The notes beneath the pieces were generated by a model that saw only the letters and a list, made by a program, of their open reading frames with translations, made no database searches and had not been told where the DNA came from. A stretch of DNA of 64,000 nt, taken from NCBI GenBank assembly GCA_030041375.1, contig JASHOA010000051.1, positions 62,001-126,000 of the forward strand. The letters are read 5' to 3'. The stretch's first letter is position 1. Every line of letters begins with the position of its first letter. The position numbers were made by a program, and so were the translations under genes. The DNA is from Acetobacteraceae bacterium. GTDB lineage: Bacteria; Pseudomonadota; Alphaproteobacteria; Acetobacterales; Acetobacteraceae. Of the stretch, positions 1-64,000 are shown piece after piece.

Positions 1-1
1 C

Positions 2-418
2 AGCGGAATCAGCCCCGGCAAGATGATGTTCCTGCTGCTCTGGTTCTGGGGCTGTGTCACGCTCGAAAAAATCCACCCGCTCGAGGGCGGGTACCTCAGG
101 CGCAAGGTGCGCACGGACCGCCGCCCCGGCCTGCCGATCGAGAATCCGCTGCTGTTCTATCCTCGCTACGCCTTCGATCTGATCGCCAAGCACGTGCGGG
201 TGGTGCGCATGATGCTGCGGCTGGCTGCGGTCAGGCGCGCGATCAAGCGCGACCCGGATCGCCGATCCTACATGGATACCGCGCTCGCGCCGGTCTCGGA
301 TCAGGAAATGGACGCGCTCGAGATGTTCACCGCAACCGACGCGGCCCGCCACGCGGCGGACAAGGCGAAGCGGGAGCTGGCGCGCGTCCGCGCCGAGGCG
401 CTGCGTCAGCCCGCATAA
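2..418 (+). CDS. 3' end of an unidentified gene (possibly a radical SAM protein)
   Basis: The reading frame is open from base 2 and ends in TAA at 418, so this is the C-terminal part (about 138 residues) of a gene that starts before the window. The visible part has a short hydrophobic stretch (MMFLLLWFWGCV), then a basic region, and ends in an Ala/Arg/Lys-rich helix. The segment around ENPLLFYPRYAFDLIAKHVR recalls the tail of some B12-binding/radical SAM proteins of Rhodospirillales, but no catalytic motif lies in the window, so the family is only a suspicion. The ATG at 23 is internal, because the frame continues upstream without a stop. Confidence 0.5.
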   Translation, partial: SGISPGKMMFLLLWFWGCVTLEKIHPLEGGYLRRKVRTDRRPGLPIENPLLFYPRYAFDLIAKHVRVVRMMLRLAAVRRAIKRDPDRRSYMDTALAPVSDQEMDALEMFTATDAARHAADKAKRELARVRAEALRQPA

Positions 419-448
419 GCGCACGTCCCGCCTGATACGAGGTGCCCT

Positions 449-1105
449 TCAGTGGGCGAACAGGTCCGGCTCCTCGTAGCCGAGCAGGTCGAGCACCGCC
501 CGATCGGGCAGAAAGGCAAAGCATGCCTCGGCCAGCTCGAGCCGGCCCTCGCGCCGGAGCAGCGCCTCGAGCCGCTCCCAGAGCGCGTGCAGGTAGAGGA
601 CGTCCGAGGCAGCATAGGCGAGCTGTTCGGGGGCCAGCTCCGGGGCACCCCAATCGGAAGTCTGCTGCTGCTTGGCGAGTTCGACGCCGAGCAACTCGCG
701 GCAAAGCTCCTTCAAGCCGTGACGGTCGGTGAAGGTACGGACGAGCTTGGAGGCGATCTTGGTGCAGCGGACCGGAGCGACCCTGATACCGAGCGCCTTG
801 GCGAGCACGGCAAGGTCGAAGCGCGCGAAATGGAACAGCTTCACGACCGCGGGATCGCACAACAGGCGCTTGAGATTGGGGCATTCGGCGCCGCGTCCAC
901 CCAGGCTCTCCGGCACGATCTGCACGAGATGGGCGATTCCATCACCGGACGAAAGCTGCACCAGACAGAGCCGGTCGCGATGCGGGTTCAACCCCATCGT
1001 CTCGGTGTCGACCGCAACCACCGGGCCGAACACGATTCCGTCCGGAAGATCGTTCCGGTGGAGGTGGATGGTCGCATCGGCCTGGAACTGGGTGACGGCT
1101 GCCAC
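449..1105 (-). CDS. rnd: Short ribonuclease D-type 3'-5' exonuclease
   Basis: A DEDD-family 3'-5' exoribonuclease of about 218 residues, expected to trim RNA 3' ends. The exonuclease motifs are in order: VDTETMGL (Exo I, D and E), FHFARFDLAVL (Exo II, D) and YAASDVLYLHALW (Exo III, Y-x3-D). It is the short alphaproteobacterial form and lacks the HRDC domains of the E. coli enzyme. The frame stays open to 1165, but that region is the 3' part of the tRNA-Leu gene. The GTG at 1105, giving VAAVTQFQADATIHL, is therefore the likely start. The gene lies 16 bp downstream of the tRNA on the same strand, so the two may be co-transcribed. Confidence 0.9.
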   Translation of the reverse strand: MAAVTQFQADATIHLHRNDLPDGIVFGPVVAVDTETMGLNPHRDRLCLVQLSSGDGIAHLVQIVPESLGGRGAECPNLKRLLCDPAVVKLFHFARFDLAVLAKALGIRVAPVRCTKIASKLVRTFTDRHGLKELCRELLGVELAKQQQTSDWGAPELAPEQLAYAASDVLYLHALWERLEALLRREGRLELAEACFAFLPDRAVLDLLGYEEPDLFAH

Positions 1106-1121
1106 GGATCTGCTGTCGCAA

Positions 1122-1208
1122 TGGTGCCCAGGAGAAGACTCGAACTTCCACGGCCTTGCGGCCACAGGTACCTGAAACCTGCGCGTCTACCAGTTCCGCC
1201 ACCTGGGC
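1122..1208 (-). tRNA. tRNA-Leu (anticodon CAG)
   Basis: Read on the minus strand, this is an 87-nt class II tRNA. The acceptor arms GCCCAGG and CCTGGGC pair perfectly, followed by discriminator A and an encoded CCA. The D arm starts GGCGGAACTGGTAGACGCGC. The anticodon stem-loop is CAGGT-TTCAGGT-ACCTG with anticodon CAG. The long variable arm (GTGGCCGCAAGGCCGT) and the T loop GTTCGAGTC fit leucine. Confidence 0.97.
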
Positions 1209-1338
1209 ACGGACGGCAGGTGCGAGCGGGCGGTCCTGTAACGCCCGGTGAAAGGGCCGTCAACTGAGAGCGGCTTGAGTGAATTCCGACCCCGGCCTAT
1301 GCACGACGACGGCGCTGATCGGACGGAGGCGGGCGGCA

Positions 1339-2283
1339 GTGCGCAAGGTGGCAACTGTATTCGGCGGCTCGGGCTTCATCGGCCGTTATGTCGTGAAGCG
1401 CCTGGCCGCCCAGGACCACATCGTGCGGGTCGCGGTCCGGGACACCGAAGGGGCGCTCTTTCTCAAGCCGATGGGGGTGGTCGGCCAGATCGTGCCGCTC
1501 TACGCGGACCTTGCGCGGCATGACGACGTGGCCCGCGCGGTCGAGGCCGCAGAGATCGTGGTCAACCTGGTCGGCATCCTGGCCGAGAACCGGCCCGGCG
1601 ACTTCCAGCGCATTCACGCCGAAGGCGCCGGCGCCGTCGCGCGCGCGGCCGCCATTGCCGGCACGAGCCAGCTCGTGCACCTCTCCGCGATCGGCGCAGA
1701 TGCGGCGAGCCCGAGCCAATATGCAAAGAGCAAAGCCGCCGGCGAGGAAGCCGTGCGCTCAGCCTTCCCGGGCTCAGTCATCCTCCGCCCCTCGGTCGTG
1801 TTCGGCGCCGAGGACCAGTTCTTCAATCGTTTTGCAGCACTGGCGCAGTTTTTGCCTTTCATGCCGGTGATCTGCGGAGAAACCCGCATGCAGCCGGTCT
1901 ATGTCGGGGATGTTGCGGATGCGGTGATGGCCGCCCTGGAGCGAGCCGACACCACGGGCAATACCTACGAGCTGGGCGGGCCGCATATCTTCACGTTCCG
2001 CCAGATCCTGGAATACGTGCTGCGCGAAACGGACCGCCATCGGATGCTGGTTGCGATTCCGCCCGGAATCGCCCGGCTGCAGGCAACGCTTGCCGAACGG
2101 CTGCCCGGCAAGCCGCTGACCCGCGATCAGCTTCTGCTGCTGGCGCGCGACAACGTTGTCTCCGACGACGCACCGGGCCTGGCCGATCTCGGCATCACGC
2201 CGATGCCGGTCGAGCTCGTGGTATCGCAGTATCTGCGACGCTTCCGCCCCGGCGGTGGGCGGCGCGCGCTGGTTCCTGCCTGA
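1339..2283 (+). CDS. NDUFA9-like NAD(P)-binding protein (complex I accessory, atypical SDR)
   Basis: An atypical short-chain dehydrogenase of about 314 residues related to mitochondrial complex I subunit NDUFA9. It starts with the Rossmann motif VFGGSGFIGRYVVKRL and has the NLVGIL and HLSAIGAD segments usual for this group. The typical YxxxK is present as YAKSK. In alphaproteobacteria these proteins are assigned to respiratory complex I assembly or quinone-linked roles; that role is by family only. The start is taken as GTG 1339, which has GGAGG at 1325-1329 and gives MRKVATVFGG. An ATG at 1279 in the same frame adds 20 poorly conserved residues. It converges on the kinase-like gene that ends at 2317. 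Confidence 0.88.
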   Translation: MRKVATVFGGSGFIGRYVVKRLAAQDHIVRVAVRDTEGALFLKPMGVVGQIVPLYADLARHDDVARAVEAAEIVVNLVGILAENRPGDFQRIHAEGAGAVARAAAIAGTSQLVHLSAIGADAASPSQYAKSKAAGEEAVRSAFPGSVILRPSVVFGAEDQFFNRFAALAQFLPFMPVICGETRMQPVYVGDVADAVMAALERADTTGNTYELGGPHIFTFRQILEYVLRETDRHRMLVAIPPGIARLQATLAERLPGKPLTRDQLLLLARDNVVSDDAPGLADLGITPMPVELVVSQYLRRFRPGGGRRALVPA

Positions 2284-2316
2284 AGCCTGGCGGGCCCCGC
2301 CGTCGGCGTGGCTCTG

Positions 2317-3063
2317 TCAGGCCACGGCCGATGTCAGCGGAGCAATCACCAAGGCGCTCGGGAAGAAGAGCGTTACCCGGGTGCCGATCCGGGCCAGCGA
2401 TTCGACCGCGAGGCTGCCGCCGTGCGCTTCCATCAGCGTGCGCGCGAGCGAGAGTCCGAATCCCAGTCCACGGCGGTCGGCGATTCTTCCGCGACATCCG
2501 GCCAACCCCGAGCCTTCGTCGGCAACCACCAGCGCAAACGTGCCTGGGCGAGACTCCGGCGCGATTTCGATCCAGTCCCCCTCGCGCGTGCTCCGTGCGG
2601 CACTGGTCAATACCCGGTTCAGCACCTGGCGAAGCGCTCGCCGGTCCGCTTCGAGCGCCATTGCGGCGAGGCTCGGGGCGACCCGGAAGAGGCGCTTGCC
2701 GGGGGAGAGCGCCGCCATCACGGTTTCCACCACGTCACCGATCAGTGCGGCCAGTTCGACCGGCTCGGGAACCAGCGTGCAGCGTGCCTTCGCCTCGGTT
2801 GCGTGATCCTCGAGCCCGTCCGCGAGATCGAGCATTTCGGCCGCGATGGCCGCCACCGCCTGCGCACGCTCCGGCCCCTCGGCCGGGTTCCTGAGCAGGC
2901 ACTGCGCATGGCCAAGCAGCGCCAGCGCCGGCGCCCGCATTTCCGCGGCCGCCATTCGCACGCGCTCTGTCGGCGGCCCTTCGGACGCAACCGGGACCAA
3001 CGAAGATATGGCGGGGATGCCGCGCACACGTTGCCGCGCGGCCAAGCGTTCCAGCAATCTCAT
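2317..3063 (-). CDS. Histidine-kinase-like protein with degenerate catalytic residues
   Basis: A soluble protein of 248 residues with the layout of a sensor-kinase core: a dimerisation-helix region (about 30-100) followed by a GHKL ATPase domain (about 130-240). The G1 box (VADEGSGLAG) and G2 box (GLGFGLSLARTLMEAHGG) are intact. The H box, normally SHELRTP, reads AAEMRAP at 39-45, so Ala replaces the phospho-acceptor His. The N box reads VLNRVLTSAARST, with Ser where the Mg-binding Asn is expected. There is no sensor domain, transmembrane segment or neighbouring response regulator. It may be a pseudokinase or a phosphotransfer/scaffold protein. The family assignment is good; activity is uncertain. 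Confidence 0.8.
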   Translation of the reverse strand: MRLLERLAARQRVRGIPAISSLVPVASEGPPTERVRMAAAEMRAPALALLGHAQCLLRNPAEGPERAQAVAAIAAEMLDLADGLEDHATEAKARCTLVPEPVELAALIGDVVETVMAALSPGKRLFRVAPSLAAMALEADRRALRQVLNRVLTSAARSTREGDWIEIAPESRPGTFALVVADEGSGLAGCRGRIADRRGLGFGLSLARTLMEAHGGSLAVESLARIGTRVTLFFPSALVIAPLTSAVA

Positions 3064-3217
3064 AGCACGAGATAAGCGTGGCGCTCGGAAACGCGGGGTT
3101 AACGACGGGGAGCCCCGCTTGGCAAGATCGGTAACGATTCCGCCAGATTCGCGAATCGATCCGACAAGCCGAGGAAATTCATCGCGAAAAAGGCAGCCGT
3201 GCGAGGGTCGGACGGGG

Positions 3218-3508
3218 TTACGCTTTCGCTGCGCGCGCCCGCTCCACCTGCCGCTTCAGCGCCCGCGCCGGGGCCGGCAGTCGCCTTGCCGGCACGCCGA
3301 GCAAGAAGGCATCGAGCCCGCCCTTGTGTTCGACCGTAGACAGCGCGCGAGCCGAAAGCCTGAGCCGGACGGGCCGGCCGAGGAGATCCGACACCAGCGT
3401 CGCCTCCTGCAGATTGGGCAGGAATCGCCGGCGGGTCTTGTTGTTGGCGTGGCTGACGTTGTTGCCGGTCAGCACGCCCTTGCCGGTGAGCTGGCAGGTA
3501 CGCGACAT
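3218..3508 (-). CDS. rpmB: 50S ribosomal protein L28
   Basis: A basic protein of 96 residues beginning [34 protein letters not shown], the hallmark N-terminus of bacterial L28 (bL28). L28 binds 23S rRNA in the large subunit. The ATG at 3508 is the natural start; the open frame upstream is not conserved. It is shorter at the Lys/Arg C-terminus than no known homologue would rule out, so it looks intact. It stands alone, with the Atm1-type exporter gene upstream on the same strand. Confidence 0.97.
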
Positions 3509-3570
3509 CGGAGTGGCCCTTGGGGAGGATGCCTGAGGCCGCGGCTTATGGCCTAGCGCAGCCGGCTCAG

Positions 3571-5394
3571 TCAAGCCGCGTGCTCGGCGAGAGGCAGCTC
3601 TTCCCCCTCGATCGCCTGCATGGCCCACATCCGCGCATAGAGCCCGCCGGCGGCCAGAAGCTCGGCGTGGGTGCCGCGTTCGACGACCTGACCCAGGTCC
3701 AGCACCAGGATCTCGTCCGCCTCCACCACCGTCGAGAGCCGGTGCGCGATGATCAGCGTGGTCCGCCCTCGCTCGAGCCCGCTGAGAGCGGCGGAAATTT
3801 CCCGCTCCGTGCCGGTATCGAGCGCGCTGGTTGCCTCGTCGAGGATGAGGATGCGCGGGTTCCTGAGCAAGGTGCGCGCGATTGCCACCCGCTGCTTTTC
3901 CCCGCCCGAAAGCTTGAGCCCGCGTTCGCCGACGCGGGTCGCGTAGCCTTCGGGAAGGCGGCGCACGAAATCGTGGATCCGGGCCAGCCGTGCCGCGCGT
4001 TCGATCTCGGCCTCGCTGGCGCCGGGCCTGCCGTAGGCGATGTTGTAGCCGATCGTATCGTTGAACAGCACGGTATCCTGCGGCACGATGCCGATTGCCG
4101 CGCGGAGGCTCGCCTGGGTCACTTCGCGGATATCCGCCCCGTCGATCAGGATGCGCCCGCCGGTCGGGTCGTAAAATCGGAATACGAGGCGTGTGATCGT
4201 CGATTTTCCGGAGCCGGTCGGCCCGACGATGCCGAGCGTTCCGCCGGCGGCGACGGTGAAGCTCAACCCGCGCAGGATCTCGCGCTCCGGCCGATAGCCG
4301 AAGCGGACGTCTTCGAATTCGATCCGGCCCGCAAGGCGTTCGGGCGGGGAAAGCGCGCGAGCGGAGGGGCGGTCCCTGATATCGATCGGCGCATCGAGAA
4401 GCTGGAACATCTGCTCCATGTCGAGCAGCCCTTGCCTGATCTCGCGATAGACGAAGCCCAGGAAATTGAGCGGCTGATAGAGCTGGAGGAGATAGGTGTT
4501 GACCAGCACGAATTTTCCGACCGTCATCGTGCCGGCCCGAACACCCTCTGCCGCCAGAAGCATCACGGCGGCGAGCCCGACCGCAACGATGATCGCCTGG
4601 CCGGTGTTCAGGACATTCAGCGTCACCTGTGACCGCACCGCCGCCCGCTCGTAGCGAGCGAGCGATTCGTCAAATTTGCGCGCTTCGTGCTCCTCGTTGC
4701 CGAAATATTTCACGGTCTCGTGATTGATCAGACTGTCCAGTGCCTTGTTCTTGGCCTCGTTGTCGGTCTCGTTCATCGTGCGGCGGATGCGCAGCCTGAC
4801 GCCGGTGAACCCGACCGTGAAAGCGAGATAGCTGCCGACTGCGAGGAGCGTGATCGATGCGAATCGCCAGTCGAATACGCGCCAGAGCACGAGCGTGACC
4901 AGCAGCACCTCGAACAGCGTCGGCAGCACGTTGAACACCGCGAGTCGCAGCACGCTTTCGATGCCGTCGGTGCCGCGGTCGATCACCCGCCCGAGCGCCC
5001 CGGTCTGGCGCTCGAGATGGAAGCGGAGAGAAAGCCGATGCAGGTGGCGGAAAGTTTCGAGGGCGACGGTTCTCACCGCCCGCTGTTGCACGGCGGCGAA
5101 CAACGCATCGCGCAACTCGCCAAAGCTCGAGGCGCCGATGCGCAGAAGGCCGTAGGCCAGGATCATCGCCACCGGCAGCACGATGACGGCCGAGGCGCCC
5201 TTTGGGGCCAACGCATCGACCGCGCGCGAATAGGCGATCGGCACCATGACCGTCGCGATCTTGGCGGCAACCAGCGCCAGCCCCGCCGCGGCGACGCTGA
5301 ACCGTGCGCGCGGATTGTTGCGCGGCCAGAGATAGGGGAGAAGTGTGCGGAGGGTGCCGAGGAGCGAGCCCCGGCGTCGGGTGGCGGCGGACAT
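3571..5394 (-). CDS. Atm1/ABCB7-type ABC exporter, fused permease and ATPase
   Basis: A half-transporter of 607 residues that dimerises in the inner membrane. The transmembrane domain covers about 30-320, with helices near 33-55, 68-90, 150-200 and 265-310. It includes [15 protein letters not shown] (220-234), the sequence typical of the Atm1/HMT/ABCB7 family. The nucleotide-binding domain follows: Walker [10 protein letters not shown] (391-399), signature [13 protein letters not shown] and Walker [13 protein letters not shown], all intact. Family members export glutathione-linked sulfur or metal compounds for iron-sulfur maturation or detoxification. It diverges from the Nudix gene at 5459, and the two starts lie about 65 bp apart. 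Confidence 0.93.
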
Positions 5395-5458
5395 GGCCCC
5401 GCATGTGGCGTGCGGCCCCCCTCTTGGGAAGAAGCGTCCCGGCGCCTACCTCCCGCGG

Positions 5459-6298
5459 ATGGCCCGAAGCCTGCTTCGTCATATCCTTCGTTGCCGCAAT
5501 GCCCGCCTGCCCGGCAAGCGCCTCAGGCTCTGGCTGGGTCGAGCGGCGGTGGGATGGATCAAGCCTGCGACCGCGGCCGAGATCTGCGCCGTGGCACCTG
5601 CGGCGCGGCAGAGCGAGGAGGGGCTTCTGCTTCCCGATGCCGCTTCCTTCGAGGCGATGGGGGAAGCGCTGGCCGCGCGCGGCCTCGTGCGGCGGCGAAA
5701 CGAGCTGTTTTCGGTTCGTGCCGGTCCGGATCAACCGGAGCTGGCCCGGCTCGACCGCGGCGCCTTGCCGTTGCTCGGCATCTGGACGGAGGGCGTGCAT
5801 GTCAATGGCCTCGTCCACCGCGGTGACGAGCCCTGGCTCTGGGTTGCCGAGCGGGCAGCCGACAAGGCGCTCGATCCCGGCAAGCTCGATCATCTCGTCG
5901 CCGGCGGATTGCCGGCCGGGCTCACGGCCTGGGACACGCTTTGCAAGGAGGCGGCGGAAGAGGCGGCAATTCCGGGTGAGATCGCGCGCCTGGCGGTCCC
6001 GGTCGGGCACTCGGCCTACGCCATGGAACGGCCCGAGGGGCTGAGAAGGGACCGGCTGCACCACTACGATCTCTGGCTGCCGGAGGATTTCGCGCCGCAG
6101 CCGGCAGACGGGGAAGTGGCGGGTTTTTCGCTCTGGCCGCTCAAGCGCGTGCTCGAGGCGGTGCGAGAAACCGACGCTTTCAAATTCAATGTCACTCTGG
6201 TGCTGATCGATCTCTTCCTTCGCCTGGCGCTGATCGATCCCCGTGGGCGCGAAGGAAGGCGGCTGCGCGCTCTGCTCGATACCCCGATTGCGCCGTGA
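5459..6298 (+). CDS. Nudix hydrolase with N-terminal DUF4743 domain
   Basis: A protein of about 279 residues with a thiamin-pyrophosphokinase-related DUF4743 N-terminus followed by a Nudix fold. The Nudix helix is seen as AWDTLCKEAAEEAAIP, with the KEAAEE core that binds divalent metal, preceded by GGLPAG. The segment LGIWTEGVHVNGLVHRGDEPWLWVAERA is characteristic of this family (eukaryotic TPK-like Nudix, bacterial YJR142W-like). The substrate is probably a pyrophosphate of a cofactor, but cannot be told from sequence. ATG 5459 (MARSLLRHIL) is preferred, because the upstream in-frame ATGs lie over the divergent gene's start. Confidence 0.88.
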   Translation: MARSLLRHILRCRNARLPGKRLRLWLGRAAVGWIKPATAAEICAVAPAARQSEEGLLLPDAASFEAMGEALAARGLVRRRNELFSVRAGPDQPELARLDRGALPLLGIWTEGVHVNGLVHRGDEPWLWVAERAADKALDPGKLDHLVAGGLPAGLTAWDTLCKEAAEEAAIPGEIARLAVPVGHSAYAMERPEGLRRDRLHHYDLWLPEDFAPQPADGEVAGFSLWPLKRVLEAVRETDAFKFNVTLVLIDLFLRLALIDPRGREGRRLRALLDTPIAP

Positions 6299-6347
6299 CG
6301 GAGGGCCTCGGGCAGGCTCGGGCTTCTGATCGCCGCGCCGCAACTCC

Positions 6348-6458
6348 TCAGCCTTCGTCGACTCCCTCGGGCAATCCGAGATCGCGCACCAGTACCGGAT
6401 GGGTGCGCTCACCCCGTCCTGGCGCGGGTTTGCATTGTTGCCGATGCCGACCGCCCAT
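6348..6458 (-). CDS. Possible small protein of 36 residues
   Basis: The gap between chaC and the Nudix gene (6299-6465) holds a minus-strand frame starting at ATG 6458 and ending in TGA at 6348. It encodes a short, strongly basic peptide with a THPVLVRDLGLPEGVDE tail. The tail looks protein-like, but no family is recognised. It lies 8 bp downstream of the chaC stop, so it would be the second gene of that transcript. This could be chance in a G+C-rich genome. Confidence 0.2.
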   Translation of the reverse strand: MGGRHRQQCKPAPGRGERTHPVLVRDLGLPEGVDEG

Positions 6459-6465
6459 GGTCTGC

Positions 6466-7335
6466 TCACTCAGTTCTGGGGCAACCACAAGCTCTCGCTG
6501 ATCCGGGGTCTGACGGGCGGATACGCGGACGTCGTGCCGCTGCTGCCCGCCGTCCCGATGGCTTGCGGCGCGCGACTTCCGCCGCCAGCCTCTCGAGGCT
6601 CCGATCGGTCACGCCGAGAGCGTGAAGTGCGTGCATGGTCTGCTGCAAGTAGGCGGCGCAACTGCCGAGCGGCCCGGCGGCATGGGCAATGATGTCGGCG
6701 GTCGCGCGCTCCTCCAGCGTGCCGACATAGCGCGGATGCGCGCGGTTGATGACGAATGTCACCGCACGGACCACCCCCTGTGCCGTCCGCACATTGACCC
6801 AGCGCGCGCGATAGGCGGTGCCGGCCATTTCGCGGCGCCATACGAGCAGCAGCTCGTCGCGTGCCTGGGCAGCGGAGATACGGAAAACCATGCCGTGGCA
6901 AGAACCGCCGCTGTCCAGCGCCATCATCAGCCCCGGCCGCTCCGGCGTGCCGCGGCCGAACGGCATGCCGAGACAGAACCGCCGATGCCAGCCAGAAAGC
7001 GTGCCAAGCTGCTGCGCGGCGAACAGGAAGGCCGGATTCCACATCAGGGAGCCGTAGCCGAACACGAAGGCATCGCTCCCGGATGTATGTTCCGCGAGCA
7101 TGGCATCGAGTGATGCCTCGATCTCGGCATCGCTCCTGATCTCCAGCTTCGGATGCGCGAGGGCCCGCAAACGGGCCAGCATCGAACCGTCACGCAGCCC
7201 TTCGCGGGTGATGCGGAGGCCCGTTCGCCCGAACTCCGGCCCCTCCCCTGCCCCCGCCATGTCGGCACCCGCAACGGGCGCGAGGAGCGACAGGGTCTCC
7301 TTCGATTCGATGCTCACGGACCGATCATATGCCAC
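6466..7335 (-). CDS. chaC: ChaC-family glutathione-specific gamma-glutamylcyclotransferase
   Basis: Cleaves glutathione to 5-oxoproline and Cys-Gly in the cytosol. The protein is up to 289 residues long. The ChaC core starts at about 89 with FVFGYGSLMWNP, whose YGSL loop binds the gamma-glutamyl group. The family signature RGTPERPGLMMALDSGGSC (129-147) carries the probable catalytic Glu at 132. The first 85 or so residues are an extension not needed for the fold. Met 26 or Met 52 are alternative starts, so the true protein may be shorter. Confidence 0.9.
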   Translation of the reverse strand: MAYDRSVSIESKETLSLLAPVAGADMAGAGEGPEFGRTGLRITREGLRDGSMLARLRALAHPKLEIRSDAEIEASLDAMLAEHTSGSDAFVFGYGSLMWNPAFLFAAQQLGTLSGWHRRFCLGMPFGRGTPERPGLMMALDSGGSCHGMVFRISAAQARDELLLVWRREMAGTAYRARWVNVRTAQGVVRAVTFVINRAHPRYVGTLEERATADIIAHAAGPLGSCAAYLQQTMHALHALGVTDRSLERLAAEVARRKPSGRRAAAARRPRIRPSDPGSARACGCPRTE

Positions 7336-7495
7336 GCCGAAGGGCTGTCGATGTCCGGGCAGTTATCCCCGCTCGGCTCGCGCTTGCGAACACCGACACC
7401 AGCCCGTGCCGGAGGTCGGCACCGCAAACAGGTTGCGACGCCGGTTGCGCTCGTCGATGACGCCGGCCGCGAAATCGGCTGTAATGCGCTGAGAA

Positions 7496-8521
7496 ATGCA
7501 AAGAGATGCGCCCTTCGATCCAGCACCGCCGACGGCTCGGCCGGTCCCCGCCACCCTGATCATGGTCTTCGTCGGTCGCGACCTGACCGGCGATGGCGTG
7601 ATGAAACTGCCGTTCCTTCGCGCTCTCAGGCAGGCCTACCCAGAGGCGCGCATTCTCTGGGTCGCGGCAGGCCGGAGCGTATTCGCAACCACGCTTCGAC
7701 CACTTATCGCGAATCTTATCGACGAGGTGATCGAGGACACGGCGATCGGAAGCTCATGGCGCGATCTCCTGCGCTCCCGATTGGCGCTTCCCCGTGCCGA
7801 TCTCCTGATCGACACGCAGCGGCATGTCCCAACCAGCCTGGCTCTTCGCCGGTATGGCGCCAGGGTTTTCGTTTCCGCCGCGGCGGGTTGGCTGCTCTCG
7901 GCGCGACGGCCGGCCGAGCGGAGCAAGCGGGCTTCCATGCTCGGCCAGATGCTGCAGCTCGTTGAGGCGTGCGGGGCCGCGCCGGACCTGTCCAGATTGC
8001 CACCCCTCGCACTTCCAGCGGACCTCGATGCCGAGGCAGAAGCGCGGCTTCCGGCGGGCAGCCCGCTCGTCGGCCTCGCCCCCGGGGCCGGAGGGCGTCA
8101 CAAGTGCTGGCCGCTGGCCGGATTTCTCGCTCTTGGCCGGGCTCTCTCCGAGCGTGGATTGAGGCCGGTCGTGCTGCTCGGACCGGATGAGCAGGAGTGG
8201 CGTGGGCAGGTCGAAGAAGAACTCCCGGATGCCCTGCTGCCGATCGGAGCCGCCGATTCGCCGCTCATGACCATGGCACTCGCACGGCGACTCGCGGCCG
8301 CAGTTGCGAACGACAGCGGCGCCGGCCACCTTCTGGCGGCCGCCGGCACGAAACTCATTTCGCTCTTTGGCCCGACGGCAGCGGAGAAATTCGCACCCTT
8401 CTCACCCGGCCTCGTGATCATCCGGGCGCAGGACTTCGGCTCGGCAGAGATGGCCGCGATCCCTGTCAATGCAGTCCTGACGCAAGTGCTGGAGGCTTTG
8501 TCACCGGGCCTTGCCCGGTGA
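7496..8521 (+). CDS. Glycosyltransferase family 9 (heptosyltransferase-like)
   Basis: A GT-B fold enzyme of 341 residues. The N-terminal half carries VFVGRDLTGDGVMKLPFLRALRQAYPEARILWVAAG, and the C-terminal half the nucleotide-sugar motifs LVGLAPGAGGRHKCWPLAGF and VANDSGAGHLLAAAGTKLISLFGPT. Both are typical of ADP-heptose:LPS heptosyltransferases (family GT9). It probably adds a sugar to lipopolysaccharide core or a related glycan on the inner face of the membrane. The donor and acceptor cannot be told. Its last bases form a perfect hairpin (8501-8521) facing the convergent gene. Confidence 0.88.
   Translation: MQRDAPFDPAPPTARPVPATLIMVFVGRDLTGDGVMKLPFLRALRQAYPEARILWVAAGRSVFATTLRPLIANLIDEVIEDTAIGSSWRDLLRSRLALPRADLLIDTQRHVPTSLALRRYGARVFVSAAAGWLLSARRPAERSKRASMLGQMLQLVEACGAAPDLSRLPPLALPADLDAEAEARLPAGSPLVGLAPGAGGRHKCWPLAGFLALGRALSERGLRPVVLLGPDEQEWRGQVEEELPDALLPIGAADSPLMTMALARRLAAAVANDSGAGHLLAAAGTKLISLFGPTAAEKFAPFSPGLVIIRAQDFGSAEMAAIPVNAVLTQVLEALSPGLAR
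8501..8521. terminator. Perfect hairpin between convergent genes
   Basis: TCACCGGGC and GCCCGGTGA form a 9-bp perfect stem around CTT. It covers the last codons and stop of the glycosyltransferase gene and faces the end of the convergent exported-protein gene at 8532. No T tract follows, so factor-independent termination is only plausible. The position suggests a shared two-way terminator. Confidence 0.5.
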
Positions 8522-8531
8522 TGCGTCCCTT

Positions 8532-9026
8532 TCAGCGATGGGCGCCGCTCTGCTGCGGATCGTTCGCCAGCATGGTGCACCGTGGCGGGGCGACCGGCTC
8601 CACGTAGCCGCGCGAAGCGGCGAACAGCGCAAGCTGGGCCGGGCTGGCAAGCGCCAGGACCTCCGGGAAGAGCACCAGGTGGTGCTGGCAGAAGCCGGTC
8701 CCCTCGGCCACCCCGACCTCGCTCATCTTATTGGCAACATTGGTGATATAGGCATCGTGCGCGGTCTGGCCGGCGCGGCCGTAGGTGTGCTCGAAATACA
8801 CCAGGAGCTGTTCATCGTCTTGCAGGAGAACAGCCTTGAAGCGCATGACGAAGGCGTCGTACTGCGAATCGGCGTTACAGGTGAGCGCGGTCACCATCAG
8901 CTCGCTCTTCAGCCCCGCCACGTCGAACATCGCTGCTTCATCCGGCGTCGCGCATGCCATTGCGACCGACACCCCAAGCAGGGTCGTCGCGGCAAGGCCG
9001 TAGATGGCGGCGAGCAATCTTGGCAT
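8532..9026 (-). CDS. Small exported protein of unknown function
   Basis: About 164 residues, starting at ATG 9026. A clear signal peptide (MPRLLAAIYGLAATTLLGVSVAMA) is followed by a Cys and a soluble, helical body. It holds four cysteines after the hydrophobic core (ACATP, LTCNAD, GFCQHH, PRCTM), consistent with disulfides in the periplasm. The body includes DSQYDAFVMRFKAVLLQDDEQLLVYFEHTYG, which I recognise only as typical of uncharacterised alphaproteobacterial secreted proteins. No function is assigned. Confidence 0.8.
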   Translation of the reverse strand: MPRLLAAIYGLAATTLLGVSVAMACATPDEAAMFDVAGLKSELMVTALTCNADSQYDAFVMRFKAVLLQDDEQLLVYFEHTYGRAGQTAHDAYITNVANKMSEVGVAEGTGFCQHHLVLFPEVLALASPAQLALFAASRGYVEPVAPPRCTMLANDPQQSGAHR

Positions 9027-9213
9027 CTTTTCCCTCCACTGATCGACCGGACCCGGCTGAGACGCGGCCTGAAGTAAGCCGTGCATCGTTGCCCAAGGCA
9101 AGCCAAATCTCCCGCCAATCTCCCACGCCGAAAGTTTTCCGGCGGCGTCGGTTCAGAATTGAAGATTAGAGCTTCGGGCGGCTACCCGCCACGCTTCGCC
9201 GAGATCGTCCGGA

Positions 9214-9630
9214 TCACTTTTGCGGCGCCAGCCTTTGCCTCCGGGCCCGGCCGAGAAGGCGCGGCTTGGGTGGCAGCCTCGCCGTATCGAGGATTGCCAG
9301 CATCGCCGCAACCGTTTCGGGCGGCAGCCGGGCCAGAGTCTGCTGCAGGCGATTGGCCAGGGCTGTCTGTTCAGGGGTCAAGCCGGCGGTGTCCATCCGC
9401 ACCTTCGGATTCGAGATGCGGGCCAGGCGCACCAGTTCTTCGGCATCATCCCAGATCAGACCGAAGAACTCACAGACCTGATGCACCAGCCCCAGGCTCG
9501 GCGCGCCGCGCCGGCCATGTTCGAGAGCGGAGAGATAAGCCGGCGTCACCTGCAGCCCGGCCGCGAGATCGGCCAGCCGGACCCCTCTTTCTGCACGGAG
9601 ACCGCGCACGCGCGAGCCGAACGGGGTCAT
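9214..9630 (-). CDS. XRE-family helix-turn-helix protein
   Basis: A DNA-binding protein of 138 residues. The HTH occupies about 5-60: GSRVRGLRAERGVRLADLAAGLQVTPAYLSALEHGRRGAPS is a standard Cro/C1-type motif, with LSALEHG as the recognition helix. The C-terminal part (TPEQTALANRLQQTLARLPPETVAAMLAIL) is helical and basic at the end. Its ATG overlaps the stop of the Smr gene (ATGA), so translation is coupled. The target is unknown. Confidence 0.9.
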   Translation of the reverse strand: MTPFGSRVRGLRAERGVRLADLAAGLQVTPAYLSALEHGRRGAPSLGLVHQVCEFFGLIWDDAEELVRLARISNPKVRMDTAGLTPEQTALANRLQQTLARLPPETVAAMLAILDTARLPPKPRLLGRARRQRLAPQK

Positions 9631-10181
9631 CGCTTCTTTCGCAGCAGGAGCAGCACCGAGCCCGGATTGGCACGGTGCGGGTGGCAGGCGCCAAGCAACA
9701 GGGGCCGAAGGGCAGGTCCGTTCAGCCAGTGCGAAATTTCGCGGCGGATGACCCCGCCCTCCGGCCCTGCTCCTCGCCCGGTGATCACTTCGACAGCCCG
9801 ATGGCCGTCCGCGGCGGCGCGCTGGAGAAACTCCCCGAGTGCGCGCACTGCCCGCGTTGCCGTCATCCCGTGCAGGTCGAGAGTCAGCTCCGGGCGGATC
9901 TGGCCGGAGGAGAACCGCCGCCAGTTGGCGCGATCAAGGCCGGACGGCGCTTCTCCGATCACCAGGGATGCGAGGGGTTGGGAAGTGGGTATGCTTATGG
10001 GCTTGCCTTCGGTGTTCGCGGCCGGCTTCGACGCGGGCGGAGCGACGGGTGCCGACCGCGCCGGTGATGCCGCCGGTCCCGCACTGCCGGAAAGTGGCCT
10101 GACCTGAGCGGCAAATTCGCGCCACGCTCTGCGATCGGCGAGCGTGTCTTCCGGTTCAGGTTTCGCCGGACGGAGCGGCAT
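9627..10181 (-). CDS. Smr-domain protein (MutS2-type small nuclease domain)
   Basis: About 184 residues. A low-complexity Pro/Ala-rich linker covers about 20-85, and the Smr domain lies in the C-terminal half. The Smr hallmarks are LDLHGMT and ITGRGAGPEGGVIRREISHWL (the G-[KR]-G-x-G-x-x-G-x-L-x type loop). Smr domains nick DNA or cleave RNA; the role here is not known. ATG 10181 is chosen, which overlaps the end of lutC by 26 bp, and its stop overlaps the xre start. It is the third gene of a lutB-lutC-smr-xre run. Confidence 0.88.
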   Translation of the reverse strand: MPLRPAKPEPEDTLADRRAWREFAAQVRPLSGSAGPAASPARSAPVAPPASKPAANTEGKPISIPTSQPLASLVIGEAPSGLDRANWRRFSSGQIRPELTLDLHGMTATRAVRALGEFLQRAAADGHRAVEVITGRGAGPEGGVIRREISHWLNGPALRPLLLGACHPHRANPGSVLLLLRKKR

Positions 10182-10863
10182 CGTCTTCGATGAGAACGAT
10201 GTGCAGCCGGCGCGGCCCGTGGGCACCGAGTTCGAGCGTCTGCTCGATATCGGCGGAGCGGGATGGCCCGGTCACCAGCATCACGTTGCGCGGCATGAAC
10301 CGCGCGGTTTCCCCGTCTTGCTGCGCGGCCCTGAGGAGGTCCCAGGCCTCTTCGTAGGCACCGACGATGCGGCTGGCGCGGAGCAGGATAATCTCGGTTT
10401 CGACCAGGAGGTTGAGCGTGGTCGGCCGGACAGGAGCCGAAGGCAGCATCAACGTCCCGGTTTCCGCCACCGCGGCGAAGGCCTGCTGGACGCCGACGAC
10501 GTCCGTTGCCTCGGCCCGGCCCGTGTGCAGCCGCAGCAACGGCCGTTCCGACCACGGCAGCGCCAGAAGTTCCGGGTGCGGCCCCACAACCAGGTCGGTG
10601 GGCAGGTTCTGGCGAGCCAGATAGTCGGCGACGGCCCCCGGCACGGCGGCGAGATCGGCGAGACGCTCCACCGTTCCGTATTCCTTCTCCACGTTGCGTA
10701 CGAAAAGGGCGATCTGCTCGGGGCGTGGCAGGCGCGAGCGGGCCGGAATGAGGCCGCGCGGATGGCGGGCCAACCGACCGAGCAGCATCGCCGCCTGGTC
10801 GGGCGGCAGCGGGCCGCGGCCGAGCGAGCGGCGGATGGTCGCGAGCATGGCTTCCCGGCTCAC
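10156..10863 (-). CDS. lutC: LutC/YkgG-family lactate utilisation protein
   Basis: About 235 residues of the LutC (YkgG, DUF162) family, the small subunit of the L-lactate oxidising complex LutABC. Family motifs are VGVQQAFAAVAETGTLML and the C-terminal TGPSRSADIEQTLELGAHGPRRLHIVLIED, a near-exact match to the usual signature TGPSRTADIE....GvHGP. The GTG at 10863 overlaps the lutB stop as GTGA and gives VSREAMLATIRRSLGR. ATG 10848 is the alternative. LutC works with LutA and LutB; lutA is not in this operon. Confidence 0.92.
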   Translation of the reverse strand: MSREAMLATIRRSLGRGPLPPDQAAMLLGRLARHPRGLIPARSRLPRPEQIALFVRNVEKEYGTVERLADLAAVPGAVADYLARQNLPTDLVVGPHPELLALPWSERPLLRLHTGRAEATDVVGVQQAFAAVAETGTLMLPSAPVRPTTLNLLVETEIILLRASRIVGAYEEAWDLLRAAQQDGETARFMPRNVMLVTGPSRSADIEQTLELGAHGPRRLHIVLIEDDAAPSGET

Positions 10864-12284
10864 CGCCCGCTCCGGCCCTGGCGCCTGTAGCGGCTGAAGA
10901 ACGTCTCGCCCTCCGGTGCCGGCAGGTCGCGGCCCGCCGTCCAGCCGCTGGCGAGGGGCAACCGGTGGAATCGTCCGCGCCTCCGCCCGGCGAGGCCGAG
11001 GGCCAGTGCGGCAGTTCGGGTGGCGAGACGATAGATGCCCGGGCGCCGCGCGAGCCAGGCCCACAGGGCAAGGTTCCGCCGCACGAAGGGCGGCCCGAGG
11101 TGCCGTTCGAACTCGCGCTCCCGCCAGTACCGCATCATCCCCGGCAGCGGGATTTTCATCGGGCAAACGCTCTCGCACCGCCCGCAGAAGGTGGAGGCGT
11201 TCGGCAGGTGCCCCGCCTTGTCCACCCCGATCAGCGCCGGTGTCAGCACCGCTCCCATCGGGCCGGGATAAACCCAGCCATAGGCGTGCCCGCCGACCAC
11301 CCCGAACACCGGGCAGTGGTTCATGCAGGCGGAACAGCGGATGCACCGCAGCATGTCCTGGAACCCGGTGCCGAGCATCGCGGAGCGGCCGTTGTCGAGC
11401 AGCACGACGTGGTACTGTTCTGGCCCGTCCAGGTCGCCCGGACGGCGCGGCCCGGTCGAAAAGGTGGTGTAGACGGAAAAATCCTGCCCCGTGGCCGAGC
11501 GTGCGAGCAGACGGAGCAGCACGCTGGCGTCTTCGAGCGTGGGCAGCATCTTCTCGATGCTCGCCAGCACGATATGCACCTTGGGCAGCGTCTGCGTGAG
11601 ATCGCCGTTGCCTTCGTTGGTCACGATCACGCTGGAGCCGGTCTCGGCAATCAGGAAATTGGCGCCCGTGATGCCGACATCGGCGGCAAGGAAACGCTCA
11701 CGGAGTTCACCGCGCGCCTCGCTGAGGATGTCACGCCGCTCGTGGAAGACGCGATCGGCCGGCAAATCCTTGTGCGCGGTACGGAACCGGGCCTCCCAGT
11801 CCTCGCGGTTGAGATGGAAGGCCGGCGCAATGATGTGGCTGGGTGGCTCGTGGCCGAGCTGAATGATGTATTCGCCGAGATCGGTCTCGACGGGCGTGAT
11901 GCCGTTGGCTTCCAGGAAGTCGTTGATCCCGATCTCCTCGCTGATCATCGACTTGCCCTTGGTCACGGTCTTCGCGCCGACCCCGCGGCAGATGCCGAGC
12001 ACTGCCTCGCGCGCATCCGCGGCGGTGGCGCACCAATGCACTTCGCCGCCCGTCTTTGCGACGTTCTCGGCCCATATCTCGAGATAGAAATCCAGGTTCT
12101 CGAGCGTGTGGTTCTTGATCTCCCGCCCGATCTCGCGGAGTTCCTCGAATTCCGGCAATGCTGCGACCGCCGCGGCGCGGCGGTGCTGGAAATGCGGCTT
12201 GGTGCGTTCGAGCGCGCGCTGCAGTCCGGCGTCGGCAAGCGCCGCCGAGGCGTTCTTCTTGAAGGCAGGGCTGGTAGGCAGCAT
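10860..12284 (-). CDS. lutB: LutB/LldF iron-sulfur subunit of L-lactate oxidation
   Basis: An iron-sulfur electron-transfer protein of 474 residues. The N-terminal DUF162-like region (about 60-300) includes TGANFLIAETGSSVIVTNEGNGDL. Then come two ferredoxin-type [4Fe-4S] motifs: C314-x2-C317-x2-C320-x3-C324 (CIRCSACMNHCP) and C367-x2-C370-x3-C374 (CGRCESVCPMKIPLPG). With LutA and LutC it oxidises L-lactate to pyruvate. GGAG lies about 8 nt before the ATG. The gene is first in its operon. The usual first gene lutA (CCG-motif heterodisulfide-reductase-like) is missing, and the upstream space holds a dispersed hairpin element. Confidence 0.93.
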   Translation of the reverse strand: MLPTSPAFKKNASAALADAGLQRALERTKPHFQHRRAAAVAALPEFEELREIGREIKNHTLENLDFYLEIWAENVAKTGGEVHWCATAADAREAVLGICRGVGAKTVTKGKSMISEEIGINDFLEANGITPVETDLGEYIIQLGHEPPSHIIAPAFHLNREDWEARFRTAHKDLPADRVFHERRDILSEARGELRERFLAADVGITGANFLIAETGSSVIVTNEGNGDLTQTLPKVHIVLASIEKMLPTLEDASVLLRLLARSATGQDFSVYTTFSTGPRRPGDLDGPEQYHVVLLDNGRSAMLGTGFQDMLRCIRCSACMNHCPVFGVVGGHAYGWVYPGPMGAVLTPALIGVDKAGHLPNASTFCGRCESVCPMKIPLPGMMRYWREREFERHLGPPFVRRNLALWAWLARRPGIYRLATRTAALALGLAGRRRGRFHRLPLASGWTAGRDLPAPEGETFFSRYRRQGRSGR

Positions 12285-12370
12285 GGCTTAACTCCGGGGC
12301 TGGCCTTACCCCAGCACCCGACCGCAGAGAAGGGTGGGCGGCGAAGCCAGGGCTCCTTCCACGGCACCTC

Positions 12371-12498
12371 GTGTCCCGATTCCGACGTTCGTCAGGATTG
12401 CAGCGGGCCTGGATCGGGACACTCATCATTTGTTTTCAGTGGCCTGCTGATCCGCTCCGTTCGCTGCAAGGGGCAGCGAACTTCGGGAGCAGGACACT
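12371..12498 (+). repeat. Two-hairpin dispersed element, divergent copy (copy C)
   Basis: The most diverged of three related intergenic elements. Hairpin 1 is GTGTCCCGAT (12371-12380) with ATCGGGACAC (12413-12422), a perfect 10-bp stem whose sequence differs from the other copies. The core TTTTCAGTGGCCTGCTGATCC-like segment is shared (14 identical bases from TTTTCAGTGGCCTG). Hairpin 2 is GTTCGCTGC with GCAGCGAAC, and the element ends GCAGGACACT like the others. It sits in the 341-bp gap 12285-12625 between lutB and the sugar-acid cluster. The rest of that gap holds the operator candidate at 12574 and no gene. Confidence 0.75.
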
Positions 12499-12573
12499 GG
12501 CCGGATGGTGACGCCGGGCATCGGCGCAATCGCCGCTTACTCCGCCAACCCAAGCCGGTTTGACGGCGGCCGG

Positions 12574-12593
12574 CTAAGATACTAGCATATTAG
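12574..12593. promoter_or_regulatory. Candidate GntR operator, A+T-rich palindrome
   Basis: CTAAGATACTAGCATATTAG is a 20-bp imperfect palindrome with 8 of 10 base pairs matched. It stands out as an A+T-rich island in G+C-rich DNA. It lies 33 bp before the first gene of the sugar-acid cluster. GntR-family dimers bind short palindromes of this kind, and the cluster ends in a GntR gene, so autoregulation of the operon is likely. This assignment is inference from position and symmetry. Confidence 0.45.
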
Positions 12594-12625
12594 CGTCACC
12601 TGCATGCCTCGCGGGGAAGGAAACG

Positions 12626-13501
12626 ATGGAGCCCGACATATTCTGCCGGGTAGAGACCGAGGTCGGCGAGTCCCCGCTCTGGGACGAGAGGCGAAACTGT
12701 CTTTGGTGGGTTGACCTTCTAAAAGGCGAATTGCACGCCTGCCGTCCCGGCGGACGAGATGAAGTCCGCGCGTCTATCGGCCGGAGCCTCGGGTTCGTGG
12801 TACCTTTCGATCGGGAAGCGTTTGTTGCCGGGACCCGAGACTCGGTAGGCATCCTCACCCTTTCCAACGGCAAGTATGTGCCCAGGGTTGCGCTCGAACA
12901 AACTCGCCCGGCTTATCGAAGCAACGACGGCAAATGTGACCCTCGCGGCAGGCTCTGGCTCGGTACCATGTCCGATGAACACCGGAAGGACGGGAAATGG
13001 TACCGCGTATCGGGCGATTACCGGCTGTTCGAATGGAGCGGTGCTGCCGATCTCCCAAATGGACTCTGCTGGAGCCTCGACGGCACCATGATGTACGTCG
13101 CGGACAGCGGACGCAGCGTCATCGAAACCTGGTCTTATGACGTCGACGTTGGGTTGCCCGGAAGCCTCCTGAGCACCCTTTCCATTCCCCCTGCCGAAGG
13201 CCGCCCTGACGGAATGACCATCGACGCAGAAGGGCACATCTGGGTTGCGCTCTGGGGCGGCGGCGCGGTGCGTCGCTATCGACCCGATGGTGTTTTGGAC
13301 ATGCACATCAAGGTCCCGGCGAGTCTCGCAGCAAGCTGTGTATTCGGCGGCGAGAACCATGATCTGCTGTTCATCACGACCGCGCGGTACAAATTGAATG
13401 TCCAGCAGCTTGCCAACGAGCCGCTGGCAGGATCCGTCTTCGTGTACCGTCCTGGGCCGACAGGGATGGCCGCAGACAGCTTCGAGCCAGGTCGACAGTG
13501 A
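12626..13501 (+). CDS. SMP-30/gluconolactonase family lactonase
   Basis: A six-bladed propeller lactonase of 291 residues, expected to hydrolyse a sugar lactone (aldono- or uronolactone) to the free acid. Family motifs are present: GESPLWDERRNCLWWVD (metal-ligand Glu), RSNDGKCDPRGRLWLGTM (metal-ligand Asn/Asp region), LPNGLCWSLDGTMMYVADS and PDGMTIDAEGHIWVALWGGG. There is a good ribosome site (AAGGAA) before ATG 12626. It is the first gene of the cluster, so lactone opening probably precedes dehydration by the UxuA-type enzyme. Confidence 0.92.
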   Translation: MEPDIFCRVETEVGESPLWDERRNCLWWVDLLKGELHACRPGGRDEVRASIGRSLGFVVPFDREAFVAGTRDSVGILTLSNGKYVPRVALEQTRPAYRSNDGKCDPRGRLWLGTMSDEHRKDGKWYRVSGDYRLFEWSGAADLPNGLCWSLDGTMMYVADSGRSVIETWSYDVDVGLPGSLLSTLSIPPAEGRPDGMTIDAEGHIWVALWGGGAVRRYRPDGVLDMHIKVPASLAASCVFGGENHDLLFITTARYKLNVQQLANEPLAGSVFVYRPGPTGMAADSFEPGRQ

Positions 13502-13538
13502 CGGCCCAGAGCCCGGCAAGGCATTCCACGACGGCAAA

Positions 13539-15104
13539 ATGAGCGAATCTCACCCATCCTTGCCGCGTGCCGGCACGCCGCCATTGCTGTCACTGGTTGA
13601 TGTCACCAAGGTCTATCCGCCCCGCTTGCACGCATTGCGCCAGGTCGACCTGACGCTGCGGGGTGGTGAGATCGTCACCTTGCTCGGAGCGAACGGAGCG
13701 GGAAAATCCACGCTGGCGAAGATTCTGACCGGCGCTGAAACGCCGACCAGCGGGACGCTGCGCTGGGATGGACGGGATTTGCAGATCCCCTCGCCGGCAG
13801 CAGCGAAACGGCTCGGTATCGGCATCGTCTTCCAGGAGTTGAACCTGCTGCCGAACCTGACTGCGGCGGAGAACGTCGTCCTCGGCAATTCCCCAGGCAG
13901 CATGCTCGGTCCGTTCTCCGCGACGGCCGCCGAACGCGTGTACAAGCGCTACTCAGCGCTGGTCCCGGACGCACCGGATCCGGATACCGTGCTGCGCCCG
14001 CTCAGCGTCGGCCAAAGGCAGAAGGTGGCCATCATCAGGGCCCTGGCCCATCAGCCCCGGTTGCTGATCATCGACGAGGGCACCTCGAGCTGGAACCTGA
14101 CCGAGCGCCACGAATTTCAGGAGGTGCTGAAGCGACTGGCTCACCAGTGCCGTCTCGCGGTTTTGTACATCACGCACTTCATCGACGACGCGATCAATGT
14201 CGGCGATCGGGTGGTCGTCTTGCGGGATGGGGCGAAAGTCTACGAGGGGGAGACGGGCGCTCGTATTTCCCATGCCGAGATCATCCGCGCGATTTCGGGA
14301 GAACTCCCCGTCACGCAGCCGGCACCCTCGACCTCGCGCCCTCGCGAACCGAGCGCTTCCCAAGGACACGCAGTGCCCGTCCTTGCCGTGGAAGACCTGG
14401 CCACAAGGAGCATCGGCCCGCTCCGCTTCACCGTCTCCGCTGGCGAATGTGTCGGGTTTTACGGCTACCCCGATTGCGGGGCAACGGAAACCCTGGAGGC
14501 GATCGCCGGTTTGATCCCGCACCGTGGGACCGTGCGGTGGAACAACATGCGTCTCAAGCAGAACGCGACCCACAGACTCCGGCATGGCGTTGTCCTGTGC
14601 TCCGGAGACAGGTCCCGGCAAGCGATTTCTTCCTGGCCTCTGTACCTCAACGTTGGTCTGCCCAGATTGTTCAAACGCTCCATGTTGCTGCCTGTGCCTC
14701 GGCGCGAATTCGTGCGTACCGCCGAGGTGCTGGTTCGCCGGTTTGGTGTCAAAGGCGACGTGTGGACCCGCCTCGCGGCGCTGAGCGGGGGAAATCAGCA
14801 AAAGGTGATTGTCGGAAGCGCCTTGGGGCTGGACAGACCGCTCTTGATACTGGGCGACGATCTGACGCGAGGCATTGATGCAGTCGCGAGATCGGAGATC
14901 CATCGGATCATGAAGACGACGCTCGGCGAGGATGTCGCCGTCATCGTATGGTCGACCGACCCGGGTGAAATCACGGAACTCTGTTCCCGGGTTTATGTAT
15001 TCGCTCAAGGGTACATCGTGAGCGAGCTGGCAGGCACGGAGATCACGAGTGACAGCCTCGAATATCTCGCGCGGACCAGGGCAGGCCAGTCGGCTGCGGC
15101 GTAG
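13539..15104 (+). CDS. Sugar ABC transporter ATPase with two nucleotide-binding domains (RbsA/MglA type)
   Basis: About 521 residues with two ATPase domains. Domain 1 is canonical: Walker A GANGAGKST, signature LSVGQRQKVAIIRAL and Walker B LLIIDEGTSSW. Domain 2 is degenerate: GYPDCGATETLEAIAG replaces Walker A and has no Lys, as is common in RbsA proteins. Its signature LSGGNQQKVIVGSAL is intact, but Walker B reads LLILGDDLTRGID, with Asp in place of the catalytic Glu. It energises uptake together with the next two genes. ATG 13539 is chosen because the frame upstream overlaps the lactonase gene. Confidence 0.93.
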   Translation: MSESHPSLPRAGTPPLLSLVDVTKVYPPRLHALRQVDLTLRGGEIVTLLGANGAGKSTLAKILTGAETPTSGTLRWDGRDLQIPSPAAAKRLGIGIVFQELNLLPNLTAAENVVLGNSPGSMLGPFSATAAERVYKRYSALVPDAPDPDTVLRPLSVGQRQKVAIIRALAHQPRLLIIDEGTSSWNLTERHEFQEVLKRLAHQCRLAVLYITHFIDDAINVGDRVVVLRDGAKVYEGETGARISHAEIIRAISGELPVTQPAPSTSRPREPSASQGHAVPVLAVEDLATRSIGPLRFTVSAGECVGFYGYPDCGATETLEAIAGLIPHRGTVRWNNMRLKQNATHRLRHGVVLCSGDRSRQAISSWPLYLNVGLPRLFKRSMLLPVPRREFVRTAEVLVRRFGVKGDVWTRLAALSGGNQQKVIVGSALGLDRPLLILGDDLTRGIDAVARSEIHRIMKTTLGEDVAVIVWSTDPGEITELCSRVYVFAQGYIVSELAGTEITSDSLEYLARTRAGQSAAA

Positions 15105-15105
15105 G

Positions 15106-16224
15106 ATGCACAGCGTGACAGGGCTGCGGATTTTGCGCGAAGCAGGTGAGTTTCTCGAGCGGCACGGGCAAAAGCTTGCCGTGCCGGGAGTCCTGTTGCT
15201 GTTCGTAGCCTATATGGGGATCTCCAGCCCGGTCTTCTTGCAGGGCAGCAACCTGATCAATATCGCATCGACGATTTCCCCCATCACCATCGTCGCGATG
15301 GGCATGGCGCTTCTGCTGATATCCGGCAACTTCGATCTCTCGGTCGGCGGGGTGGGAGCGCTTGGCGTCGTCGCCGGTTCGCTCATCATCAATCATGCCG
15401 GCACCCTTGCTGGCGTCATGGCTCTGCTGGTGACGGGCCTCCTATGTGGCGTGATCAACGGGTTCATCGTCACCATTGTCGGCGTCAACTCACTGGTTGC
15501 GACGCTGGGTACTGGCTATATCTGGTCCGGACTGGCGTACGTGCTCGCCGGGTCCAGTCCGATTACGCTGAGCACAAACGATCTCCCGAACATGATTACT
15601 TACGCACCGGGAGGCATCCAAGTCTCGGTGATCATTGCGCTGGCGGTGATCGCCATCGCATTCTGGTATTCGCGCACGATTGCCGGCCACAGCCTATATG
15701 CCGTTGGCGCCAACCGAGAAGCAGCGCGCCTGGCCGGCGTTCCCGTTACGCTCGTATCCTTTATCCCCTTTATTCTGACAGGGTTGTTCGCAGCGATCGC
15801 CAGCATCGTGACGATCGCGTTCATCGGAGGCGGTGTTCCGGAGACCGGGACCGACTGGCCCCTCCAGGCCATCGCGGCTGCCGTGGTTGGAGGAATCAGC
15901 ATTACGGGCGGCGAAGGCTCGATCTTTGCTGCGGTGGTCGGGATGGCATTGATCGGAGTGGTGCAGAACGGTCTTGTGCTGCTCGGGATCAACAGCAACC
16001 TGCAGACGGTGGCGCTCGGGATCGTCATCATTCTTGCCGTCGCTGCCGATGTGCGGTTCAGGCAACGGTTCAGCGATGCCGCGCTGAAGAGGGCGGGTGA
16101 GAGCAGATTCCCCACGCTGGTCGCACCAAGACAACAACCAACGAGAATCACCCCTGCCGGCGGCGCCGGTGCCGAAGCCCCTGCTCAGGGGCAGGCGGCG
16201 CACCGGGTCGGAGACAGCAACTGA
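15106..16224 (+). CDS. Sugar ABC transporter permease (RbsC type)
   Basis: About 372 residues, strongly hydrophobic, with 8-10 membrane helices between about 25 and 325. The stretch MALLLISGNFDLSVGGVGALGVVAGSL is the family hallmark of RbsC/BPD_transp_2 permeases (usual form GGIDLSVG). AAAVVGGISITGGEGSI is the conserved cytoplasmic loop that contacts the ATPase. ATG 15106 follows the ATPase stop by a single base, so translation is coupled. The C-terminal tail (about 335-372) is polar and Pro/Ala-rich. Confidence 0.93.
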   Translation: MHSVTGLRILREAGEFLERHGQKLAVPGVLLLFVAYMGISSPVFLQGSNLINIASTISPITIVAMGMALLLISGNFDLSVGGVGALGVVAGSLIINHAGTLAGVMALLVTGLLCGVINGFIVTIVGVNSLVATLGTGYIWSGLAYVLAGSSPITLSTNDLPNMITYAPGGIQVSVIIALAVIAIAFWYSRTIAGHSLYAVGANREAARLAGVPVTLVSFIPFILTGLFAAIASIVTIAFIGGGVPETGTDWPLQAIAAAVVGGISITGGEGSIFAAVVGMALIGVVQNGLVLLGINSNLQTVALGIVIILAVAADVRFRQRFSDAALKRAGESRFPTLVAPRQQPTRITPAGGAGAEAPAQGQAAHRVGDSN

Positions 16225-16249
16225 ACAAGCCAGAAAAGGAGACGCCGGA

Positions 16250-17284
16250 ATGATGCAAGTCCCCGCCAGGATGCCTGGCAACGCATGCTCGCCCTCCGTC
16301 AGGAAGTTTGCCGTCTTTGCGATCACCCTCGGGATGATCGCCTTCGCAGGCTGTGGCAGCGGAAGGGCTGCTACCACCTCGACCCCGGTCATCTACAACC
16401 TGCAACCGGTCCTTTTCCCCTATGTCACAGCGACGAATCAGGGAGTGGACTCGGAGGCGAAGGCGCTTGGTCTGAAGGTCGTCTATGCGAACGCGAACGG
16501 CTCAGTCACGACGGCGATCGCGCAAATCCATGATGCGATCATCGCTCATGCGGCAGGAATCGTCATCAATCCTCTATCTTCCACGGCGCTGGTCCCGGCC
16601 ATCTCGGATGCTATTCATGCAGGTGTCTGCGTCGCCTCCGTGACAGATAATTTCGGACCGAACACGGGGGTCGTCTATCCGGCGGGAGCCAAGGGTTACG
16701 TGGGCTGGAATGAATTCTACAGCGGAAGCCTGGCGGGCGATTGGCTCGCGAAGCACATCGGCTACAAAGGCGACGTGGCGGTAGAACTCGGCGATACGGC
16801 ACATGGTGCGAGTGCGTGGCGCTACCAGGGGGCGCTCTCCGAGTGGAAAAAGTACCCCAGCATACACGTTGTTTCCCTTCAGCAGTACAACTTCAACCTG
16901 GACACGATCAGGGGGCAGGTCCTGGCCCTGGTCACCAAGTACGGCCCCAATCTGAAAGCCCTGCTCATCGATACCAACCCCGGCTCCGTCGTCGCCATTC
17001 GCGCAATCAACACGACAACCGACCGCAACCACGTCGCGATTGCCAGCGTTGGCGGTGAAAAGCAGATGTTGGAGTTGATTGGCCAGGGCTATCCGGCCGC
17101 CGACGTTCCAGAAGTGCCGGTCCAGGAAGGCGTCCAGGGGGTCAAGCTCGTCAACGACTGTATCCATGGCGACAAGAACCCGGTTGCCTTCCTGGAGCAG
17201 GACCTGCCGGGTGTCAGCGTGCTCAAGCCATACAATTACGTCATCGACAAAAGCAATGTCCGAATCTTCAAGCCGGACTGGTAA
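16250..17284 (+). CDS. Periplasmic sugar-binding protein of the ABC transporter
   Basis: About 344 residues. The N-terminal signal RKFAVFAITLGMIAFAGCGSG ends in a lipobox-like FAGC, so it may be a lipoprotein; a Phe at -3 is unusual. The body is a type 1 periplasmic-binding fold (Peripla_BP_4): DAIIAHAAGIVINPLSSTALVPAISDAIHAGVCVASV is the ligand-site hinge region typical of RbsB-like proteins. A strong ribosome site (AAAGGAGA) precedes ATG 16250. It is the solute-recognition part of the transporter encoded just upstream. Confidence 0.92.
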   Translation: MMQVPARMPGNACSPSVRKFAVFAITLGMIAFAGCGSGRAATTSTPVIYNLQPVLFPYVTATNQGVDSEAKALGLKVVYANANGSVTTAIAQIHDAIIAHAAGIVINPLSSTALVPAISDAIHAGVCVASVTDNFGPNTGVVYPAGAKGYVGWNEFYSGSLAGDWLAKHIGYKGDVAVELGDTAHGASAWRYQGALSEWKKYPSIHVVSLQQYNFNLDTIRGQVLALVTKYGPNLKALLIDTNPGSVVAIRAINTTTDRNHVAIASVGGEKQMLELIGQGYPAADVPEVPVQEGVQGVKLVNDCIHGDKNPVAFLEQDLPGVSVLKPYNYVIDKSNVRIFKPDW

Positions 17285-17313
17285 GCCGGGCACTTTGCTG
17301 CGATGGAGAGAAG

Positions 17314-18348
17314 ATGATGCGGGTGGTATTGGGGCAAACCCAGGATATTGACAACGAGTTTCTGAGTTTCGCGAAGCAGCTCGGGCTCCATGGCGTACAG
17401 GTGAACACGCCACGCCTGCCCGGTGACGGTTCCTGGGAGTACGGCGGCATCGCCGAACTGGTGGAGAAGTGTGCGAGCCAAGGGCTCGAGCTCGAGGCGA
17501 TCGAGGGACTGCCCATCCGCTTCTACGATAAAGTCATGCGTGGCCTGCCCGGTCGGGATGAACAGATCGCGAATGTAGCGAAAACCATCAGGAATCTCGG
17601 CAGGGCAGGTGTGCGCTACCTCGGATACCATTTCATGCCGCTGAGTGTCTGGCGAACTGGCAATCTCCCGAGTGGCCGTGGCGGAGCGTACGTGACGAGT
17701 TTCGACGCCGGGCAGGTTGCCGTAGCCGCGCGCAACGGGACGCTGCTGATCTCCCGACGAGATCTGACATCCGAGCACGATTCCTTTGTGAAAGGCGAAG
17801 GCCTCCGGGACGGGAGCGGATGTCGGGCGGAAGACCTCTGGGAGAATTACCGATATTTCGCGACTGCGCTGGCACCGGTGGCGGAACAGGCTGGCGTCAT
17901 CTGTGCGCTGCATCCTGACGATCCACCCGTCAACGAGCTCGGCGGCTTTCCCCGGATCATCAACACCCCGCCAGCGCTTGACCGAGCCATGTCCATCGTC
18001 GACAGCCCGTGCTGGCAAGTGCTGCTGTGTCTCGGGTCGGTATCGGAAATGGGAGGGGAAGATGCCGTACTCGAATCGATTCGGGTGCTCGGCGGCAGAA
18101 ACAAAATTGCATACGTTCATTTCCGCGACGTGAAGGGCACCGTTCCCAGTTTCAAGGAGTGCTTTCTGGGGGAAGGGAACTTCAACCCGATGAGGGTCAT
18201 GGCGGCGTTGCAGGACGCCGGATTCGACGGATTCGTCATGGATGACCACGTGCCGGCCGTTATCAACGACACATCATATCATCATCGGGCTCGCGCATAT
18301 GCGGTTGGCTACCTGCAAGGGCTGATTGCGGGCACGGAGAGCCGATGA
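17314..18348 (+). CDS. uxuA: UxuA-family mannonate dehydratase-like enzyme
   Basis: About 344 residues with the TIM-barrel fold of D-mannonate dehydratase, which converts D-mannonate to 2-keto-3-deoxygluconate. Supporting motifs are LGYHFMPLSVWRT (usual form YNFMP..DWTRT), VICALHPDDPPVNELGGFPRI and VHFRDVKGTVPSFKECFLGEGN. The family form HPDDPP...G..RI is close to exact. Some active-site residues differ from E. coli UxuA, so the sugar acid may not be mannonate. GGAGAG precedes two consecutive ATG codons at 17314 and 17317. Confidence 0.85.
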   Translation: MMRVVLGQTQDIDNEFLSFAKQLGLHGVQVNTPRLPGDGSWEYGGIAELVEKCASQGLELEAIEGLPIRFYDKVMRGLPGRDEQIANVAKTIRNLGRAGVRYLGYHFMPLSVWRTGNLPSGRGGAYVTSFDAGQVAVAARNGTLLISRRDLTSEHDSFVKGEGLRDGSGCRAEDLWENYRYFATALAPVAEQAGVICALHPDDPPVNELGGFPRIINTPPALDRAMSIVDSPCWQVLLCLGSVSEMGGEDAVLESIRVLGGRNKIAYVHFRDVKGTVPSFKECFLGEGNFNPMRVMAALQDAGFDGFVMDDHVPAVINDTSYHHRARAYAVGYLQGLIAGTESR

Positions 18349-18354
18349 CCCATC

Positions 18355-19191
18355 ATGATCGTGCGCTTTTTTTCGGAGACGCAGGGGATGCCGCAGATCA
18401 ACCGGAACGCCACCGGCCCCGGTGGCCAACGCCACCTGCTGCGCAACAGAGTCTATTGCGATGTCAGGGGGCGCATCGTGAGCGGTGATCTGAGCCCGGG
18501 TGATCAAATCTCGATCGAGGGCGTCGCAACGGGATATGGCGTCAGCCGCACACCGGTCCGCGAGGCACTTCTGCAACTCGCTGAAGAGGAATTGGTGGTC
18601 ATCGTCCCGCAGGTCGGTGCCAGCGTGTCGCTCGTGGACCTGAGGAAGGTCTACGAGGCGCAGTTCGTGCGCGAGGTCCTGGAAAGGGCGTGCCTGGCGG
18701 CCGGCGCGAAAGTCCCGAATCCAGATATCGTGGTCTCTTTGAGTAAAGCCTTGCGCGCTCAACGAGCCGCCATCCGGGAGCGGGAGTCTGCCGAATTCTA
18801 CCGCTGCGACGAGGTGTTCCATAATCTGCTGTGCTCGATGAGTGGCCATTCCGGCATCAGCAAGATCACGAATTCGGCGCGCGCGCATCTGGATAGACTC
18901 CGGCAGCTTTCGCTCAGAAATAACTTCGGGCTCATGGAAGCGCTTTACGGCGAGCACCGCATACTCGTCGAGGCGTTGGGACGAGGCGATTTTGCGAAGG
19001 CTGATCAGACACTACGGGATCATTTGCGGCGGATATTCCGCTACACTGATGAGCTGCGCCAGCGACACCCAGAATTTTTCGTCGAGCAGGCCCCGGAATT
19101 GCCGGCGCTCGGCGACGCGGTGACCGAATTGAGCCGCTCCTATTCATCACCTGAAACGATGAGCTGCCCGACAAGGGCGGCTGGCAACTGA
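18355..19191 (+). CDS. GntR-family (FCD domain) transcriptional regulator
   Basis: About 278 residues. The winged helix is at about 25-90: RNRVYCDVRGRIVSGDLSPGDQISIEGVATGYGVSRTPVREALLQLAEEELVVI, the typical GntR motif including SRTPVREAL. The FCD ligand domain follows, with metal/ligand residues in FYRCDEVFHNLL and EHRILVEALGRGDFAKADQTLRDHL. FadR-type regulators of this group usually respond to uronates or aldonates. Being last in the sugar-acid operon, it probably controls it through the palindrome at 12574. ATG 18388 is an alternative start. Confidence 0.93.
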   Translation: MIVRFFSETQGMPQINRNATGPGGQRHLLRNRVYCDVRGRIVSGDLSPGDQISIEGVATGYGVSRTPVREALLQLAEEELVVIVPQVGASVSLVDLRKVYEAQFVREVLERACLAAGAKVPNPDIVVSLSKALRAQRAAIRERESAEFYRCDEVFHNLLCSMSGHSGISKITNSARAHLDRLRQLSLRNNFGLMEALYGEHRILVEALGRGDFAKADQTLRDHLRRIFRYTDELRQRHPEFFVEQAPELPALGDAVTELSRSYSSPETMSCPTRAAGN

Positions 19192-19370
19192 AGCAAGGTG
19201 TGATCGCGGTCGAGTGCTCGTGAGCGTCCCCCGGGCTGAGGGCTGTGCCGACCCTGGAGTCCGAGGTTGTGGATTGCGCGGGCCGGCGTGCCTTCCGCCA
19301 CCCGGACGGCGTGTCACAGGGCCGCGATCCTGCGTTTGCAAATCAGCGGTCGAGGTCCCACATCAGTGCC

Positions 19371-20030
19371 ATGCGACGGCGCGATCTTCTACTGGCCTTG
19401 CCGGTTTCTGCGGCGGCGATGCTACCGTTCCTGCGGCCCGCCGCGGCTGGGCAAGGCCCCGTCCCGGCCCGCCTGACGCCGGCGGACCAGCAGACGGTCG
19501 AGCAGATCGCGGCCTATCTCAACAGCCTCACCTCGCTGAAGGCGAAGTTCTTGCAGATCGCGCCGGACGGATCGGTGAGCCAGGGCCTCGCCTGGTTGGA
19601 GCGGCCGGGGCGGATGCGCTTCCAGTACGACCCCCCCAGCCCCTACCTGCTGGTTGCCGGGTACGGCCTGCTCGTGTTCCACGATTCCAGCCTCAACCAG
19701 ACCACCAACATCCCGCTTTCATCGACGCCGCTCGGGGTGCTGCTCGCGCCGCACATCGAACTCTCCGGCTCGGTGACGGTCACTGCATTCGAGCGCTTGC
19801 CGGGTGAGATCGACCTCACCCTGGTCCGCACCGCCTCCCCCGAAGCGGGCAGCCTCACCCTCGTCTTCTCCACCAACCCGCTCCAGCTCCGCCAATGGGC
19901 CGTGCGCGACGCCCAGGACAAGGTGACCAGGGTCACGCTTTACGATGTCGAGCTTGGCGGGCAGTTTCCTGACCATCTTTTTACCTTTGTTCCGCAGCCT
20001 CAGGCCGGCACAAACGCGAACGGGCGCTAG
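19371..20030 (+). CDS. lolA: Outer-membrane lipoprotein carrier protein LolA
   Basis: The periplasmic chaperone that carries lipoproteins from LolCDE to the outer membrane. The protein has 219 residues. Its export signal MRRRDLLLALPVSAAAMLPFLRPAAAG has a twin-arginine start, which is unusual for LolA and may mean Tat export. The LolA barrel follows: LNSLTSLKAKFLQIAPDGSVSQGLAWLERPGRMRFQYDPPSPYLLVAGYGLLVFHD. The C-terminal part keeps DAQDKVTRVTLYDVELGG. ATG 19371 is fixed by the signal peptide. The 180 bp upstream hold nothing recognisable. Confidence 0.92.
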   Translation: MRRRDLLLALPVSAAAMLPFLRPAAAGQGPVPARLTPADQQTVEQIAAYLNSLTSLKAKFLQIAPDGSVSQGLAWLERPGRMRFQYDPPSPYLLVAGYGLLVFHDSSLNQTTNIPLSSTPLGVLLAPHIELSGSVTVTAFERLPGEIDLTLVRTASPEAGSLTLVFSTNPLQLRQWAVRDAQDKVTRVTLYDVELGGQFPDHLFTFVPQPQAGTNANGR

Positions 20031-20133
20031 CTGTGGAGTCTCAACAGGTTGTTTCCAGTCAAGCACGATCCGCTCTAGGCGGACGTGCGCGCCTGAGCTA
20101 ATCTTCGAGCCAAGAACAAGCTCTTCGCACACC

Positions 20134-20910
20134 ATGATGAAGCCTCTCGTCGGCATCAGTTGTTGCCGCAAACAGTTCGGCAGCTTTGGAAGCCCGAACC
20201 ACGCCGCCTCCGATACCTACGTCCGCGCCGTCGATCGGATTGTCGGGGCGGTACCCGTCCTGATCCCCGCCAATGGCGAGGCCGCCGACATCCCCTCCCT
20301 GCTCTCCCGGCTCGACGGCATCATCCTCACCGGCAGCCGCTCCAACGTCCGGCCCGAGTACTACGAGGGTCCGCCACATGCCGAAGGAACACCCGAGGAC
20401 GAAGCGCGCGATGCGGTTACGCTGCCGCTGATCCGCGGCGCCATCGCCGCCGGGGTGCCGCTGCTTGCGATCTGCCGCGGGCTCCAGGAACTCAACGTCG
20501 CACTCGGCGGCAGCCTGCACCAGCGGCTGCAGGACCTTCCCGGGCACTTCGACCATTCGACCCCGATGCAGCCTTCGGCGCGCATGCGCACCGCCAAGGC
20601 ACATGCCGTGCGCCTCGTTCCGGGCGGCTTCGTCCATCGCCTCGCCGGCACGAGCGAGATCGCCGTCAATTCCCTCCACAACCAGGGCATCGACGTTCTC
20701 GCCCCTGGCCTTGCCGCCGAGGGAACAGCACCGGACGGGACGATCGAGGCGGTCCGTGTCATCGGTGCCTCGGCCTTCGCCTATGGCGTGCAGTGGCATC
20801 CCGAGTACGATTTCGAGACCGATCGGCTCTCGCGCCGCATCTTCGCCGCCTTCGGCGAAGCGGTCTGCGAGCGCGTCGCCGGCACAAGGCTGCCCGCCGC
20901 CGCAGACTAG
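20134..20910 (+). CDS. C26-family gamma-glutamyl hydrolase (PuuD-like class I amidotransferase fold)
   Basis: About 258 residues with the class I glutamine amidotransferase fold used by gamma-glutamyl-GABA hydrolase PuuD. The nucleophile is Cys 114 in LLAICRGLQELNVALGG, and the catalytic His 222 and Glu 224 are in YGVQWHPEYD. The oxyanion region is seen at DGIILTGSRSNVRPEYY. There is no puu operon around it, so the physiological gamma-glutamyl substrate is unknown. ATG 20134 or 20137 both fit. Its TAG stop is the first codon of a tandem 103-bp repeat. Confidence 0.9.
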   Translation: MMKPLVGISCCRKQFGSFGSPNHAASDTYVRAVDRIVGAVPVLIPANGEAADIPSLLSRLDGIILTGSRSNVRPEYYEGPPHAEGTPEDEARDAVTLPLIRGAIAAGVPLLAICRGLQELNVALGGSLHQRLQDLPGHFDHSTPMQPSARMRTAKAHAVRLVPGGFVHRLAGTSEIAVNSLHNQGIDVLAPGLAAEGTAPDGTIEAVRVIGASAFAYGVQWHPEYDFETDRLSRRIFAAFGEAVCERVAGTRLPAAAD

Positions 20911-21113
20911 ACCGGTGTCGGGCTGACTGTGCAGCCCGACACGGGTCTCATGCTTTATTCGAGCCCGCGATTCACGCCCTCCGACGATTCCGCCTCGGGC
21001 GATCGCGGGCTAGACTCGTGTCGGGCTGACTGTGCAGCCCGACACGGGTCTCATGCTTTATTCGAGCCCGCGATTCACGCCCTCCGACGATTCCGCCTCG
21101 GGCGATCGCGGGC
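20908..21113 (+). repeat. 103-bp tandem duplication with internal hairpins
   Basis: Two head-to-tail units, 20908-21010 and 21011-21113, differ at only two positions near their start (TAGACCGGTG against TAGACTCGTG). Each unit contains a perfect 10-bp stem GTGTCGGGCT / AGCCCGACAC and a second, longer-range pair AGCCCGCGA / TCGCGGGCT. The first unit begins exactly at the stop codon of the hydrolase gene. The 339-bp gap 20911-21249 holds this repeat, the next terminator, and then fliF. It could be a duplicated terminator or a young tandem duplication. Confidence 0.9.
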
Positions 21114-21116
21114 TAA

Positions 21117-21137
21117 GCCCGGCATTTCCTGCCGGGC
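21117..21137 (+). terminator. Hairpin terminator candidate before fliF
   Basis: GCCCGGCA and TGCCGGGC form a perfect 8-bp stem around TTTCC, followed by ATTTA. It directly follows the tandem repeat and should help separate the hydrolase transcript from the flagellar operon. Confidence 0.55.
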
Positions 21138-21249
21138 ATTTACCCGACGGTAATCACACCCTCGCACCCTTGCAGCGCGGCATAAGGGCCGGGGGTACGA
21201 TGCGCGCAGGCGGGTTCGAGCCCAGCGGATTCCAAAAGGGGTCAGCGCG

Positions 21250-22890
21250 ATGAACGCGCTCATCGCCGGGCTCAGGGCTCTCGGCACCGTGCGGCTTGCC
21301 GCGCTCGGCGCCGTCGGTGTCGGTATGCTCGCGCTCTTCGCCCTCCTGGCAGTGAGCGGCGGCAGCCGCCCGACGGCGCTGCTGTACGGCGATCTCAGCC
21401 TCTCCGACGCGGCCCGGATGACAGAGCAGCTTTCCGCCCAGCACATCCCCTACCGCCTCGGCGATGACGGCCACGCCATCTATGTCGGGGCCGACGAGGT
21501 GCCGCACGTGCGCGTGCTGCTCGCCGCCAAGGGCCTGCCGAACAGCGGCTCGGTCGGCTACGAAATCTTCGACCACCTGAACAGCCTGACCACCAGCCAG
21601 TTCGTCGAGACCATCGACGAGACCCGTGCCCTGGAGGGTGAACTGGAGCGGACGATCGCCGCCATCGAGGGTGTGCGGGCGGTGCGCGTCAATCTCGTGC
21701 TGCCGAACCGTGCGCCGTTCGCCCAGGAAGAGCAGCCGGCGCGGGCGAGCATCCTGCTCACCATGCAGGGTGCTGCGACGCTCGATCGCGAGGGCGTGCA
21801 GGCGATCCTCAACCTGGTTGCGGCTGCGGTGCCCGGTCTCAAGCCCGACCAGATCGCGATCGTGGACAGCCGTGGCGAGCTGCTGGCCCGCGCCGGCGCA
21901 CCTCTTAGCGATATCGGCGGCGCCAAGAGTGCCGATGCTGTCGAGCAGGCGGCCGCGATGCGCCTCGCGCGCGCGGTCGAAGCGATGCTCGACCGTACCC
22001 TTGGCCCGGGTGAGTCGCGTGCCGAAGCCACGGTCGCGATGGATTTCGACCGCATCAGCCAGACCACCGAACAGTACGATCCGAACGGGCAGGTGGCGCG
22101 CTCCGAGCAGAGCATCGATACCAGCAACACCAGTTCCAAGGGGCCCGCCACGGTGACCGTGCAGAACAAACTGCCCGGCGCTCAGGCGGCCGCCGGCCCC
22201 CCTAACGGCACGGTCGAGAAGAAGCGCGAAGAGACTACGAACTACGAAATCAGCCGCACCGTTCGCAAACTGACGCACAACCAGCCGGACATCAAACGCA
22301 TCAGCATCGCGGTGCTGGTGGACTGGAAGAAGACCGTCGATCCGAAGGGCAAGGTCGCCTGGCAGCCGCGCTCGCCGGCCGAACTCGCCGCCATCACGGC
22401 GTTGGTGAAGAGCGCGATCGGCTTCGATGCCAAGCGCGGCGATACGGTCGAGGTGGCCAGCATGCGCTTCGCGGGCCTGGGCGAGTCCCAGCCGGCGGCG
22501 CCGAAGTCCTGGCTGGGCGTTCAGCTCAGCCACGCCGACGTGATGCAGCTTGCCGAGACGCTGCTGTTTGGCGTGATTGCGGTGCTCGCCCTCCTGCTCG
22601 TGCTCCGCCCGATGGTGTTCCGCCTGAGTGCAATGGCCGGCGGCCCCGCCGAGGCTGCCCAGTTGCCGTCGCCCGCGGCGACGGCGCTTCCCGCCGCGGC
22701 TTCACAGCCGGCAGAACCTTCCGGGCCCGAGCCGCTTCGCCTGATCGAGGACGAACGCATGATCGATGTCGCCAACGTCGAAGGCCAGCTTCGCGTCTCT
22801 TCGGTGCGCCGGGTCAGCAACCTGGTCGATAAACATCCGGTGGAGACGCTCTCGATCGTGCGCGGATGGATGGCAAAGGAAGCCGGCTGA
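21250..22890 (+). CDS. fliF: Flagellar MS-ring protein FliF
   Basis: Forms the inner-membrane MS ring that nucleates the basal body and houses the export gate. The protein has 546 residues. One membrane helix lies near 15-37 and a second near 436-457. The periplasmic ring-building motifs lie between them: LLYGDLSLSDAARMTEQLSAQHIPYRLGDDGHAIYVGADEV and GPGESRAEATVAMDFDRISQTTEQYDP. The cytoplasmic C-terminus (LVDKHPVETLSIVRGWM) is the FliG-binding tail. It is the first gene of a seven-gene run and is preceded by AAAAGGGG. Confidence 0.97.
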   Translation: MNALIAGLRALGTVRLAALGAVGVGMLALFALLAVSGGSRPTALLYGDLSLSDAARMTEQLSAQHIPYRLGDDGHAIYVGADEVPHVRVLLAAKGLPNSGSVGYEIFDHLNSLTTSQFVETIDETRALEGELERTIAAIEGVRAVRVNLVLPNRAPFAQEEQPARASILLTMQGAATLDREGVQAILNLVAAAVPGLKPDQIAIVDSRGELLARAGAPLSDIGGAKSADAVEQAAAMRLARAVEAMLDRTLGPGESRAEATVAMDFDRISQTTEQYDPNGQVARSEQSIDTSNTSSKGPATVTVQNKLPGAQAAAGPPNGTVEKKREETTNYEISRTVRKLTHNQPDIKRISIAVLVDWKKTVDPKGKVAWQPRSPAELAAITALVKSAIGFDAKRGDTVEVASMRFAGLGESQPAAPKSWLGVQLSHADVMQLAETLLFGVIAVLALLLVLRPMVFRLSAMAGGPAEAAQLPSPAATALPAAASQPAEPSGPEPLRLIEDERMIDVANVEGQLRVSSVRRVSNLVDKHPVETLSIVRGWMAKEAG

Positions 22891-23904
22891 ATGGAACGGG
22901 GGACGGAATATCGCGCGCTCACCGGGGCGCAGAAGGCCGCGGTGCTGATGCTGGCGCTCGGCGAAGAGCAGTCGGCCCGGCTTTTCGGCCTGATGGAGGA
23001 CGACGAGATCAAGGAGATCTCCGCGGCGGTCGCCACACTGGGCCCGGTTTCTGCCGAGATCGTCGAGCGGCTCTGCCACGATTTCGCGGAAAGCCTCGGC
23101 GGCTCCAGCACGCTCGTCGGTTCCCACGAGACGATCGAGCGCCTGCTCGGCAAGGCGATGACACCGGAGCGCGTCGGGCAGATCATGGAGGAGATCCGCG
23201 GCCCGGCCGGGCGGACGATGTGGGACAAGCTCGGCAACGTCAACGAGGCGGTGCTGGCCAACTATCTCAAGAACGAATACCCGCAGACGGTCGCCGTGGT
23301 GCTCTCGCGCATCCGGCCCGAGCATGCGGCACGGGTGCTTGGATTGCTGCCCGAGTCCTTCGCCATCGAGGTCGTGCTCCGCATGTTGCGCATGGAGAGC
23401 GTGCAGAAGGACGTGCTGGAGGGCGTCGAGCGGACGCTGCGCGCCGAGTTCATGTCCAACCTCGCGCGCAGCACCCGGCAGGATCCGCACGAGGTGATGG
23501 CGGAGATTTTCAACAGCCTCGATCGCCAGTCAGAGTCCCGTTTCCTGACTGCACTCGAGGAACGCAACCGCGAATCGGCCGAGCGGGTCAAGGCGCTGAT
23601 GTTCACCTTCGACGATCTGCAGCGCCTGACGCCGCAGGCGATCCAGGCCGTGTTGCGGGCGGTTCCGAAGGACCGCCTGCCGCTCGCGCTGAAGGGCGCG
23701 TCGGAAGCCGTGCGCATCCTTTTCTTCAAGAATCTCTCGGAACGCGCGGGCAAAATCCTGCGCGAGGAAATCGAGGCGCTGGGGCCGGTCCGCCTGCGCG
23801 ACGTGGACGAGGCACAGGCTGCCGTCGTCGCCACCGCCAAGGAGCTGGCCCAGCAAGGCGAGATCGAGCTCGGCAACAGCAAGGACGAGGAGATGGTCTA
23901 TTGA
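22891..23904 (+). CDS. fliG: Flagellar motor switch protein FliG
   Basis: The torque-bearing C-ring protein; 337 residues. All three domains are seen. The N-terminal domain with LTGAQKAAVLMLALGEEQSARLF binds FliF. The middle domain has NEYPQTVAVVLSRI, the EHPQ-type motif that binds FliM. The C-terminal domain includes VLRAVPKDRLPLALKGASEAVRILFFKNLSERAGKILREEIEALGPVRLRDVDEAQ, with the charged torque residues (K, R, E, D). It starts at the base after the fliF stop. Confidence 0.97.
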   Translation: MERGTEYRALTGAQKAAVLMLALGEEQSARLFGLMEDDEIKEISAAVATLGPVSAEIVERLCHDFAESLGGSSTLVGSHETIERLLGKAMTPERVGQIMEEIRGPAGRTMWDKLGNVNEAVLANYLKNEYPQTVAVVLSRIRPEHAARVLGLLPESFAIEVVLRMLRMESVQKDVLEGVERTLRAEFMSNLARSTRQDPHEVMAEIFNSLDRQSESRFLTALEERNRESAERVKALMFTFDDLQRLTPQAIQAVLRAVPKDRLPLALKGASEAVRILFFKNLSERAGKILREEIEALGPVRLRDVDEAQAAVVATAKELAQQGEIELGNSKDEEMVY

Positions 23905-23946
23905 ACCGCTGTCCCCCTCCGCTGACTTCGAACGAGGAGGCCGAGC

Positions 23947-24279
23947 ATGCCGGTTGAAATGCCGCTCGACGAGTTGGCCAAAACGCCGCAGACGGAGCGC
24001 CAGTCCACGGGAACAGCCGGCCACACTGCACGCGATCTGGAGGCCGTCTACGACATTCCGGTGACGGTCAGTGCGGTGCTTGGCCGGACCACCATGCAAG
24101 TCAACCAGCTTCTCAAGCTCGCACGCGGGGCGGTGATCGAACTCGATCGCAAGCTCGGCGAGGCGATCGAGATCTACGTCAACAACCGCCTGGTGGCGCG
24201 CGGCGAGGTCGTCATGATCGACGAGACGCGACTCGGCGTGACGATGACCGAGATCGTCAAGACCGAGCGCGGCGGCTGA
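23947..24279 (+). CDS. fliN: Flagellar motor switch protein FliN
   Basis: A C-ring component of 110 residues belonging to the SpoA (surface presentation of antigens) family. The SpoA core is in the C-terminal half: DIPVTVSAVLGRTTMQVNQLLKLARGAVIELDRKLGEAIEIYVNNRLVARGEVVMIDETRLGVTMTEIV, a full-length match. It lies only 42 bp after fliG. In Caulobacter and relatives a FliH-type gene (flbE) sits between these two; here it is absent. Confidence 0.96.
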   Translation: MPVEMPLDELAKTPQTERQSTGTAGHTARDLEAVYDIPVTVSAVLGRTTMQVNQLLKLARGAVIELDRKLGEAIEIYVNNRLVARGEVVMIDETRLGVTMTEIVKTERGG

Positions 24280-24289
24280 GCCCACCTCG

Positions 24290-25693
<1,404 letters not shown>

Positions 25694-25702
25694 CCGTTCC
25701 CT

Positions 25703-27796
25703 ATGGCGGCTATCAGCATTCCTGCCGGCCTCGTTCCGGCCGGCCTCTCGGAGAAGCTCCGCCGCTTCGCCCCCGGCTCGGATGTCGCGCTTGCGATCGG
25801 CGTCGTTGCGCTGCTGGCGGTCCTCATTCTGCCGCTGCCCACCCCGCTCATTGATCTTGGCCTCGCCCTTTCCATCACGGTCTCTGTGCTGGTGCTGATG
25901 GTGGCGCTCTTCCTCCGCCGTCCGCTCGATTTTACGAGTTTCCCGACCCTCCTCCTGCTCACCACGCTGCTCCGGCTCTCGCTCGATATCGCTGCAACGA
26001 GGCTCATTCTTTCGCACGGCAGTGAGGGCACCGACGCCGCCGGCGCGGTGATCGCCGCCTTCGGCGGGTTTCTGATGGGCGGGGACGTGGTGATCGGGCT
26101 GATCGTCTTCGCGATCCTTCTGGTGGTGAACTTCATGGTCATCACCAAGGGTTCGAGCCGCATCGCCGAGGTCGCAGCACGTTTCAGCCTCGATTCGATT
26201 CCCGGCAAGCAGATGGCGATCGATGCCGAGCTTTCCGCCGGCCATATCGACGAGAAAACCGCCCGCCGCCGTCGCTCCGAGCTGGAGCAGGAAAGCGGCT
26301 TTTTCGGCGCGATGGACGGGGCGGCCAAGTTCGTGCGCGGGGATGCCATCGCCGCCGTCATCATCACCGGCATCAACATCGTGGGTGGGCTTGCCATCGG
26401 CATCGTCCAGCATGGCATGCCGTTCGCCGATGCCGCGCACACTTTCACCCGCCTCACGGTCGGAGAGGGCCTGGTCTCGCAAATCCCGGCCCTGCTGGTC
26501 TCGGTTGCGGCCGGCATCGTCATCACCAAGGGTGGTACAGAAGGCACGACCGATCGCGCTCTCGTCCGCCAGCTCGGCGGCAGCTCGAAGCCGCTCGCGC
26601 TCGCTGCCGGAGCAGCCGGCGTGCTGGCCCTGATGCCGGGCCTGCCCGCCCTTCCCTTCCTCGCATTGGCCGGGCTTTCCGGGGGTGCGGCCTTCTTCCG
26701 CCATCGCAATCCGCCGCCCAGCGGGGAGCCGGCGCCAGCGCCGGCTCCCGCCGCTCCGACGGAGCCGCCGATCAGCGAGGCCCTGCGCATCGACATGATC
26801 CGCCTCGAGCTCGGCTACGGGCTCTTGGCGCTGGCCGGGGGCGATGCACCGCGCCTGACCGAACAGATCAAGAGCCTCCGCCGCAGCATCGCGGCCGAAA
26901 TGGGCTTCGTCCTGCCGCCGGTGCGCATCCAGGACAACATGCAGCTCGGCCCCGACAGCTATGTGATCCGGATCAAGGAAATCGAAGCCGGACGCGGCGA
27001 ACTGCGCCCGAGCATGCTGCTCGCCATGGACCCGAAGGGCAGCGTTCCGGACGTGCCCGGCGAGGCAACGCGTGAACCCGCGTTCGGTCTGCCGGCGCTC
27101 TGGATCGAACCCACCCGCAAGGAAGAGGCGCTGTTCCGCGGCGCCACGGTGGTCGATCCGCCGAGCGTCCTCATCACGCATCTGACCGAGGTCGTGAAGC
27201 AGACCATGGCAGAGCTCCTTTCCTACAGCGAGACGCAGAAGCTTCTGGATGAACTGCCGCGCGAGCAGCAGAAGCTGATCGGCGACCTGATTCCAGGCCA
27301 GGTCAGCGTCGGCGGCGTGCAGCGCGTGCTGCAGGCGTTGCTCGCCGAACGCGTCTCGATCCGCGATCTTCCGACCATACTTGAAGGGATCCACGAAGCG
27401 GCCGTCGGGGGTGCGCGCTCGCTTCCGGTGCTGGTCGGGCATGTGCGCACGCGCCTCTCGCGCCAGCTTTGCGATTCCTACACCAGCCCCTCCGGCTATC
27501 TTCCCTTGATCGGCCTCTCTTCGGAGTGGGAGGAGGCGTTCTCGCAGGCGCTGACCGGCCCGCCGGAAGACCGCCAGCTCGCCATCCAGCCGGCGCGGCT
27601 TGGCGAATTCATGCAGAAGCTCCGCGCCGCCTTCGATGCGGCCAGCTCCGCCGGCGAGCAGCCGGTGCTGCTTACCTCCGGGCCAATCCGCTTCCATGTC
27701 CGCGCTGTCGTCGAGCGCGTGCGCCCGGCCACTCCGGTGCTCGCCCAGAACGAAATTTATGCGCGCGCCCGCATCCGAACCGTCGGCCAGGTCTGA
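25703..27796 (+). CDS. flhA: Flagellar export gate protein FlhA
   Basis: A core membrane component of the type III export apparatus; 697 residues. About eight membrane helices occupy the first 330 residues. The conserved FHIPEP loop reads VITKGSSRIAEVAARFSLDSIPGKQMAIDAELSAGHID. The C-terminal cytoplasmic domain (about 350-697) holds LRIDMIRLELGYGLL and TSPSGYLPLIGLSSEWEEAF and binds chaperone-substrate complexes. It is full length. It starts 10 bp after flbD. Confidence 0.97.
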   Translation: MAAISIPAGLVPAGLSEKLRRFAPGSDVALAIGVVALLAVLILPLPTPLIDLGLALSITVSVLVLMVALFLRRPLDFTSFPTLLLLTTLLRLSLDIAATRLILSHGSEGTDAAGAVIAAFGGFLMGGDVVIGLIVFAILLVVNFMVITKGSSRIAEVAARFSLDSIPGKQMAIDAELSAGHIDEKTARRRRSELEQESGFFGAMDGAAKFVRGDAIAAVIITGINIVGGLAIGIVQHGMPFADAAHTFTRLTVGEGLVSQIPALLVSVAAGIVITKGGTEGTTDRALVRQLGGSSKPLALAAGAAGVLALMPGLPALPFLALAGLSGGAAFFRHRNPPPSGEPAPAPAPAAPTEPPISEALRIDMIRLELGYGLLALAGGDAPRLTEQIKSLRRSIAAEMGFVLPPVRIQDNMQLGPDSYVIRIKEIEAGRGELRPSMLLAMDPKGSVPDVPGEATREPAFGLPALWIEPTRKEEALFRGATVVDPPSVLITHLTEVVKQTMAELLSYSETQKLLDELPREQQKLIGDLIPGQVSVGGVQRVLQALLAERVSIRDLPTILEGIHEAAVGGARSLPVLVGHVRTRLSRQLCDSYTSPSGYLPLIGLSSEWEEAFSQALTGPPEDRQLAIQPARLGEFMQKLRAAFDAASSAGEQPVLLTSGPIRFHVRAVVERVRPATPVLAQNEIYARARIRTVGQV

Positions 27797-27813
27797 GCGG
27801 GGATGGGCGCTCG

Positions 27814-28707
27814 ATGCGGCTGAAGCTCTACCGCGCCGCCAGCATGCCCGAGGCGATGGCCTCCATCCGCGCCGATCTCGGCGCCGAGGCATTGATCCTC
27901 GGCAGCAGGCGTATCAGCGGCGGCATCGAGGTTTCGGCTGCCCTCGAGCCCGCGCTCGAGGAGGTTCCCGAACCGCGCTTCAGACGGGAAGCGGCTCTCG
28001 CCTGGCATCGTGTTCCCGCGCCGCTCGACCGGCTGCTGGCCGTTGGGTCGCTCGAAGAGGGGCTGCGGCGCTCTCTTACTTTTGCAGAGTTGCCGCTCGC
28101 GCCAGGCAACGAGCCGCTTTTGTTTGCCGGCCCGCCGGGTGCGGGGAAGACGCTTGCCGTCGCGCGCCTTGCGACGCGGCTCGTCATGGCAGGCAGCGCG
28201 CCGATGGTCGTCACCACCGACACAAGGCGTGCCGGCGCAACCGAGCAACTCGCCGCCTTCACCCGCCTGCTCGGCCTGAAGCTCGCTGTTGCCGGCCATC
28301 CGCTCACGCTCGGCCGCGCACTGGCCGAGCGTGCCGCGGGTGCCAGCGTGCTGATCGATTCGCCTGGCGCGGATCCTTTCGACCCGGTGCAGCAGGACGA
28401 GCTGGCCGCGCTTGCCGCCACGGCCGGGGCCACCATCGTGCTCGTGCTGCCGGCCGGGCTCGATCCGGATGAGGCAACGGACCTCGCAGAGGCATTCGCG
28501 CGCGTCGGCGCCTCGCTCCTGCTGCCGACCCGCCTCGATATCGTCGGCCGGCTCGGCGGCGTGCTGGCGGCAGCGCACGCAGGCCCGCTTGCCCTGACGG
28601 AAGCCGGTATCGGGCCGGGTGCGGCCGACGGGCTCACCGCGCTGACGGCGGCTTTTCTTGCCGAACGCCTGCAGCGTGCGGGCCGCAATGGAGATCTCCT
28701 CCCATGA
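27814..28707 (+). CDS. flhF: Flagellar SRP-like GTPase FlhF (short form)
   Basis: An SRP54-type GTPase that helps choose the flagellar pole or assembly site. At 297 residues it is shorter than the usual 400 or more; the linker and N-domain are reduced. The N-terminal MRLKLYRAASMPEAMASIRADLGAEALILGSRR is the FlhF B-domain signature. G1 is FAGPPGAGKT, G3 VLIDSPGAD and G4 is LLPTRLDIVGRLGG (usual TKLDE). ATG 27814 is chosen because the upstream frame overlaps flhA. Its end overlaps flhG by ATGA. Confidence 0.92.
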   Translation: MRLKLYRAASMPEAMASIRADLGAEALILGSRRISGGIEVSAALEPALEEVPEPRFRREAALAWHRVPAPLDRLLAVGSLEEGLRRSLTFAELPLAPGNEPLLFAGPPGAGKTLAVARLATRLVMAGSAPMVVTTDTRRAGATEQLAAFTRLLGLKLAVAGHPLTLGRALAERAAGASVLIDSPGADPFDPVQQDELAALAATAGATIVLVLPAGLDPDEATDLAEAFARVGASLLLPTRLDIVGRLGGVLAAAHAGPLALTEAGIGPGAADGLTALTAAFLAERLQRAGRNGDLLP

Positions 28708-29507
28708 GTGCTGGCCACGCCCGCCTGATCGCCATCGCCTCCGGCAAGGGCGGCGTCGGGAAGACCTGGTTTGCCATTACGCTTGCTCACGCGCTCGCCC
28801 GTGCCGGGAAGCGCATTCTGCTGTTCGACGGCGATCTCGGCCTCGCCAATGTCGATATCCAGCTCGGCCTGCTGCCGGCGGCAGATCTCTCCGCCGTCGT
28901 TTCGGGGTCAATGCGGCTTGCCGAGGTGGCGCGTCCCTATCCTCCGGGCGGGTTCGAGATCCTGCCCGGCCGCTCCGGCTCAGGCGCGCTGGCGGCGCTG
29001 CCGCCGGTCGTTTTCGAGCGGCTGCTGGCCGGGTTGAACGGGCTGGGGGAACGTTACGATATCGTTCTGCTCGATCTCGCCGCCGGGCTCGATCGCAGCA
29101 CGCGCCGGATGGCGGGAGCCGTGGATACCCTGCTCGTTCTCGCCACCGACGAGCCCGGCAGTCTCACGGACGCCTATGCCGTCCTCAAGCTCAATGCCGC
29201 CGATCGGGGCACCGCCGATGCGCGCGTCGTCGTCAACCAGGCGCCCTCGCGCGGCGCAGGCGAACGAACTTACGAGACTCTCGTTCGTGCATGCCGCAAC
29301 TTCCTCGGCATCGAGCCGCCGCTCGCCGGCGTCGTGCGCCGCGACGAACGGGTGCGCGAGGCGATTCGCCGCCAATGCCTGCTGCTCACGCGCCATCCCG
29401 CCTCCCACGCTGGGGCGGATGTCGAGGCCATGCTGCCGGGATTGCTGGAGCCGGCAGAACACGACACTTCGCATTCATCGGCTGCGGGCCGACGCCTCGC
29501 CGGCTGA
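28704..29507 (+). CDS. flhG: MinD/ParA-type ATPase FlhG
   Basis: The antagonist of FlhF that limits flagellar number; 267 residues. The deviant Walker A is IASGKGGVGKTWFAITLAHAL (about 11-31). Walker A' and B regions are LLFDGDLGLANVDIQLGL and YDIVLLDLAAGLD. The C-terminal amphipathic membrane-targeting helix is not obvious. It is the last flagellar gene of the run and its 3' end overlaps the convergent M20 peptidase gene by 33 bp. Confidence 0.92.
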   Translation: MSAGHARLIAIASGKGGVGKTWFAITLAHALARAGKRILLFDGDLGLANVDIQLGLLPAADLSAVVSGSMRLAEVARPYPPGGFEILPGRSGSGALAALPPVVFERLLAGLNGLGERYDIVLLDLAAGLDRSTRRMAGAVDTLLVLATDEPGSLTDAYAVLKLNAADRGTADARVVVNQAPSRGAGERTYETLVRACRNFLGIEPPLAGVVRRDERVREAIRRQCLLLTRHPASHAGADVEAMLPGLLEPAEHDTSHSSAAGRRLAG

Positions 29508-30662
29508 AGCGGGGCCATCCCCTCGCCCGCAGAACGAAGCTGCCGTATCGGCCAGGATGTCGGCCAGCGCTTCGACGCTCGCCTCCTCCGCCCACTCCTC
29601 GGCCGCATGCGCGCCCTCGCCGTCTGCGCCGAACATCACTGCCGGAATGCCGGCGCCGGCGAGAATGGCGCAATCCGTCCAGAACGGCTCGGCCCGCAAC
29701 GCGGGCGCCTTGCCCAGCCTGGCGGTCGCTGCGGCGCGCAACGCCTGCACCACGGGCGCGTCCTCGCCGATTTCGAATGGAAAACGAACGAGGCCGGGCA
29801 GGATTTCCGCGCGGAAGTTTTGGTCTCGCGCTGCAATTGCATCGACGATCGCTTGCAACTCGGCAGTGACGCTCGTTCCCGTTTCGCCCGGCACCGTGCG
29901 GCGCTCGAGATGAATGCGACACTCGGCGGGATAGCTCGAAAGTTCCTGGCCGCCCTTGATCAGCGAGGCGTGCACCGAGCCGGCGCCTAGCCGCGGGTGC
30001 GTCGGATTTACGCGCAGCCGCCGATCCCATTCTCCCAGCGCGACCAGGAATTCTCCGGCCTTCGTGATGGCATCCACGCCGAGGTCCGGGCGCGATCCAT
30101 GCGCGGCCTTCCCTTCCACCACGACCTCGAACCACGCAAAGCCCTTGTGCGCGACCGTCAGCTCCAGGTGGCTCGGCTCGGTGACGATGGCGGCATCGGC
30201 GCGAAAACGCCGGGCAACTTCTTCCGTGCCGAACGAGGCATGTTCCTCGTCGGCAACGCAGGCCACCAGCAGATCTCCGGGGAGTTTTGCCCGTTTGCTG
30301 CGGGCCGCTGCGACCATCATCGCTGCCACGCCCGATTTCATGTCGTATGCGCCGCGCCCATAGAGCCTGCCGTCGCGGCGCTCGGCCGAGAGGGGATCGC
30401 CTTCGTAGGTGGCGAGTGTGACGGTATCGTAATGGCCATTGAGCATGAGCGCACGGCCGCCGCCGGTGCCGCGCGCGATGCCGACGATGCTCGGCCGGCC
30501 CGGCCGCGCCTCCAGCCGATGCACCTCGAAGCCGCGCGCGGCAAGCCACGCTTGGCAGAAATCAGCGATCGCGGCCTCGCCCGCGCTGCCCGGCACGAGG
30601 TCCGGATTGACGGAGGGAATCCGGACAAGCTGGGCGAGTAACTCGGTGGCCGATTCGGGCAT
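29475..30662 (-). CDS. M20-family metallopeptidase (ArgE/DapE-like deacylase)
   Basis: A zinc-dependent amidohydrolase of 395 residues. Zinc-site motifs are ALMLNGHYDTV (His, Asp), GRGAYDMKSGVAAMM (bridging Asp), CVADEEHASFGTEEV (catalytic Glu and ligand Glu) and AIVTEPSHLELTVAHKG. The dimerisation lid spans about 180-290. ArgE, DapE and carboxypeptidase G2 all share these motifs, so the substrate is open. Neither arginine nor diaminopimelate genes are nearby. Confidence 0.88.
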   Translation of the reverse strand: MPESATELLAQLVRIPSVNPDLVPGSAGEAAIADFCQAWLAARGFEVHRLEARPGRPSIVGIARGTGGGRALMLNGHYDTVTLATYEGDPLSAERRDGRLYGRGAYDMKSGVAAMMVAAARSKRAKLPGDLLVACVADEEHASFGTEEVARRFRADAAIVTEPSHLELTVAHKGFAWFEVVVEGKAAHGSRPDLGVDAITKAGEFLVALGEWDRRLRVNPTHPRLGAGSVHASLIKGGQELSSYPAECRIHLERRTVPGETGTSVTAELQAIVDAIAARDQNFRAEILPGLVRFPFEIGEDAPVVQALRAAATARLGKAPALRAEPFWTDCAILAGAGIPAVMFGADGEGAHAAEEWAEEASVEALADILADTAASFCGRGDGPASAGEASARSR

Positions 30663-30708
30663 GCGGGTTCTCCGGCTCACGTTTGGCGTGTTCTTACGAT
30701 CGGGCGAA

Positions 30709-33700
30709 TCACGCCGCCGCCTGGCCGGCGGCGCAATGGTCGAGCCAAGCAACGATGTCCGAGACCTTATACGCCAGGAGATAATCCCAGCGGCCGAACT
30801 CGTCGGTCGCGTTGATGGCGGCGCACCAGCGGATGGCCGCGGCCTTTTTGACCTCGGCCAGGTTCTCCCAATCCGCACCTTTGACCTCGGCGATCAGGTA
30901 GCGTTCGTCCGGGCCGGCAAGGCGGGCAACGAAGTCCGGGAGGTATTCGCGGGGTTGGCCATTGTGGAGGTAGGGAATCGTGAAGTTGAGGCCGAAGTTT
31001 CTGATATGCGCGGCAACCGCCGGGTGATGGTCGAGGTGGTAGGAAGCGCTTTGCTCCCAGGTCATGGTGTCGAAAACGGCGAGATTCACGTGGCTGCGAG
31101 CCACCTCACGGACCTCGCGGTTCGTGAAAACCGAGATATCCGCGGTCGCGGACGGTCGGTCGCGGTCGATGTCGGGCACCTCCGGCACCTCGCCCGCGTC
31201 GATGTCGGGGCGGATAGCGGCAAGAAGGCGTTCGATAATCCAGCCATAATAGGGCGAGAGGAACGCGTCGATCTGCTCAGCGGGTGGCGGGGCCGTGACC
31301 TTTTCGGCGATGTAGCGCTCGACGATCCTGAGGACCTGCGGGAAAAGGACATGGGGCGGGGCTTCACAGGTCGGCTGCCTGCAGTAGTGAAGGGTCAGAT
31401 CCGCAGCCATCTGGAAGGAAAGCTGCTGGGCACGATGGCGCTCGCGGAATTCCGCGAGCGTTGCTCTGTGCGAGCCGCCGGGCGCGTTGATCGAGGGGCG
31501 GCCCTGATTCAGCATGGCGGCAAGCTCGGAATCCGGCGGCAGGCGCATCGGATCGAGCACGAGACCGGCGACGGCGCTCCAATCGGAGACGCCGATCCTG
31601 TTCCTCACCGCGATCGAGTAGCCGAGTACGCGGGGAACCGTGATCGCATATCTGGCCTTTTGTGGGACGGCGAAGATACGGCGCTCGGGAGGCTTCGGCC
31701 TTTTCGTGCCCGCGGTTGCCTTGAAGGGAACGATTTCGAAGGGCACGCCAAAAACCTTCGCGACCTCTTCTTCGAGTTTTCCGCCCGCAACAATGTCATA
31801 AGAGCGGCGGCGGAGGGCACGGCCGACCACCTGCTCGCACAGAAGCTGGCTCTGGAAGGGCCGGAGGCCAACGACGTGGGAAACGGTGTTGCAATCCCAC
31901 CCTTCGGTCAGCATGCCGACGGAGACGATAGAGCGCACGTCGCGGCCGGGCGGATGGAGCGGCCGAGCGAGTTTCGCCGCGAGTTCCGCGAACCCTTCCG
32001 GGTAGATGGGGCGGCCCTGGGAATCCTCGGGCCAATTCTCTCGGCCGACCGTGTCGAGCGTGAAGCGCATCCAGGCGTTTTCGTCGGATTTCGGATTGCC
32101 GCTGTCGGTCTCCAGGACCACGCCGGTATCGACGCGGATGGTGTTGGTCTCGCCCGCGCGGTTGCGTAGCTCGGGGATGTTGAGGGCCGACACACCGGGT
32201 GGGCGGATGTCTTCGGCGATCCATTCGAAGAGCGTCCTCGCGATGCGCTTGTTCTTGGCGACAAGGATGAAGACGGGCGGACGCGCGTCATCGCTTTCGC
32301 TCAGCAGCCTGGCGCGCTCGGATTGCCAGAGACTCGCCATGATGGTGATGGGCGTGTGCGCCCATTTGAGGATCGCCTCGGGCTTGGGGCTGCCGCGCCT
32401 GCTGCCGCGCTCGGCGGCGGTGAGCTTGGGCAGAATCCATTGCCAGATGTTGAAGTACGAAGGGATGAGCTGGCCGGAGCTGTCTTGTGCCACCAGTTGC
32501 GGCACCTTGACGAGGCCGCTTTCGATGGCGTCCGTGAGGCCGAAATCGGAGATGGTCCAGGGGAAGACGGTGTTGGTCGCGCCGCCCATGCGGCCGAGAT
32601 AGTAGGGCGTCGCGGAGAGATCGATGCATTGGTTGATCCCGCGGATGCGCTGGATGCGGTCGAGCCCGTCGATCCAGACCGTGGCTTCCTGGCGGTCGGC
32701 CTCCCGCTCCTCTTTTTCGTCTTCGTCGGCGGCTTCGCCGTTGTCGGACTCGTCTTGCTGAGCCTCGCGCGGGGGAATGCGATAGGCGTGGTGGGCTTCG
32801 TCGTTGATGACCAGGATATTCTGCCCTCCGCCACGGCCGAGCACGCGGTTGACGAGGGCGGTGTCACTTTCGATCCAGCGGGTGCTTTCGACGAGAGCCT
32901 TGCGGACGCTGCCGTCCTCGGCCTTGTCTTCCGCGATGACTGCGAGCTCGCCCGCGGCGAGCGATGCGGCATAGGATTCGGGGGTGAAATAGCGGCTGCC
33001 ACGGGCGGTGGTGTCGGCGGGGCCGATCCTGATCCACTCCTTCCTCGTTTCCGGCTGGCCGGCGCGGACGACGCGCGCACCGGCGCTGCCAGCCGGTTGC
33101 TGCGGTTCGAGGACGTGCCAGTTCCTGATGATCACACGGCCACGGGCGAGGTCCGCGCGAAGCGCGGGCGGGACGAGATCGCGCGTGACGTAAATGCTGG
33201 CCTCGCCGCAGGCGGGATCGAGTTCGGAGAGGCGGGAGCGAATCGTGACATTGGGACAGAGAATGAGGACGGTGTCGGAAAAGCGGGCGTCGCTGCGATC
33301 GGCTGCCTTGTTGAGGATCGACCAGGCGGCGAGCATGGCGGCGATGGTGCTTTTGCCGGTGCCGGTGGCGAGCTTGCAGCAGTGGCGGCGGAAGCCGGCG
33401 TAGCCGGCGGCCTTTCGTTGCTCACCCGGATCGTCATCGGGGATGGCGAGACCGGCGAGAAAATCCGGCCGCGCCTCGGTCAAGAAGATGATGGTCTCGG
33501 CAGCTTCGCGCTGGGCAAAGAAGAGGCGCGGGCTGCGGCCATCGCGTTCCCACCAGGCGATGAGGTCGGCAGTGGTGCGGGTCGCACCGGGGCGGCCGGC
33601 ACGGCGCCATTCCTCGATCCGGTCTCGGATTGCGTTGACGAGGGGCATTTCGCGCCAGACGCCGCGGCTGCCGGCGGCAGCCTGAATGTTCCTGTCGGGG

Positions 33701-33858
33701 TCGCGGTACCAATACCCGGCGCGGCGGCGGCCAGGGCGTTCTTCCGGCGGCAGGCCCTCTTCGATCTGCAAATGCCAGTGGCGGGCAGGCGGATCGTAGG
33801 GGCCGTTCAGGATCGGCTCGGGGACCTCGAAACCGGAGGCGGCAGCACCTTCGCTCAT
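30709..33858 (-). CDS. Type III restriction-like helicase-nuclease (Res subunit)
   Basis: About 1049 residues. A Q-like motif (FFAQREA, 113-119) is followed by Walker A CKLATGTGKS (161-170), DEAH box VINDEAHHAY (351-360), motif III DLSATPYY (413-420) and motif VI QVVGRALRRR. These are the SF2 helicase motifs of type III Res and related enzymes. An acidic insertion (about 368-390) sits between the DEAH box and motif III. The C-terminal PD-(D/E)xK nuclease reads PDF (974-976) and EVK (991-993), in YLPDFVARLAG...YLIAEVKG. Its ATG overlaps the stop of the methyltransferase gene (ATGA), so the two form one coupled system. Confidence 0.92.
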   Translation of the reverse strand: MSEGAAASGFEVPEPILNGPYDPPARHWHLQIEEGLPPEERPGRRRAGYWYRDPDRNIQAAAGSRGVWREMPLVNAIRDRIEEWRRAGRPGATRTTADLIAWWERDGRSPRLFFAQREAAETIIFLTEARPDFLAGLAIPDDDPGEQRKAAGYAGFRRHCCKLATGTGKSTIAAMLAAWSILNKAADRSDARFSDTVLILCPNVTIRSRLSELDPACGEASIYVTRDLVPPALRADLARGRVIIRNWHVLEPQQPAGSAGARVVRAGQPETRKEWIRIGPADTTARGSRYFTPESYAASLAAGELAVIAEDKAEDGSVRKALVESTRWIESDTALVNRVLGRGGGQNILVINDEAHHAYRIPPREAQQDESDNGEAADEDEKEEREADRQEATVWIDGLDRIQRIRGINQCIDLSATPYYLGRMGGATNTVFPWTISDFGLTDAIESGLVKVPQLVAQDSSGQLIPSYFNIWQWILPKLTAAERGSRRGSPKPEAILKWAHTPITIMASLWQSERARLLSESDDARPPVFILVAKNKRIARTLFEWIAEDIRPPGVSALNIPELRNRAGETNTIRVDTGVVLETDSGNPKSDENAWMRFTLDTVGRENWPEDSQGRPIYPEGFAELAAKLARPLHPPGRDVRSIVSVGMLTEGWDCNTVSHVVGLRPFQSQLLCEQVVGRALRRRSYDIVAGGKLEEEVAKVFGVPFEIVPFKATAGTKRPKPPERRIFAVPQKARYAITVPRVLGYSIAVRNRIGVSDWSAVAGLVLDPMRLPPDSELAAMLNQGRPSINAPGGSHRATLAEFRERHRAQQLSFQMAADLTLHYCRQPTCEAPPHVLFPQVLRIVERYIAEKVTAPPPAEQIDAFLSPYYGWIIERLLAAIRPDIDAGEVPEVPDIDRDRPSATADISVFTNREVREVARSHVNLAVFDTMTWEQSASYHLDHHPAVAAHIRNFGLNFTIPYLHNGQPREYLPDFVARLAGPDERYLIAEVKGADWENLAEVKKAAAIRWCAAINATDEFGRWDYLLAYKVSDIVAWLDHCAAGQAAA

Positions 33859-36596
33859 TGCGCGCGGCCGAGGCGGCGGAGGACGGGAAGCTCGTTGCCG
33901 CGATCGTCGAGCACCTTGACCATGATGTCGGTGCCGATGGCAGCGGCGAAGGGCGCGGAGACGGCGCCGCGGAGATGCTCCCACACGGTTTCGTCATGCG
34001 TCGCCTTGAGCGCCTTGCGAAGATTGTCCCAGGCGGAAGTGCGGGGAAAGAAAACCTGGCGGGCATGGAAGGTCATGCCGTCGTAGTGCGTATCGAGCAT
34101 CCAGCAGGGTACTTCCTCGCCGCCCAGGTGATCGGTCTTCATGGTGACGGGATCGAAGCTGTCGAAGCCGCGCAGGCGGACCTGCCAGAACGGCGTGCCG
34201 TCTTCCGCGTTCCGGTCGAGGCGCGCGATCTCGATGTCGGGCTGGCCGCAGACCGCGAAAATCTGGCTGCTCCGCTGATTCTTCAGAAGATCACCCATCT
34301 GGAGGTCCATGGTGGCGGAGGCGTAGAGGGCGGGCAGGCCGAGCACGTCCTCGCCGGCGTCGATGGCGGCGCGCGCCTCCGGCGTGATGGCGAAGCCAAT
34401 GACATAAAGCGCGCCATGGCCCTTGACGTTGGCCTCCTTGGCGGCATCGAGCACCGATTTTTCGCTGATCGGGCCGTTCGCCGGGCCGATCAGGATGGCG
34501 ACGGTACGGCCGCCCAGGGTGTCGTCGTCCAGCATCGCTTCGGCGGAGAGCGAGAGGCTGCGGGCGGGACGGCGGATGTTGCGAAGCGTGATCGTGCGAT
34601 TGCCGGGCAGGGAAAAGCGGGGCGAGCGCTTCAGAACCTCGATCATGCGTGCAATATGATCGGAGGGTTCGTCGGCCGGCGCCGGTTCTGCGCCGTCGAG
34701 CGCGGCCGGGGTAGGCAGCGTCGCTTCGAGGGTGAAGGGGCCGGAGATGCGGGTGATGTCATCGTCCTGATCGGGACGATCGACGAGGATTTCCTCGGCG
34801 GGCGGCTCGTCGTTGGCAATCGATTTGAGAGTGATGTGCGGCACGATGCCGCCGATTTCCTCGCCCTTGCGGTTCTGCCGGCGGGAATAGACGAAGCCGC
34901 CGGCGGGGCCGGCCTCCTCGTTGCGCAGGCGGTACCAGGGAAAGGTCGCTGTGAGGAGGCGCTGGCGAGTCAGCGCAAGTGGCACGCGCGAGGTGTCGAT
35001 GGTGATCCAGCGCCGTCCCCATTGCTCGGCGACGTAGGCCGTCGTGCCGGAGCCGCAGGTCGGATCGAGCACAAGATCGCCGGGATCGGTGGTCATCAGG
35101 ATGCAACGCTCGATGACCTTTTCCGCCGTCTGCACAGCGTATAGCTTTTCTTCTCCCCATCCTCTGGCGCCAGTGTCGTCCCAGAAGGCAACGAGTGGCG
35201 AGACCGGGAAGTCCTGGAAGTAGCGAATGTACCGAAGCGTGTCGCCCTGACGGATGACGCGAGATTTTGCGATCAGGCGGCTCATCCCATCGATCCCGGT
35301 CTTCCAGTACCCGCGCCTCGGCCTGAACGTGACGCCATCAAATTCGACTGGAAAATTGCCTGGCGGACGATTACTCGTCAGATTGTCGGGTATGAAAAAG
35401 CGGTACCCAGGCGGTAGAAGCGACACGTCGTCGCTTTCAGCCCTTGTCAACCTTCTCCGGGTGCCGTTGGGCAGTTCGACCCAGGAGTATTCGCCCGAAC
35501 CCGTCGATCCTCTATCCTTGAGTAGGTAGAGCTGTCGGTATTTCGTGCGCGTAGCGTCCCGCGCGTACCAAAGGATGTAGTCCGCCACGCCCGCTAGTAG
35601 TTCGCTGGATTGCCCCGCGGTCTTCTTGAATGGGATTGCGGCAACGACGTTGCGCACGCCAAATACTTCGTCCATCAGCTCGCGCACATGGTGCAGGTTT
35701 TCATCGCTGATCTGGACAAAAATGCTGCCGCTGGGCGTCAGAAGATCACGCGCGAGCACGAGGCGATCGCGAAGATAGGTCAGATAAGAGTGCAGGCCGA
35801 GCTGCCAGGTGTCGCGGTAGGCCTGGACCATTTCGGGTTCGCGCGTGAGGTCGGAATCGTCGCCGTCCCTGACATCGCGCTTGCGGACGAAAGGCTGAAA
35901 ATTCGAGCCGAATTTCACGCCGTAGGGCGGGTCGATGTAGATCATCTGCACCTGCCCGCCGAGGCCCTCGTAGCGCAGCAAGGAGTTCATGACGACGAGG
36001 CTGTCGCCGAGGATGAGGCGATTCACCCAGCGGTCGCGGTATTCGTAGGCGCGGATATTCTCGGTGAGCGGCCGTTGCGGATCGCCGAAGAGATCGAACA
36101 TGCTGGCCTGATCGGCAAATTTTTCGTGCGCGCGCAGGCTTTCGATGATCGCCTTGGTGGAGAGGCGCTCGTGGACGAAGAGCGGCAGGCTCGGCACCTC
36201 GAAGCTGAGGCGCTCGGCCTTGCCGGTCCAGTCCAGGAAGGGTGCTTGCATCCGCTTCAGCGAGGCGAGCGCATCCTGAAGGCCGGCGATCTGGAGAAGG
36301 GGCGCGCCGTCGGCGCCCAACAGGGTCCGGCGCTCGGCGAAGAGGTGCGGGGCAGGCAGCCTGGCGGCGTCTTCGATCGCCTGGAGGAGAAAGCTGGCCA
36401 TTTCGCGCGCCGGGTTGGTGTCCCAGTCGAGAGCGGGGGAGAGGCTCGAGTCATAGCGGTATTTTGACGGCGGCTTCTTCGTGGTGAAGCGCGGTGCGAC
36501 GCCGATCGGAGGGCGGGCGACGGCGTCGCTGGCGGTGTGGCTGTAGTTCCGGGCGGCTGGACGCGTCGGCTTAGGCCGACTTGGAGATTTCGCCAT
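33855..36596 (-). CDS. Adenine DNA methyltransferase (Mod subunit, type III-like)
   Basis: About 913 residues. The catalytic motif IV DPPYG (222-226, in MIYIDPPYGVKFGSNFQPF) precedes the AdoMet motif I DPTCGSGTT (511-519). This is the beta-class order of type III Mod enzymes, and DPPY indicates N6-adenine. The long stretch between them (about 320-500) is the presumed target-recognition region. About 370 residues follow motif I, more than in classical Mod, including a Rossmann-like segment with VAILIGPANGPISEKSV. It acts with the helicase-nuclease downstream. ATG 36596 is used; the frame before it is not conserved-looking. Confidence 0.92.
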   Translation of the reverse strand: MAKSPSRPKPTRPAARNYSHTASDAVARPPIGVAPRFTTKKPPSKYRYDSSLSPALDWDTNPAREMASFLLQAIEDAARLPAPHLFAERRTLLGADGAPLLQIAGLQDALASLKRMQAPFLDWTGKAERLSFEVPSLPLFVHERLSTKAIIESLRAHEKFADQASMFDLFGDPQRPLTENIRAYEYRDRWVNRLILGDSLVVMNSLLRYEGLGGQVQMIYIDPPYGVKFGSNFQPFVRKRDVRDGDDSDLTREPEMVQAYRDTWQLGLHSYLTYLRDRLVLARDLLTPSGSIFVQISDENLHHVRELMDEVFGVRNVVAAIPFKKTAGQSSELLAGVADYILWYARDATRTKYRQLYLLKDRGSTGSGEYSWVELPNGTRRRLTRAESDDVSLLPPGYRFFIPDNLTSNRPPGNFPVEFDGVTFRPRRGYWKTGIDGMSRLIAKSRVIRQGDTLRYIRYFQDFPVSPLVAFWDDTGARGWGEEKLYAVQTAEKVIERCILMTTDPGDLVLDPTCGSGTTAYVAEQWGRRWITIDTSRVPLALTRQRLLTATFPWYRLRNEEAGPAGGFVYSRRQNRKGEEIGGIVPHITLKSIANDEPPAEEILVDRPDQDDDITRISGPFTLEATLPTPAALDGAEPAPADEPSDHIARMIEVLKRSPRFSLPGNRTITLRNIRRPARSLSLSAEAMLDDDTLGGRTVAILIGPANGPISEKSVLDAAKEANVKGHGALYVIGFAITPEARAAIDAGEDVLGLPALYASATMDLQMGDLLKNQRSSQIFAVCGQPDIEIARLDRNAEDGTPFWQVRLRGFDSFDPVTMKTDHLGGEEVPCWMLDTHYDGMTFHARQVFFPRTSAWDNLRKALKATHDETVWEHLRGAVSAPFAAAIGTDIMVKVLDDRGNELPVLRRLGRAQ

Positions 36597-36679
36597 GGAA
36601 TCCTGGGCAATTTGTCCCGACGCCCGACATTCGCGCGAGCGTCCCGATTTCGCAAGAAGCCGAAGGCAAAGGATGGGTT

Positions 36680-36726
36680 CCAAGGGCTGGCCCTTGGCGG
36701 GGGTTGCGAGGGGGCGGAGCCCCCTC
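36680..36726. terminator. Double hairpin between acyl-CoA dehydrogenase and Mod genes
   Basis: Two perfect stems stand next to each other. CCAAGGGC / GCCCTTGG (36680-36697) has a TG loop. GAGGGGGC / GCCCCCTC (36708-36726) has a GGA loop and is followed on the plus strand by GTCTTTTG. Both nearby genes read leftwards, so on that strand the T tract is missing. The pair probably ends the tetR-ior-acd transcript or is a dispersed intergenic hairpin. The gap 36597-36768 holds no gene. Confidence 0.5.
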
Positions 36727-36768
36727 GTCTTTTGCGCCGGGCGCGGATGGCTGAGGCGGCGCTCGGGG

Positions 36769-37905
36769 TTAGAGCAGGCGTTGCAGGATCATCTTCTGCA
36801 CGTCCGACGTGCCTTCGTAGATTTTGCAGACGCGCACGTCGCGCAGGATCCGCTCCAGCGGATAGTCGGCGAGGTAGCCATAGCCGCCGAGGGTTTGCAG
36901 CGCGTCGCTGCAGATCTGCTCGGCCGCCTCGGAGGCGAACAGCTTGGCCATGCAGGCCGCCTCCAGGGCCGGCTTGCCATCCCGCTTCAGCCGCGCGGCG
37001 AGGAGGGTGAGCTGGCGCGCCGCTTCGAGCCGGGTCTTCGCCTCCGCCAGCCGGAATCCCACTGCCTGGTGCTCGATGATCGGCTTGCCGAAGCTCTTTC
37101 GCTCCTTGGCGTAGCCGATCGCGTACTCGAGCGCGGCGCGCGCCATGCCGACGCTTTGCGCGGCCACGCCGATGCGGCCGGATTCCAGGGTGGAAAGCGC
37201 CATGCGATAGCCCTCGCCCTCGGCCCCGATTCGCTGCTCGTCCGGCACCTCCATCGCATTGAAGGCGAGCTGGCAGGTGTCGGACGCCTTCTGCCCGAGC
37301 TTTTCCTCGAGCTTGGCCACCTTGAAACCCGGCGTGTCAGGACTGACGACGAAGCAGGAGATGCCGTGCTTGCCGGCCGCCGGATCGGTGACCGCGAACA
37401 TCACGACCGCGCCGGCGACGCGGGCGTTCGAGATGAACTGCTTGCTGCCGTCGATGAGGTAGTACCCGTTGCGCCGCTTCGCGCGGGTGCGGATGGCCGC
37501 GGCGTCAGAGCCGGTGCCGGGTTCGGTGAGCGCGAAGGAGCCGACCATCCGGCCGCTGGCGAGCGGGCGCAGCCAGCGCTCTTTCTGTGCCGCGGTGCCG
37601 TACCGTTCGAGGATCAGGCAGGTCGGCGCATTGTGCACGGTGATCATGGTGGAGACGGAACCATCACCGGCCGCGATCTCCTCGAGCGCGAGCGCGTAGG
37701 TCACTTCATCGAGCCCGGCCCCGCCCCACTCGGGGTCGATCGTGGCGCCGAACAGCCCAAGCTCGCCAAGCTCGCGGATCAGTTCGGGCTCGATCGCACG
37801 CGCCTTCTCTCGTGCCGCGGCACCCGGCGCGAGCCTCTCGTGCGCGAAGCGGCGGACCGTTTCGATGACCGCCAGATCCGCTTCCGGGGGAGTCTGTTCA
37901 AGCAT
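36769..37905 (-). CDS. Acyl-CoA dehydrogenase
   Basis: A flavoprotein of 378 residues that introduces an alpha,beta double bond into an acyl-CoA. FAD/substrate motifs are GSFALTEPGTGSDAAAIRTRAKR and YYLIDGSKQFISNARVAG, with GYAKERKSFGKPIIEHQAVGF and ALQTLGGYGYLADYPLERILRDVRVCKIYEGTSDVQKMIL near the end. The Glu of YEGTS is the catalytic base of short/medium-chain members. The acyl group is not predictable. It is the last gene of tetR - indolepyruvate oxidoreductase - acd, so its substrate may come from amino acid-derived acyl-CoA. Confidence 0.94.
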   Translation of the reverse strand: MLEQTPPEADLAVIETVRRFAHERLAPGAAAREKARAIEPELIRELGELGLFGATIDPEWGGAGLDEVTYALALEEIAAGDGSVSTMITVHNAPTCLILERYGTAAQKERWLRPLASGRMVGSFALTEPGTGSDAAAIRTRAKRRNGYYLIDGSKQFISNARVAGAVVMFAVTDPAAGKHGISCFVVSPDTPGFKVAKLEEKLGQKASDTCQLAFNAMEVPDEQRIGAEGEGYRMALSTLESGRIGVAAQSVGMARAALEYAIGYAKERKSFGKPIIEHQAVGFRLAEAKTRLEAARQLTLLAARLKRDGKPALEAACMAKLFASEAAEQICSDALQTLGGYGYLADYPLERILRDVRVCKIYEGTSDVQKMILQRLL

Positions 37906-37933
37906 CTTCCGTCCCCTCTCCCATTCGATCCTC

Positions 37934-40900
37934 TCAGGCGGCGCGGCGAACGGAGGGCGCGGAAAACTCCGCCAGCAATCGTTGCCGTTCGGCCATCGCC
38001 GCTTCTCTTGCCGCCTGCTTCACCGGCCCGAAGCCGCGCACGCCATCCGGCCAGGAGGCAAGCGCGATCGCAGCGTCCAGTTTCTCCACCGAGAGGCCGG
38101 AGGCGATCAGCGCCAGATCCGCCTCGTAATCGCGGATCATCTGCCGCTCCATCCGCCGTTCCTTCTGCCAGCCGAACAAGTCGAACGGGCCGCCGCGCAG
38201 CCGCCTGCCGTGGCTGAGCGCGCGGAACAGCGGCAGCGTCGCCCAACCGGGGAGTGCAATCTTGCGCCTTCGGCCGGTGGCCGGATCGCGGCCGAGCGGC
38301 AGCGGCGGAGAGAGATGGAACATCGGCTTCGGCCCGTAATCGGTGTTCGCATGCAGGCGGGCCACTTCGTATTCGTCCTTGTACGCCAGCACACGATGGA
38401 GATTTTCCGCAGCGGCGCGGGCAAGCGGGCCGGGTGCGCCGGTGAGTGCACTCTCACGGGCGGCGATTTCCGCCACGCGTGCCCGATAGTGCCCGGCCAG
38501 CCGCCCGTCCTGGTAGGAGGCGAGCGCGGCGGCGCGCACGGCGACGATCGTTTCGAGGTCCTGCGGCGGCGCCACGGCGGGGCTTTCCGCGAGAATGTCG
38601 GCGGCCAGTTCCGGGTGCATCGAGAGAATGCGGCCCCACAGGAAGGCACGGCGGTTCATCGCCACTGCCGCGCCGTTCAGCACGATCGAGCGTTCCAGCG
38701 CCGCGCGGCCGACCGGAATTTCCCCACGCTGCCACGCCAGGCCGAGCAGCAGCGTATTCAACGCCTGCGTCGTGCCGAACAATCTCTCGGCGATCGTGCC
38801 GGCGTGCAGATAGCAGGAACGGGAGGCGTCCGCCTGGCCTTCGATGACACGGCGATGGCGCTCGACATCGATCGAAAGATCGCGCGCGCCCATGAAGGCC
38901 ACCGTCGCGGCAAGGTCGAGATTGCCGATCACCGCCGCGTCCTTGCGGCAGCGATCCAGAACGCCGCCGCTCGAGGCCACCGCGAGATCGGCCGCCAGCA
39001 TCAGATCCGCGCCGGCGCGAGGGATGCGGACGACATCGAGATCGGCCTCGGCGCGCGCGATCTGCAGGTGCGAGATGACCGGGCCGTTCTTTTGCGCGAG
39101 CCCGGTGAAGGAGAGCGTCCGCACGGCACGGTCTTCGAGATGGGCGGCCATCGCCACGATCGCGCCGGTGGTGACGATTCCGCCGCCGCCGATCCCGGCG
39201 CAGAGCGCGCGCCACGGCAATGCCACGTCTTGCCACGCCGCTTCTTCGAGTGTTGCCGCAAGCTCCGCCTCGCGCGCCAGGATCCCGGCCTCTTGCCGCG
39301 CCGGATGTGCGCCCGCGATCGTCACGAAGCTCGGGCAGAACCCCTTGAGGCAGGAGAAGTCGGCATTGCAGGCATTCGGCGAGATGCGCCGCTTGCGGCC
39401 GAACGGTGTCTCGACCGGCTCGATCGCGATACAGTGGGACTGGGCTGTGCAATCGCCGCAGTTTTCGCACACGTCGGCGTTGATCAGCACGCTTCGCGTG
39501 GCCTCCGGCATCAGGCCGCGCTTGCGCCGCCGGCGCTTTTCCGTCGCACAGACCTGATCGTAGATGATGACGCTGACGCCTTCGGTTGCGCTGAACTCGC
39601 GCTGCACCGCCTCGAGCCGTGTCCGGCCCGCGCGCATCGTGCCGCGCGGCAACAGCGCTGCCGGCGGCAGGCGACCCGGATCGTCCGCCACCACGGCGAT
39701 TCGCTTCACCCCTTCGGCGGCAAGCTGCTCTGCGATCTGCACGACCGTGGGATGACCCTCCACCGGCTGCCCGCCGGTCATTGCCACCGCGTCGTTGAAG
39801 AGAATCTTGTAGGTGATCGGGGCGCCCGCCGCGACCGCCTGGCGGATGGCGAGAATGCCCGAGTGCTGGTAGGTGCCGTCGCCCATGTTGGCGAACAGGT
39901 GCGGTGTTGCAACGAACGGCGAAAGCCCGGCCCAGGTCACACCCTCGCCGCCCATGTGCGTGAAGGTGCGGGTGGCGCCCCAGCCTTCGATGACCATGGT
40001 GTGGCAGCCGATGCCGGCCGAGGCAAAGCTTCCCTCCGGCAGCCGGGTCGAGGTGTTGTGCGGACAGCCGGCGCAGAAGGTCGGCAGCCGGACCAGGAGC
40101 CCGCCCGGCCGCTCGAATGGCGGCGGCAAGAGGGGATCTTCCACCGCGATGCCGAAGCGGCGCAGGAAGCGGGCGAGCGGCGGCGCAAGGATCTCCGGCG
40201 AAAGCTCCCCGACCGCCGGCAGGAGCGGCGAATCATCAAGGTCGCGCTTGCCGCAGACCCACGGCCGGCGCTCGGCCGGCAGATTGTAGAGCGCGTCGCG
40301 CACTTCTTTCTCGACGAGGCCACGCTTCTCCTCGACGACGAGAATCCCCCGCTTGCCGTCGGCAAATTGTCTCAGGCCTTCGGCGTTGACCGGCCATGCC
40401 AAGCCGAGCTTGTAAACGGCGATCGCCGGGCTTCCGGCAAGCCCGAGCATGGTCAATGCGCGCATGGCGTCGTGATGCGCCTTGCCGATGGTGACGAGGC
40501 CCAGAGGAGCCCCGGCATCACCGGCGATGTGCCGGTCGATCCCGTTTGCGGCGGCAAACGCCACCGCCGCCGGCAGGCGTTCCTCGACCAGCCGCCGCTC
40601 CAGTTCGGCGCGACGCTCCGGCCAGGGCAAACGCACGTCGTAGTTCAGGCCGTGCGGCGGGATCGGAAAGTCCGGCGCCCTGAACTCACGAACCGAAGGC
40701 ACGACCAGAGTTGCCGATTGCTCGGCCGTTTCGGCGATCGTTTTCAACGCCACCCAGCAGCCGGCGAAACGTGACAGGGTAATCCCGGCCAGGCCGAAAT
40801 CCAGGATCTCTCCGACATCGGCCGGTACCAGCACCGGGATCATCGCCGAATGGAAGACCGGCTCCGTCTGGTGCGGATAAGTGGAAGAATGCGCGGCGTG

Positions 40901-41353
40901 ATCGTCGCCGGAAACCGCGAGCACACCGCCCAGCCGCGAGGTGCCGAAGATATTGGCCGCATGCAGTGCATCGCCGCTGCGTTCGACGCCCGGCCCCTTG
41001 CCGTACCACATGCCGAACACGCCATCGACGCGCTTGCCCGGAAAGACGTCCACCTGCTGCGCGCCCCACAGCATCGTTGCCGCGAGATCCTCATTCAGAC
41101 CCGGCTGAAAGCGGATGTCGCTGGCCTTGAGCAGCTTCGCCTGGTGCCAGAGTTCGAGATCGACACCGCCGAGCGGCGAGCCGCGATAGCCGGAGACGAG
41201 GCCGGCCGTGCTGTGTCCCGCTGCCCGATCGAGCCGGGCCTGTTCGAGCAGGACCCGCACCAGGGCCTGGATGCCGGAGAGCAGAACCGGCACGTCCAGA
41301 TCGACGAACCGGCTTTCGAGCCCGATGGCGGCGGCTCCGAGCCCGGAATCCAT
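37934..41353 (-). CDS. Indolepyruvate ferredoxin oxidoreductase, fused alpha-beta form
   Basis: A 2-oxoacid:ferredoxin oxidoreductase of about 1139 residues. It decarboxylates aryl- or branched 2-oxoacids to acyl-CoA. The N-terminal half carries VSGYRGSPLGGVD and the thiamin-binding region LPTFCAGCPHNTSTRLPEG and FANMGDGTYQHSGILAIRQAVAAG (GDG motif), with NDAVAMTGGQP. The ferredoxin-like region contains CENCGDCTAQSHC and CNADFSCLKGFCPSF. The C-terminal third is the gamma-type domain (GIGGGGIVTTGAIVAMAAHLEDRAV, and GLAQKNGPVISHLQI). This fused, aerobe-type form is common in proteobacteria. ATG 41353 is used. It lies 37 bp after tetR on the same strand. Confidence 0.95.
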   Translation of the reverse strand: MDSGLGAAAIGLESRFVDLDVPVLLSGIQALVRVLLEQARLDRAAGHSTAGLVSGYRGSPLGGVDLELWHQAKLLKASDIRFQPGLNEDLAATMLWGAQQVDVFPGKRVDGVFGMWYGKGPGVERSGDALHAANIFGTSRLGGVLAVSGDDHAAHSSTYPHQTEPVFHSAMIPVLVPADVGEILDFGLAGITLSRFAGCWVALKTIAETAEQSATLVVPSVREFRAPDFPIPPHGLNYDVRLPWPERRAELERRLVEERLPAAVAFAAANGIDRHIAGDAGAPLGLVTIGKAHHDAMRALTMLGLAGSPAIAVYKLGLAWPVNAEGLRQFADGKRGILVVEEKRGLVEKEVRDALYNLPAERRPWVCGKRDLDDSPLLPAVGELSPEILAPPLARFLRRFGIAVEDPLLPPPFERPGGLLVRLPTFCAGCPHNTSTRLPEGSFASAGIGCHTMVIEGWGATRTFTHMGGEGVTWAGLSPFVATPHLFANMGDGTYQHSGILAIRQAVAAGAPITYKILFNDAVAMTGGQPVEGHPTVVQIAEQLAAEGVKRIAVVADDPGRLPPAALLPRGTMRAGRTRLEAVQREFSATEGVSVIIYDQVCATEKRRRRKRGLMPEATRSVLINADVCENCGDCTAQSHCIAIEPVETPFGRKRRISPNACNADFSCLKGFCPSFVTIAGAHPARQEAGILAREAELAATLEEAAWQDVALPWRALCAGIGGGGIVTTGAIVAMAAHLEDRAVRTLSFTGLAQKNGPVISHLQIARAEADLDVVRIPRAGADLMLAADLAVASSGGVLDRCRKDAAVIGNLDLAATVAFMGARDLSIDVERHRRVIEGQADASRSCYLHAGTIAERLFGTTQALNTLLLGLAWQRGEIPVGRAALERSIVLNGAAVAMNRRAFLWGRILSMHPELAADILAESPAVAPPQDLETIVAVRAAALASYQDGRLAGHYRARVAEIAARESALTGAPGPLARAAAENLHRVLAYKDEYEVARLHANTDYGPKPMFHLSPPLPLGRDPATGRRRKIALPGWATLPLFRALSHGRRLRGGPFDLFGWQKERRMERQMIRDYEADLALIASGLSVEKLDAAIALASWPDGVRGFGPVKQAAREAAMAERQRLLAEFSAPSVRRAA

Positions 41354-41390
41354 CAGATTCTCCCTGCGGCGCGCTCTGCCCGCCGAACCA

Positions 41391-42056
41391 TTATGGAGAC
41401 CCGCGATCCGCCCTTCCAGTGTCCTGCCGCTGCCGCGGTGCGGCAGAACCGGGCCTTGCAGTCGCCGCCCTTGAGCGCAACCCGTCCACGAGGACATCGA
41501 CCAGGCGCAACGCGCCGGCCTGCCAGCCGGGCCGGTCGTGTATCACGCACATGCCAACCAACGCCCGCAGCAGGTCCTCCGGGCCGATGTCGGAACGGAT
41601 CTCGCCCGCCGCCGCCGCGCGCGCCAGCAGCATCCCGAGTGCGTTGGTCAGGCGCTCGAAGGAATAGGCGGAGAGTTCCGAGGAGCCGTGCGCCGCCAGC
41701 GCCAGCGCCGCCGCCATCCCTTTCTTCGTGGCGACGAACTCCACATTGGAGCGCAGCCAGCGGCGCAAGGCTTCGAGCGGCAGGGCTTCGCTCTGCAATT
41801 GCCCGGCGAGGTCGACAAGCTGATCGACCTCGCGCCGATAGACCGCCTCGAACAACGCTTCGCGGGTCGGAAAATGCCGATAGAGCGTACCGATGCCGAC
41901 GCCGGCGCGCCGCGCGACGGCCTCCTGGCTCGCCTCCGGGCCGCCGGCGCTGAACACCGCCTTCGCCGCCACGAGCAGGCGCTCGCGATTGCGCAGCGCA
42001 TCGGTGCGCGGCTGCCTGGTTGTCTTGCGCACGCGGTTGACCTTCTTGCCGCTCAT
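41391..42056 (-). CDS. TetR/AcrR-family transcriptional regulator
   Basis: About 221 residues. The N-terminal HTH is at about 15-65: LRNRERLLVAAKAVFSAGGPEASQEAVARRAGVGIGTLYRHFPTREALFEAVYRREV, a standard TetR motif with GIGTLYRHFP as recognition helix. The C-terminal domain (about 75-195) is of the SbtR/TetR_C type. It is first in a leftward operon with the indolepyruvate oxidoreductase and acyl-CoA dehydrogenase. A palindrome 23 bp upstream is its likely operator. It is probably a repressor released by an acyl-CoA or arylpyruvate ligand (inference). Confidence 0.92.
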   Translation of the reverse strand: MSGKKVNRVRKTTRQPRTDALRNRERLLVAAKAVFSAGGPEASQEAVARRAGVGIGTLYRHFPTREALFEAVYRREVDQLVDLAGQLQSEALPLEALRRWLRSNVEFVATKKGMAAALALAAHGSSELSAYSFERLTNALGMLLARAAAAGEIRSDIGPEDLLRALVGMCVIHDRPGWQAGALRLVDVLVDGLRSRAATARPGSAAPRQRQDTGRADRGSP

Positions 42057-42078
42057 CTCTCCGAGGCATCTTGCAAAG

Positions 42079-42093
42079 CGGAGGCATCCTCCG
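42079..42093. promoter_or_regulatory. Candidate TetR operator
   Basis: CGGAGG-CAT-CCTCCG is a perfect 6-bp inverted repeat with a 3-bp centre, 23 bp upstream of the tetR start. TetR-family dimers commonly bind repeats of this size in their own promoters. It lies 180 bp from the divergent molybdoenzyme operon, so control of that operon is possible but less likely. Confidence 0.45.
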
Positions 42094-42274
42094 TATATCT
42101 CAAAGAACAACGGAAGGCGACGGCAACGGTGCCGTCGCGGCCCGCCGCGCGCCGAAGCGGCGGGCATTCCCCGAAACGGCGCCCGGCACGTTGCCGCGGC
42201 GTTCCGATTCTCCGCACGGCCCAGCCTGTCCGGGCCCAAGTTGCATTCGATAAGAGCACGAAACGGAGCACTGG

Positions 42275-42772
42275 ATGAGCTTGTCGGTTTTGCTTAGCGT
42301 GAACGGCGTGGCGCGGGAAGTCGCCCTGGACGACCCGCGCGTGACGCTGCTCGATCTCCTCCGCGAACGCCTCGGCCTGACCGGGACCAAGAAGGGCTGC
42401 GACCGCGGCCAGTGCGGCGCCTGCACGGTTCTCGTGGACGGGAGGCGGATCAATTCCTGCCTCACACTGGCCGCGAGTTGTGACGGAGCGCGGGTCCTCA
42501 CCATCGAGGGGCTGGCCGAGGAGGGTGCACTGCATCCCGTGCAGGAGGCTTTCATCGCTCATGACGGTTTCCAATGCGGCTTCTGCACGCCCGGCCAGAT
42601 CATGAGCGCGGTCGGCCTGATCCTTGAAGGCCATGCCGGCGATGACCCCGAGCGTATTCGGGAAGGCATGAGCGGCAACATTTGCCGCTGCGGCGCCTAT
42701 GCCGGCATCACCGCTGCGATACTGGATGCCGAGCGCCGGCTTGCCGAACGCAACCGTGCGGAGGCCGCATGA
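42275..42772 (+). CDS. [2Fe-2S] subunit of a molybdenum hydroxylase (PaoA/YagT-like)
   Basis: The small electron-transfer subunit of an aldehyde/xanthine-oxidase-type enzyme; 165 residues. The plant-ferredoxin [2Fe-2S] cluster is bound by C42, C47, C50 and C62 (GCDRGQCGACTVLVDG and SCL). The second cluster is in the helical domain: C101, C104 (QCGFCTPGQIMS), C137 and C139 (NICRCGAYAGI). No Tat signal is present, unlike E. coli PaoA, so the enzyme should be cytoplasmic. Its stop overlaps the next start (ATGA). Confidence 0.95.
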   Translation: MSLSVLLSVNGVAREVALDDPRVTLLDLLRERLGLTGTKKGCDRGQCGACTVLVDGRRINSCLTLAASCDGARVLTIEGLAEEGALHPVQEAFIAHDGFQCGFCTPGQIMSAVGLILEGHAGDDPERIREGMSGNICRCGAYAGITAAILDAERRLAERNRAEAA

Positions 42773-43824
42773 ACCGCTTCGATTACGTCAGGCCGGCGAC
42801 GTTCGCGGAAGCCATCGCGGCCGCTTCGGAACCCGGTGCGGCCTATCTCGCCGGCGGCACCAACCTGCTCGATCTGATGAAGGGCGGCATCGTCCGGCCG
42901 GGCCGTCTCGTGGATGTCTCGCGCCTGCCCGGGCTCGGCGCGATCGAGTGGCTCGCCGATGGTGGCGTGCGTATCGGCGCTCTGGTGCGAAACTCCGACC
43001 TCGCGCACGATTCGGAGTTCGCGCGCCGCTTCCCCGCCGTTGCAGAAGCGCTGCTCTCCGGCGCCTCGGCACAGCTCCGCAACATGGCGACAGTCGGCGG
43101 CAATCTCCTGCAGCGAACGCGCTGCGCCCATTTCTACGATGTCGCCGGCGCCTGCAACAAACGCGCACCCGGCGCCGGCTGCGAAGCGCGCGGCGGCGAG
43201 GCACGCAACGCCGCCGTGCTCGGATGGAGCGAGCATTGCATCGCGACGCACCCTTCGGACTTCTGCGTCGCGCTGGTCGCACTCGATGCGGTGGTCGAGA
43301 TCGCGGGCCAGGGGGGCGAGTACCAAGTGCCGCTCGAAGACTTTCACCGCCTGCCCGGCGAGACGCCCGGCCAGGAGAGCGTGCTCGAGCCGGGCGAGCT
43401 GATCATTGCCGTTCGCCTGCCGGCGCAAGCCGCGTCCTTCTCGCGGCACGCACGCTATCTCAAGATACGCGACCGCACCTCCTTTGCCTTCGCTGTCGCC
43501 TCGGCCGCCGCTGCACTCCGGATCGAGCAGGGCGCGATTGCCGCGGCGCGCATCGCCCTTGGCGGCGTCGCCCCGAAGCCCTGGCGGGCCCGCCTGGCCG
43601 AGAGGGCGCTGATCGGCGTCGGCCCGGATCGCACCCACTTCGATCGCGCGGCGGAGGCGGCGCTCGCCGATGCGAGACCATCCGGCGACAACGCGTTCAA
43701 GATCGAACTCGCCCGCCGGATCGTCGCGCGTGCGCTCGCGCTGGCTGCCGCCGGCACGCCCGCGCGCCTGCCCGCGCTTCCGGGCTCTCCCTTCTCCCCC
43801 GTTGCCGGAGTTCTTCATGTCTGA
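42769..43824 (+). CDS. FAD subunit of the molybdenum hydroxylase (PaoB/YagS-like)
   Basis: About 351 residues of the CO-dehydrogenase flavoprotein family. The FAD motif is AAYLAGGTNLLDLMKGG and NMATVGGNLLQRTRC (usual ATIGGNL). The stretch RCAHFYDVAGACNKRAPGAGCEA is the [4Fe-4S]-binding insert known from PaoB and 4-hydroxybenzoyl-CoA-reductase-like enzymes. It overlaps both neighbours by a few bases, so the three subunits are made together. Confidence 0.94.
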   Translation: MNRFDYVRPATFAEAIAAASEPGAAYLAGGTNLLDLMKGGIVRPGRLVDVSRLPGLGAIEWLADGGVRIGALVRNSDLAHDSEFARRFPAVAEALLSGASAQLRNMATVGGNLLQRTRCAHFYDVAGACNKRAPGAGCEARGGEARNAAVLGWSEHCIATHPSDFCVALVALDAVVEIAGQGGEYQVPLEDFHRLPGETPGQESVLEPGELIIAVRLPAQAASFSRHARYLKIRDRTSFAFAVASAAAALRIEQGAIAAARIALGGVAPKPWRARLAERALIGVGPDRTHFDRAAEAALADARPSGDNAFKIELARRIVARALALAAAGTPARLPALPGSPFSPVAGVLHV

Positions 43825-46084
43825 GATCGTGCTGAGCGCGACGCCGGCCCACCTCCGGCACGGATCCAATATCGGCCAGCCGCTCACCCGCCGCGACGGC
43901 ATCCTGAAAGTCACCGGCGGGGCGCGCTTTGCGGCCGACAACCACCCGCCGGGCATGCTCTACGCTGTGCTTGCGGTGAGCAGCGTCGCGCGCGGCCGGG
44001 TTGCCGCACTCGACGTCGCAGCAGCCAAAGCGCATCCCGGCATCGTCGAAATCATGACCTCCGCCAACAAGCCGCCGCTCGCCCTCGATCCGGACGCCAA
44101 GACCAATCCGTTCATGCGGAGACTCGAGCTTCTGCAGAACGACCGCGTGCGGTATGCGAACCAGCCAATCGCCGTGGTCATTGCTGAGACTCTGGAGGCG
44201 GCGACGGAAGGTGCCGCGCTGCTCTCCCCCCGCTACGAGGAGGAGGCTCCCCGCGTCCGCCTCGATGCCGCCGAGAGCTTCGTGCCGCCGGCGGTCGGTG
44301 TCGGCCATCCTTCCGAGGCGGAGATCGGCGATGTCGAGACGGGACTCGCCGGTTCGTTGCGGCGCATCGAAGCGACCTATGAGACGCCGACGCAATTCCA
44401 CAACCCGATGGAACCGCACGCGATCGTCGCCGCCTGGGACGGCGATGCTCTGACCGTCGATACGCCGAGCCAAGGGCTCGCCATGGCGCAGGCGCGCATC
44501 GCCGAGCTGTTCGGCATTCCGGCGGAGAACGTCCTGGTCCGCAGCCCCTTCCTTGGCGGCGGCTTCGGCTGCAAGGGCCTGTTCACCGGGCCGCAGGTGC
44601 TCGGCATCATGGCGGCCCGCCTGGTCGGCAGGCCGGTCAAGCTGGTGCTGCGGCGGGAGCAGATGTTCGGCCCGGTCGGCCATCGCGCGCCGACGCAGCA
44701 AACACTGCGCCTGGGCACCGACGCGGATGGCGCGCTGCTCGGGCTCTCTCACCATACCAGGACGGCCAGCAGCACGTTCGACGACTTCTTCGAGCCGGCC
44801 TCGGACGTCTCGCACACGCTCTATGCCAGCCCTGCCATCCGTACCTCCTACGAAGCGGTCCGGCTCGACACCGGAACGCCGACCTTCATGCGCGCCCCCG
44901 GCGAGGCGAGCGGTTCCATCGCGCTCGAAAGCGCCATCGACGAGATGGCCGAGGCATGCGGGATGGACCCACTCGCCTTTCGCCTCCGCAATTACGCCGA
45001 GCTGGAGCCGATTTCCGGCAAGCCGTTCTCCTCGAAGGCGTTGCGCGCCTGCTACGCCGAGGGTGCCGAACGCTTCGGCTGGAAGGCGCGCCCACTGAGG
45101 CCGCGGGAGATGCGTGATGCATCCGGGCTCCTGGTCGGCTGGGGCGTCGGTACCGCAACATTCCCCGCCTTGATGTTTCAGGGCCAGGCGCGCGCGGTGA
45201 TTCGAAAGGATGGCACCGGCATCGTCGAGACCGGCGCGCAGGACATGGGCCAGGGCGCCTGGACGGCGCTTGCCCAGATTGCGGCCGACGGGCTCGGCCT
45301 CAGCATGGAGCAAATGGAGTTCCGCTCCGGCGCCTCCAACCTGCCCGATGCCGGCATTGCCGGCGGGTCTGCGCATACCGCAACGGCCGGCATGGCAGTT
45401 GCCGGGGCGGGCGCGGACGCGATCGCAAAGCTCGCGGCACTGGCCACCGGGGATGAACGCTCGGCCCTGTTCGGCGCCGGCAATGCCGGGGTGATCGCGC
45501 GCGACGGCCGGCTGTTCCGCCGCGACGACGAGTCGAGAAGCGAGAGCTATGCCGACATCCTCAACCGCGCTGCGCTTGCGGAGATCGAAGGCCGGGGCAG
45601 CAGCGCCGCCGATCCGATCGCCCAGGCAAACTATGCGATGCACGCGCATGGCGCGGTGTTCGCCGAAGTCAAGGTCGATCCCGAACTCGGGCAGATCCGC
45701 GTCACCCGTCTGGTCGGCGCCTTTGCTGCCGGGCGGATCATCAATCCGCGACTGGTGCGGAGCCAGTATTATGGCGGCATGATCTGGGGCGTTTCCTTCG
45801 CCCTGCATGAGCACGGCGAGATCGATCCGCGCTCGGGTCGCCCGATGAATCCGAATCTGGGCGAGTACCACGTGCCGGTGAATGCCGATATTCCCTCGAT
45901 CGAGGCGATCCTGGTCGCGGAGGAGGACCGCCACGTCAACGCGCTCGGCATCAAGGGCGTTGGCGAAATCGCGATCACCGGCACCGCCGGCGCGGTTGCC
46001 AACGCGGTCTGGCACGCCACCGGCCGCCGCATCCGCCGCTTCCCGATCACGCTCGAGCGGCTGACGGAACCAGCACCGCGCTGA
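43817..46084 (+). CDS. Molybdopterin subunit of the molybdenum hydroxylase (PaoC/YagR-like)
   Basis: The catalytic subunit, 755 residues, binding a molybdopterin cofactor. Supporting motifs are VLVRSPFLGGGFGCKG, RAPGEASGSIALESAIDEMAEACGMDPLAFR, and QDMGQGAWTALAQIAADGLG. The catalytic Glu is in LGIKGVGEIAITGTAGAVANAV, as in aldehyde oxidoreductases. The physiological substrate is probably an aromatic or aliphatic aldehyde (family-level inference). ATG 43817 overlaps the end of the FAD gene. The 3' end faces infC with 23 bp between them. No XdhC-type maturation gene is seen nearby. Confidence 0.94.
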   Translation: MSEIVLSATPAHLRHGSNIGQPLTRRDGILKVTGGARFAADNHPPGMLYAVLAVSSVARGRVAALDVAAAKAHPGIVEIMTSANKPPLALDPDAKTNPFMRRLELLQNDRVRYANQPIAVVIAETLEAATEGAALLSPRYEEEAPRVRLDAAESFVPPAVGVGHPSEAEIGDVETGLAGSLRRIEATYETPTQFHNPMEPHAIVAAWDGDALTVDTPSQGLAMAQARIAELFGIPAENVLVRSPFLGGGFGCKGLFTGPQVLGIMAARLVGRPVKLVLRREQMFGPVGHRAPTQQTLRLGTDADGALLGLSHHTRTASSTFDDFFEPASDVSHTLYASPAIRTSYEAVRLDTGTPTFMRAPGEASGSIALESAIDEMAEACGMDPLAFRLRNYAELEPISGKPFSSKALRACYAEGAERFGWKARPLRPREMRDASGLLVGWGVGTATFPALMFQGQARAVIRKDGTGIVETGAQDMGQGAWTALAQIAADGLGLSMEQMEFRSGASNLPDAGIAGGSAHTATAGMAVAGAGADAIAKLAALATGDERSALFGAGNAGVIARDGRLFRRDDESRSESYADILNRAALAEIEGRGSSAADPIAQANYAMHAHGAVFAEVKVDPELGQIRVTRLVGAFAAGRIINPRLVRSQYYGGMIWGVSFALHEHGEIDPRSGRPMNPNLGEYHVPVNADIPSIEAILVAEEDRHVNALGIKGVGEIAITGTAGAVANAVWHATGRRIRRFPITLERLTEPAPR

Positions 46085-46107
46085 ATGGGTGGCCCGAGCA
46101 GGTCCGC

Positions 46108-46644
46108 TCAGCGCGGGCTCAGCACCATCACCATCTGGCGGTTTTCCATCCGCGGCATCTGCTCGACCTTGGTATCGGTTTCCATGTCGGAGCGGATGCG
46201 CTCGAGCACCTTCACGCCGAGTTCCTGGTGCGCCATCTCGCGGCCGCGGAAGCGGAGCGTGACCTTGACCTTGTCGCCCTCGCCGATGAACGATTTCATG
46301 GCCCGCAGTTTCACCTGGTAATCATTCTCGTCGATGTTGGGGCGGACCTTGATTTCCTTGATCTCGATGACCTTCTGCTTTTTCCGCGCCTCGGCCTTCT
46401 TCTTCTGCTGATCGTATTTGAACTTTCCGAAATCGAGGATTTTCACCACCGGCGGGTCGGCGTTCGGGCTGATCTCGAGAAGGTCGAGGCCGGCCGCGGT
46501 GGCCCGGTTGAGGGCCTCGCGCAGGTTCACGACACCTTGCATCTCGCCGACTTCGTCGATCAGCCGGACCTTCTCGGCGCGGATCTCGTCGTTGACACGC
46601 GGGCCCTCGCGCGTGGGTGAGGCGGGCAATGGGGGTCTGGGGAT
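46108..46644 (-). CDS. infC: Translation initiation factor IF-3, probable ATC start
   Basis: A protein of about 178 residues. The N-domain [35 protein letters not shown] is the standard start of mature IF-3. The central helix is [23 protein letters not shown] and the C-domain has [46 protein letters not shown]. The best start is ATC at 46644, with AGGAG six bases before it (46655-46651). This gives [24 protein letters not shown] at 46629 is the nearest conventional start but has no ribosome site. IF-3 genes are known for AUU/AUC starts that allow autoregulation. thrS lies upstream; rpmI and rplT do not follow. Confidence 0.94.
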
Positions 46645-46655
46645 AGCGCTCTCCT
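46642..46655 (-). promoter_or_regulatory. infC ribosome site with ATC start codon
   Basis: Read on the minus strand, AGGAG (46655-46651) is followed by six bases and the codon ATC (46644-46642), in frame with IF-3. The only other in-frame initiator-like codon nearby is TTG at 46629, without a Shine-Dalgarno. This is the arrangement expected for IF-3 self-control of its own translation. Confidence 0.65.
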
Positions 46656-46725
46656 GTCCTGGTTGGTGTCAGAGTCACGGAACGAAACGCGACCTCGGAA
46701 TAGTTGCCGCACCCGGGGGCCGCAA

Positions 46726-48660
46726 TCAAGCCGCAGGCAGCCGAAGATCGGGCGGCTCCGCCTCCGCTGCAAGCCGTGCGACGGCATCTTTCAGGGGCAG
46801 AACCTCCTGCTCCGTCGCGCCGAGCCGTCTCAGCGCCACGGTGCCCGAGGCGGCCTCCCGCCGGCCGACGACGAGCAGGGCCGGCACGTGGCGGAGGCTC
46901 CATTCCCGCACTTTCGCGTTGATCTTTTCGTTCCGCGTATCGAGTTGGACGAACAGCCCCTTGGCCTCGAGGGCCGCAGCCACTTCGGCGGCATAGGCAT
47001 CGGCATCCGCAACGATGGTCGCCACCACCGCCTGCAGAGGGGCGAGCCAGAGCGGCAGCCGGCCCGCATATTGTTCGATCAGGATGCCGATGAACCGCTC
47101 GAAGCTGCCGAGGATGGCGCGATGCAGCATGACCGGCCGCCGGCGCGTACCATCCTCCGCCACGTACTCGGCATCGAGCCGCTCCGGCATCACGAAGTCG
47201 ACTTGCAGCGTGCCGCACTGCCACTCCCGCCCGATCGCATCCTTGAGGGCAAATTCGAGCTTCGGGCCGTAGAAGGCACCCTCACCGGGGTTGAACGCGT
47301 AGGCCACGCCCGCCGCAGCGCACGCCTCGCGGAGCGCCGATTCGGCGCGGTCCCAGGTCTCGTCGGAGCCGGCCCGCTCCGTCGGGCGATCCGCGAACTT
47401 CACCTCGAAGGTGGGAAAGCCAAGGTCGCGATAGACGGTGGACAGCAGCGCCATGAAGCGGATCGTCTCGGCTGCGATCTGGTCTTCGGTGCAGAAGATG
47501 TGCGCATCGTCCTGGGTGAAAGCGCGCACCCGCATGATGCCGTGCAACGCCCCGGAGGGCTCGTAGCGGTGGCAGGAGCCGAACTCGGCAAGCCGGAGCG
47601 GCAGTTCGCGATAGGAGCGCACCCGCTGGGTGAAGATCTGCACATGGCAGGGGCAGTTCATCGGCTTCAGCGCGAGCGTTCGGTGCTCGTCCTCGACATG
47701 CGCGGTGAACATGTGCGCGCCGAACTTTTCCCAGTGCCCGGAGGCCTCCCAGAGACTGCGATCGACGAGTTGCGGCGTCCGCACTTCCTGGTAGCCATCC
47801 GCATCGAGCCGCCGGCGCATGTAGGATTCAACGGTGCGGTAGAGCCGCCAGCCGAGCGGATGCCAGAACACGCTGCCGACCGCCTCGTCCTGCAAGTGGA
47901 ACAAATCCATCTCCTTGCCAAGCCGGCGGTGGTCGCGCCGCTCGGCCTCGGCCAGCATCGCGAGATAGGCGTCCAGCTCGTTGCCGTTGCGCCAGGCGGT
48001 GCCGTAGATTCGCGAGAGCATCGGGTTGCGATGATCGCCGCGCCAGTAGGCGCCGGCCGTGCGCATCAGCTTGAACGCGGTGCCGACATCACCGGTCGTG
48101 CGCATGTGCGGGCCGCGGCAGAGATCGACCCACCGGCCCTGCCGGTAAAGCGTGATCGTTTCGCTGGCCGGCAGGTCGCGGATGATCTCGGCCTTGTATC
48201 GCTCTCCCTTCCCCTCGAAGAAGGCGATCGCGTCTTCGCGCCCGATCACCTCGCGAACGAATGGGGCGCGCGCGGCAACGATTTCGCGCATCTTCGCCTC
48301 GATCGGCGGAAAATCTTCCGGCGTGAAGGGCGGCTCGCGCGCGAAATCATAATAGAAGCCATTGTCGATTGCCGGCCCGATCGTCACCTGCGTTCCGGGG
48401 TAAAGCTCCTGCACCGCTTGAGCCAGGACGTGCGCGGCATCGTGGCGGATCAGAGGCAGCGCCTCGGGATCCTGGCGCGTGATGAACCGCACCTCGGCGT
48501 CCGTCTCGATCAGAGACGCGAGATCGGTGAGCTTGCCCGAAACCACCATCGCCACGGCATCCCGCGCCAGGCCGGGCCCGATCGCTTGGGCGAGGGCTTC
48601 GCCGGTCAGGGGCGGAAAGAACTGGCGGACGGAGCCGTCGGGAAGGCGGATGGCAGGCAT
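46726..48660 (-). CDS. thrS: Threonyl-tRNA synthetase
   Basis: Charges tRNA-Thr; 644 residues, full length. The TGS domain (1-60), editing domain with [25 protein letters not shown] (the HxxxH zinc-like site) and the class II catalytic core are present. Zinc-site and motif sequences are [10 protein letters not shown] (Cys), [35 protein letters not shown] (motif 2) and [23 protein letters not shown] (motif 3). The C-terminal anticodon domain begins near 540. It lies 81 bp upstream of infC. Confidence 0.98.
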
Positions 48661-49607
48661 TGCTCTGAGCTTTCCGGATGGAGCGCTGCTCTATGCCGCC
48701 CCGGAAGTGCGGCGACAACCCGCTCCACGGGAAGCTCGGCGAGAGCAGGCGCCGCGATCACCGGGACGGTCTCGCCCGCCGGCCCGCGTGGCGCGGTCAG
48801 TGCCGGGTCGCTCGCGGCCGAGAAGAGTACCAGCGTGGGGACGCCAAGGGTTGCGGCGAGATGCATCGGCCCGGTGTCGTTGCCGACCGCCAGGGTCGCG
48901 CCGGCGGCGAGCGGCCCGAGATCGGCAAGCTCGGTCTTGCCGATCAGATCGATCGTCTCCGGCGAAATCGCTCCGATCGTCCGCCCGAGGCCTTCTTCAC
49001 CTCGCCCTCCGACCAGGACCGGCGTGAGCCCCTCAAGGCCGAGGTGGCGGGCAAGGGCCCCGAACCGCGCCGCCGGCCAGCGCTTGGCGGACCGATGCGC
49101 GGCGGCGCCCGGAACCAGCAACGCATAGGGCCGGGGCGGTTCGAAGCGGCTCGCCCCGCCCGTGAGCCAGCCCAGATCGGGCGGCGGAAAATGCTGAATA
49201 CCGGCCAGGCGGAGCTGCTCGCGCTGGCGTTCGAAGGTATGCATGCGGTTGCGGGCCGGATTTCCGTGCCGATGCGAAGCGCCGCGCGCCACGCCCGACC
49301 ATCGCGGACGGCCCGCCAGGCGGAAGTAATGTCCGGAGCGGGCGCTGGTCTGCAGGTCATAGACGAAGTCGAAGCCCTTGAGCCTGCGCGCCAGGCGAAA
49401 GCCTTGTCGAAGGTTCCACCAGGGTGCGCGCGGATCGATCAGGACGCGATCGAACCACGGCGCCTGCTCGGCAAGTCCGGCGTACGGTTGCGTGGTCAGA
49501 AGCGAGATTTCCGCCTCGCCGTGCGCGGCGCGGATCGCGGCAAAGGGGCCGAAAGCCAGGACGAAATCGCCGAGCGCGCCGAGCTTGATGACGAGGATGC
49601 GCTTCAA
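48606..49607 (-). CDS. Glycosyltransferase family 9 (heptosyltransferase-like)
   Basis: About 333 residues, GT-B fold. The N-terminus [34 protein letters not shown] is the GT9 signature, and [30 protein letters not shown] is the nucleotide-sugar site. Family members add heptose to lipopolysaccharide core. No clear start: TTG 49607 gives [10 protein letters not shown] and is preferred, but it has no visible ribosome site and the open frame reaches further upstream. The 3' end overlaps thrS by 55 bp on the same strand. Confidence 0.87.
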
Positions 49608-49671
49608 GGCAAGAGGACCGTCGGCATCAACCACGATATACCAGAGCCCATCGAGGCGGAGGAGAGCGGGA

Positions 49672-50427
49672 ATGGAGGAACGCGGCCGGCTTGATCGCGG
49701 CGACGGCCTCGCACTCGCGTGGATCAAGGCGGCCGGGCGCGGCCCTACGGTCGTGTTCCTGCCCGGGTTCCGCAGCGACATGCAGGGCGAAAAGGCACGC
49801 CATCTCGCCGCCTTCTGCGCCGAGCGCGGAACCGCCCTGCTGCGCTTCGATTACTCGGGACATGGCGAGAGTGGCGGGCGGTTCGAGGAGGGCTCGATCG
49901 GGCGCTGGGCGGAGGATGCGCTCGCGGTCATCGATCGCAAGACAGAGGGCGAACTTATCCTGGTCGGCTCCTCGATGGGCGGCTGGATCGCATTTCTCGT
50001 CGCCGTCCGCCGCCCGGAGCGGCTGGCCGGGCTTCTCGGTATCGCCGTCGCACCGGATTTCACCGAAAACCTGATGTGGCAGGCGATGACGCCGGCGCAG
50101 CAAACCGAGCTTATGACCGGGGGCTCGCTCACGGTCGAAAACACCTCCGACCCGCCGCTTATCATCACCCGCCGCCTGATCGAGGATGGCAGGCGCCATC
50201 TGGTCCTCGGCGCCCCGATTCCGATCTCCTGCCCGGTCAGGCTGCTGCACGGCCAGCGCGATCAGGACGTGCCGTGGGAAACCGCGCTCCGGGTGGCAGA
50301 GCGCATGACCGGGGGCAATGTCCGGCTGACACTGATCAAGGATGGCGAGCATCGCCTCTCCCGGCCGCAGGATTTGCGCCTGCTTTCCTCAACCCTCGCC
50401 GAGCTCCTCGGCGAGAATGGAAGCTAG
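49672..50427 (+). CDS. Alpha/beta hydrolase
   Basis: A serine hydrolase of 251 residues. Oxyanion region VVFLPGFRSDMQGEKA, then DYSGHGESGG, the nucleophile elbow VGSSMGGW (GxSxG, with Ser), an Asp in HGQRDQDVPWETALRVA and the catalytic His in IKDGEHRLSRPQDL complete the triad. The substrate is unknown. GGAGGAGA precedes ATG 49672. It diverges from the glycosyltransferase gene and its end overlaps the convergent epimerase gene by 39 bp. Confidence 0.9.
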   Translation: MEERGRLDRGDGLALAWIKAAGRGPTVVFLPGFRSDMQGEKARHLAAFCAERGTALLRFDYSGHGESGGRFEEGSIGRWAEDALAVIDRKTEGELILVGSSMGGWIAFLVAVRRPERLAGLLGIAVAPDFTENLMWQAMTPAQQTELMTGGSLTVENTSDPPLIITRRLIEDGRRHLVLGAPIPISCPVRLLHGQRDQDVPWETALRVAERMTGGNVRLTLIKDGEHRLSRPQDLRLLSSTLAELLGENGS

Positions 50428-51249
50428 CCCGACGCGAAAATTGGGATAGCGCCAGTGAAGTCCGAGCGTCGCGCGCGTCAGTTCGCTCGAGATTCGCCTT
50501 CGCTCCTGCCAGAAGCTCCGCGCCATCGCGCTCAGCCCGGGCCAGGCTTCGGCGAGTGAAATCGCCGGCGGGGGCGGAATCCCGAGCAGTCGTGCCGCTT
50601 CTTCTAGCACTCTCGCGCTCTCCGCCGGCTCTTCGTCCGCGAGGTTAAAAACCCGTCCGCACGCTCCGGGTGTTTGCATCGCCGTCTGCACCGCGCGTAC
50701 GATGTCATCGCGGTGAATGCGGCAAAATACGTGCCCGGGAGCAAGAATTCGCCGGGCGTTGCCGGCCCGGAGCTGGTCGAAGGCCGATCGGCCTGGCCCG
50801 TAGATGCCCGCTGCACGAAAAAGATCGAGCGGTCGGCCACCCGCCGCCGCGATCCAGGCCCGCTCGGCGGCAAGCCGCGCCCGCCCGCGTTCGGACGTGG
50901 GCAAGGGCGGAGTCTGCTCGTCTACCACCGCGCCCGCACGGTCCCCGTAGATGCTGGTCGAAGAGAGATAGCCGATCCAGCCAAGCTGCGGCGCGGCAGC
51001 AATCGCTTCGGCGTATCGGGCCAGCACCGGATCGCCGGCGGCGCTCGGCGGTGCAGTCGAAACGAGGTGCGTCGCATTCTCAAATTGTGCGGCAGCAGCC
51101 TCGAAGCCGACCACGCGAAGATCCGCCTTCAGCGCAACCCGCTCGGGTTCGCGGCTCCCTGCGACAACAGCGAAGCCCGCCGCCAACGTAGCCTCCGCCA
51201 AGGCGGCGCCGCAATAACCCGGTCCGAACAGAAGCAGTCGCCGCGTCAA
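50389..51249 (-). CDS. NAD(P)-binding epimerase-like protein (SDR, YeeZ-like)
   Basis: About 286 residues with an extended SDR fold. The nucleotide motif is LLLFGPGYCGAALAEATLAAGFAVVAGSR, and the middle part has YLSSTSIYGDRAGAVVDE (S and Y). The substrate is unknown. The start is not clear: TTG 51249 gives MTRRLLLFGPGYCG. The open frame upstream runs into the hairpin element at 51254, so it is not coding there. There is no ATG near the expected start. Confidence 0.82.
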   Translation of the reverse strand: MTRRLLLFGPGYCGAALAEATLAAGFAVVAGSREPERVALKADLRVVGFEAAAAQFENATHLVSTAPPSAAGDPVLARYAEAIAAAPQLGWIGYLSSTSIYGDRAGAVVDEQTPPLPTSERGRARLAAERAWIAAAGGRPLDLFRAAGIYGPGRSAFDQLRAGNARRILAPGHVFCRIHRDDIVRAVQTAMQTPGACGRVFNLADEEPAESARVLEEAARLLGIPPPPAISLAEAWPGLSAMARSFWQERRRISSELTRATLGLHWRYPNFRVGLASILAEELGEG

Positions 51250-51253
51250 TTCC

Positions 51254-51383
51254 AGTGTGCCGACTCCAACGCTTGATACCGTAGGATGCACTCTAGCGGT
51301 CGGCACACTCCTCTTTATTTTCAGTGGCCTCTCATCCCCTTTCGTCTGCTGCCGGCGGCAGCAAACGGCGGGGGCAGGACACT
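51254..51383 (+). repeat. Two-hairpin dispersed element (copy A)
   Basis: 130 bp between the GST and epimerase genes. Hairpin 1 is AGTGTGCCGAC (51254-51264) with GTCGGCACACT (51299-51309), 11 bp perfect. The conserved core TTATTTTCAGTGGCCT follows. Hairpin 2 is TGCTGCC / GGCAGCA around GGC, and the element ends GGGGGCAGGACACT at 51383. It is almost identical to copy B except in a few loop bases, and shares structure with copy C. The last two bases belong to the stop codon of the GST gene (TAG, read on the minus strand). Confidence 0.85.
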
Positions 51384-52050
51384 AGAAATCGAGATCCGTG
51401 TAATGCGCCGGCGGCACGACACCCGGCACGCGATCAGCCAGCACACCGCGAAAGCTCGGGCGAGACTTCATTTTTGCATACCATTCGCGTGCACCAGGCG
51501 CGATCGACCAATCCACATCACCCGCGAAATCGAGCGCCGAAAGATGACCGGCGGCGGCGAAGTCGGCGAGCGAAAGTGTCGGCCCGGCCAGCCATTTCCG
51601 ATTCTCCGCGAGCCACGCGAGATACTTCAAATGCTCCCGAAGCTGCGCATAGCCGACCCGAATCGTGCCGGCGTCCGGCTGGCCCCGCCCGGTCAGCTGC
51701 TTCATGAACTTCTCGCCGAGCAGGTTGCGCGTCACCTCCTCGGCGAACTTGCCGTCGAACCAGGCGACCAGTCGCCGGACCTCGACGCGCTCCGCCGCCG
51801 TCCGCCCCAGAAGCGGCGTATCGGGGTAGGCTTCCTCGAGATACTCGCAGATCACTCCTGAATCCGGGATCGCCAGGCCGCCTTCTTCGATCAGCGTCGG
51901 CACCTGACCGGTTGGATTGAGTTCGAGATACTCGGCGCGCCGTTCCCAGACCCGCTCCAGCCTGAGTTCGAACGGCAGGCGTTTCTCGGCCATGACCAGG
52001 CGCACTTTGCGTGAAAACGGGGAAAGCGGAAGATGATAGAGCAGCCGCAT
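51382..52050 (-). CDS. Glutathione S-transferase family protein
   Basis: About 222 residues. The thioredoxin-like domain (1-80) starts MRLLYHLPLSPFSRKVRLVMAEKRL and has NPTGQVPTLIEEGGLAIPDSGVICEYLEE (cis-Pro and the glutathione Ser). The helical C-domain follows to about 205. The thiol site has Ser/Pro rather than Cys, so it may be a conjugating or binding member. Its TAG stop straddles the border of the element at 51254-51383. Confidence 0.92.
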   Translation of the reverse strand: MRLLYHLPLSPFSRKVRLVMAEKRLPFELRLERVWERRAEYLELNPTGQVPTLIEEGGLAIPDSGVICEYLEEAYPDTPLLGRTAAERVEVRRLVAWFDGKFAEEVTRNLLGEKFMKQLTGRGQPDAGTIRVGYAQLREHLKYLAWLAENRKWLAGPTLSLADFAAAGHLSALDFAGDVDWSIAPGAREWYAKMKSRPSFRGVLADRVPGVVPPAHYTDLDF

Positions 52051-52098
52051 GCGCCTGTTATCGCATTCGCCTTGGGGCCGGCCAAGGCCGCAGCAACG

Positions 52099-55000
52099 TC
52101 ACGCTCGGAGAGCCAGGGCCGGGCGGGCGTTGAGCTTTCTCAGCGCGCGGTCGATCCAAAGCGTGCCCAGTTTTTCGGCCAGGCTGTTCTGCCCAAGGCG
52201 CTCTGCAAGAGCATCGAAATCCACGCGATCCAGGCTCTGATCCTGGTTGAAGCAACTGAAGACGACGCTGCGCTCGCCGCTCACCGGATCCCACTGCGGC
52301 TGCAGGCACTGCGCACAGATCTCCTTCATCATGCATTGCATCGGGCTGTTGATGGAGCCGATGGCCGTGTGATCCGGCTTCAGGAACCGGGCCAGGCGGC
52401 CTCGCCGTGCCTCGCTCACGGCCCTCATCATCCGATCCGAGCCGATCGCGATCAGATGATCCACCTCGCAGAGCCCGATCGCCGTCGGGCCGAGCGCGCC
52501 TTCCGCATAGGCCACCATGGCGGCCGTGATATTGCCGACGAAGCTTCGATCCTGCTTGCGCTCCGGGTTGACCGGAAAACCCGGCGCTTCCTCGCAGCAC
52601 CAGACGATAACGTCGGCCGCACGCTCGATCTCGCTGACCTTGTAGCGATCGGCGCGCTCGCGGTAGGCCGCGAAATAGAGCACGCGCGAGCCGGCTTTCC
52701 GCGCCGCACGCCCGATCGAGAACAGCACCGCATTGCCGAGCCCGCCGCCGGCAAGGGCCAGCGTCCTGCCGGCAGGAATTTCGGTTGGCGTACCGGTCGG
52801 GCCCATCAGCACCACCGGTTCGCCGGGGCGCAGCAGCGCACACAAATCCGAGCTTCCGCCCATCTCGAGCACGATCACCGAAACGAGTCCGCTGTCCGGG
52901 TCGGCACCCGCGCCGGTCATCGCGAGCCCCTCCATCGCCAGCACGGTCGCCCCGAATCCGGGCTCGACCAGGCGCGCGGCATGGTGCTCATAGTTCTGAA
53001 GGCGGAAGAACTGACCCGGCCGGAACGCCCGCGCCGCCGCCGGCGCGTGCACGACCACCTCGACGATGCGGGGTGCCAACCGATAGACGGCACGCACGAC
53101 GGGCGCGAGATCGTGCCTTGCGGCGGCGAGCAGCGCCGCCGGCGCGGAGGCAGGCTCCCGTCCGGCAAGAATGCGGGAGAGCGCCGGATAGCCGCGCTTG
53201 GCGCTCGCCATCGCCTTGACGACATTGCCCGCGAAGTTGGGATGCAAATCCCCGAAGAAGCTCACGAAGCGGCCGTCCTCAGCGCGATGCACCAGCACCT
53301 CCGCGCGCTCCGGCTTGACGTCCCCCGCCCGCAGCGCGACCGGCTCTCCTCTCTCGTCGATCGCCTGAAAATAGCGGCCGTCCCGCCGGATCCGCCCATC
53401 CTCCCGCGCCAGCACGGTATTCGGCCAGGTGCCCGCCGCGACCAGCACCGCGCCGGCGGCAAGCCTCCTCTCGCCACCGTCTCGAGTGCGGAACAAAACC
53501 GCTGCCGCGTGCCCGAAACGGTCTGTTTCGACCGCGAGGGGAGCGAGGTTCTCGGCAAATCGCACGCCTTCCTCGAGCGCCTTTCCCACTTCCTCATGGT
53601 TCAGCGTGTAGGAGGGTGAATCGACCATTCGGCGGCGATAGGCGATCGTGGCACCTCCCCACGCCTCCAGGAGGGGGCCCAATCGCGGCTTGCGGTTCTC
53701 CTCTGCCGCGGCCGCGCGTTCGGCGGCGATGGCCGCGGCATGGGCGAGGAATTCCCCGGCTATGCGGGCCTCTTCTTCGCTCAGCCGCGCGCGCAGCGTC
53801 GCCTCGCCCTGCTCATCAGCGAGAGTGCGCCAGCGGGCGGCGAATTTTTCCACTTGCCGGACATAATAGGCGAGGCTTTCGGTCGCGGTATCGATGGCCG
53901 TCAGGCCGCCGCCGATCACCACCACCGGCAGGCGAAGCTCGAGGTTGGCGATCGAGGACCGCTTCGCCGCCCCGGTGAGTTGCAACGCCATCAGGAAGTC
54001 GGACGCCTCGCGGACGCCGCGCGCCAGGCCGTTTGGAATGTCGAGCACGGTCGGCCGTCCGGCACCGAGACAAAGCGCGATATGATCGAACCCCATCGCG
54101 AAGGCGCGGTCGATATCGAGCGTGCCGCCGCCGCCGAAACGCACGCCCCCGAAGGCCGCAAACGTGGTCCGCCTTTCGAGCAGCAGGCGAATCAGCTTCA
54201 GGTAGTTCTTGTTCCACCTGACCGTGATCCCGTACTCGGCGACACCGCCGAACCCGGCCATCGCGCGATCATCCAGATCCTCGAACAGCCGCTCCGCCTC
54301 TCGTACCGGCTGGCGCGGATCGAAGCCGAGCGGCTCGATCTTCAACCCGTCGATCGCCACCACCGCATGGCCCTCGTTCAGCAGGTGATGCGCCAGCGTG
54401 AATCCGGACGGGCCAAGGCCGACCACCAGCACGCTCCGCCCGCTGGCGGGCCGCGGCAGCGGCCGGCGGACATCGAGCGGATTCCACCGCGCCAGCAGAT
54501 CATAGATTTCGAATCCCCACGGCAGCCGCAACACATCGCGCAAAATCGATGTCTCAGCCTGGGGAATATCGACCGGCTGCTGCTTCTGGTAGATGCAGGC
54601 CTTCATGCAATCGTTGCAGATGCGATGGCCGGTCGCGGCCAGCATCGGATTGTCGACGATGATGGCGGCAAACGCGCCCAGGAGGCAGCCTTCCGTGCGC
54701 AGTTCGTGCATTTCGCTGATCCGCTCCTCGAGCGGGCAGCCGGCCAGGGTGACGCCGAACGCGGATTTCTGGAATCCGCCGGACTTGCGATCCGGAAGGC
54801 CCTTGCTGCAACTGTCCTTGCCCTGGTGATGGCACCAGATGCAGTAGTGCATCTCCGCCAGCGCCTCGGCGCTCGGCATGCCGGGATCGGTGAGCGAGAA
54901 TCCTTCCCGGTCACGACTGAGCGAATCCGGCAGGCGGAGCATCGTCACGCCGTCGCGCTCGATCGTCTCGAGCGGCAAGAGATGCGTGGGATCGACGCGT

Positions 55001-55557
55001 TCAGGCACGCGGAACAGAATGCTTCCATGATGCGCCGCCTGCCCTGCTTCGGTCAGGCTCGCCCAGGCGGCATAACGTCGCGCGAGATCGAGCTTCTCTG
55101 CGGCAGCGGCTTTTTCCCAGCGCGCTACGGCGGCCGCAAAGGCCCCTTCACTGAAATCCTCTCCCATCGCCGCTTCGAGTTGGCGGCGCAGTGCTGCGCC
55201 ATCGAAGGCCGATGGCTCAGGGTATTTGCGGACTGCCTGGCGCTGCACGAACAGCCTTCGGCACGCATGCACCGGATCGAGCGCGTGCGTCGCCGAGGCA
55301 ACCTCCGCCAGTTCAGCTTCGATGCCGAACAGGGAAGCAAGAAATGCCTCGAGATGCGGACCGAGCCCGGTCAGAAGCTCGCTCTCCTCCTTCGCGGCAA
55401 GCATTTCCGGCGCCGCCCGCGCCTTGAGCAGCGCCGTGTGCAGCTCGGGCGCTTCGGCGGCGAGGGCAACCAGGAATTGCCGATCGAGGCGCACCAACCC
55501 GTCGGTTTGCGCCAGATCGGCGAACCGAAAACCAAAGCCCAGGGGGAAAGCGTCCAT
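52099..55557 (-). CDS. Large iron-sulfur flavoprotein fusing GltD/NfnB-like and NfnA/PyrK-like halves
   Basis: A single polypeptide of about 1152 residues. 1-230 is helical and unrecognised. 239-321 is a GltD-type iron-sulfur region: C239, C242, C250, C274, C291, C314, C317 and C321, including AGCPLEERISEMHEL and CNDCMKAC. 375-410 has the FAD fold (VVGLGPSG) and 546-556 the pyridine-nucleotide fold (VIGGGLTA). 830-1045 is a ferredoxin-reductase-like domain (AFRPGQFFRLQNYE, LALAGGGLGNAVLF). C1075, C1081, C1084 and C1102 form a PyrK-like [2Fe-2S] site. The arrangement matches the two subunits of Nfn-type NADH/NADPH:ferredoxin oxidoreductases joined end to end. The partner is unknown. Confidence 0.85.
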   Translation of the reverse strand: MDAFPLGFGFRFADLAQTDGLVRLDRQFLVALAAEAPELHTALLKARAAPEMLAAKEESELLTGLGPHLEAFLASLFGIEAELAEVASATHALDPVHACRRLFVQRQAVRKYPEPSAFDGAALRRQLEAAMGEDFSEGAFAAAVARWEKAAAAEKLDLARRYAAWASLTEAGQAAHHGSILFRVPERVDPTHLLPLETIERDGVTMLRLPDSLSRDREGFSLTDPGMPSAEALAEMHYCIWCHHQGKDSCSKGLPDRKSGGFQKSAFGVTLAGCPLEERISEMHELRTEGCLLGAFAAIIVDNPMLAATGHRICNDCMKACIYQKQQPVDIPQAETSILRDVLRLPWGFEIYDLLARWNPLDVRRPLPRPASGRSVLVVGLGPSGFTLAHHLLNEGHAVVAIDGLKIEPLGFDPRQPVREAERLFEDLDDRAMAGFGGVAEYGITVRWNKNYLKLIRLLLERRTTFAAFGGVRFGGGGTLDIDRAFAMGFDHIALCLGAGRPTVLDIPNGLARGVREASDFLMALQLTGAAKRSSIANLELRLPVVVIGGGLTAIDTATESLAYYVRQVEKFAARWRTLADEQGEATLRARLSEEEARIAGEFLAHAAAIAAERAAAAEENRKPRLGPLLEAWGGATIAYRRRMVDSPSYTLNHEEVGKALEEGVRFAENLAPLAVETDRFGHAAAVLFRTRDGGERRLAAGAVLVAAGTWPNTVLAREDGRIRRDGRYFQAIDERGEPVALRAGDVKPERAEVLVHRAEDGRFVSFFGDLHPNFAGNVVKAMASAKRGYPALSRILAGREPASAPAALLAAARHDLAPVVRAVYRLAPRIVEVVVHAPAAARAFRPGQFFRLQNYEHHAARLVEPGFGATVLAMEGLAMTGAGADPDSGLVSVIVLEMGGSSDLCALLRPGEPVVLMGPTGTPTEIPAGRTLALAGGGLGNAVLFSIGRAARKAGSRVLYFAAYRERADRYKVSEIERAADVIVWCCEEAPGFPVNPERKQDRSFVGNITAAMVAYAEGALGPTAIGLCEVDHLIAIGSDRMMRAVSEARRGRLARFLKPDHTAIGSINSPMQCMMKEICAQCLQPQWDPVSGERSVVFSCFNQDQSLDRVDFDALAERLGQNSLAEKLGTLWIDRALRKLNARPALALRA

Positions 55558-55636
55558 ACCTGCCATTATGCCAGCAGATGATGCGGAGCAGCCGCGTCGC
55601 CCATGCGCATACGACAATGCTGCGCCGCAGTCGCCT

Positions 55637-56542
55637 CTATTTGCGATAGCGCAAAAAGCGGCAGGCGAACCGCACGAGGCTCGGCACGGTGGTCGGGCGA
55701 AGGAGACGCGGATCGTATCCCTGCATCCGCCGGTCGTTCTCGGCGAGGCAGATTTCCAGCAATGCTTTCGTGTTGATGTCCTTGCCCAGGCTGTCGGCCC
55801 CGGTCAGCGTGAAGTTGGCATCCTGTTGCGATCCGGCCTCGCCGGAACTCACGTCCCTGGCGATATTCAGCCGCTCCCCGATCAAGAGCGCCCACACGCC
55901 GAGCGTGCGGAAGAAGAACCAGGGCCGCCGCCAGAGCGGCATGGCCCGCTTATGCCAGCTCAGCCAGTTCACGAAGAAAAGGATGTGCCGGGCCTCCTCC
56001 TGGATCACCGGCTCGAAGGTCTCCACCAGTTCGGGAGGGAAGAAGCCGGAACGCCGCGCGACCTCGAACAGGCCGAATGCGAAGAAACTGTCGATGCACT
56101 CTCCGTAGGCGGTGACGAGGTAGGACCATTCCGGGTCCTTCGGCTCCACATAGTCGGGCTCGGGCTCGAGCTTGATGCCGTAGAAGGAGACCAGGCGTGC
56201 CAGCACCTCCTTGTGCCGGCCTTCCTCCCAGCCATTCAGCTCGAGCGCCTGACGGACCAGCGGATCCGCGACCGTACGGGCGTAGCTCAGCATGCGCAGC
56301 CGCGCCCGCCCCTCGGTCTGCACGGCGATATCCCAGATCGGCAGGCTGGTCAGCCTGGCTCTGGCTTGCGGGTCCAATACCGGCCAGGCGATGACGGCCG
56401 GCTTGTACGGGTTGAAGGTTTCGAGCAGCATCCGGCTGAACATCGCCTTGTGGGCGTCGTCCCCCGGGCGCAGCGGGCCACGATCGCCGAACGTCCAGAA
56501 GCGTGCGCCCCGGTCCGCTGCGGCGACGGCTGCGCTCTCCAT
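55637..56542 (-). CDS. Ferritin-like diiron protein
   Basis: A protein of 301 residues with the four-helix diiron pattern. NGWEEGRHKEVL (103-114) gives E107-x2-H110, and VIQEEARHILFF (179-190) gives E183-x2-H186. Acidic residues near 78 and 148 (TEGR, GECIDSFF) fit the other two helices. A stretch near 200-225 (PWFFFRTLGVWALLIGERL) is hydrophobic, so it may be membrane-attached. It lies 79 bp upstream of the iron-sulfur flavoprotein on the same strand, which suggests the flavoprotein supplies its electrons. The reaction is unknown. Confidence 0.82.
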   Translation of the reverse strand: MESAAVAAADRGARFWTFGDRGPLRPGDDAHKAMFSRMLLETFNPYKPAVIAWPVLDPQARARLTSLPIWDIAVQTEGRARLRMLSYARTVADPLVRQALELNGWEEGRHKEVLARLVSFYGIKLEPEPDYVEPKDPEWSYLVTAYGECIDSFFAFGLFEVARRSGFFPPELVETFEPVIQEEARHILFFVNWLSWHKRAMPLWRRPWFFFRTLGVWALLIGERLNIARDVSSGEAGSQQDANFTLTGADSLGKDINTKALLEICLAENDRRMQGYDPRLLRPTTVPSLVRFACRFLRYRK

Positions 56543-56721
56543 AGGATTTCCTCGCGGTTCTGGCCGTCAGCTTTCCTGGAAAGCCGACGGCACCTCTTTG
56601 CCCCGGTCGTCCGATTCGCCCGGCCTGCAGCGCCTGCCCTGGCAGTCACTCCGGGCGGTGATCGGACACCCGGATGTTCCTATATCAGGGGCCGGCAGCG
56701 GAGTCCCGGGGTTCCCGGAAA

Positions 56722-57147
56722 TCAGGGGCCGCTGGCGGCAATCCGTCCGGTGGACCGGCCCGGGGTGCCCTCAAGGTCGGCCAGACATTCACCCGTCGAG
56801 CCCGGCGCGCTCACCGGCAGGACATCCGCTACCGAGACGCGCTGCAATCCGGTTCCCGGATCAGGATAGAGAATGAGATCAACCGTGCAGCTCGCGGATC
56901 GGTAAAGCCATACCTCGGCGGGGCCGTCGCGGCGGAGCAGCAAGGGTGGACCGAGTTGAGCCCGCAAGGCCGCCGAAGTCTCACCGACCAGACCTGCCGC
57001 GCCACCGCCCGGAGGTCCAGGCAGCGTGGGCGGGGCACCCGCCGGCGCTGCGCACCCGGCAACCATAACCACCGCCAGCACGCTCCATCCTGTGGCCCAA
57101 CTCCGGTTCCGCTGCCCCCCGCCTTCACCGGGAAAGCTCAGCGACAT
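56722..57147 (-). CDS. Small lipoprotein of unknown function
   Basis: About 141 residues. The signal WATGWSVLAVVMVAGCAAPAG ends in a lipobox (VAGC), so it should be acylated and anchored to a membrane. The mature part begins with a Pro/Gly-rich linker, followed by LVGETSAALRAQLGPPLLLRRDGPAEVWLYRSASCTVDLILYPDPG, which resembles the SmpA/OmlA-like fold of uncharacterised alphaproteobacterial lipoproteins. ATG 57147 is chosen over the open frame before it, which runs into the hairpin element. It is read from the bactofilin side. Confidence 0.8.
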   Translation of the reverse strand: MSLSFPGEGGGQRNRSWATGWSVLAVVMVAGCAAPAGAPPTLPGPPGGGAAGLVGETSAALRAQLGPPLLLRRDGPAEVWLYRSASCTVDLILYPDPGTGLQRVSVADVLPVSAPGSTGECLADLEGTPGRSTGRIAASGP

Positions 57148-57231
57148 GAAGCGTCCGCCGCCGTGCGCTGCAAGCCCGCGCGTCCGGACGCAGGTCGAAA
57201 CGTGGCCCGCTGCTCGGCGCCGGAGGTGCCT

Positions 57232-57362
57232 AGTGTGCCGACTCCAACGCTTGACACCGTAGGACGCACCATAGCGGTCGGCACACACCTCTTTATTTTC
57301 AGTGACCTGCTGATCCCCTTTCGTTTGCTGCCGGCGGCAGCAAACGGCGGGGGCAGGACACT
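57232..57362 (+). repeat. Two-hairpin dispersed element (copy B)
   Basis: 131 bp between the bactofilin and lipoprotein genes. Hairpin 1 is GTGTGCCGAC (57233-57242) with GTCGGCACAC (57277-57286). Hairpin 2 is GTTTGCTGCC (57323-57332) with GGCAGCAAAC (57336-57345), 10 bp perfect around GGC. The core TTATTTTCAGTG and the end GGGGGCAGGACACT are shared with the other copies. Its last two bases are part of the bactofilin stop codon. The gene-free space 57148-57360 holds only this element. Confidence 0.85.
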
Positions 57363-58023
57363 ACGCGGCGGGCTCGGCCGCCGCCTTGCCGACCTCGGCG
57401 CGCGGGACCTCGCGCGGGCCCGCCCTTACCTCGCCGCCCTGCTCGGGCAACATTTCCATCCGGCCGGTGATATGCCCGCCGTCCTCGACCAGCAGACGAC
57501 GGCAACGGGCGGTGCCGAGCACCTTGCCGCTGGCGCGCACCACCATGCTGCCACGGGCGGTGAGCGTGCCGTCTATGGTGCCGGCGATCTCGGCTTCCTC
57601 CACTTCGACTTCGCCCTTGAACACGCCGCCCGGGGCGATCGAAAGCTCGGTTGCGTGGATCATGGTCGCCTCGACCGTACCCTCGACCACCAGGCGTTCC
57701 GCGTCCTGCACGGTTCCCTGCACGCTGATCCCGTGCCCGACGACCAGCGTGCGCCGCTCCGCCGCTTCGCGTGCCGGCCCACGGCCAAGCCCGATCGGGC
57801 GGGGTTGCGGCGCTCCGCCGGGGGCGGGAGAGGAAGCAAACGGCGTTCTGCCCATGGTCGGAGCCTCCTTGAGTGATGCAGGTCGGAAAGGCGGCACACC
57901 CAGGCCGTTGTCAGCCGGGGCAGCTTCGGGCGCCGACGAGTCACGCACCTGAGTTGCGGTACCTGTTGCCGATCCGGACGGCGGCGCATCTTCGTCTGGC
58001 CGGCGGCGCTTGAACACGGACAT
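57361..58023 (-). CDS. Bactofilin (polymer-forming cytoskeletal protein)
   Basis: About 220 residues. A disordered Pro/Ala-rich N-terminus (1-90) precedes the bactofilin beta-helix (about 93-195): ERRTLVVGHGISVQGTVQDAERLVVEGTVEATMIHATELSIAPGGVFKGEVEVEEAEIAGTIDGTLTARGSMVVRASGKVLGTARCRRLLVEDGGHITGRMEM. The hydrophobic spacing of six residues is clear. Bactofilins polymerise on the membrane and guide cell shape or surface structures. ATG 58023 gives MSVFKRRRPDE; 58035 is the alternative. The TAG stop shares two bases with the element at 57232-57362. Confidence 0.94.
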   Translation of the reverse strand: MSVFKRRRPDEDAPPSGSATGTATQVRDSSAPEAAPADNGLGVPPFRPASLKEAPTMGRTPFASSPAPGGAPQPRPIGLGRGPAREAAERRTLVVGHGISVQGTVQDAERLVVEGTVEATMIHATELSIAPGGVFKGEVEVEEAEIAGTIDGTLTARGSMVVRASGKVLGTARCRRLLVEDGGHITGRMEMLPEQGGEVRAGPREVPRAEVGKAAAEPAA

Positions 58024-58158
58024 GGCGTCCCTCATCGATGCAGGGGGATGCGCGCCGGCCTATCACAGCCGCGTGTCCCCGAACAACCCGCCGCGAGAAG
58101 TTTTCCCCCGGAAAGAATGACGGGCGGCGAGTGCTTTCATCGCCTCCTGTGCGATGCT

Positions 58159-58189
58159 AGAGCGTGTTCAGGCAAGCTGAACACGCTCT
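58159..58189. repeat. Perfect 13-bp inverted repeat upstream of the PfkB gene
   Basis: AGAGCGTGTTCAG and CTGAACACGCTCT pair perfectly around the loop GCAAG. It sits in the 245-bp gap between the divergent bactofilin and PfkB genes, 79 bp before the PfkB start. It has no T tract. It could be a regulator site or a dispersed intergenic palindrome. Confidence 0.8.
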
Positions 58190-58268
58190 CTCCTGTCTGA
58201 CCGGGCGACCGCACGCCTTCTTCATTGCCGCCACCCTTCGCACCTGGAAACCCTTGTCAATCTCTGCC

Positions 58269-59258
58269 ATGACAGCACTTCGCTTCGACATCCTCGGCAT
58301 CGGCAACGCGATCGTCGATCAGCTCGCGGAGGTGCCGGAGTCGTTTCTTTCACGGCACGATATACACAAGGGCGCGATGCGGCTCTGCGATGCCGCGACC
58401 GCCGAGCACCTCGCCCGCGCGTTGCCCAACCCGCGCGAAACCAGCGGCGGGTCGGTCGCCAACACCTGTGCGACCGCAGCCGCTCTCGGCAGCCGAGTCG
58501 CCTTCCTCGGCAAGGTAGCCGAAGACCGACTCGGGCGGCGCTTCCGGGACGACATCCTGTCAGCGGGCGTTCACTTCCCGACCCCGCCGCTCACGAACGG
58601 CACCCCGACCGCCACCTGTATCGTCGCGATCACCCCTGACGGCCAGCGCACGATGAGCACCTTTCTCGGCGCTTCGGTCGAATTCGCGCCGGAAGATATC
58701 GATGCGAACCTGATCGGCGAATCGGGTATCATCTACCTGGAGGGCTACCTGTTCGATCCGCCGGCCGCCCGGGCCGCTTTCCGCCGCGCCGCCCGGCTTG
58801 CCCGGCAAGCCGGGCGCAAGATTGCGCTCTCGCTCTCGGATCCCCTCTGCGTCGATCGGCACCGCGCGCTCTTCCGCGCCTTCGTCCGCGACTCCGTCGA
58901 TCTCCTGTTCGCCAACGAGGTGGAGATTTGCAGCCTTTACGAAGAGAATGAATTCGAGGCCGCGGCAGAGCGCACCCGGGCGGAGGTTCCGCTCGCCGCG
59001 CTGACGCGGAGCGAGGCCGGGAGCGTTCTCATCTCCGGCGGAGAGACGATCCCGATCGCCGCCTGCCCGACGCGCCTGGTGGACAGCACCGGCGCCGGCG
59101 ACGCCTACGCGGCCGGCTTCCTGCACGCCTACATGGGAGGGCGCGATCTCGCGCTCGCAGGCCGGCTCGGCAGCCTTGCGGCGGCGGAGGCGATTGCACA
59201 TCTCGGAGCAAGGCCCGGCGCGGGCCTCGGCGCCCGTGCCGTCGCTTTGCTCCGCTGA
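58269..59258 (+). CDS. PfkB-family carbohydrate/nucleoside kinase (adenosine-kinase-like)
   Basis: About 329 residues of the ribokinase fold. The first PfkB motif is GSVANTCATAAALGSRVAFLGKVAEDRLGRRF and the second is RLVDSTGAGDAYAAGFLHAY, with the catalytic Asp in GAGD. The sequence GGSVANT is closer to adenosine kinase and 2-keto-3-deoxygluconate-like kinases than to fructokinases, so the substrate is left open. It lies 11 bp before typA. ATG 58269 begins the Rossmann-like start MTALRFDILGIGNAIVD. Confidence 0.9.
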   Translation: MTALRFDILGIGNAIVDQLAEVPESFLSRHDIHKGAMRLCDAATAEHLARALPNPRETSGGSVANTCATAAALGSRVAFLGKVAEDRLGRRFRDDILSAGVHFPTPPLTNGTPTATCIVAITPDGQRTMSTFLGASVEFAPEDIDANLIGESGIIYLEGYLFDPPAARAAFRRAARLARQAGRKIALSLSDPLCVDRHRALFRAFVRDSVDLLFANEVEICSLYEENEFEAAAERTRAEVPLAALTRSEAGSVLISGGETIPIAACPTRLVDSTGAGDAYAAGFLHAYMGGRDLALAGRLGSLAAAEAIAHLGARPGAGLGARAVALLR

Positions 59259-59269
59259 ATTACCCTCCC

Positions 59270-61087
59270 ATGGATCTCCGCAACATCGCCATCATCGCCC
59301 ATGTCGATCATGGCAAAACGACCCTTGTCGACCAGCTCCTGCGCCAATCCGGGACCTTCCGCCCCAACCAGGCCCTGCCTGAGCGGGCGCTCGATACCGG
59401 CGAGCTCGAGCGCGAGCGCGGCATCACGATCCTCGCGAAATGCACCGCACTGTCCTGGCAGGGCACCCGGATCAACATCGTCGACACCCCGGGCCATGCG
59501 GATTTCGGTGCCGAGGTCGAACGCATTCTCGGCATGGTCGATGGTGCGTTGCTGCTGGTGGATGCCGCGGAGGGCGTGCTGCCGCAGACCAAGTTCGTGC
59601 TCGGCAAGGCGCTGGCCCGTCTACTTCGTCCGATCGTGGTTCTGAACAAGCTCGATCGCCCCGACCAGCGCGCCGAGGCGGTTGCGAACGAGGTCTTCGA
59701 CCTCTTTGCCGCGCTCGGCGCGAGCGAGTCGCAGCTCGATTTTCCCCTTCTCTACGCTTCCGGACGGCAGGGCTGGGCCGATCGCAGCGCGGACGGGCCA
59801 AGACGCGATCTCTCGGCACTTTTTTCGTTGATCGTCGCCCACGTGCCGCCGCCCGCGCGGCGGGCCGAGGAACCTTTCGCCATGCTGGCGAGCATCCTCG
59901 AATATGACCCCTTCCTCGGCCGCGTCCTCACCGGCCGGATCGAGGCCGGCCGGGCGCGGCGGAACATGGCCCTCAAAGTGCTGCGGCCGGGTTCAGACCA
60001 ACCGGTCGAAGAGGGCCGGCTGACACGCCTCCTTTCCTTCCGCGGCCTCGAGCGCATCCCGGTGGAGGAGGCCGAGGCGGGGGACATCATCGCGCTGGCC
60101 GGCCTCGCCGAGGCGACAGTGGCGGACACCATTGCGGCTGCCGAGCGCGCGACGGCGCTGCCGGCCATTCCGGTCGACCCGCCGACCCTGGCGATGACCT
60201 TCCGCATCAATGACGGCCCTCTCAGCGGGCGCGAGGGCAGCAAGGTCACCTCGCGGCAGATCCGCGAACGCCTCTTCCGCGAGGCCGAAGGCAATATCGC
60301 GATCCGCGTGCGCGACTCGGAAGAGACGGAAGCCTTCGAGGTCGCCGGCCGGGGCGAACTGCAGCTTGGCGTGTTGATCGAGACCATGCGCCGCGAGGGC
60401 TTCGAGCTGACGATCGGCCGCCCGCGCGTGCTGACCCGGCACAACCCGGAGACGGGCGCGCTCGAAGAGCCGATGGAAGAGGTGCTGGCCGACGTGGATG
60501 AGCCTTATGCGGGTGCGGTGGTCGAAAAACTCTCCCGCCGCCGCGGCGAGCTGGCCGAGATGCGCCCCCTGCCCGGCCGCCGTCTTCGGCTGGTCTTCCG
60601 GATCCCGAGCCGGGGCCTGATCGGCTACCACGGGACGTTCCTCACCGATACCCGCGGCAGCGGCGTCATGAACCGGAGTTTTGCCGGCTACGGGCCCTGG
60701 AAAGGACCGATACCGGGGCGCATCAACGGCACTTTGATCGCGACTGCGGAAGGTGCCGCAGTGCAGTATGCGCTGTTTTCCCTCCAGGACCGCGGCAGCC
60801 TCTTCATCGGGCCGGGCGAGCGTGTCTATCCCGGCATGATCGTCGGCGAGCACAGCCGTGAGAACGATCTCGAGGTCAATCCGCTACGCGAAAAGAAGCT
60901 CACCAATATCCGCGCCGCCGGCAAGGACGAGGCGCTGCTGCTTACCCCGCCGCGGCGGCTCTCGCTCGAGCAGGCGATCGCCTACATCGCCGACGACGAA
61001 CTGGTGGAGGTGACGCCGGGCGCGATTCGTCTCAGGAAGCGCGAACTCGACCCGCATGCGCGCAAGCGAGCCGGCCGGGCGGCTTGA
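59270..61087 (+). CDS. typA: Translational GTPase TypA/BipA
   Basis: A ribosome-associated GTPase of 605 residues with a role in stress, cold and ribosome assembly. G1 is HVDHGKTTLVDQLL, G2 RGITI, G3 DTPGHADFGAEVERIL and G4 NKLDRPDQRAE. Domains II to V follow, including EVAGRGELQLGVLIETMRREGFELTIGRPRV and GLIGYHGTFLTDTRGSGVMNRSF, typical of BipA. It starts 11 bp after the PfkB gene, so they probably share a transcript. Confidence 0.97.
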   Translation: MDLRNIAIIAHVDHGKTTLVDQLLRQSGTFRPNQALPERALDTGELERERGITILAKCTALSWQGTRINIVDTPGHADFGAEVERILGMVDGALLLVDAAEGVLPQTKFVLGKALARLLRPIVVLNKLDRPDQRAEAVANEVFDLFAALGASESQLDFPLLYASGRQGWADRSADGPRRDLSALFSLIVAHVPPPARRAEEPFAMLASILEYDPFLGRVLTGRIEAGRARRNMALKVLRPGSDQPVEEGRLTRLLSFRGLERIPVEEAEAGDIIALAGLAEATVADTIAAAERATALPAIPVDPPTLAMTFRINDGPLSGREGSKVTSRQIRERLFREAEGNIAIRVRDSEETEAFEVAGRGELQLGVLIETMRREGFELTIGRPRVLTRHNPETGALEEPMEEVLADVDEPYAGAVVEKLSRRRGELAEMRPLPGRRLRLVFRIPSRGLIGYHGTFLTDTRGSGVMNRSFAGYGPWKGPIPGRINGTLIATAEGAAVQYALFSLQDRGSLFIGPGERVYPGMIVGEHSRENDLEVNPLREKKLTNIRAAGKDEALLLTPPRRLSLEQAIAYIADDELVEVTPGAIRLRKRELDPHARKRAGRAA

Positions 61088-61110
61088 CCCCGCTTCCGCC
61101 GCCCCGATCC

Positions 61111-61135
61111 GCCGGGCGGCCGCAAAAAGCCCGGC
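61111..61135 (+). terminator. Possible terminator after typA
   Basis: GCCGGGC (61111-61117) pairs with GCCCGGC (61129-61135) over an 11-base loop rich in A. It lies 24 bp past the typA stop, and an A-rich rather than T-rich stretch follows. A weak candidate only. Confidence 0.3.
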
Positions 61136-61241
61136 AGTAGCAAAAAACTTCGCATTCAGGCACGATCCGGTGCCACGAATCGATGCGGCACCGCTGATTT
61201 TCATGATACCGTCACCTTCACCATCGACCAGGGAGAGAACC

Positions 61242-61580
61242 ATGCCGAAAGCCGCCCCGCCAGCTCCGGCCGCCGCCAAGAAGCCGGGCAAGTCTGCCGC
61301 GCCGGTCACCGTGACCATGAAACAGATGGCCGCCGAGCTGGCGGAGAAGCACGATCTCGCGAAAAAGGACGCCGAGGCGATCCTGGCCGACCTCGTCACG
61401 GTCACCACCCGCCATCTCAAGAAAGGCGCCCGTCTGCGCCTGGCCGGCCTCGGCATTTTGCAGGTCCGCCACCGCGCCGCCCGCATGGGGCGCAACCCCG
61501 CGACCGGCGAGCCCATCAAGATCAAGGCCAGCAAGAAGATCGCCTTCCGGCCCGCCAAGGAACTCAAGGAAGCGGTTTAG
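61242..61580 (+). CDS. HU/IHF-family DNA-binding protein
   Basis: A histone-like protein of 112 residues. The N-terminal tail (1-22) is Lys/Ala/Pro-rich, an extension not found in ordinary HU. The HU fold follows: MKQMAAELAEKHDLAKKDAEAILADLVTVTTRHLKKGARLRLAGLGILQVRHRAARMGRNPATGEPIKIKASKKIAFRPAKELKEAV, with the DNA-arm sequence GRNPATGEPIKI intact. GGGAGAGAA lies before ATG 61242. It may bind or bend DNA non-specifically. Confidence 0.95.
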   Translation: MPKAAPPAPAAAKKPGKSAAPVTVTMKQMAAELAEKHDLAKKDAEAILADLVTVTTRHLKKGARLRLAGLGILQVRHRAARMGRNPATGEPIKIKASKKIAFRPAKELKEAV

Positions 61581-61767
61581 CTTCTATCCCGCGCGACTCC
61601 GTCGGCCACCGCGAGCACCCGTTTCCGTTTCTTTGAATGTCACGGCAACAGGCCGGGCGCCTTCGTACCCGGCTTGGCGGGCGGTGTTGCGGGGCTGAGA
61701 ACGCGGACGCAATCTCGGATCGCGGAAGCGGTCGACGGGCGATGACCCGTCGAGAGGGGTCGGAGCG

Positions 61768-63195
61768 ATGGACGAGATTCCTTCCGAGAGCGGCGCCTGG
61801 CGAATTGAAGAGGATGCGCTCGGCGAGGTCCGGGTGCCGGCCTCCCACCTGTGGGGCGCCCAGACCGAACGCTCGCGTCAGAACTTTCTGATCGGGGTCG
61901 AACGCTTTGGCGGGACGCGCCCGGTCATCAGGGCGTTTGGCATTCTCAAGAAGGCCGCCGCGCTTGCCAATCTCGAGCTCGGTGAGCTTCCGGCCGAGAA
62001 GGTCGATCTCATCGTCCGCGCCGCGGAGGAGGTGATCGCAGGACGGCTCGATTCCGAGTTCCCGCTCGTTGTCTTCCAGACCGGCTCGGGCACCCAGAGC
62101 AACATGAACGCGAACGAAGTGATCGCCAACCGGGCGATCCAGCTCGCCGGCGGCATGCCCGGTTCCAAGAAGCCGATCCACCCGAACGACGATGTCAATC
62201 ACGGACAGTCCTCGAATGATACCTTTCCCACCGTCATGCACATCGCCGCGGTCAGCGAGATCGCGGACAGGCTGCTGCCGGCGGTCCGCCAGCTCCGCGA
62301 CACGCTCGCCGCCAAGGAGAGAGACTATCAGCGCATTGTCATGATCGGCCGCACCCACCTCCAGGATGCAACGCCGCTCACGCTCGGCCAGCTCTTCTCG
62401 AGCTGGGTTGCCCAGCTCGACGATGCCATCACCACGATCGAGCGCGCACTCCCGGGCCTCCTCGAACTGGCAATCGGCGGCACGGCAGTCGGCACCGGGC
62501 TCAACGCCCATCCCCGCTTCGGCGAGACCGTCGCCCGCAAGGTCGCCGCTGAGACCGGCAAGCCCTTCGTCTCGGCGCCGAACAAGTTCGCCGCTCTCGC
62601 TGCGCACGATGCCATGGTCAATGCGAGTGCCGCCATGCGAACGCTGGCCGGGGCGCTGATGAAGATCGCCAACGACGTCCGCTGGTATGCCTCCGGCCCG
62701 CGCGCGGGCCTGGGCGAACTCCTGATCCCGGAGAACGAGCCGGGCTCTTCCATCATGCCCGGAAAAATCAATCCCACGCAGTGCGAAGCAGTGACGATGG
62801 TCGCTGTCCAGGTATTCGGCAACGACCATGCCGTTGCGTTCGCAGGCTCGCAGGGCAATTTCCAGCTCAATGTCTTCAAGCCGGTGATATTGCACAATGT
62901 CATCGAGTCCGCCGGCCTGCTCGCCGATGCCTGCCTTTCCTTCGACAAGCACTGCGCGCAGGGGATTGCGCCGAACGAAAAGCGGATCAAGGAACATCTC
63001 GACAATTCCCTGATGCTGGTCACCGCGCTCAATCCGCACATCGGCTACGAGAAGGCTGCGAAAATCTCGCTCACAGCCTATCGCGAGGGGACGAGCCTGC
63101 GCGCGGCGGCGCTCAAGCTCGGCTTCGTCACCGCCGAAGAGTTCGATGCCTGGGTCCGTCCGGAAGACATGACGCACCCGCTCGCAAAGGCGTAA
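61768..63195 (+). CDS. fumC: Class II fumarate hydratase
   Basis: The iron-free fumarase of the TCA cycle, converting fumarate to L-malate; 475 residues. Substrate-site motifs are [52 protein letters not shown] and the fumarase/aspartase signature [15 protein letters not shown]. The C-terminal domain is complete. GAGCG precedes ATG 61768. The 187 bp before it hold no gene. Confidence 0.97.
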
Positions 63196-63355
63196 GGAAG
63201 CCCCCTGCCGTTTGGCGGCGCGGCAGCGCCGGCTCGGCACTCCTTCCGCAAGCGATCCGCCCACACCGGCCCCGGAACTGACTTCCCGGAACGTGTCGCA
63301 GGCGATATGGTATCGTCAAGGGTGCGGGCCGGCCACCGCGCCAGGAACCCGTCCC

Positions 63356-64000
63356 GTGCCGCAACCCGACCCTTCAGAGGCGCCATCAAGCGCCGAGAGC
63401 GCGATCCCGAAGCACGTGACAGCGGCGTACCTGATGGCGCTGACGCTGATCGCGTTCCTGGCATGCGCCGCCTACTACCTGCTCGACACGGTCATCGCCG
63501 ATCAGCTCGATGCGGCCCGGATCATCGGCGTGGTCGGCCATCAGATCATGCTCTTGCAGCGGATCGGGCTGCTCGCGACCGATCTCAAGGCTGGCACCGT
63601 GACCGCCCGGGCGCCCCTGCTGGCAGCCCTCAGCGACGTGCAAACCACCGAGGATACCCTGGCGACACGCCGTGATCCTCTGTTCGGCCGCACCCTATCG
63701 CCGGCGGGACAGCAGTTCTTTTTCCGCGGACCGGACCCGCTCGACGATGCCCTGCGAGCCTTCATCAGTACTGCGCGCCACTTCGCCGATCCGGCCGCGC
63801 ACGGCTCGGATCGCGCCTATCGCTGGCTCGAGTCCAACGCCCGCGACACGCTGCAGCCGCGGCTCATCGCGTCGCTCTCGAATTTCGAACGCAAGACCCA
63901 CCAGCGTGTCGAGCGACTACGCACTGCCCAGCAGGTTGTGCTGGCCATGCTGCTGGTCGCGCTGGTGCTCCAGGCGATGTTCATCTTCCGCCCGCTGGTG
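63356..64000 (+). CDS. 5' end of a membrane sensor protein (truncated by the window)
   Basis: An open frame from GTG 63356 that runs without a stop to the window end (215 codons). Residues 22-44 (TAAYLMALTLIAFLACAAYYLL) and 193-214 (VVLAMLLVALVLQAMFIFRPLV) are membrane helices. Between them lies a helical periplasmic domain resembling the N-terminal domain of type IV pilus methyl-accepting (PilJ-type) sensors. The output domain (kinase, cyclase or chemoreceptor) is outside the window. Family: probable, not certain. Confidence 0.7.
   Translation, partial: MPQPDPSEAPSSAESAIPKHVTAAYLMALTLIAFLACAAYYLLDTVIADQLDAARIIGVVGHQIMLLQRIGLLATDLKAGTVTARAPLLAALSDVQTTEDTLATRRDPLFGRTLSPAGQQFFFRGPDPLDDALRAFISTARHFADPAAHGSDRAYRWLESNARDTLQPRLIASLSNFERKTHQRVERLRTAQQVVLAMLLVALVLQAMFIFRPLV

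Follow-up and report, generated by a model that had tools for sequence, protein, structure and literature searches.

A Type III-like restriction-modification gene pair of the BPTD_3080 lineage at a variable chromosomal site of an Acetobacteraceae bacterium

Introduction

Among the described systems that can be set beside the locus analyzed here are the m4C Type III restriction-modification systems of Murray 2021 (PMC8259958), in which study four of the six characterized systems have two genes, and two systems are reported where Mod needed Res for methylation (PMC8259958). The same study lists Bpe564I from Bordetella pertussis (AGCCGCC, with m4C as the predicted mark) among the Type III systems whose host is predicted to have just one of them (PMC8259958). 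Their two-gene Mod/Res layout and beta-class Mod recur in a gene pair of an Acetobacteraceae bacterium, which lies in a stretch of 64,000 nucleotides (contig JASHOA010000051.1, positions 62,001 to 126,000), hereinafter the window. With EcoP15I and EcoP1 the window Mod has both its core fold and its motif order in common, and the EcoP1 Res, as read from its translation, shows the same order as the window Res, namely the helicase followed by a PD-(D/E)XK domain. Type III enzymes methylate one strand of an asymmetric site, and they cleave about 25-27 bp from it in a reaction that requires two inverted sites and ATP.

A further counterpart is encoded by the Mycobacterium avium plasmid pS2b: its Mod (983 aa) is 56.4% identical to the window Mod, covering 100% of it, its Res is 52.2% identical to the window Res with 99% covered, and its mod and res also overlap by 4 bases. 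The M. avium locus differs in having a PLD-like gene and another gene upstream, neither of which is present in the window. A link to ARMADA or DISARM, prompted by the helicase and PLD-like neighbors of some relatives, was considered and set aside; in the available part of PMC12458937, the methyltransferase is PglX-like, unlike the window Mod. The window pair is one more member of a kind of system that is already known, being named and widespread, and apparently little studied. The single locus is ordinary; what recommends the lineage to attention is that it is common and yet our literature search under the family name BPTD_3080 found no paper, that its Res is weakly matched by the PADLOC models, and that its Mod carries a C-terminal domain with no convincing relative among Pfam families or PDB sequences.

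Organization of the gene pair

The first-pass annotation of this DNA had read a two-gene pair with an ATGA overlap at 30709-36596, and this was borne out: mod runs from an ATG at 36596 to a TGA ending at 33855, res starts with the ATG at 33858, and, in the minus-strand translation of 30709-36596, both reading frames are uninterrupted with their motifs intact (Table 1). The matches to known families are far above chance, with E 7.5e-275 for Res (a curated NCBIfam family) and E 7.7e-155 for Mod (a PADLOC model). The pair is flanked on the same strand by an upstream gene at 36769-37905 and by one downstream gene, which we take to code for an acyl-CoA dehydrogenase and an M20-type peptidase, respectively; no further system gene was seen adjoining the pair in the window. 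The 4-base overlap would couple the translation of Res to that of Mod.

Table 1. Features of the mod-res locus, in window coordinates
Feature	Position	Strand	Description
mod	33855..36596	(-)	913-aa beta-class DNA amino-methyltransferase, Type III kind
res	30709..33858	(-)	1049-aa SF2 helicase + PD-(D/E)XK nuclease, BPTD_3080 family
ATGA overlap, mod stop / res start	33855..33858	(-)	
Mod catalytic half 1, residues 191-318, motif IV DPPYG 222-226	35643..36026	(-)	Pfam PF01555
Candidate target-recognition domain, Mod residues 319-470	35187..35642	(-)	identity pattern
Mod catalytic half 2, residues 471-556, motif I DPTCGSGT	34929..35186	(-)	
Family-specific Mod C-terminal domain, residues ~635-913	33858..34694	(-)	predicted alpha/beta
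Res Walker A ATGTGKST, residues 164-171	33346..33369	(-)	
Res DEAH box, residues 353-356	32791..32802	(-)	
Acidic stretch after motif II, Res residues ~366-392	32683..32763	(-)	
Res nuclease motif PDF...EVK, residues 974-993	30880..30939	(-)	
Stretch differing from sister species	30683..36767	.	flanks 94.8% and 95.8% identical

The pair itself, its motifs, the fold of Mod in the predicted model, a recognition-like region, recurrent pairing in relatives and the variable occupancy of the site together make it very probable that the BPTD_3080 lineage is represented here by a complete Type III-like restriction-modification system, one that is probably active. From these we infer that the enzymes are active, that Mod and Res form a complex, that Res cleaves DNA, that the Mod extension has a role of its own and that the pair serves in defense. 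Mod would recognize a short target by means of the variable domain at its center, methylate an exocyclic amino group (of A or C) and bring Res to the target site; at an unmethylated site, the ATP-driven SF2 motor of Res would be switched on and its C-terminal PD-(D/E)XK domain would then cut, such that foreign DNA is cleaved and that of the host is spared.

A sigma-70 scan found no such promoter for the pair, with 0.8 expected by chance. Just upstream of mod (36671-36726) lies a GC-rich hairpin with an adjacent repeat-like sequence, to which a congener (G002) shows a 33-base match (L091:130-162) beside a res remnant described below. Phase variation of mod via simple repeats was also considered and discarded: a scan of 30500-37000 shows three weak arrays only, of which two are inside res and the third (33864-33882) is where mod ends.

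Mod is a beta-class methyltransferase with a recognition-like central region

For the comparisons that follow, 44 Mods and 40 Res were hand-picked as near full-length proteins from the related loci and the window, the Res of L018 being one that ends early. The motif order of the beta class, with DPPYG (222-226) preceding DPTCGSGT (511-518), is as had been read in the initial annotation, and D222, P223, P224 and Y225 are invariant in all 44 aligned Mods. Pfam N6_N4_Mtase (PF01555) matches residues 216-536 (E 1.2e-29), and the PADLOC MTase_III model PDLC03632 (983 positions) matches the whole protein with 515.4 bits, whereas none of the NCBIfam Type III Mod models match it, the best NCBIfam score being that of the CcrM model, with 58.3 bits against a cut-off of 830.

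A structural model of Mod was obtained using AlphaFold2 from the 44 sequences (mean pLDDT 72.1, pTM 0.71, with 188 residues below 50). The first ~634 residues of this model align with the solved Type III Mods 6k0w_C (Z 26.1, rmsd 3.6, 279 aligned) and 7dsu_B (Z 24.2, rmsd 3.5, 276 aligned) and with the EcoP15I Mod 4zcf_B (Z 25.1, rmsd 9.0, 341 aligned). EcoP15I Mod also ranks first in Foldseek (E 9.0e-21), with whole-chain TM-scores that are low (0.28 and 0.40). As modeled, the Mod core has the fold of the solved Type III Mods; because Type II beta-class enzymes follow closely (the Type II-like CcrM, 6pbd_B, with Z 24.1), such a core does not by itself single out Type III enzymes.

The two catalytic halves and the region between them differ in how they diverge. 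When mean identities of the window Mod were taken against 7 close relatives and against the other 36 aligned Mods, catalytic half 1 gave 0.84 and 0.70, respectively, half 2 gave 0.76 and 0.69, and the C-terminal part (691-913) gave 0.50 and 0.33. The 152 residues between the halves (319-470) gave 0.38 and 0.35; being nearly equally diverged from close and distant relatives, they behave as a changing target-recognition domain would, and on this indirect sign, a pattern of conservation, they are a candidate for one.

As to the mark itself, it is possible that the system is the same and that its protective modification is one-strand m4C rather than m6A, an alternative to which we give substantial weight while not quite preferring it. 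Beta-class Mods make either mark, and the DPPY motif, which fits both, is not diagnostic. The Res family NF046055 is named after the locus tag BPTD_3080, presumably one of B. pertussis, so that the founding member may be the Bpe564I system, the predicted m4C Type III system of that species.

The C-terminal extension of Mod is a family-wide trait

The long tail that the first-pass annotation had noted after motif I is real, although it is longer than the ~370 residues given there, with 394 residues following GSGTT. This value lies at the lower side of the range among the 44 aligned Mods (385-528, median 470.5). The match to EcoP15I Mod ends at residue 538 of the 644 of that protein, corresponding to window residue 634 of 913; hence, ~106 residues follow in the EcoP15I Mod and ~279 in the window Mod. 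In the structural model this part is predicted to be an ordered alpha/beta region, with pLDDT by blocks mostly at 70-88.

The annotation had seen in this tail a reason to suspect a distinct subfamily, and had set the comparison of the Mod C-terminus with described families as the check on that idea. The comparison finds the extension to be ordinary for the family: it is present in all 44 Mods, and the C-terminal parts of all 44, scanned alone, match PDLC03632, with the window part giving 58 bits over positions 763-977 of 983 (positions taken for the window only). Moreover, the partner Res belongs to the curated NCBIfam family NF046055, and with the extension being family-wide, no new subfamily is called for. 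What can be said for one is that the extension lacks a convincing relative, as Pfam matches to the C-terminal part start at E 0.029 and are each limited to 1-2 of the 44 members, and a profile search of PDB sequences gave none better than E 0.083. Weighing these, we regard it as most improbable that the Mod extension sets a new subfamily apart, and the extension as a novelty in its own right was ruled out by the same 44 of 44 counts. Accordingly, the Type III-like Mod/Res assignment of the annotation stands, on the Mod fold, on the motor and nuclease end of Res and on the different occupancy of the site in a sister species, while its suggestion of a new subfamily falls; judged from the aligned sequences, the long Mod tail is normal for its own family.

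Within the Type III-like system we favor, the most likely role of the C-terminal ~280 residues would be the docking of Res or the assembly of a Mod dimer, and they would stand in for the shorter C-terminal part of the EcoP15I Mod.

Res couples an SF2 motor to a PD-(D/E)XK nuclease

The motif content that had earlier been read in Res is upheld in all its parts. The SF2 helicase motifs are present as ATGTGKS (164-170), DEAH (353-356), SAT (415-417) and QVVGRALRR (676-684), and the 40 aligned Res show little or no variation in Walker A, DEAH, SAT and motif VI. An acidic insertion is found in the translation at about 366-392, after motif II; its sequence is variable, yet it is acidic in several close relatives. 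The nuclease end, PDF...EVK at 974-993, is conserved, with the P and D of PD...ExK present in 40 of the 40 aligned Res, the E in 39 and the K in 38. A regulatory methyltransferase with a dead Res is in our estimation highly unlikely, given that the window Res keeps Walker A, DEAH, motif VI and PD...EVK intact, that these are near-invariant in the 40 aligned Res and that neither gene is interrupted.

By family, Res is a member of NF046055 (BPTD_3080 family restriction endonuclease), which it matches at 914.5 bits, above the cut-off of 800, over residues 13-1040 and profile positions 2-967 of 970. No PADLOC model matches it well, the best REase_III hit giving 27.2 bits with a best stretch of 46 residues. 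Against EcoP1 Res, here a single sequence, which makes the comparison a weaker one, the profile of the Res family aligns in hhalign only locally, over 49 columns around motif VI (probability 85.3%); in this the lineage differs from the EcoP1/EcoP15 type. A PDB sequence search with the window Res matched no solved Type III Res, and EcoP15I Res is absent from the best 50 fold matches listed for it. The structural model of Res (mean pLDDT 81.6) shows an SF2 motor whose best fold matches are to RadD (8h5y_A, Z 17.7, rmsd 3.7, 319 aligned), ahead of numerous further helicases with Z 13-15, and EcoR124I HsdR and LlaBIII appear among its Foldseek matches.

Thus, the Res of the BPTD_3080 lineage shares the layout of Type III Res, whereas the weak sequence match to the latter and RadD as the best fold mean that it could work differently from the classical Type III enzymes. 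In particular, it could be a true DNA translocase in the manner of the Type I and ISP enzymes, with a RadD/HsdR-like motor joined to a Type III-like Mod, rather than an EcoP15I-like sliding switch. The RadD fold, the presence of EcoR124I HsdR and LlaBIII among the matches and the local resemblance to EcoP1 Res point this way; nevertheless, SF2 motors resemble one another, as the many helicases in the fold list illustrate, and both the gene layout and Mod are Type III-like, and for these reasons we consider a translocating Res unlikely, if worth keeping in view.

Distribution and possible spread

We fetched 118 loci because they matched Mod or Res; their origins overlap and some are near-copies (L127 and L128, L143 and L144). 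Both genes lie on one strand in 94 of them, and 24 show one partner only; many of the latter break off where a contig or locus ends. L091 is a remnant. In L040, 6 kb after and 2 kb before Mod lack a Res match.

Plasmids are well represented: 214 plasmid records match Mod, 37 of them covering at least 80%, and 42 match Res, 36 of them covering at least 80%, and each of the 30 records listed for Mod recurs among the 40 (of 42) listed for Res. Among the matches listed, many of the plasmid Res carry the annotation BPTD_3080 family restriction endonuclease, and three are labeled Type III. In genomes, Res exceeding the NF046055 cut-off was found in 22 of 385 sampled from the class of the window and in 27 of 398 sampled from its phylum (the samples overlap in part, and each contains the genome of the window), and in none of 14 control genomes.

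A quick tree of Res places the window with a genome of the same family and a Reyranella-labeled metagenome-assembled genome (support 100); the next branch is the Mycobacterium avium plasmid (98), within 13 rows from several phyla (99). The tree fits horizontal spread without proving it, since several rows are metagenome bins. An origin from phages was considered and rejected, as at E 1e-5 no Res match turned up among 50,697 annotated phage records, although a scan of IMG/VR gave 69 loci encoding Mod relatives, which may be prophages or host DNA.

One relative stands apart in its architecture. The Mod relative of a Microcystis metagenome-assembled genome (L019:2982-6584) is 1200 aa long owing to a ~290-residue in-frame insert inside motif I, which starts with Cys, ends with HN before a Cys and contains a DUF559 domain. 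No intein model matched the insert; by these sequence features it resembles an intein, here within a methyltransferase of the Type III-like kind.

The chromosomal site is variable between sister species

In the nearest sister genome the flanking proteins are 98% and 95% identical, with one TGA inside the second match, and the DNA identity is 95.8% up to window position 36768 on one side and 94.8% up to 30682 on the other. Between these limits, the sister species (G001, L087:2893-3575) has, in place of mod-res, a Fic/Doc gene accompanied by an antitoxin-like gene of the ribbon-helix-helix type. The site is, therefore, variable between sister species. The congener G002 has a res remnant on another contig, near the contig start (L091:164-382), which is 79% identical over residues 904-951 and is probably the trace of a lost copy; it also holds a distant full-length Res relative.

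The edges of the insertion show no target-site duplication, the longest shared word in the stretches compared being 8 bases. Whether the pair is compositionally foreign is not clear either way: its GC3 (0.80 for mod and 0.81 for res) is neighbor-like, falling within the 0.78-0.88 of five neighbors, while its total GC (0.640 and 0.657) is below the 0.675-0.694 of the neighbors, in a comparison where gene limits were set by hand and the start of one neighbor was off.

The mod-res junction in relatives

Relatives show either a Mod-Res or a Res-Mod order, and the two genes are often set apart. A gap of more than 150 bases separates them in 24 of 77 pairs that are full-length by span, comprising 8 of the 45 with Mod first and 16 of the 32 with Res first; these figures, obtained from ORF ends and BLAST-estimated starts, count gaps and do not establish a real gene in each. 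The 24 exclude one locus (L108), whose gap measures 150 and in which no ORF was found. In the window the interval is empty.

When 17 proteins encoded in such intervals, some from loci outside the 77, were scanned with Pfam, the matches included RecF/OLD-like AAA, GmrSD_N, DUF3800, DUF4268 (below cut-off), DUF2971, NYN, HepT-like, nucleotidyltransferase, Gp49 (which we take to be RelE-like), DUF1828/1829, DUF5131, AIPR, PIN, HicA and BRO-N; 2 of the 17 had no Pfam match. A narrow literature search, which included the available part of PMC12707154, found no description of accessory genes between mod and res. Examples of intervals filled by toxin-antitoxin or other defense-type genes are L028:1106-2770, L106:9568-11457, L099:6452-6844 and L116:5898-6347, and GmrSD-like (DUF262) genes recur in the res-mod intervals of Res-first loci (L157, L164, L177, L179, L106 and L107).

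A more speculative reading, which we hold to be rather improbable, is that the window pair is the bare core of a modular defense lineage that combines a Mod with a C-terminal docking domain of its own, a Res with a RadD-like motor and a mod-res junction that serves as a recurrent slot for payloads. The candidate payloads would be of the toxin-antitoxin, GmrSD-type, PIN/NYN, HepT-like, RecF/OLD-like ATPase and AIPR types (some of them from outside the 77 pairs); these would fire together with restriction or after its failure, and the C-terminal domain of Mod would be the platform coupling the modification state to the payload.

Further genes of defense systems are seen outside the junction. On two Rhizobiaceae plasmids (L031:1792-7938 and L034:3804-9950), the pair is directly downstream of genes with PADLOC matches to ZacA, ZacB and ZacC; the genes of L031 were scanned, and those of L034 are ~98-99% identical to them. 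The Zac genes were considered as a standard part of the system and rejected as such: within the limited flanks available, relatives of the three Shinella proteins occur in 2 of the 118 loci, both on Rhizobiaceae plasmids, and for this reason we take them to be neighbors in a defense cluster.
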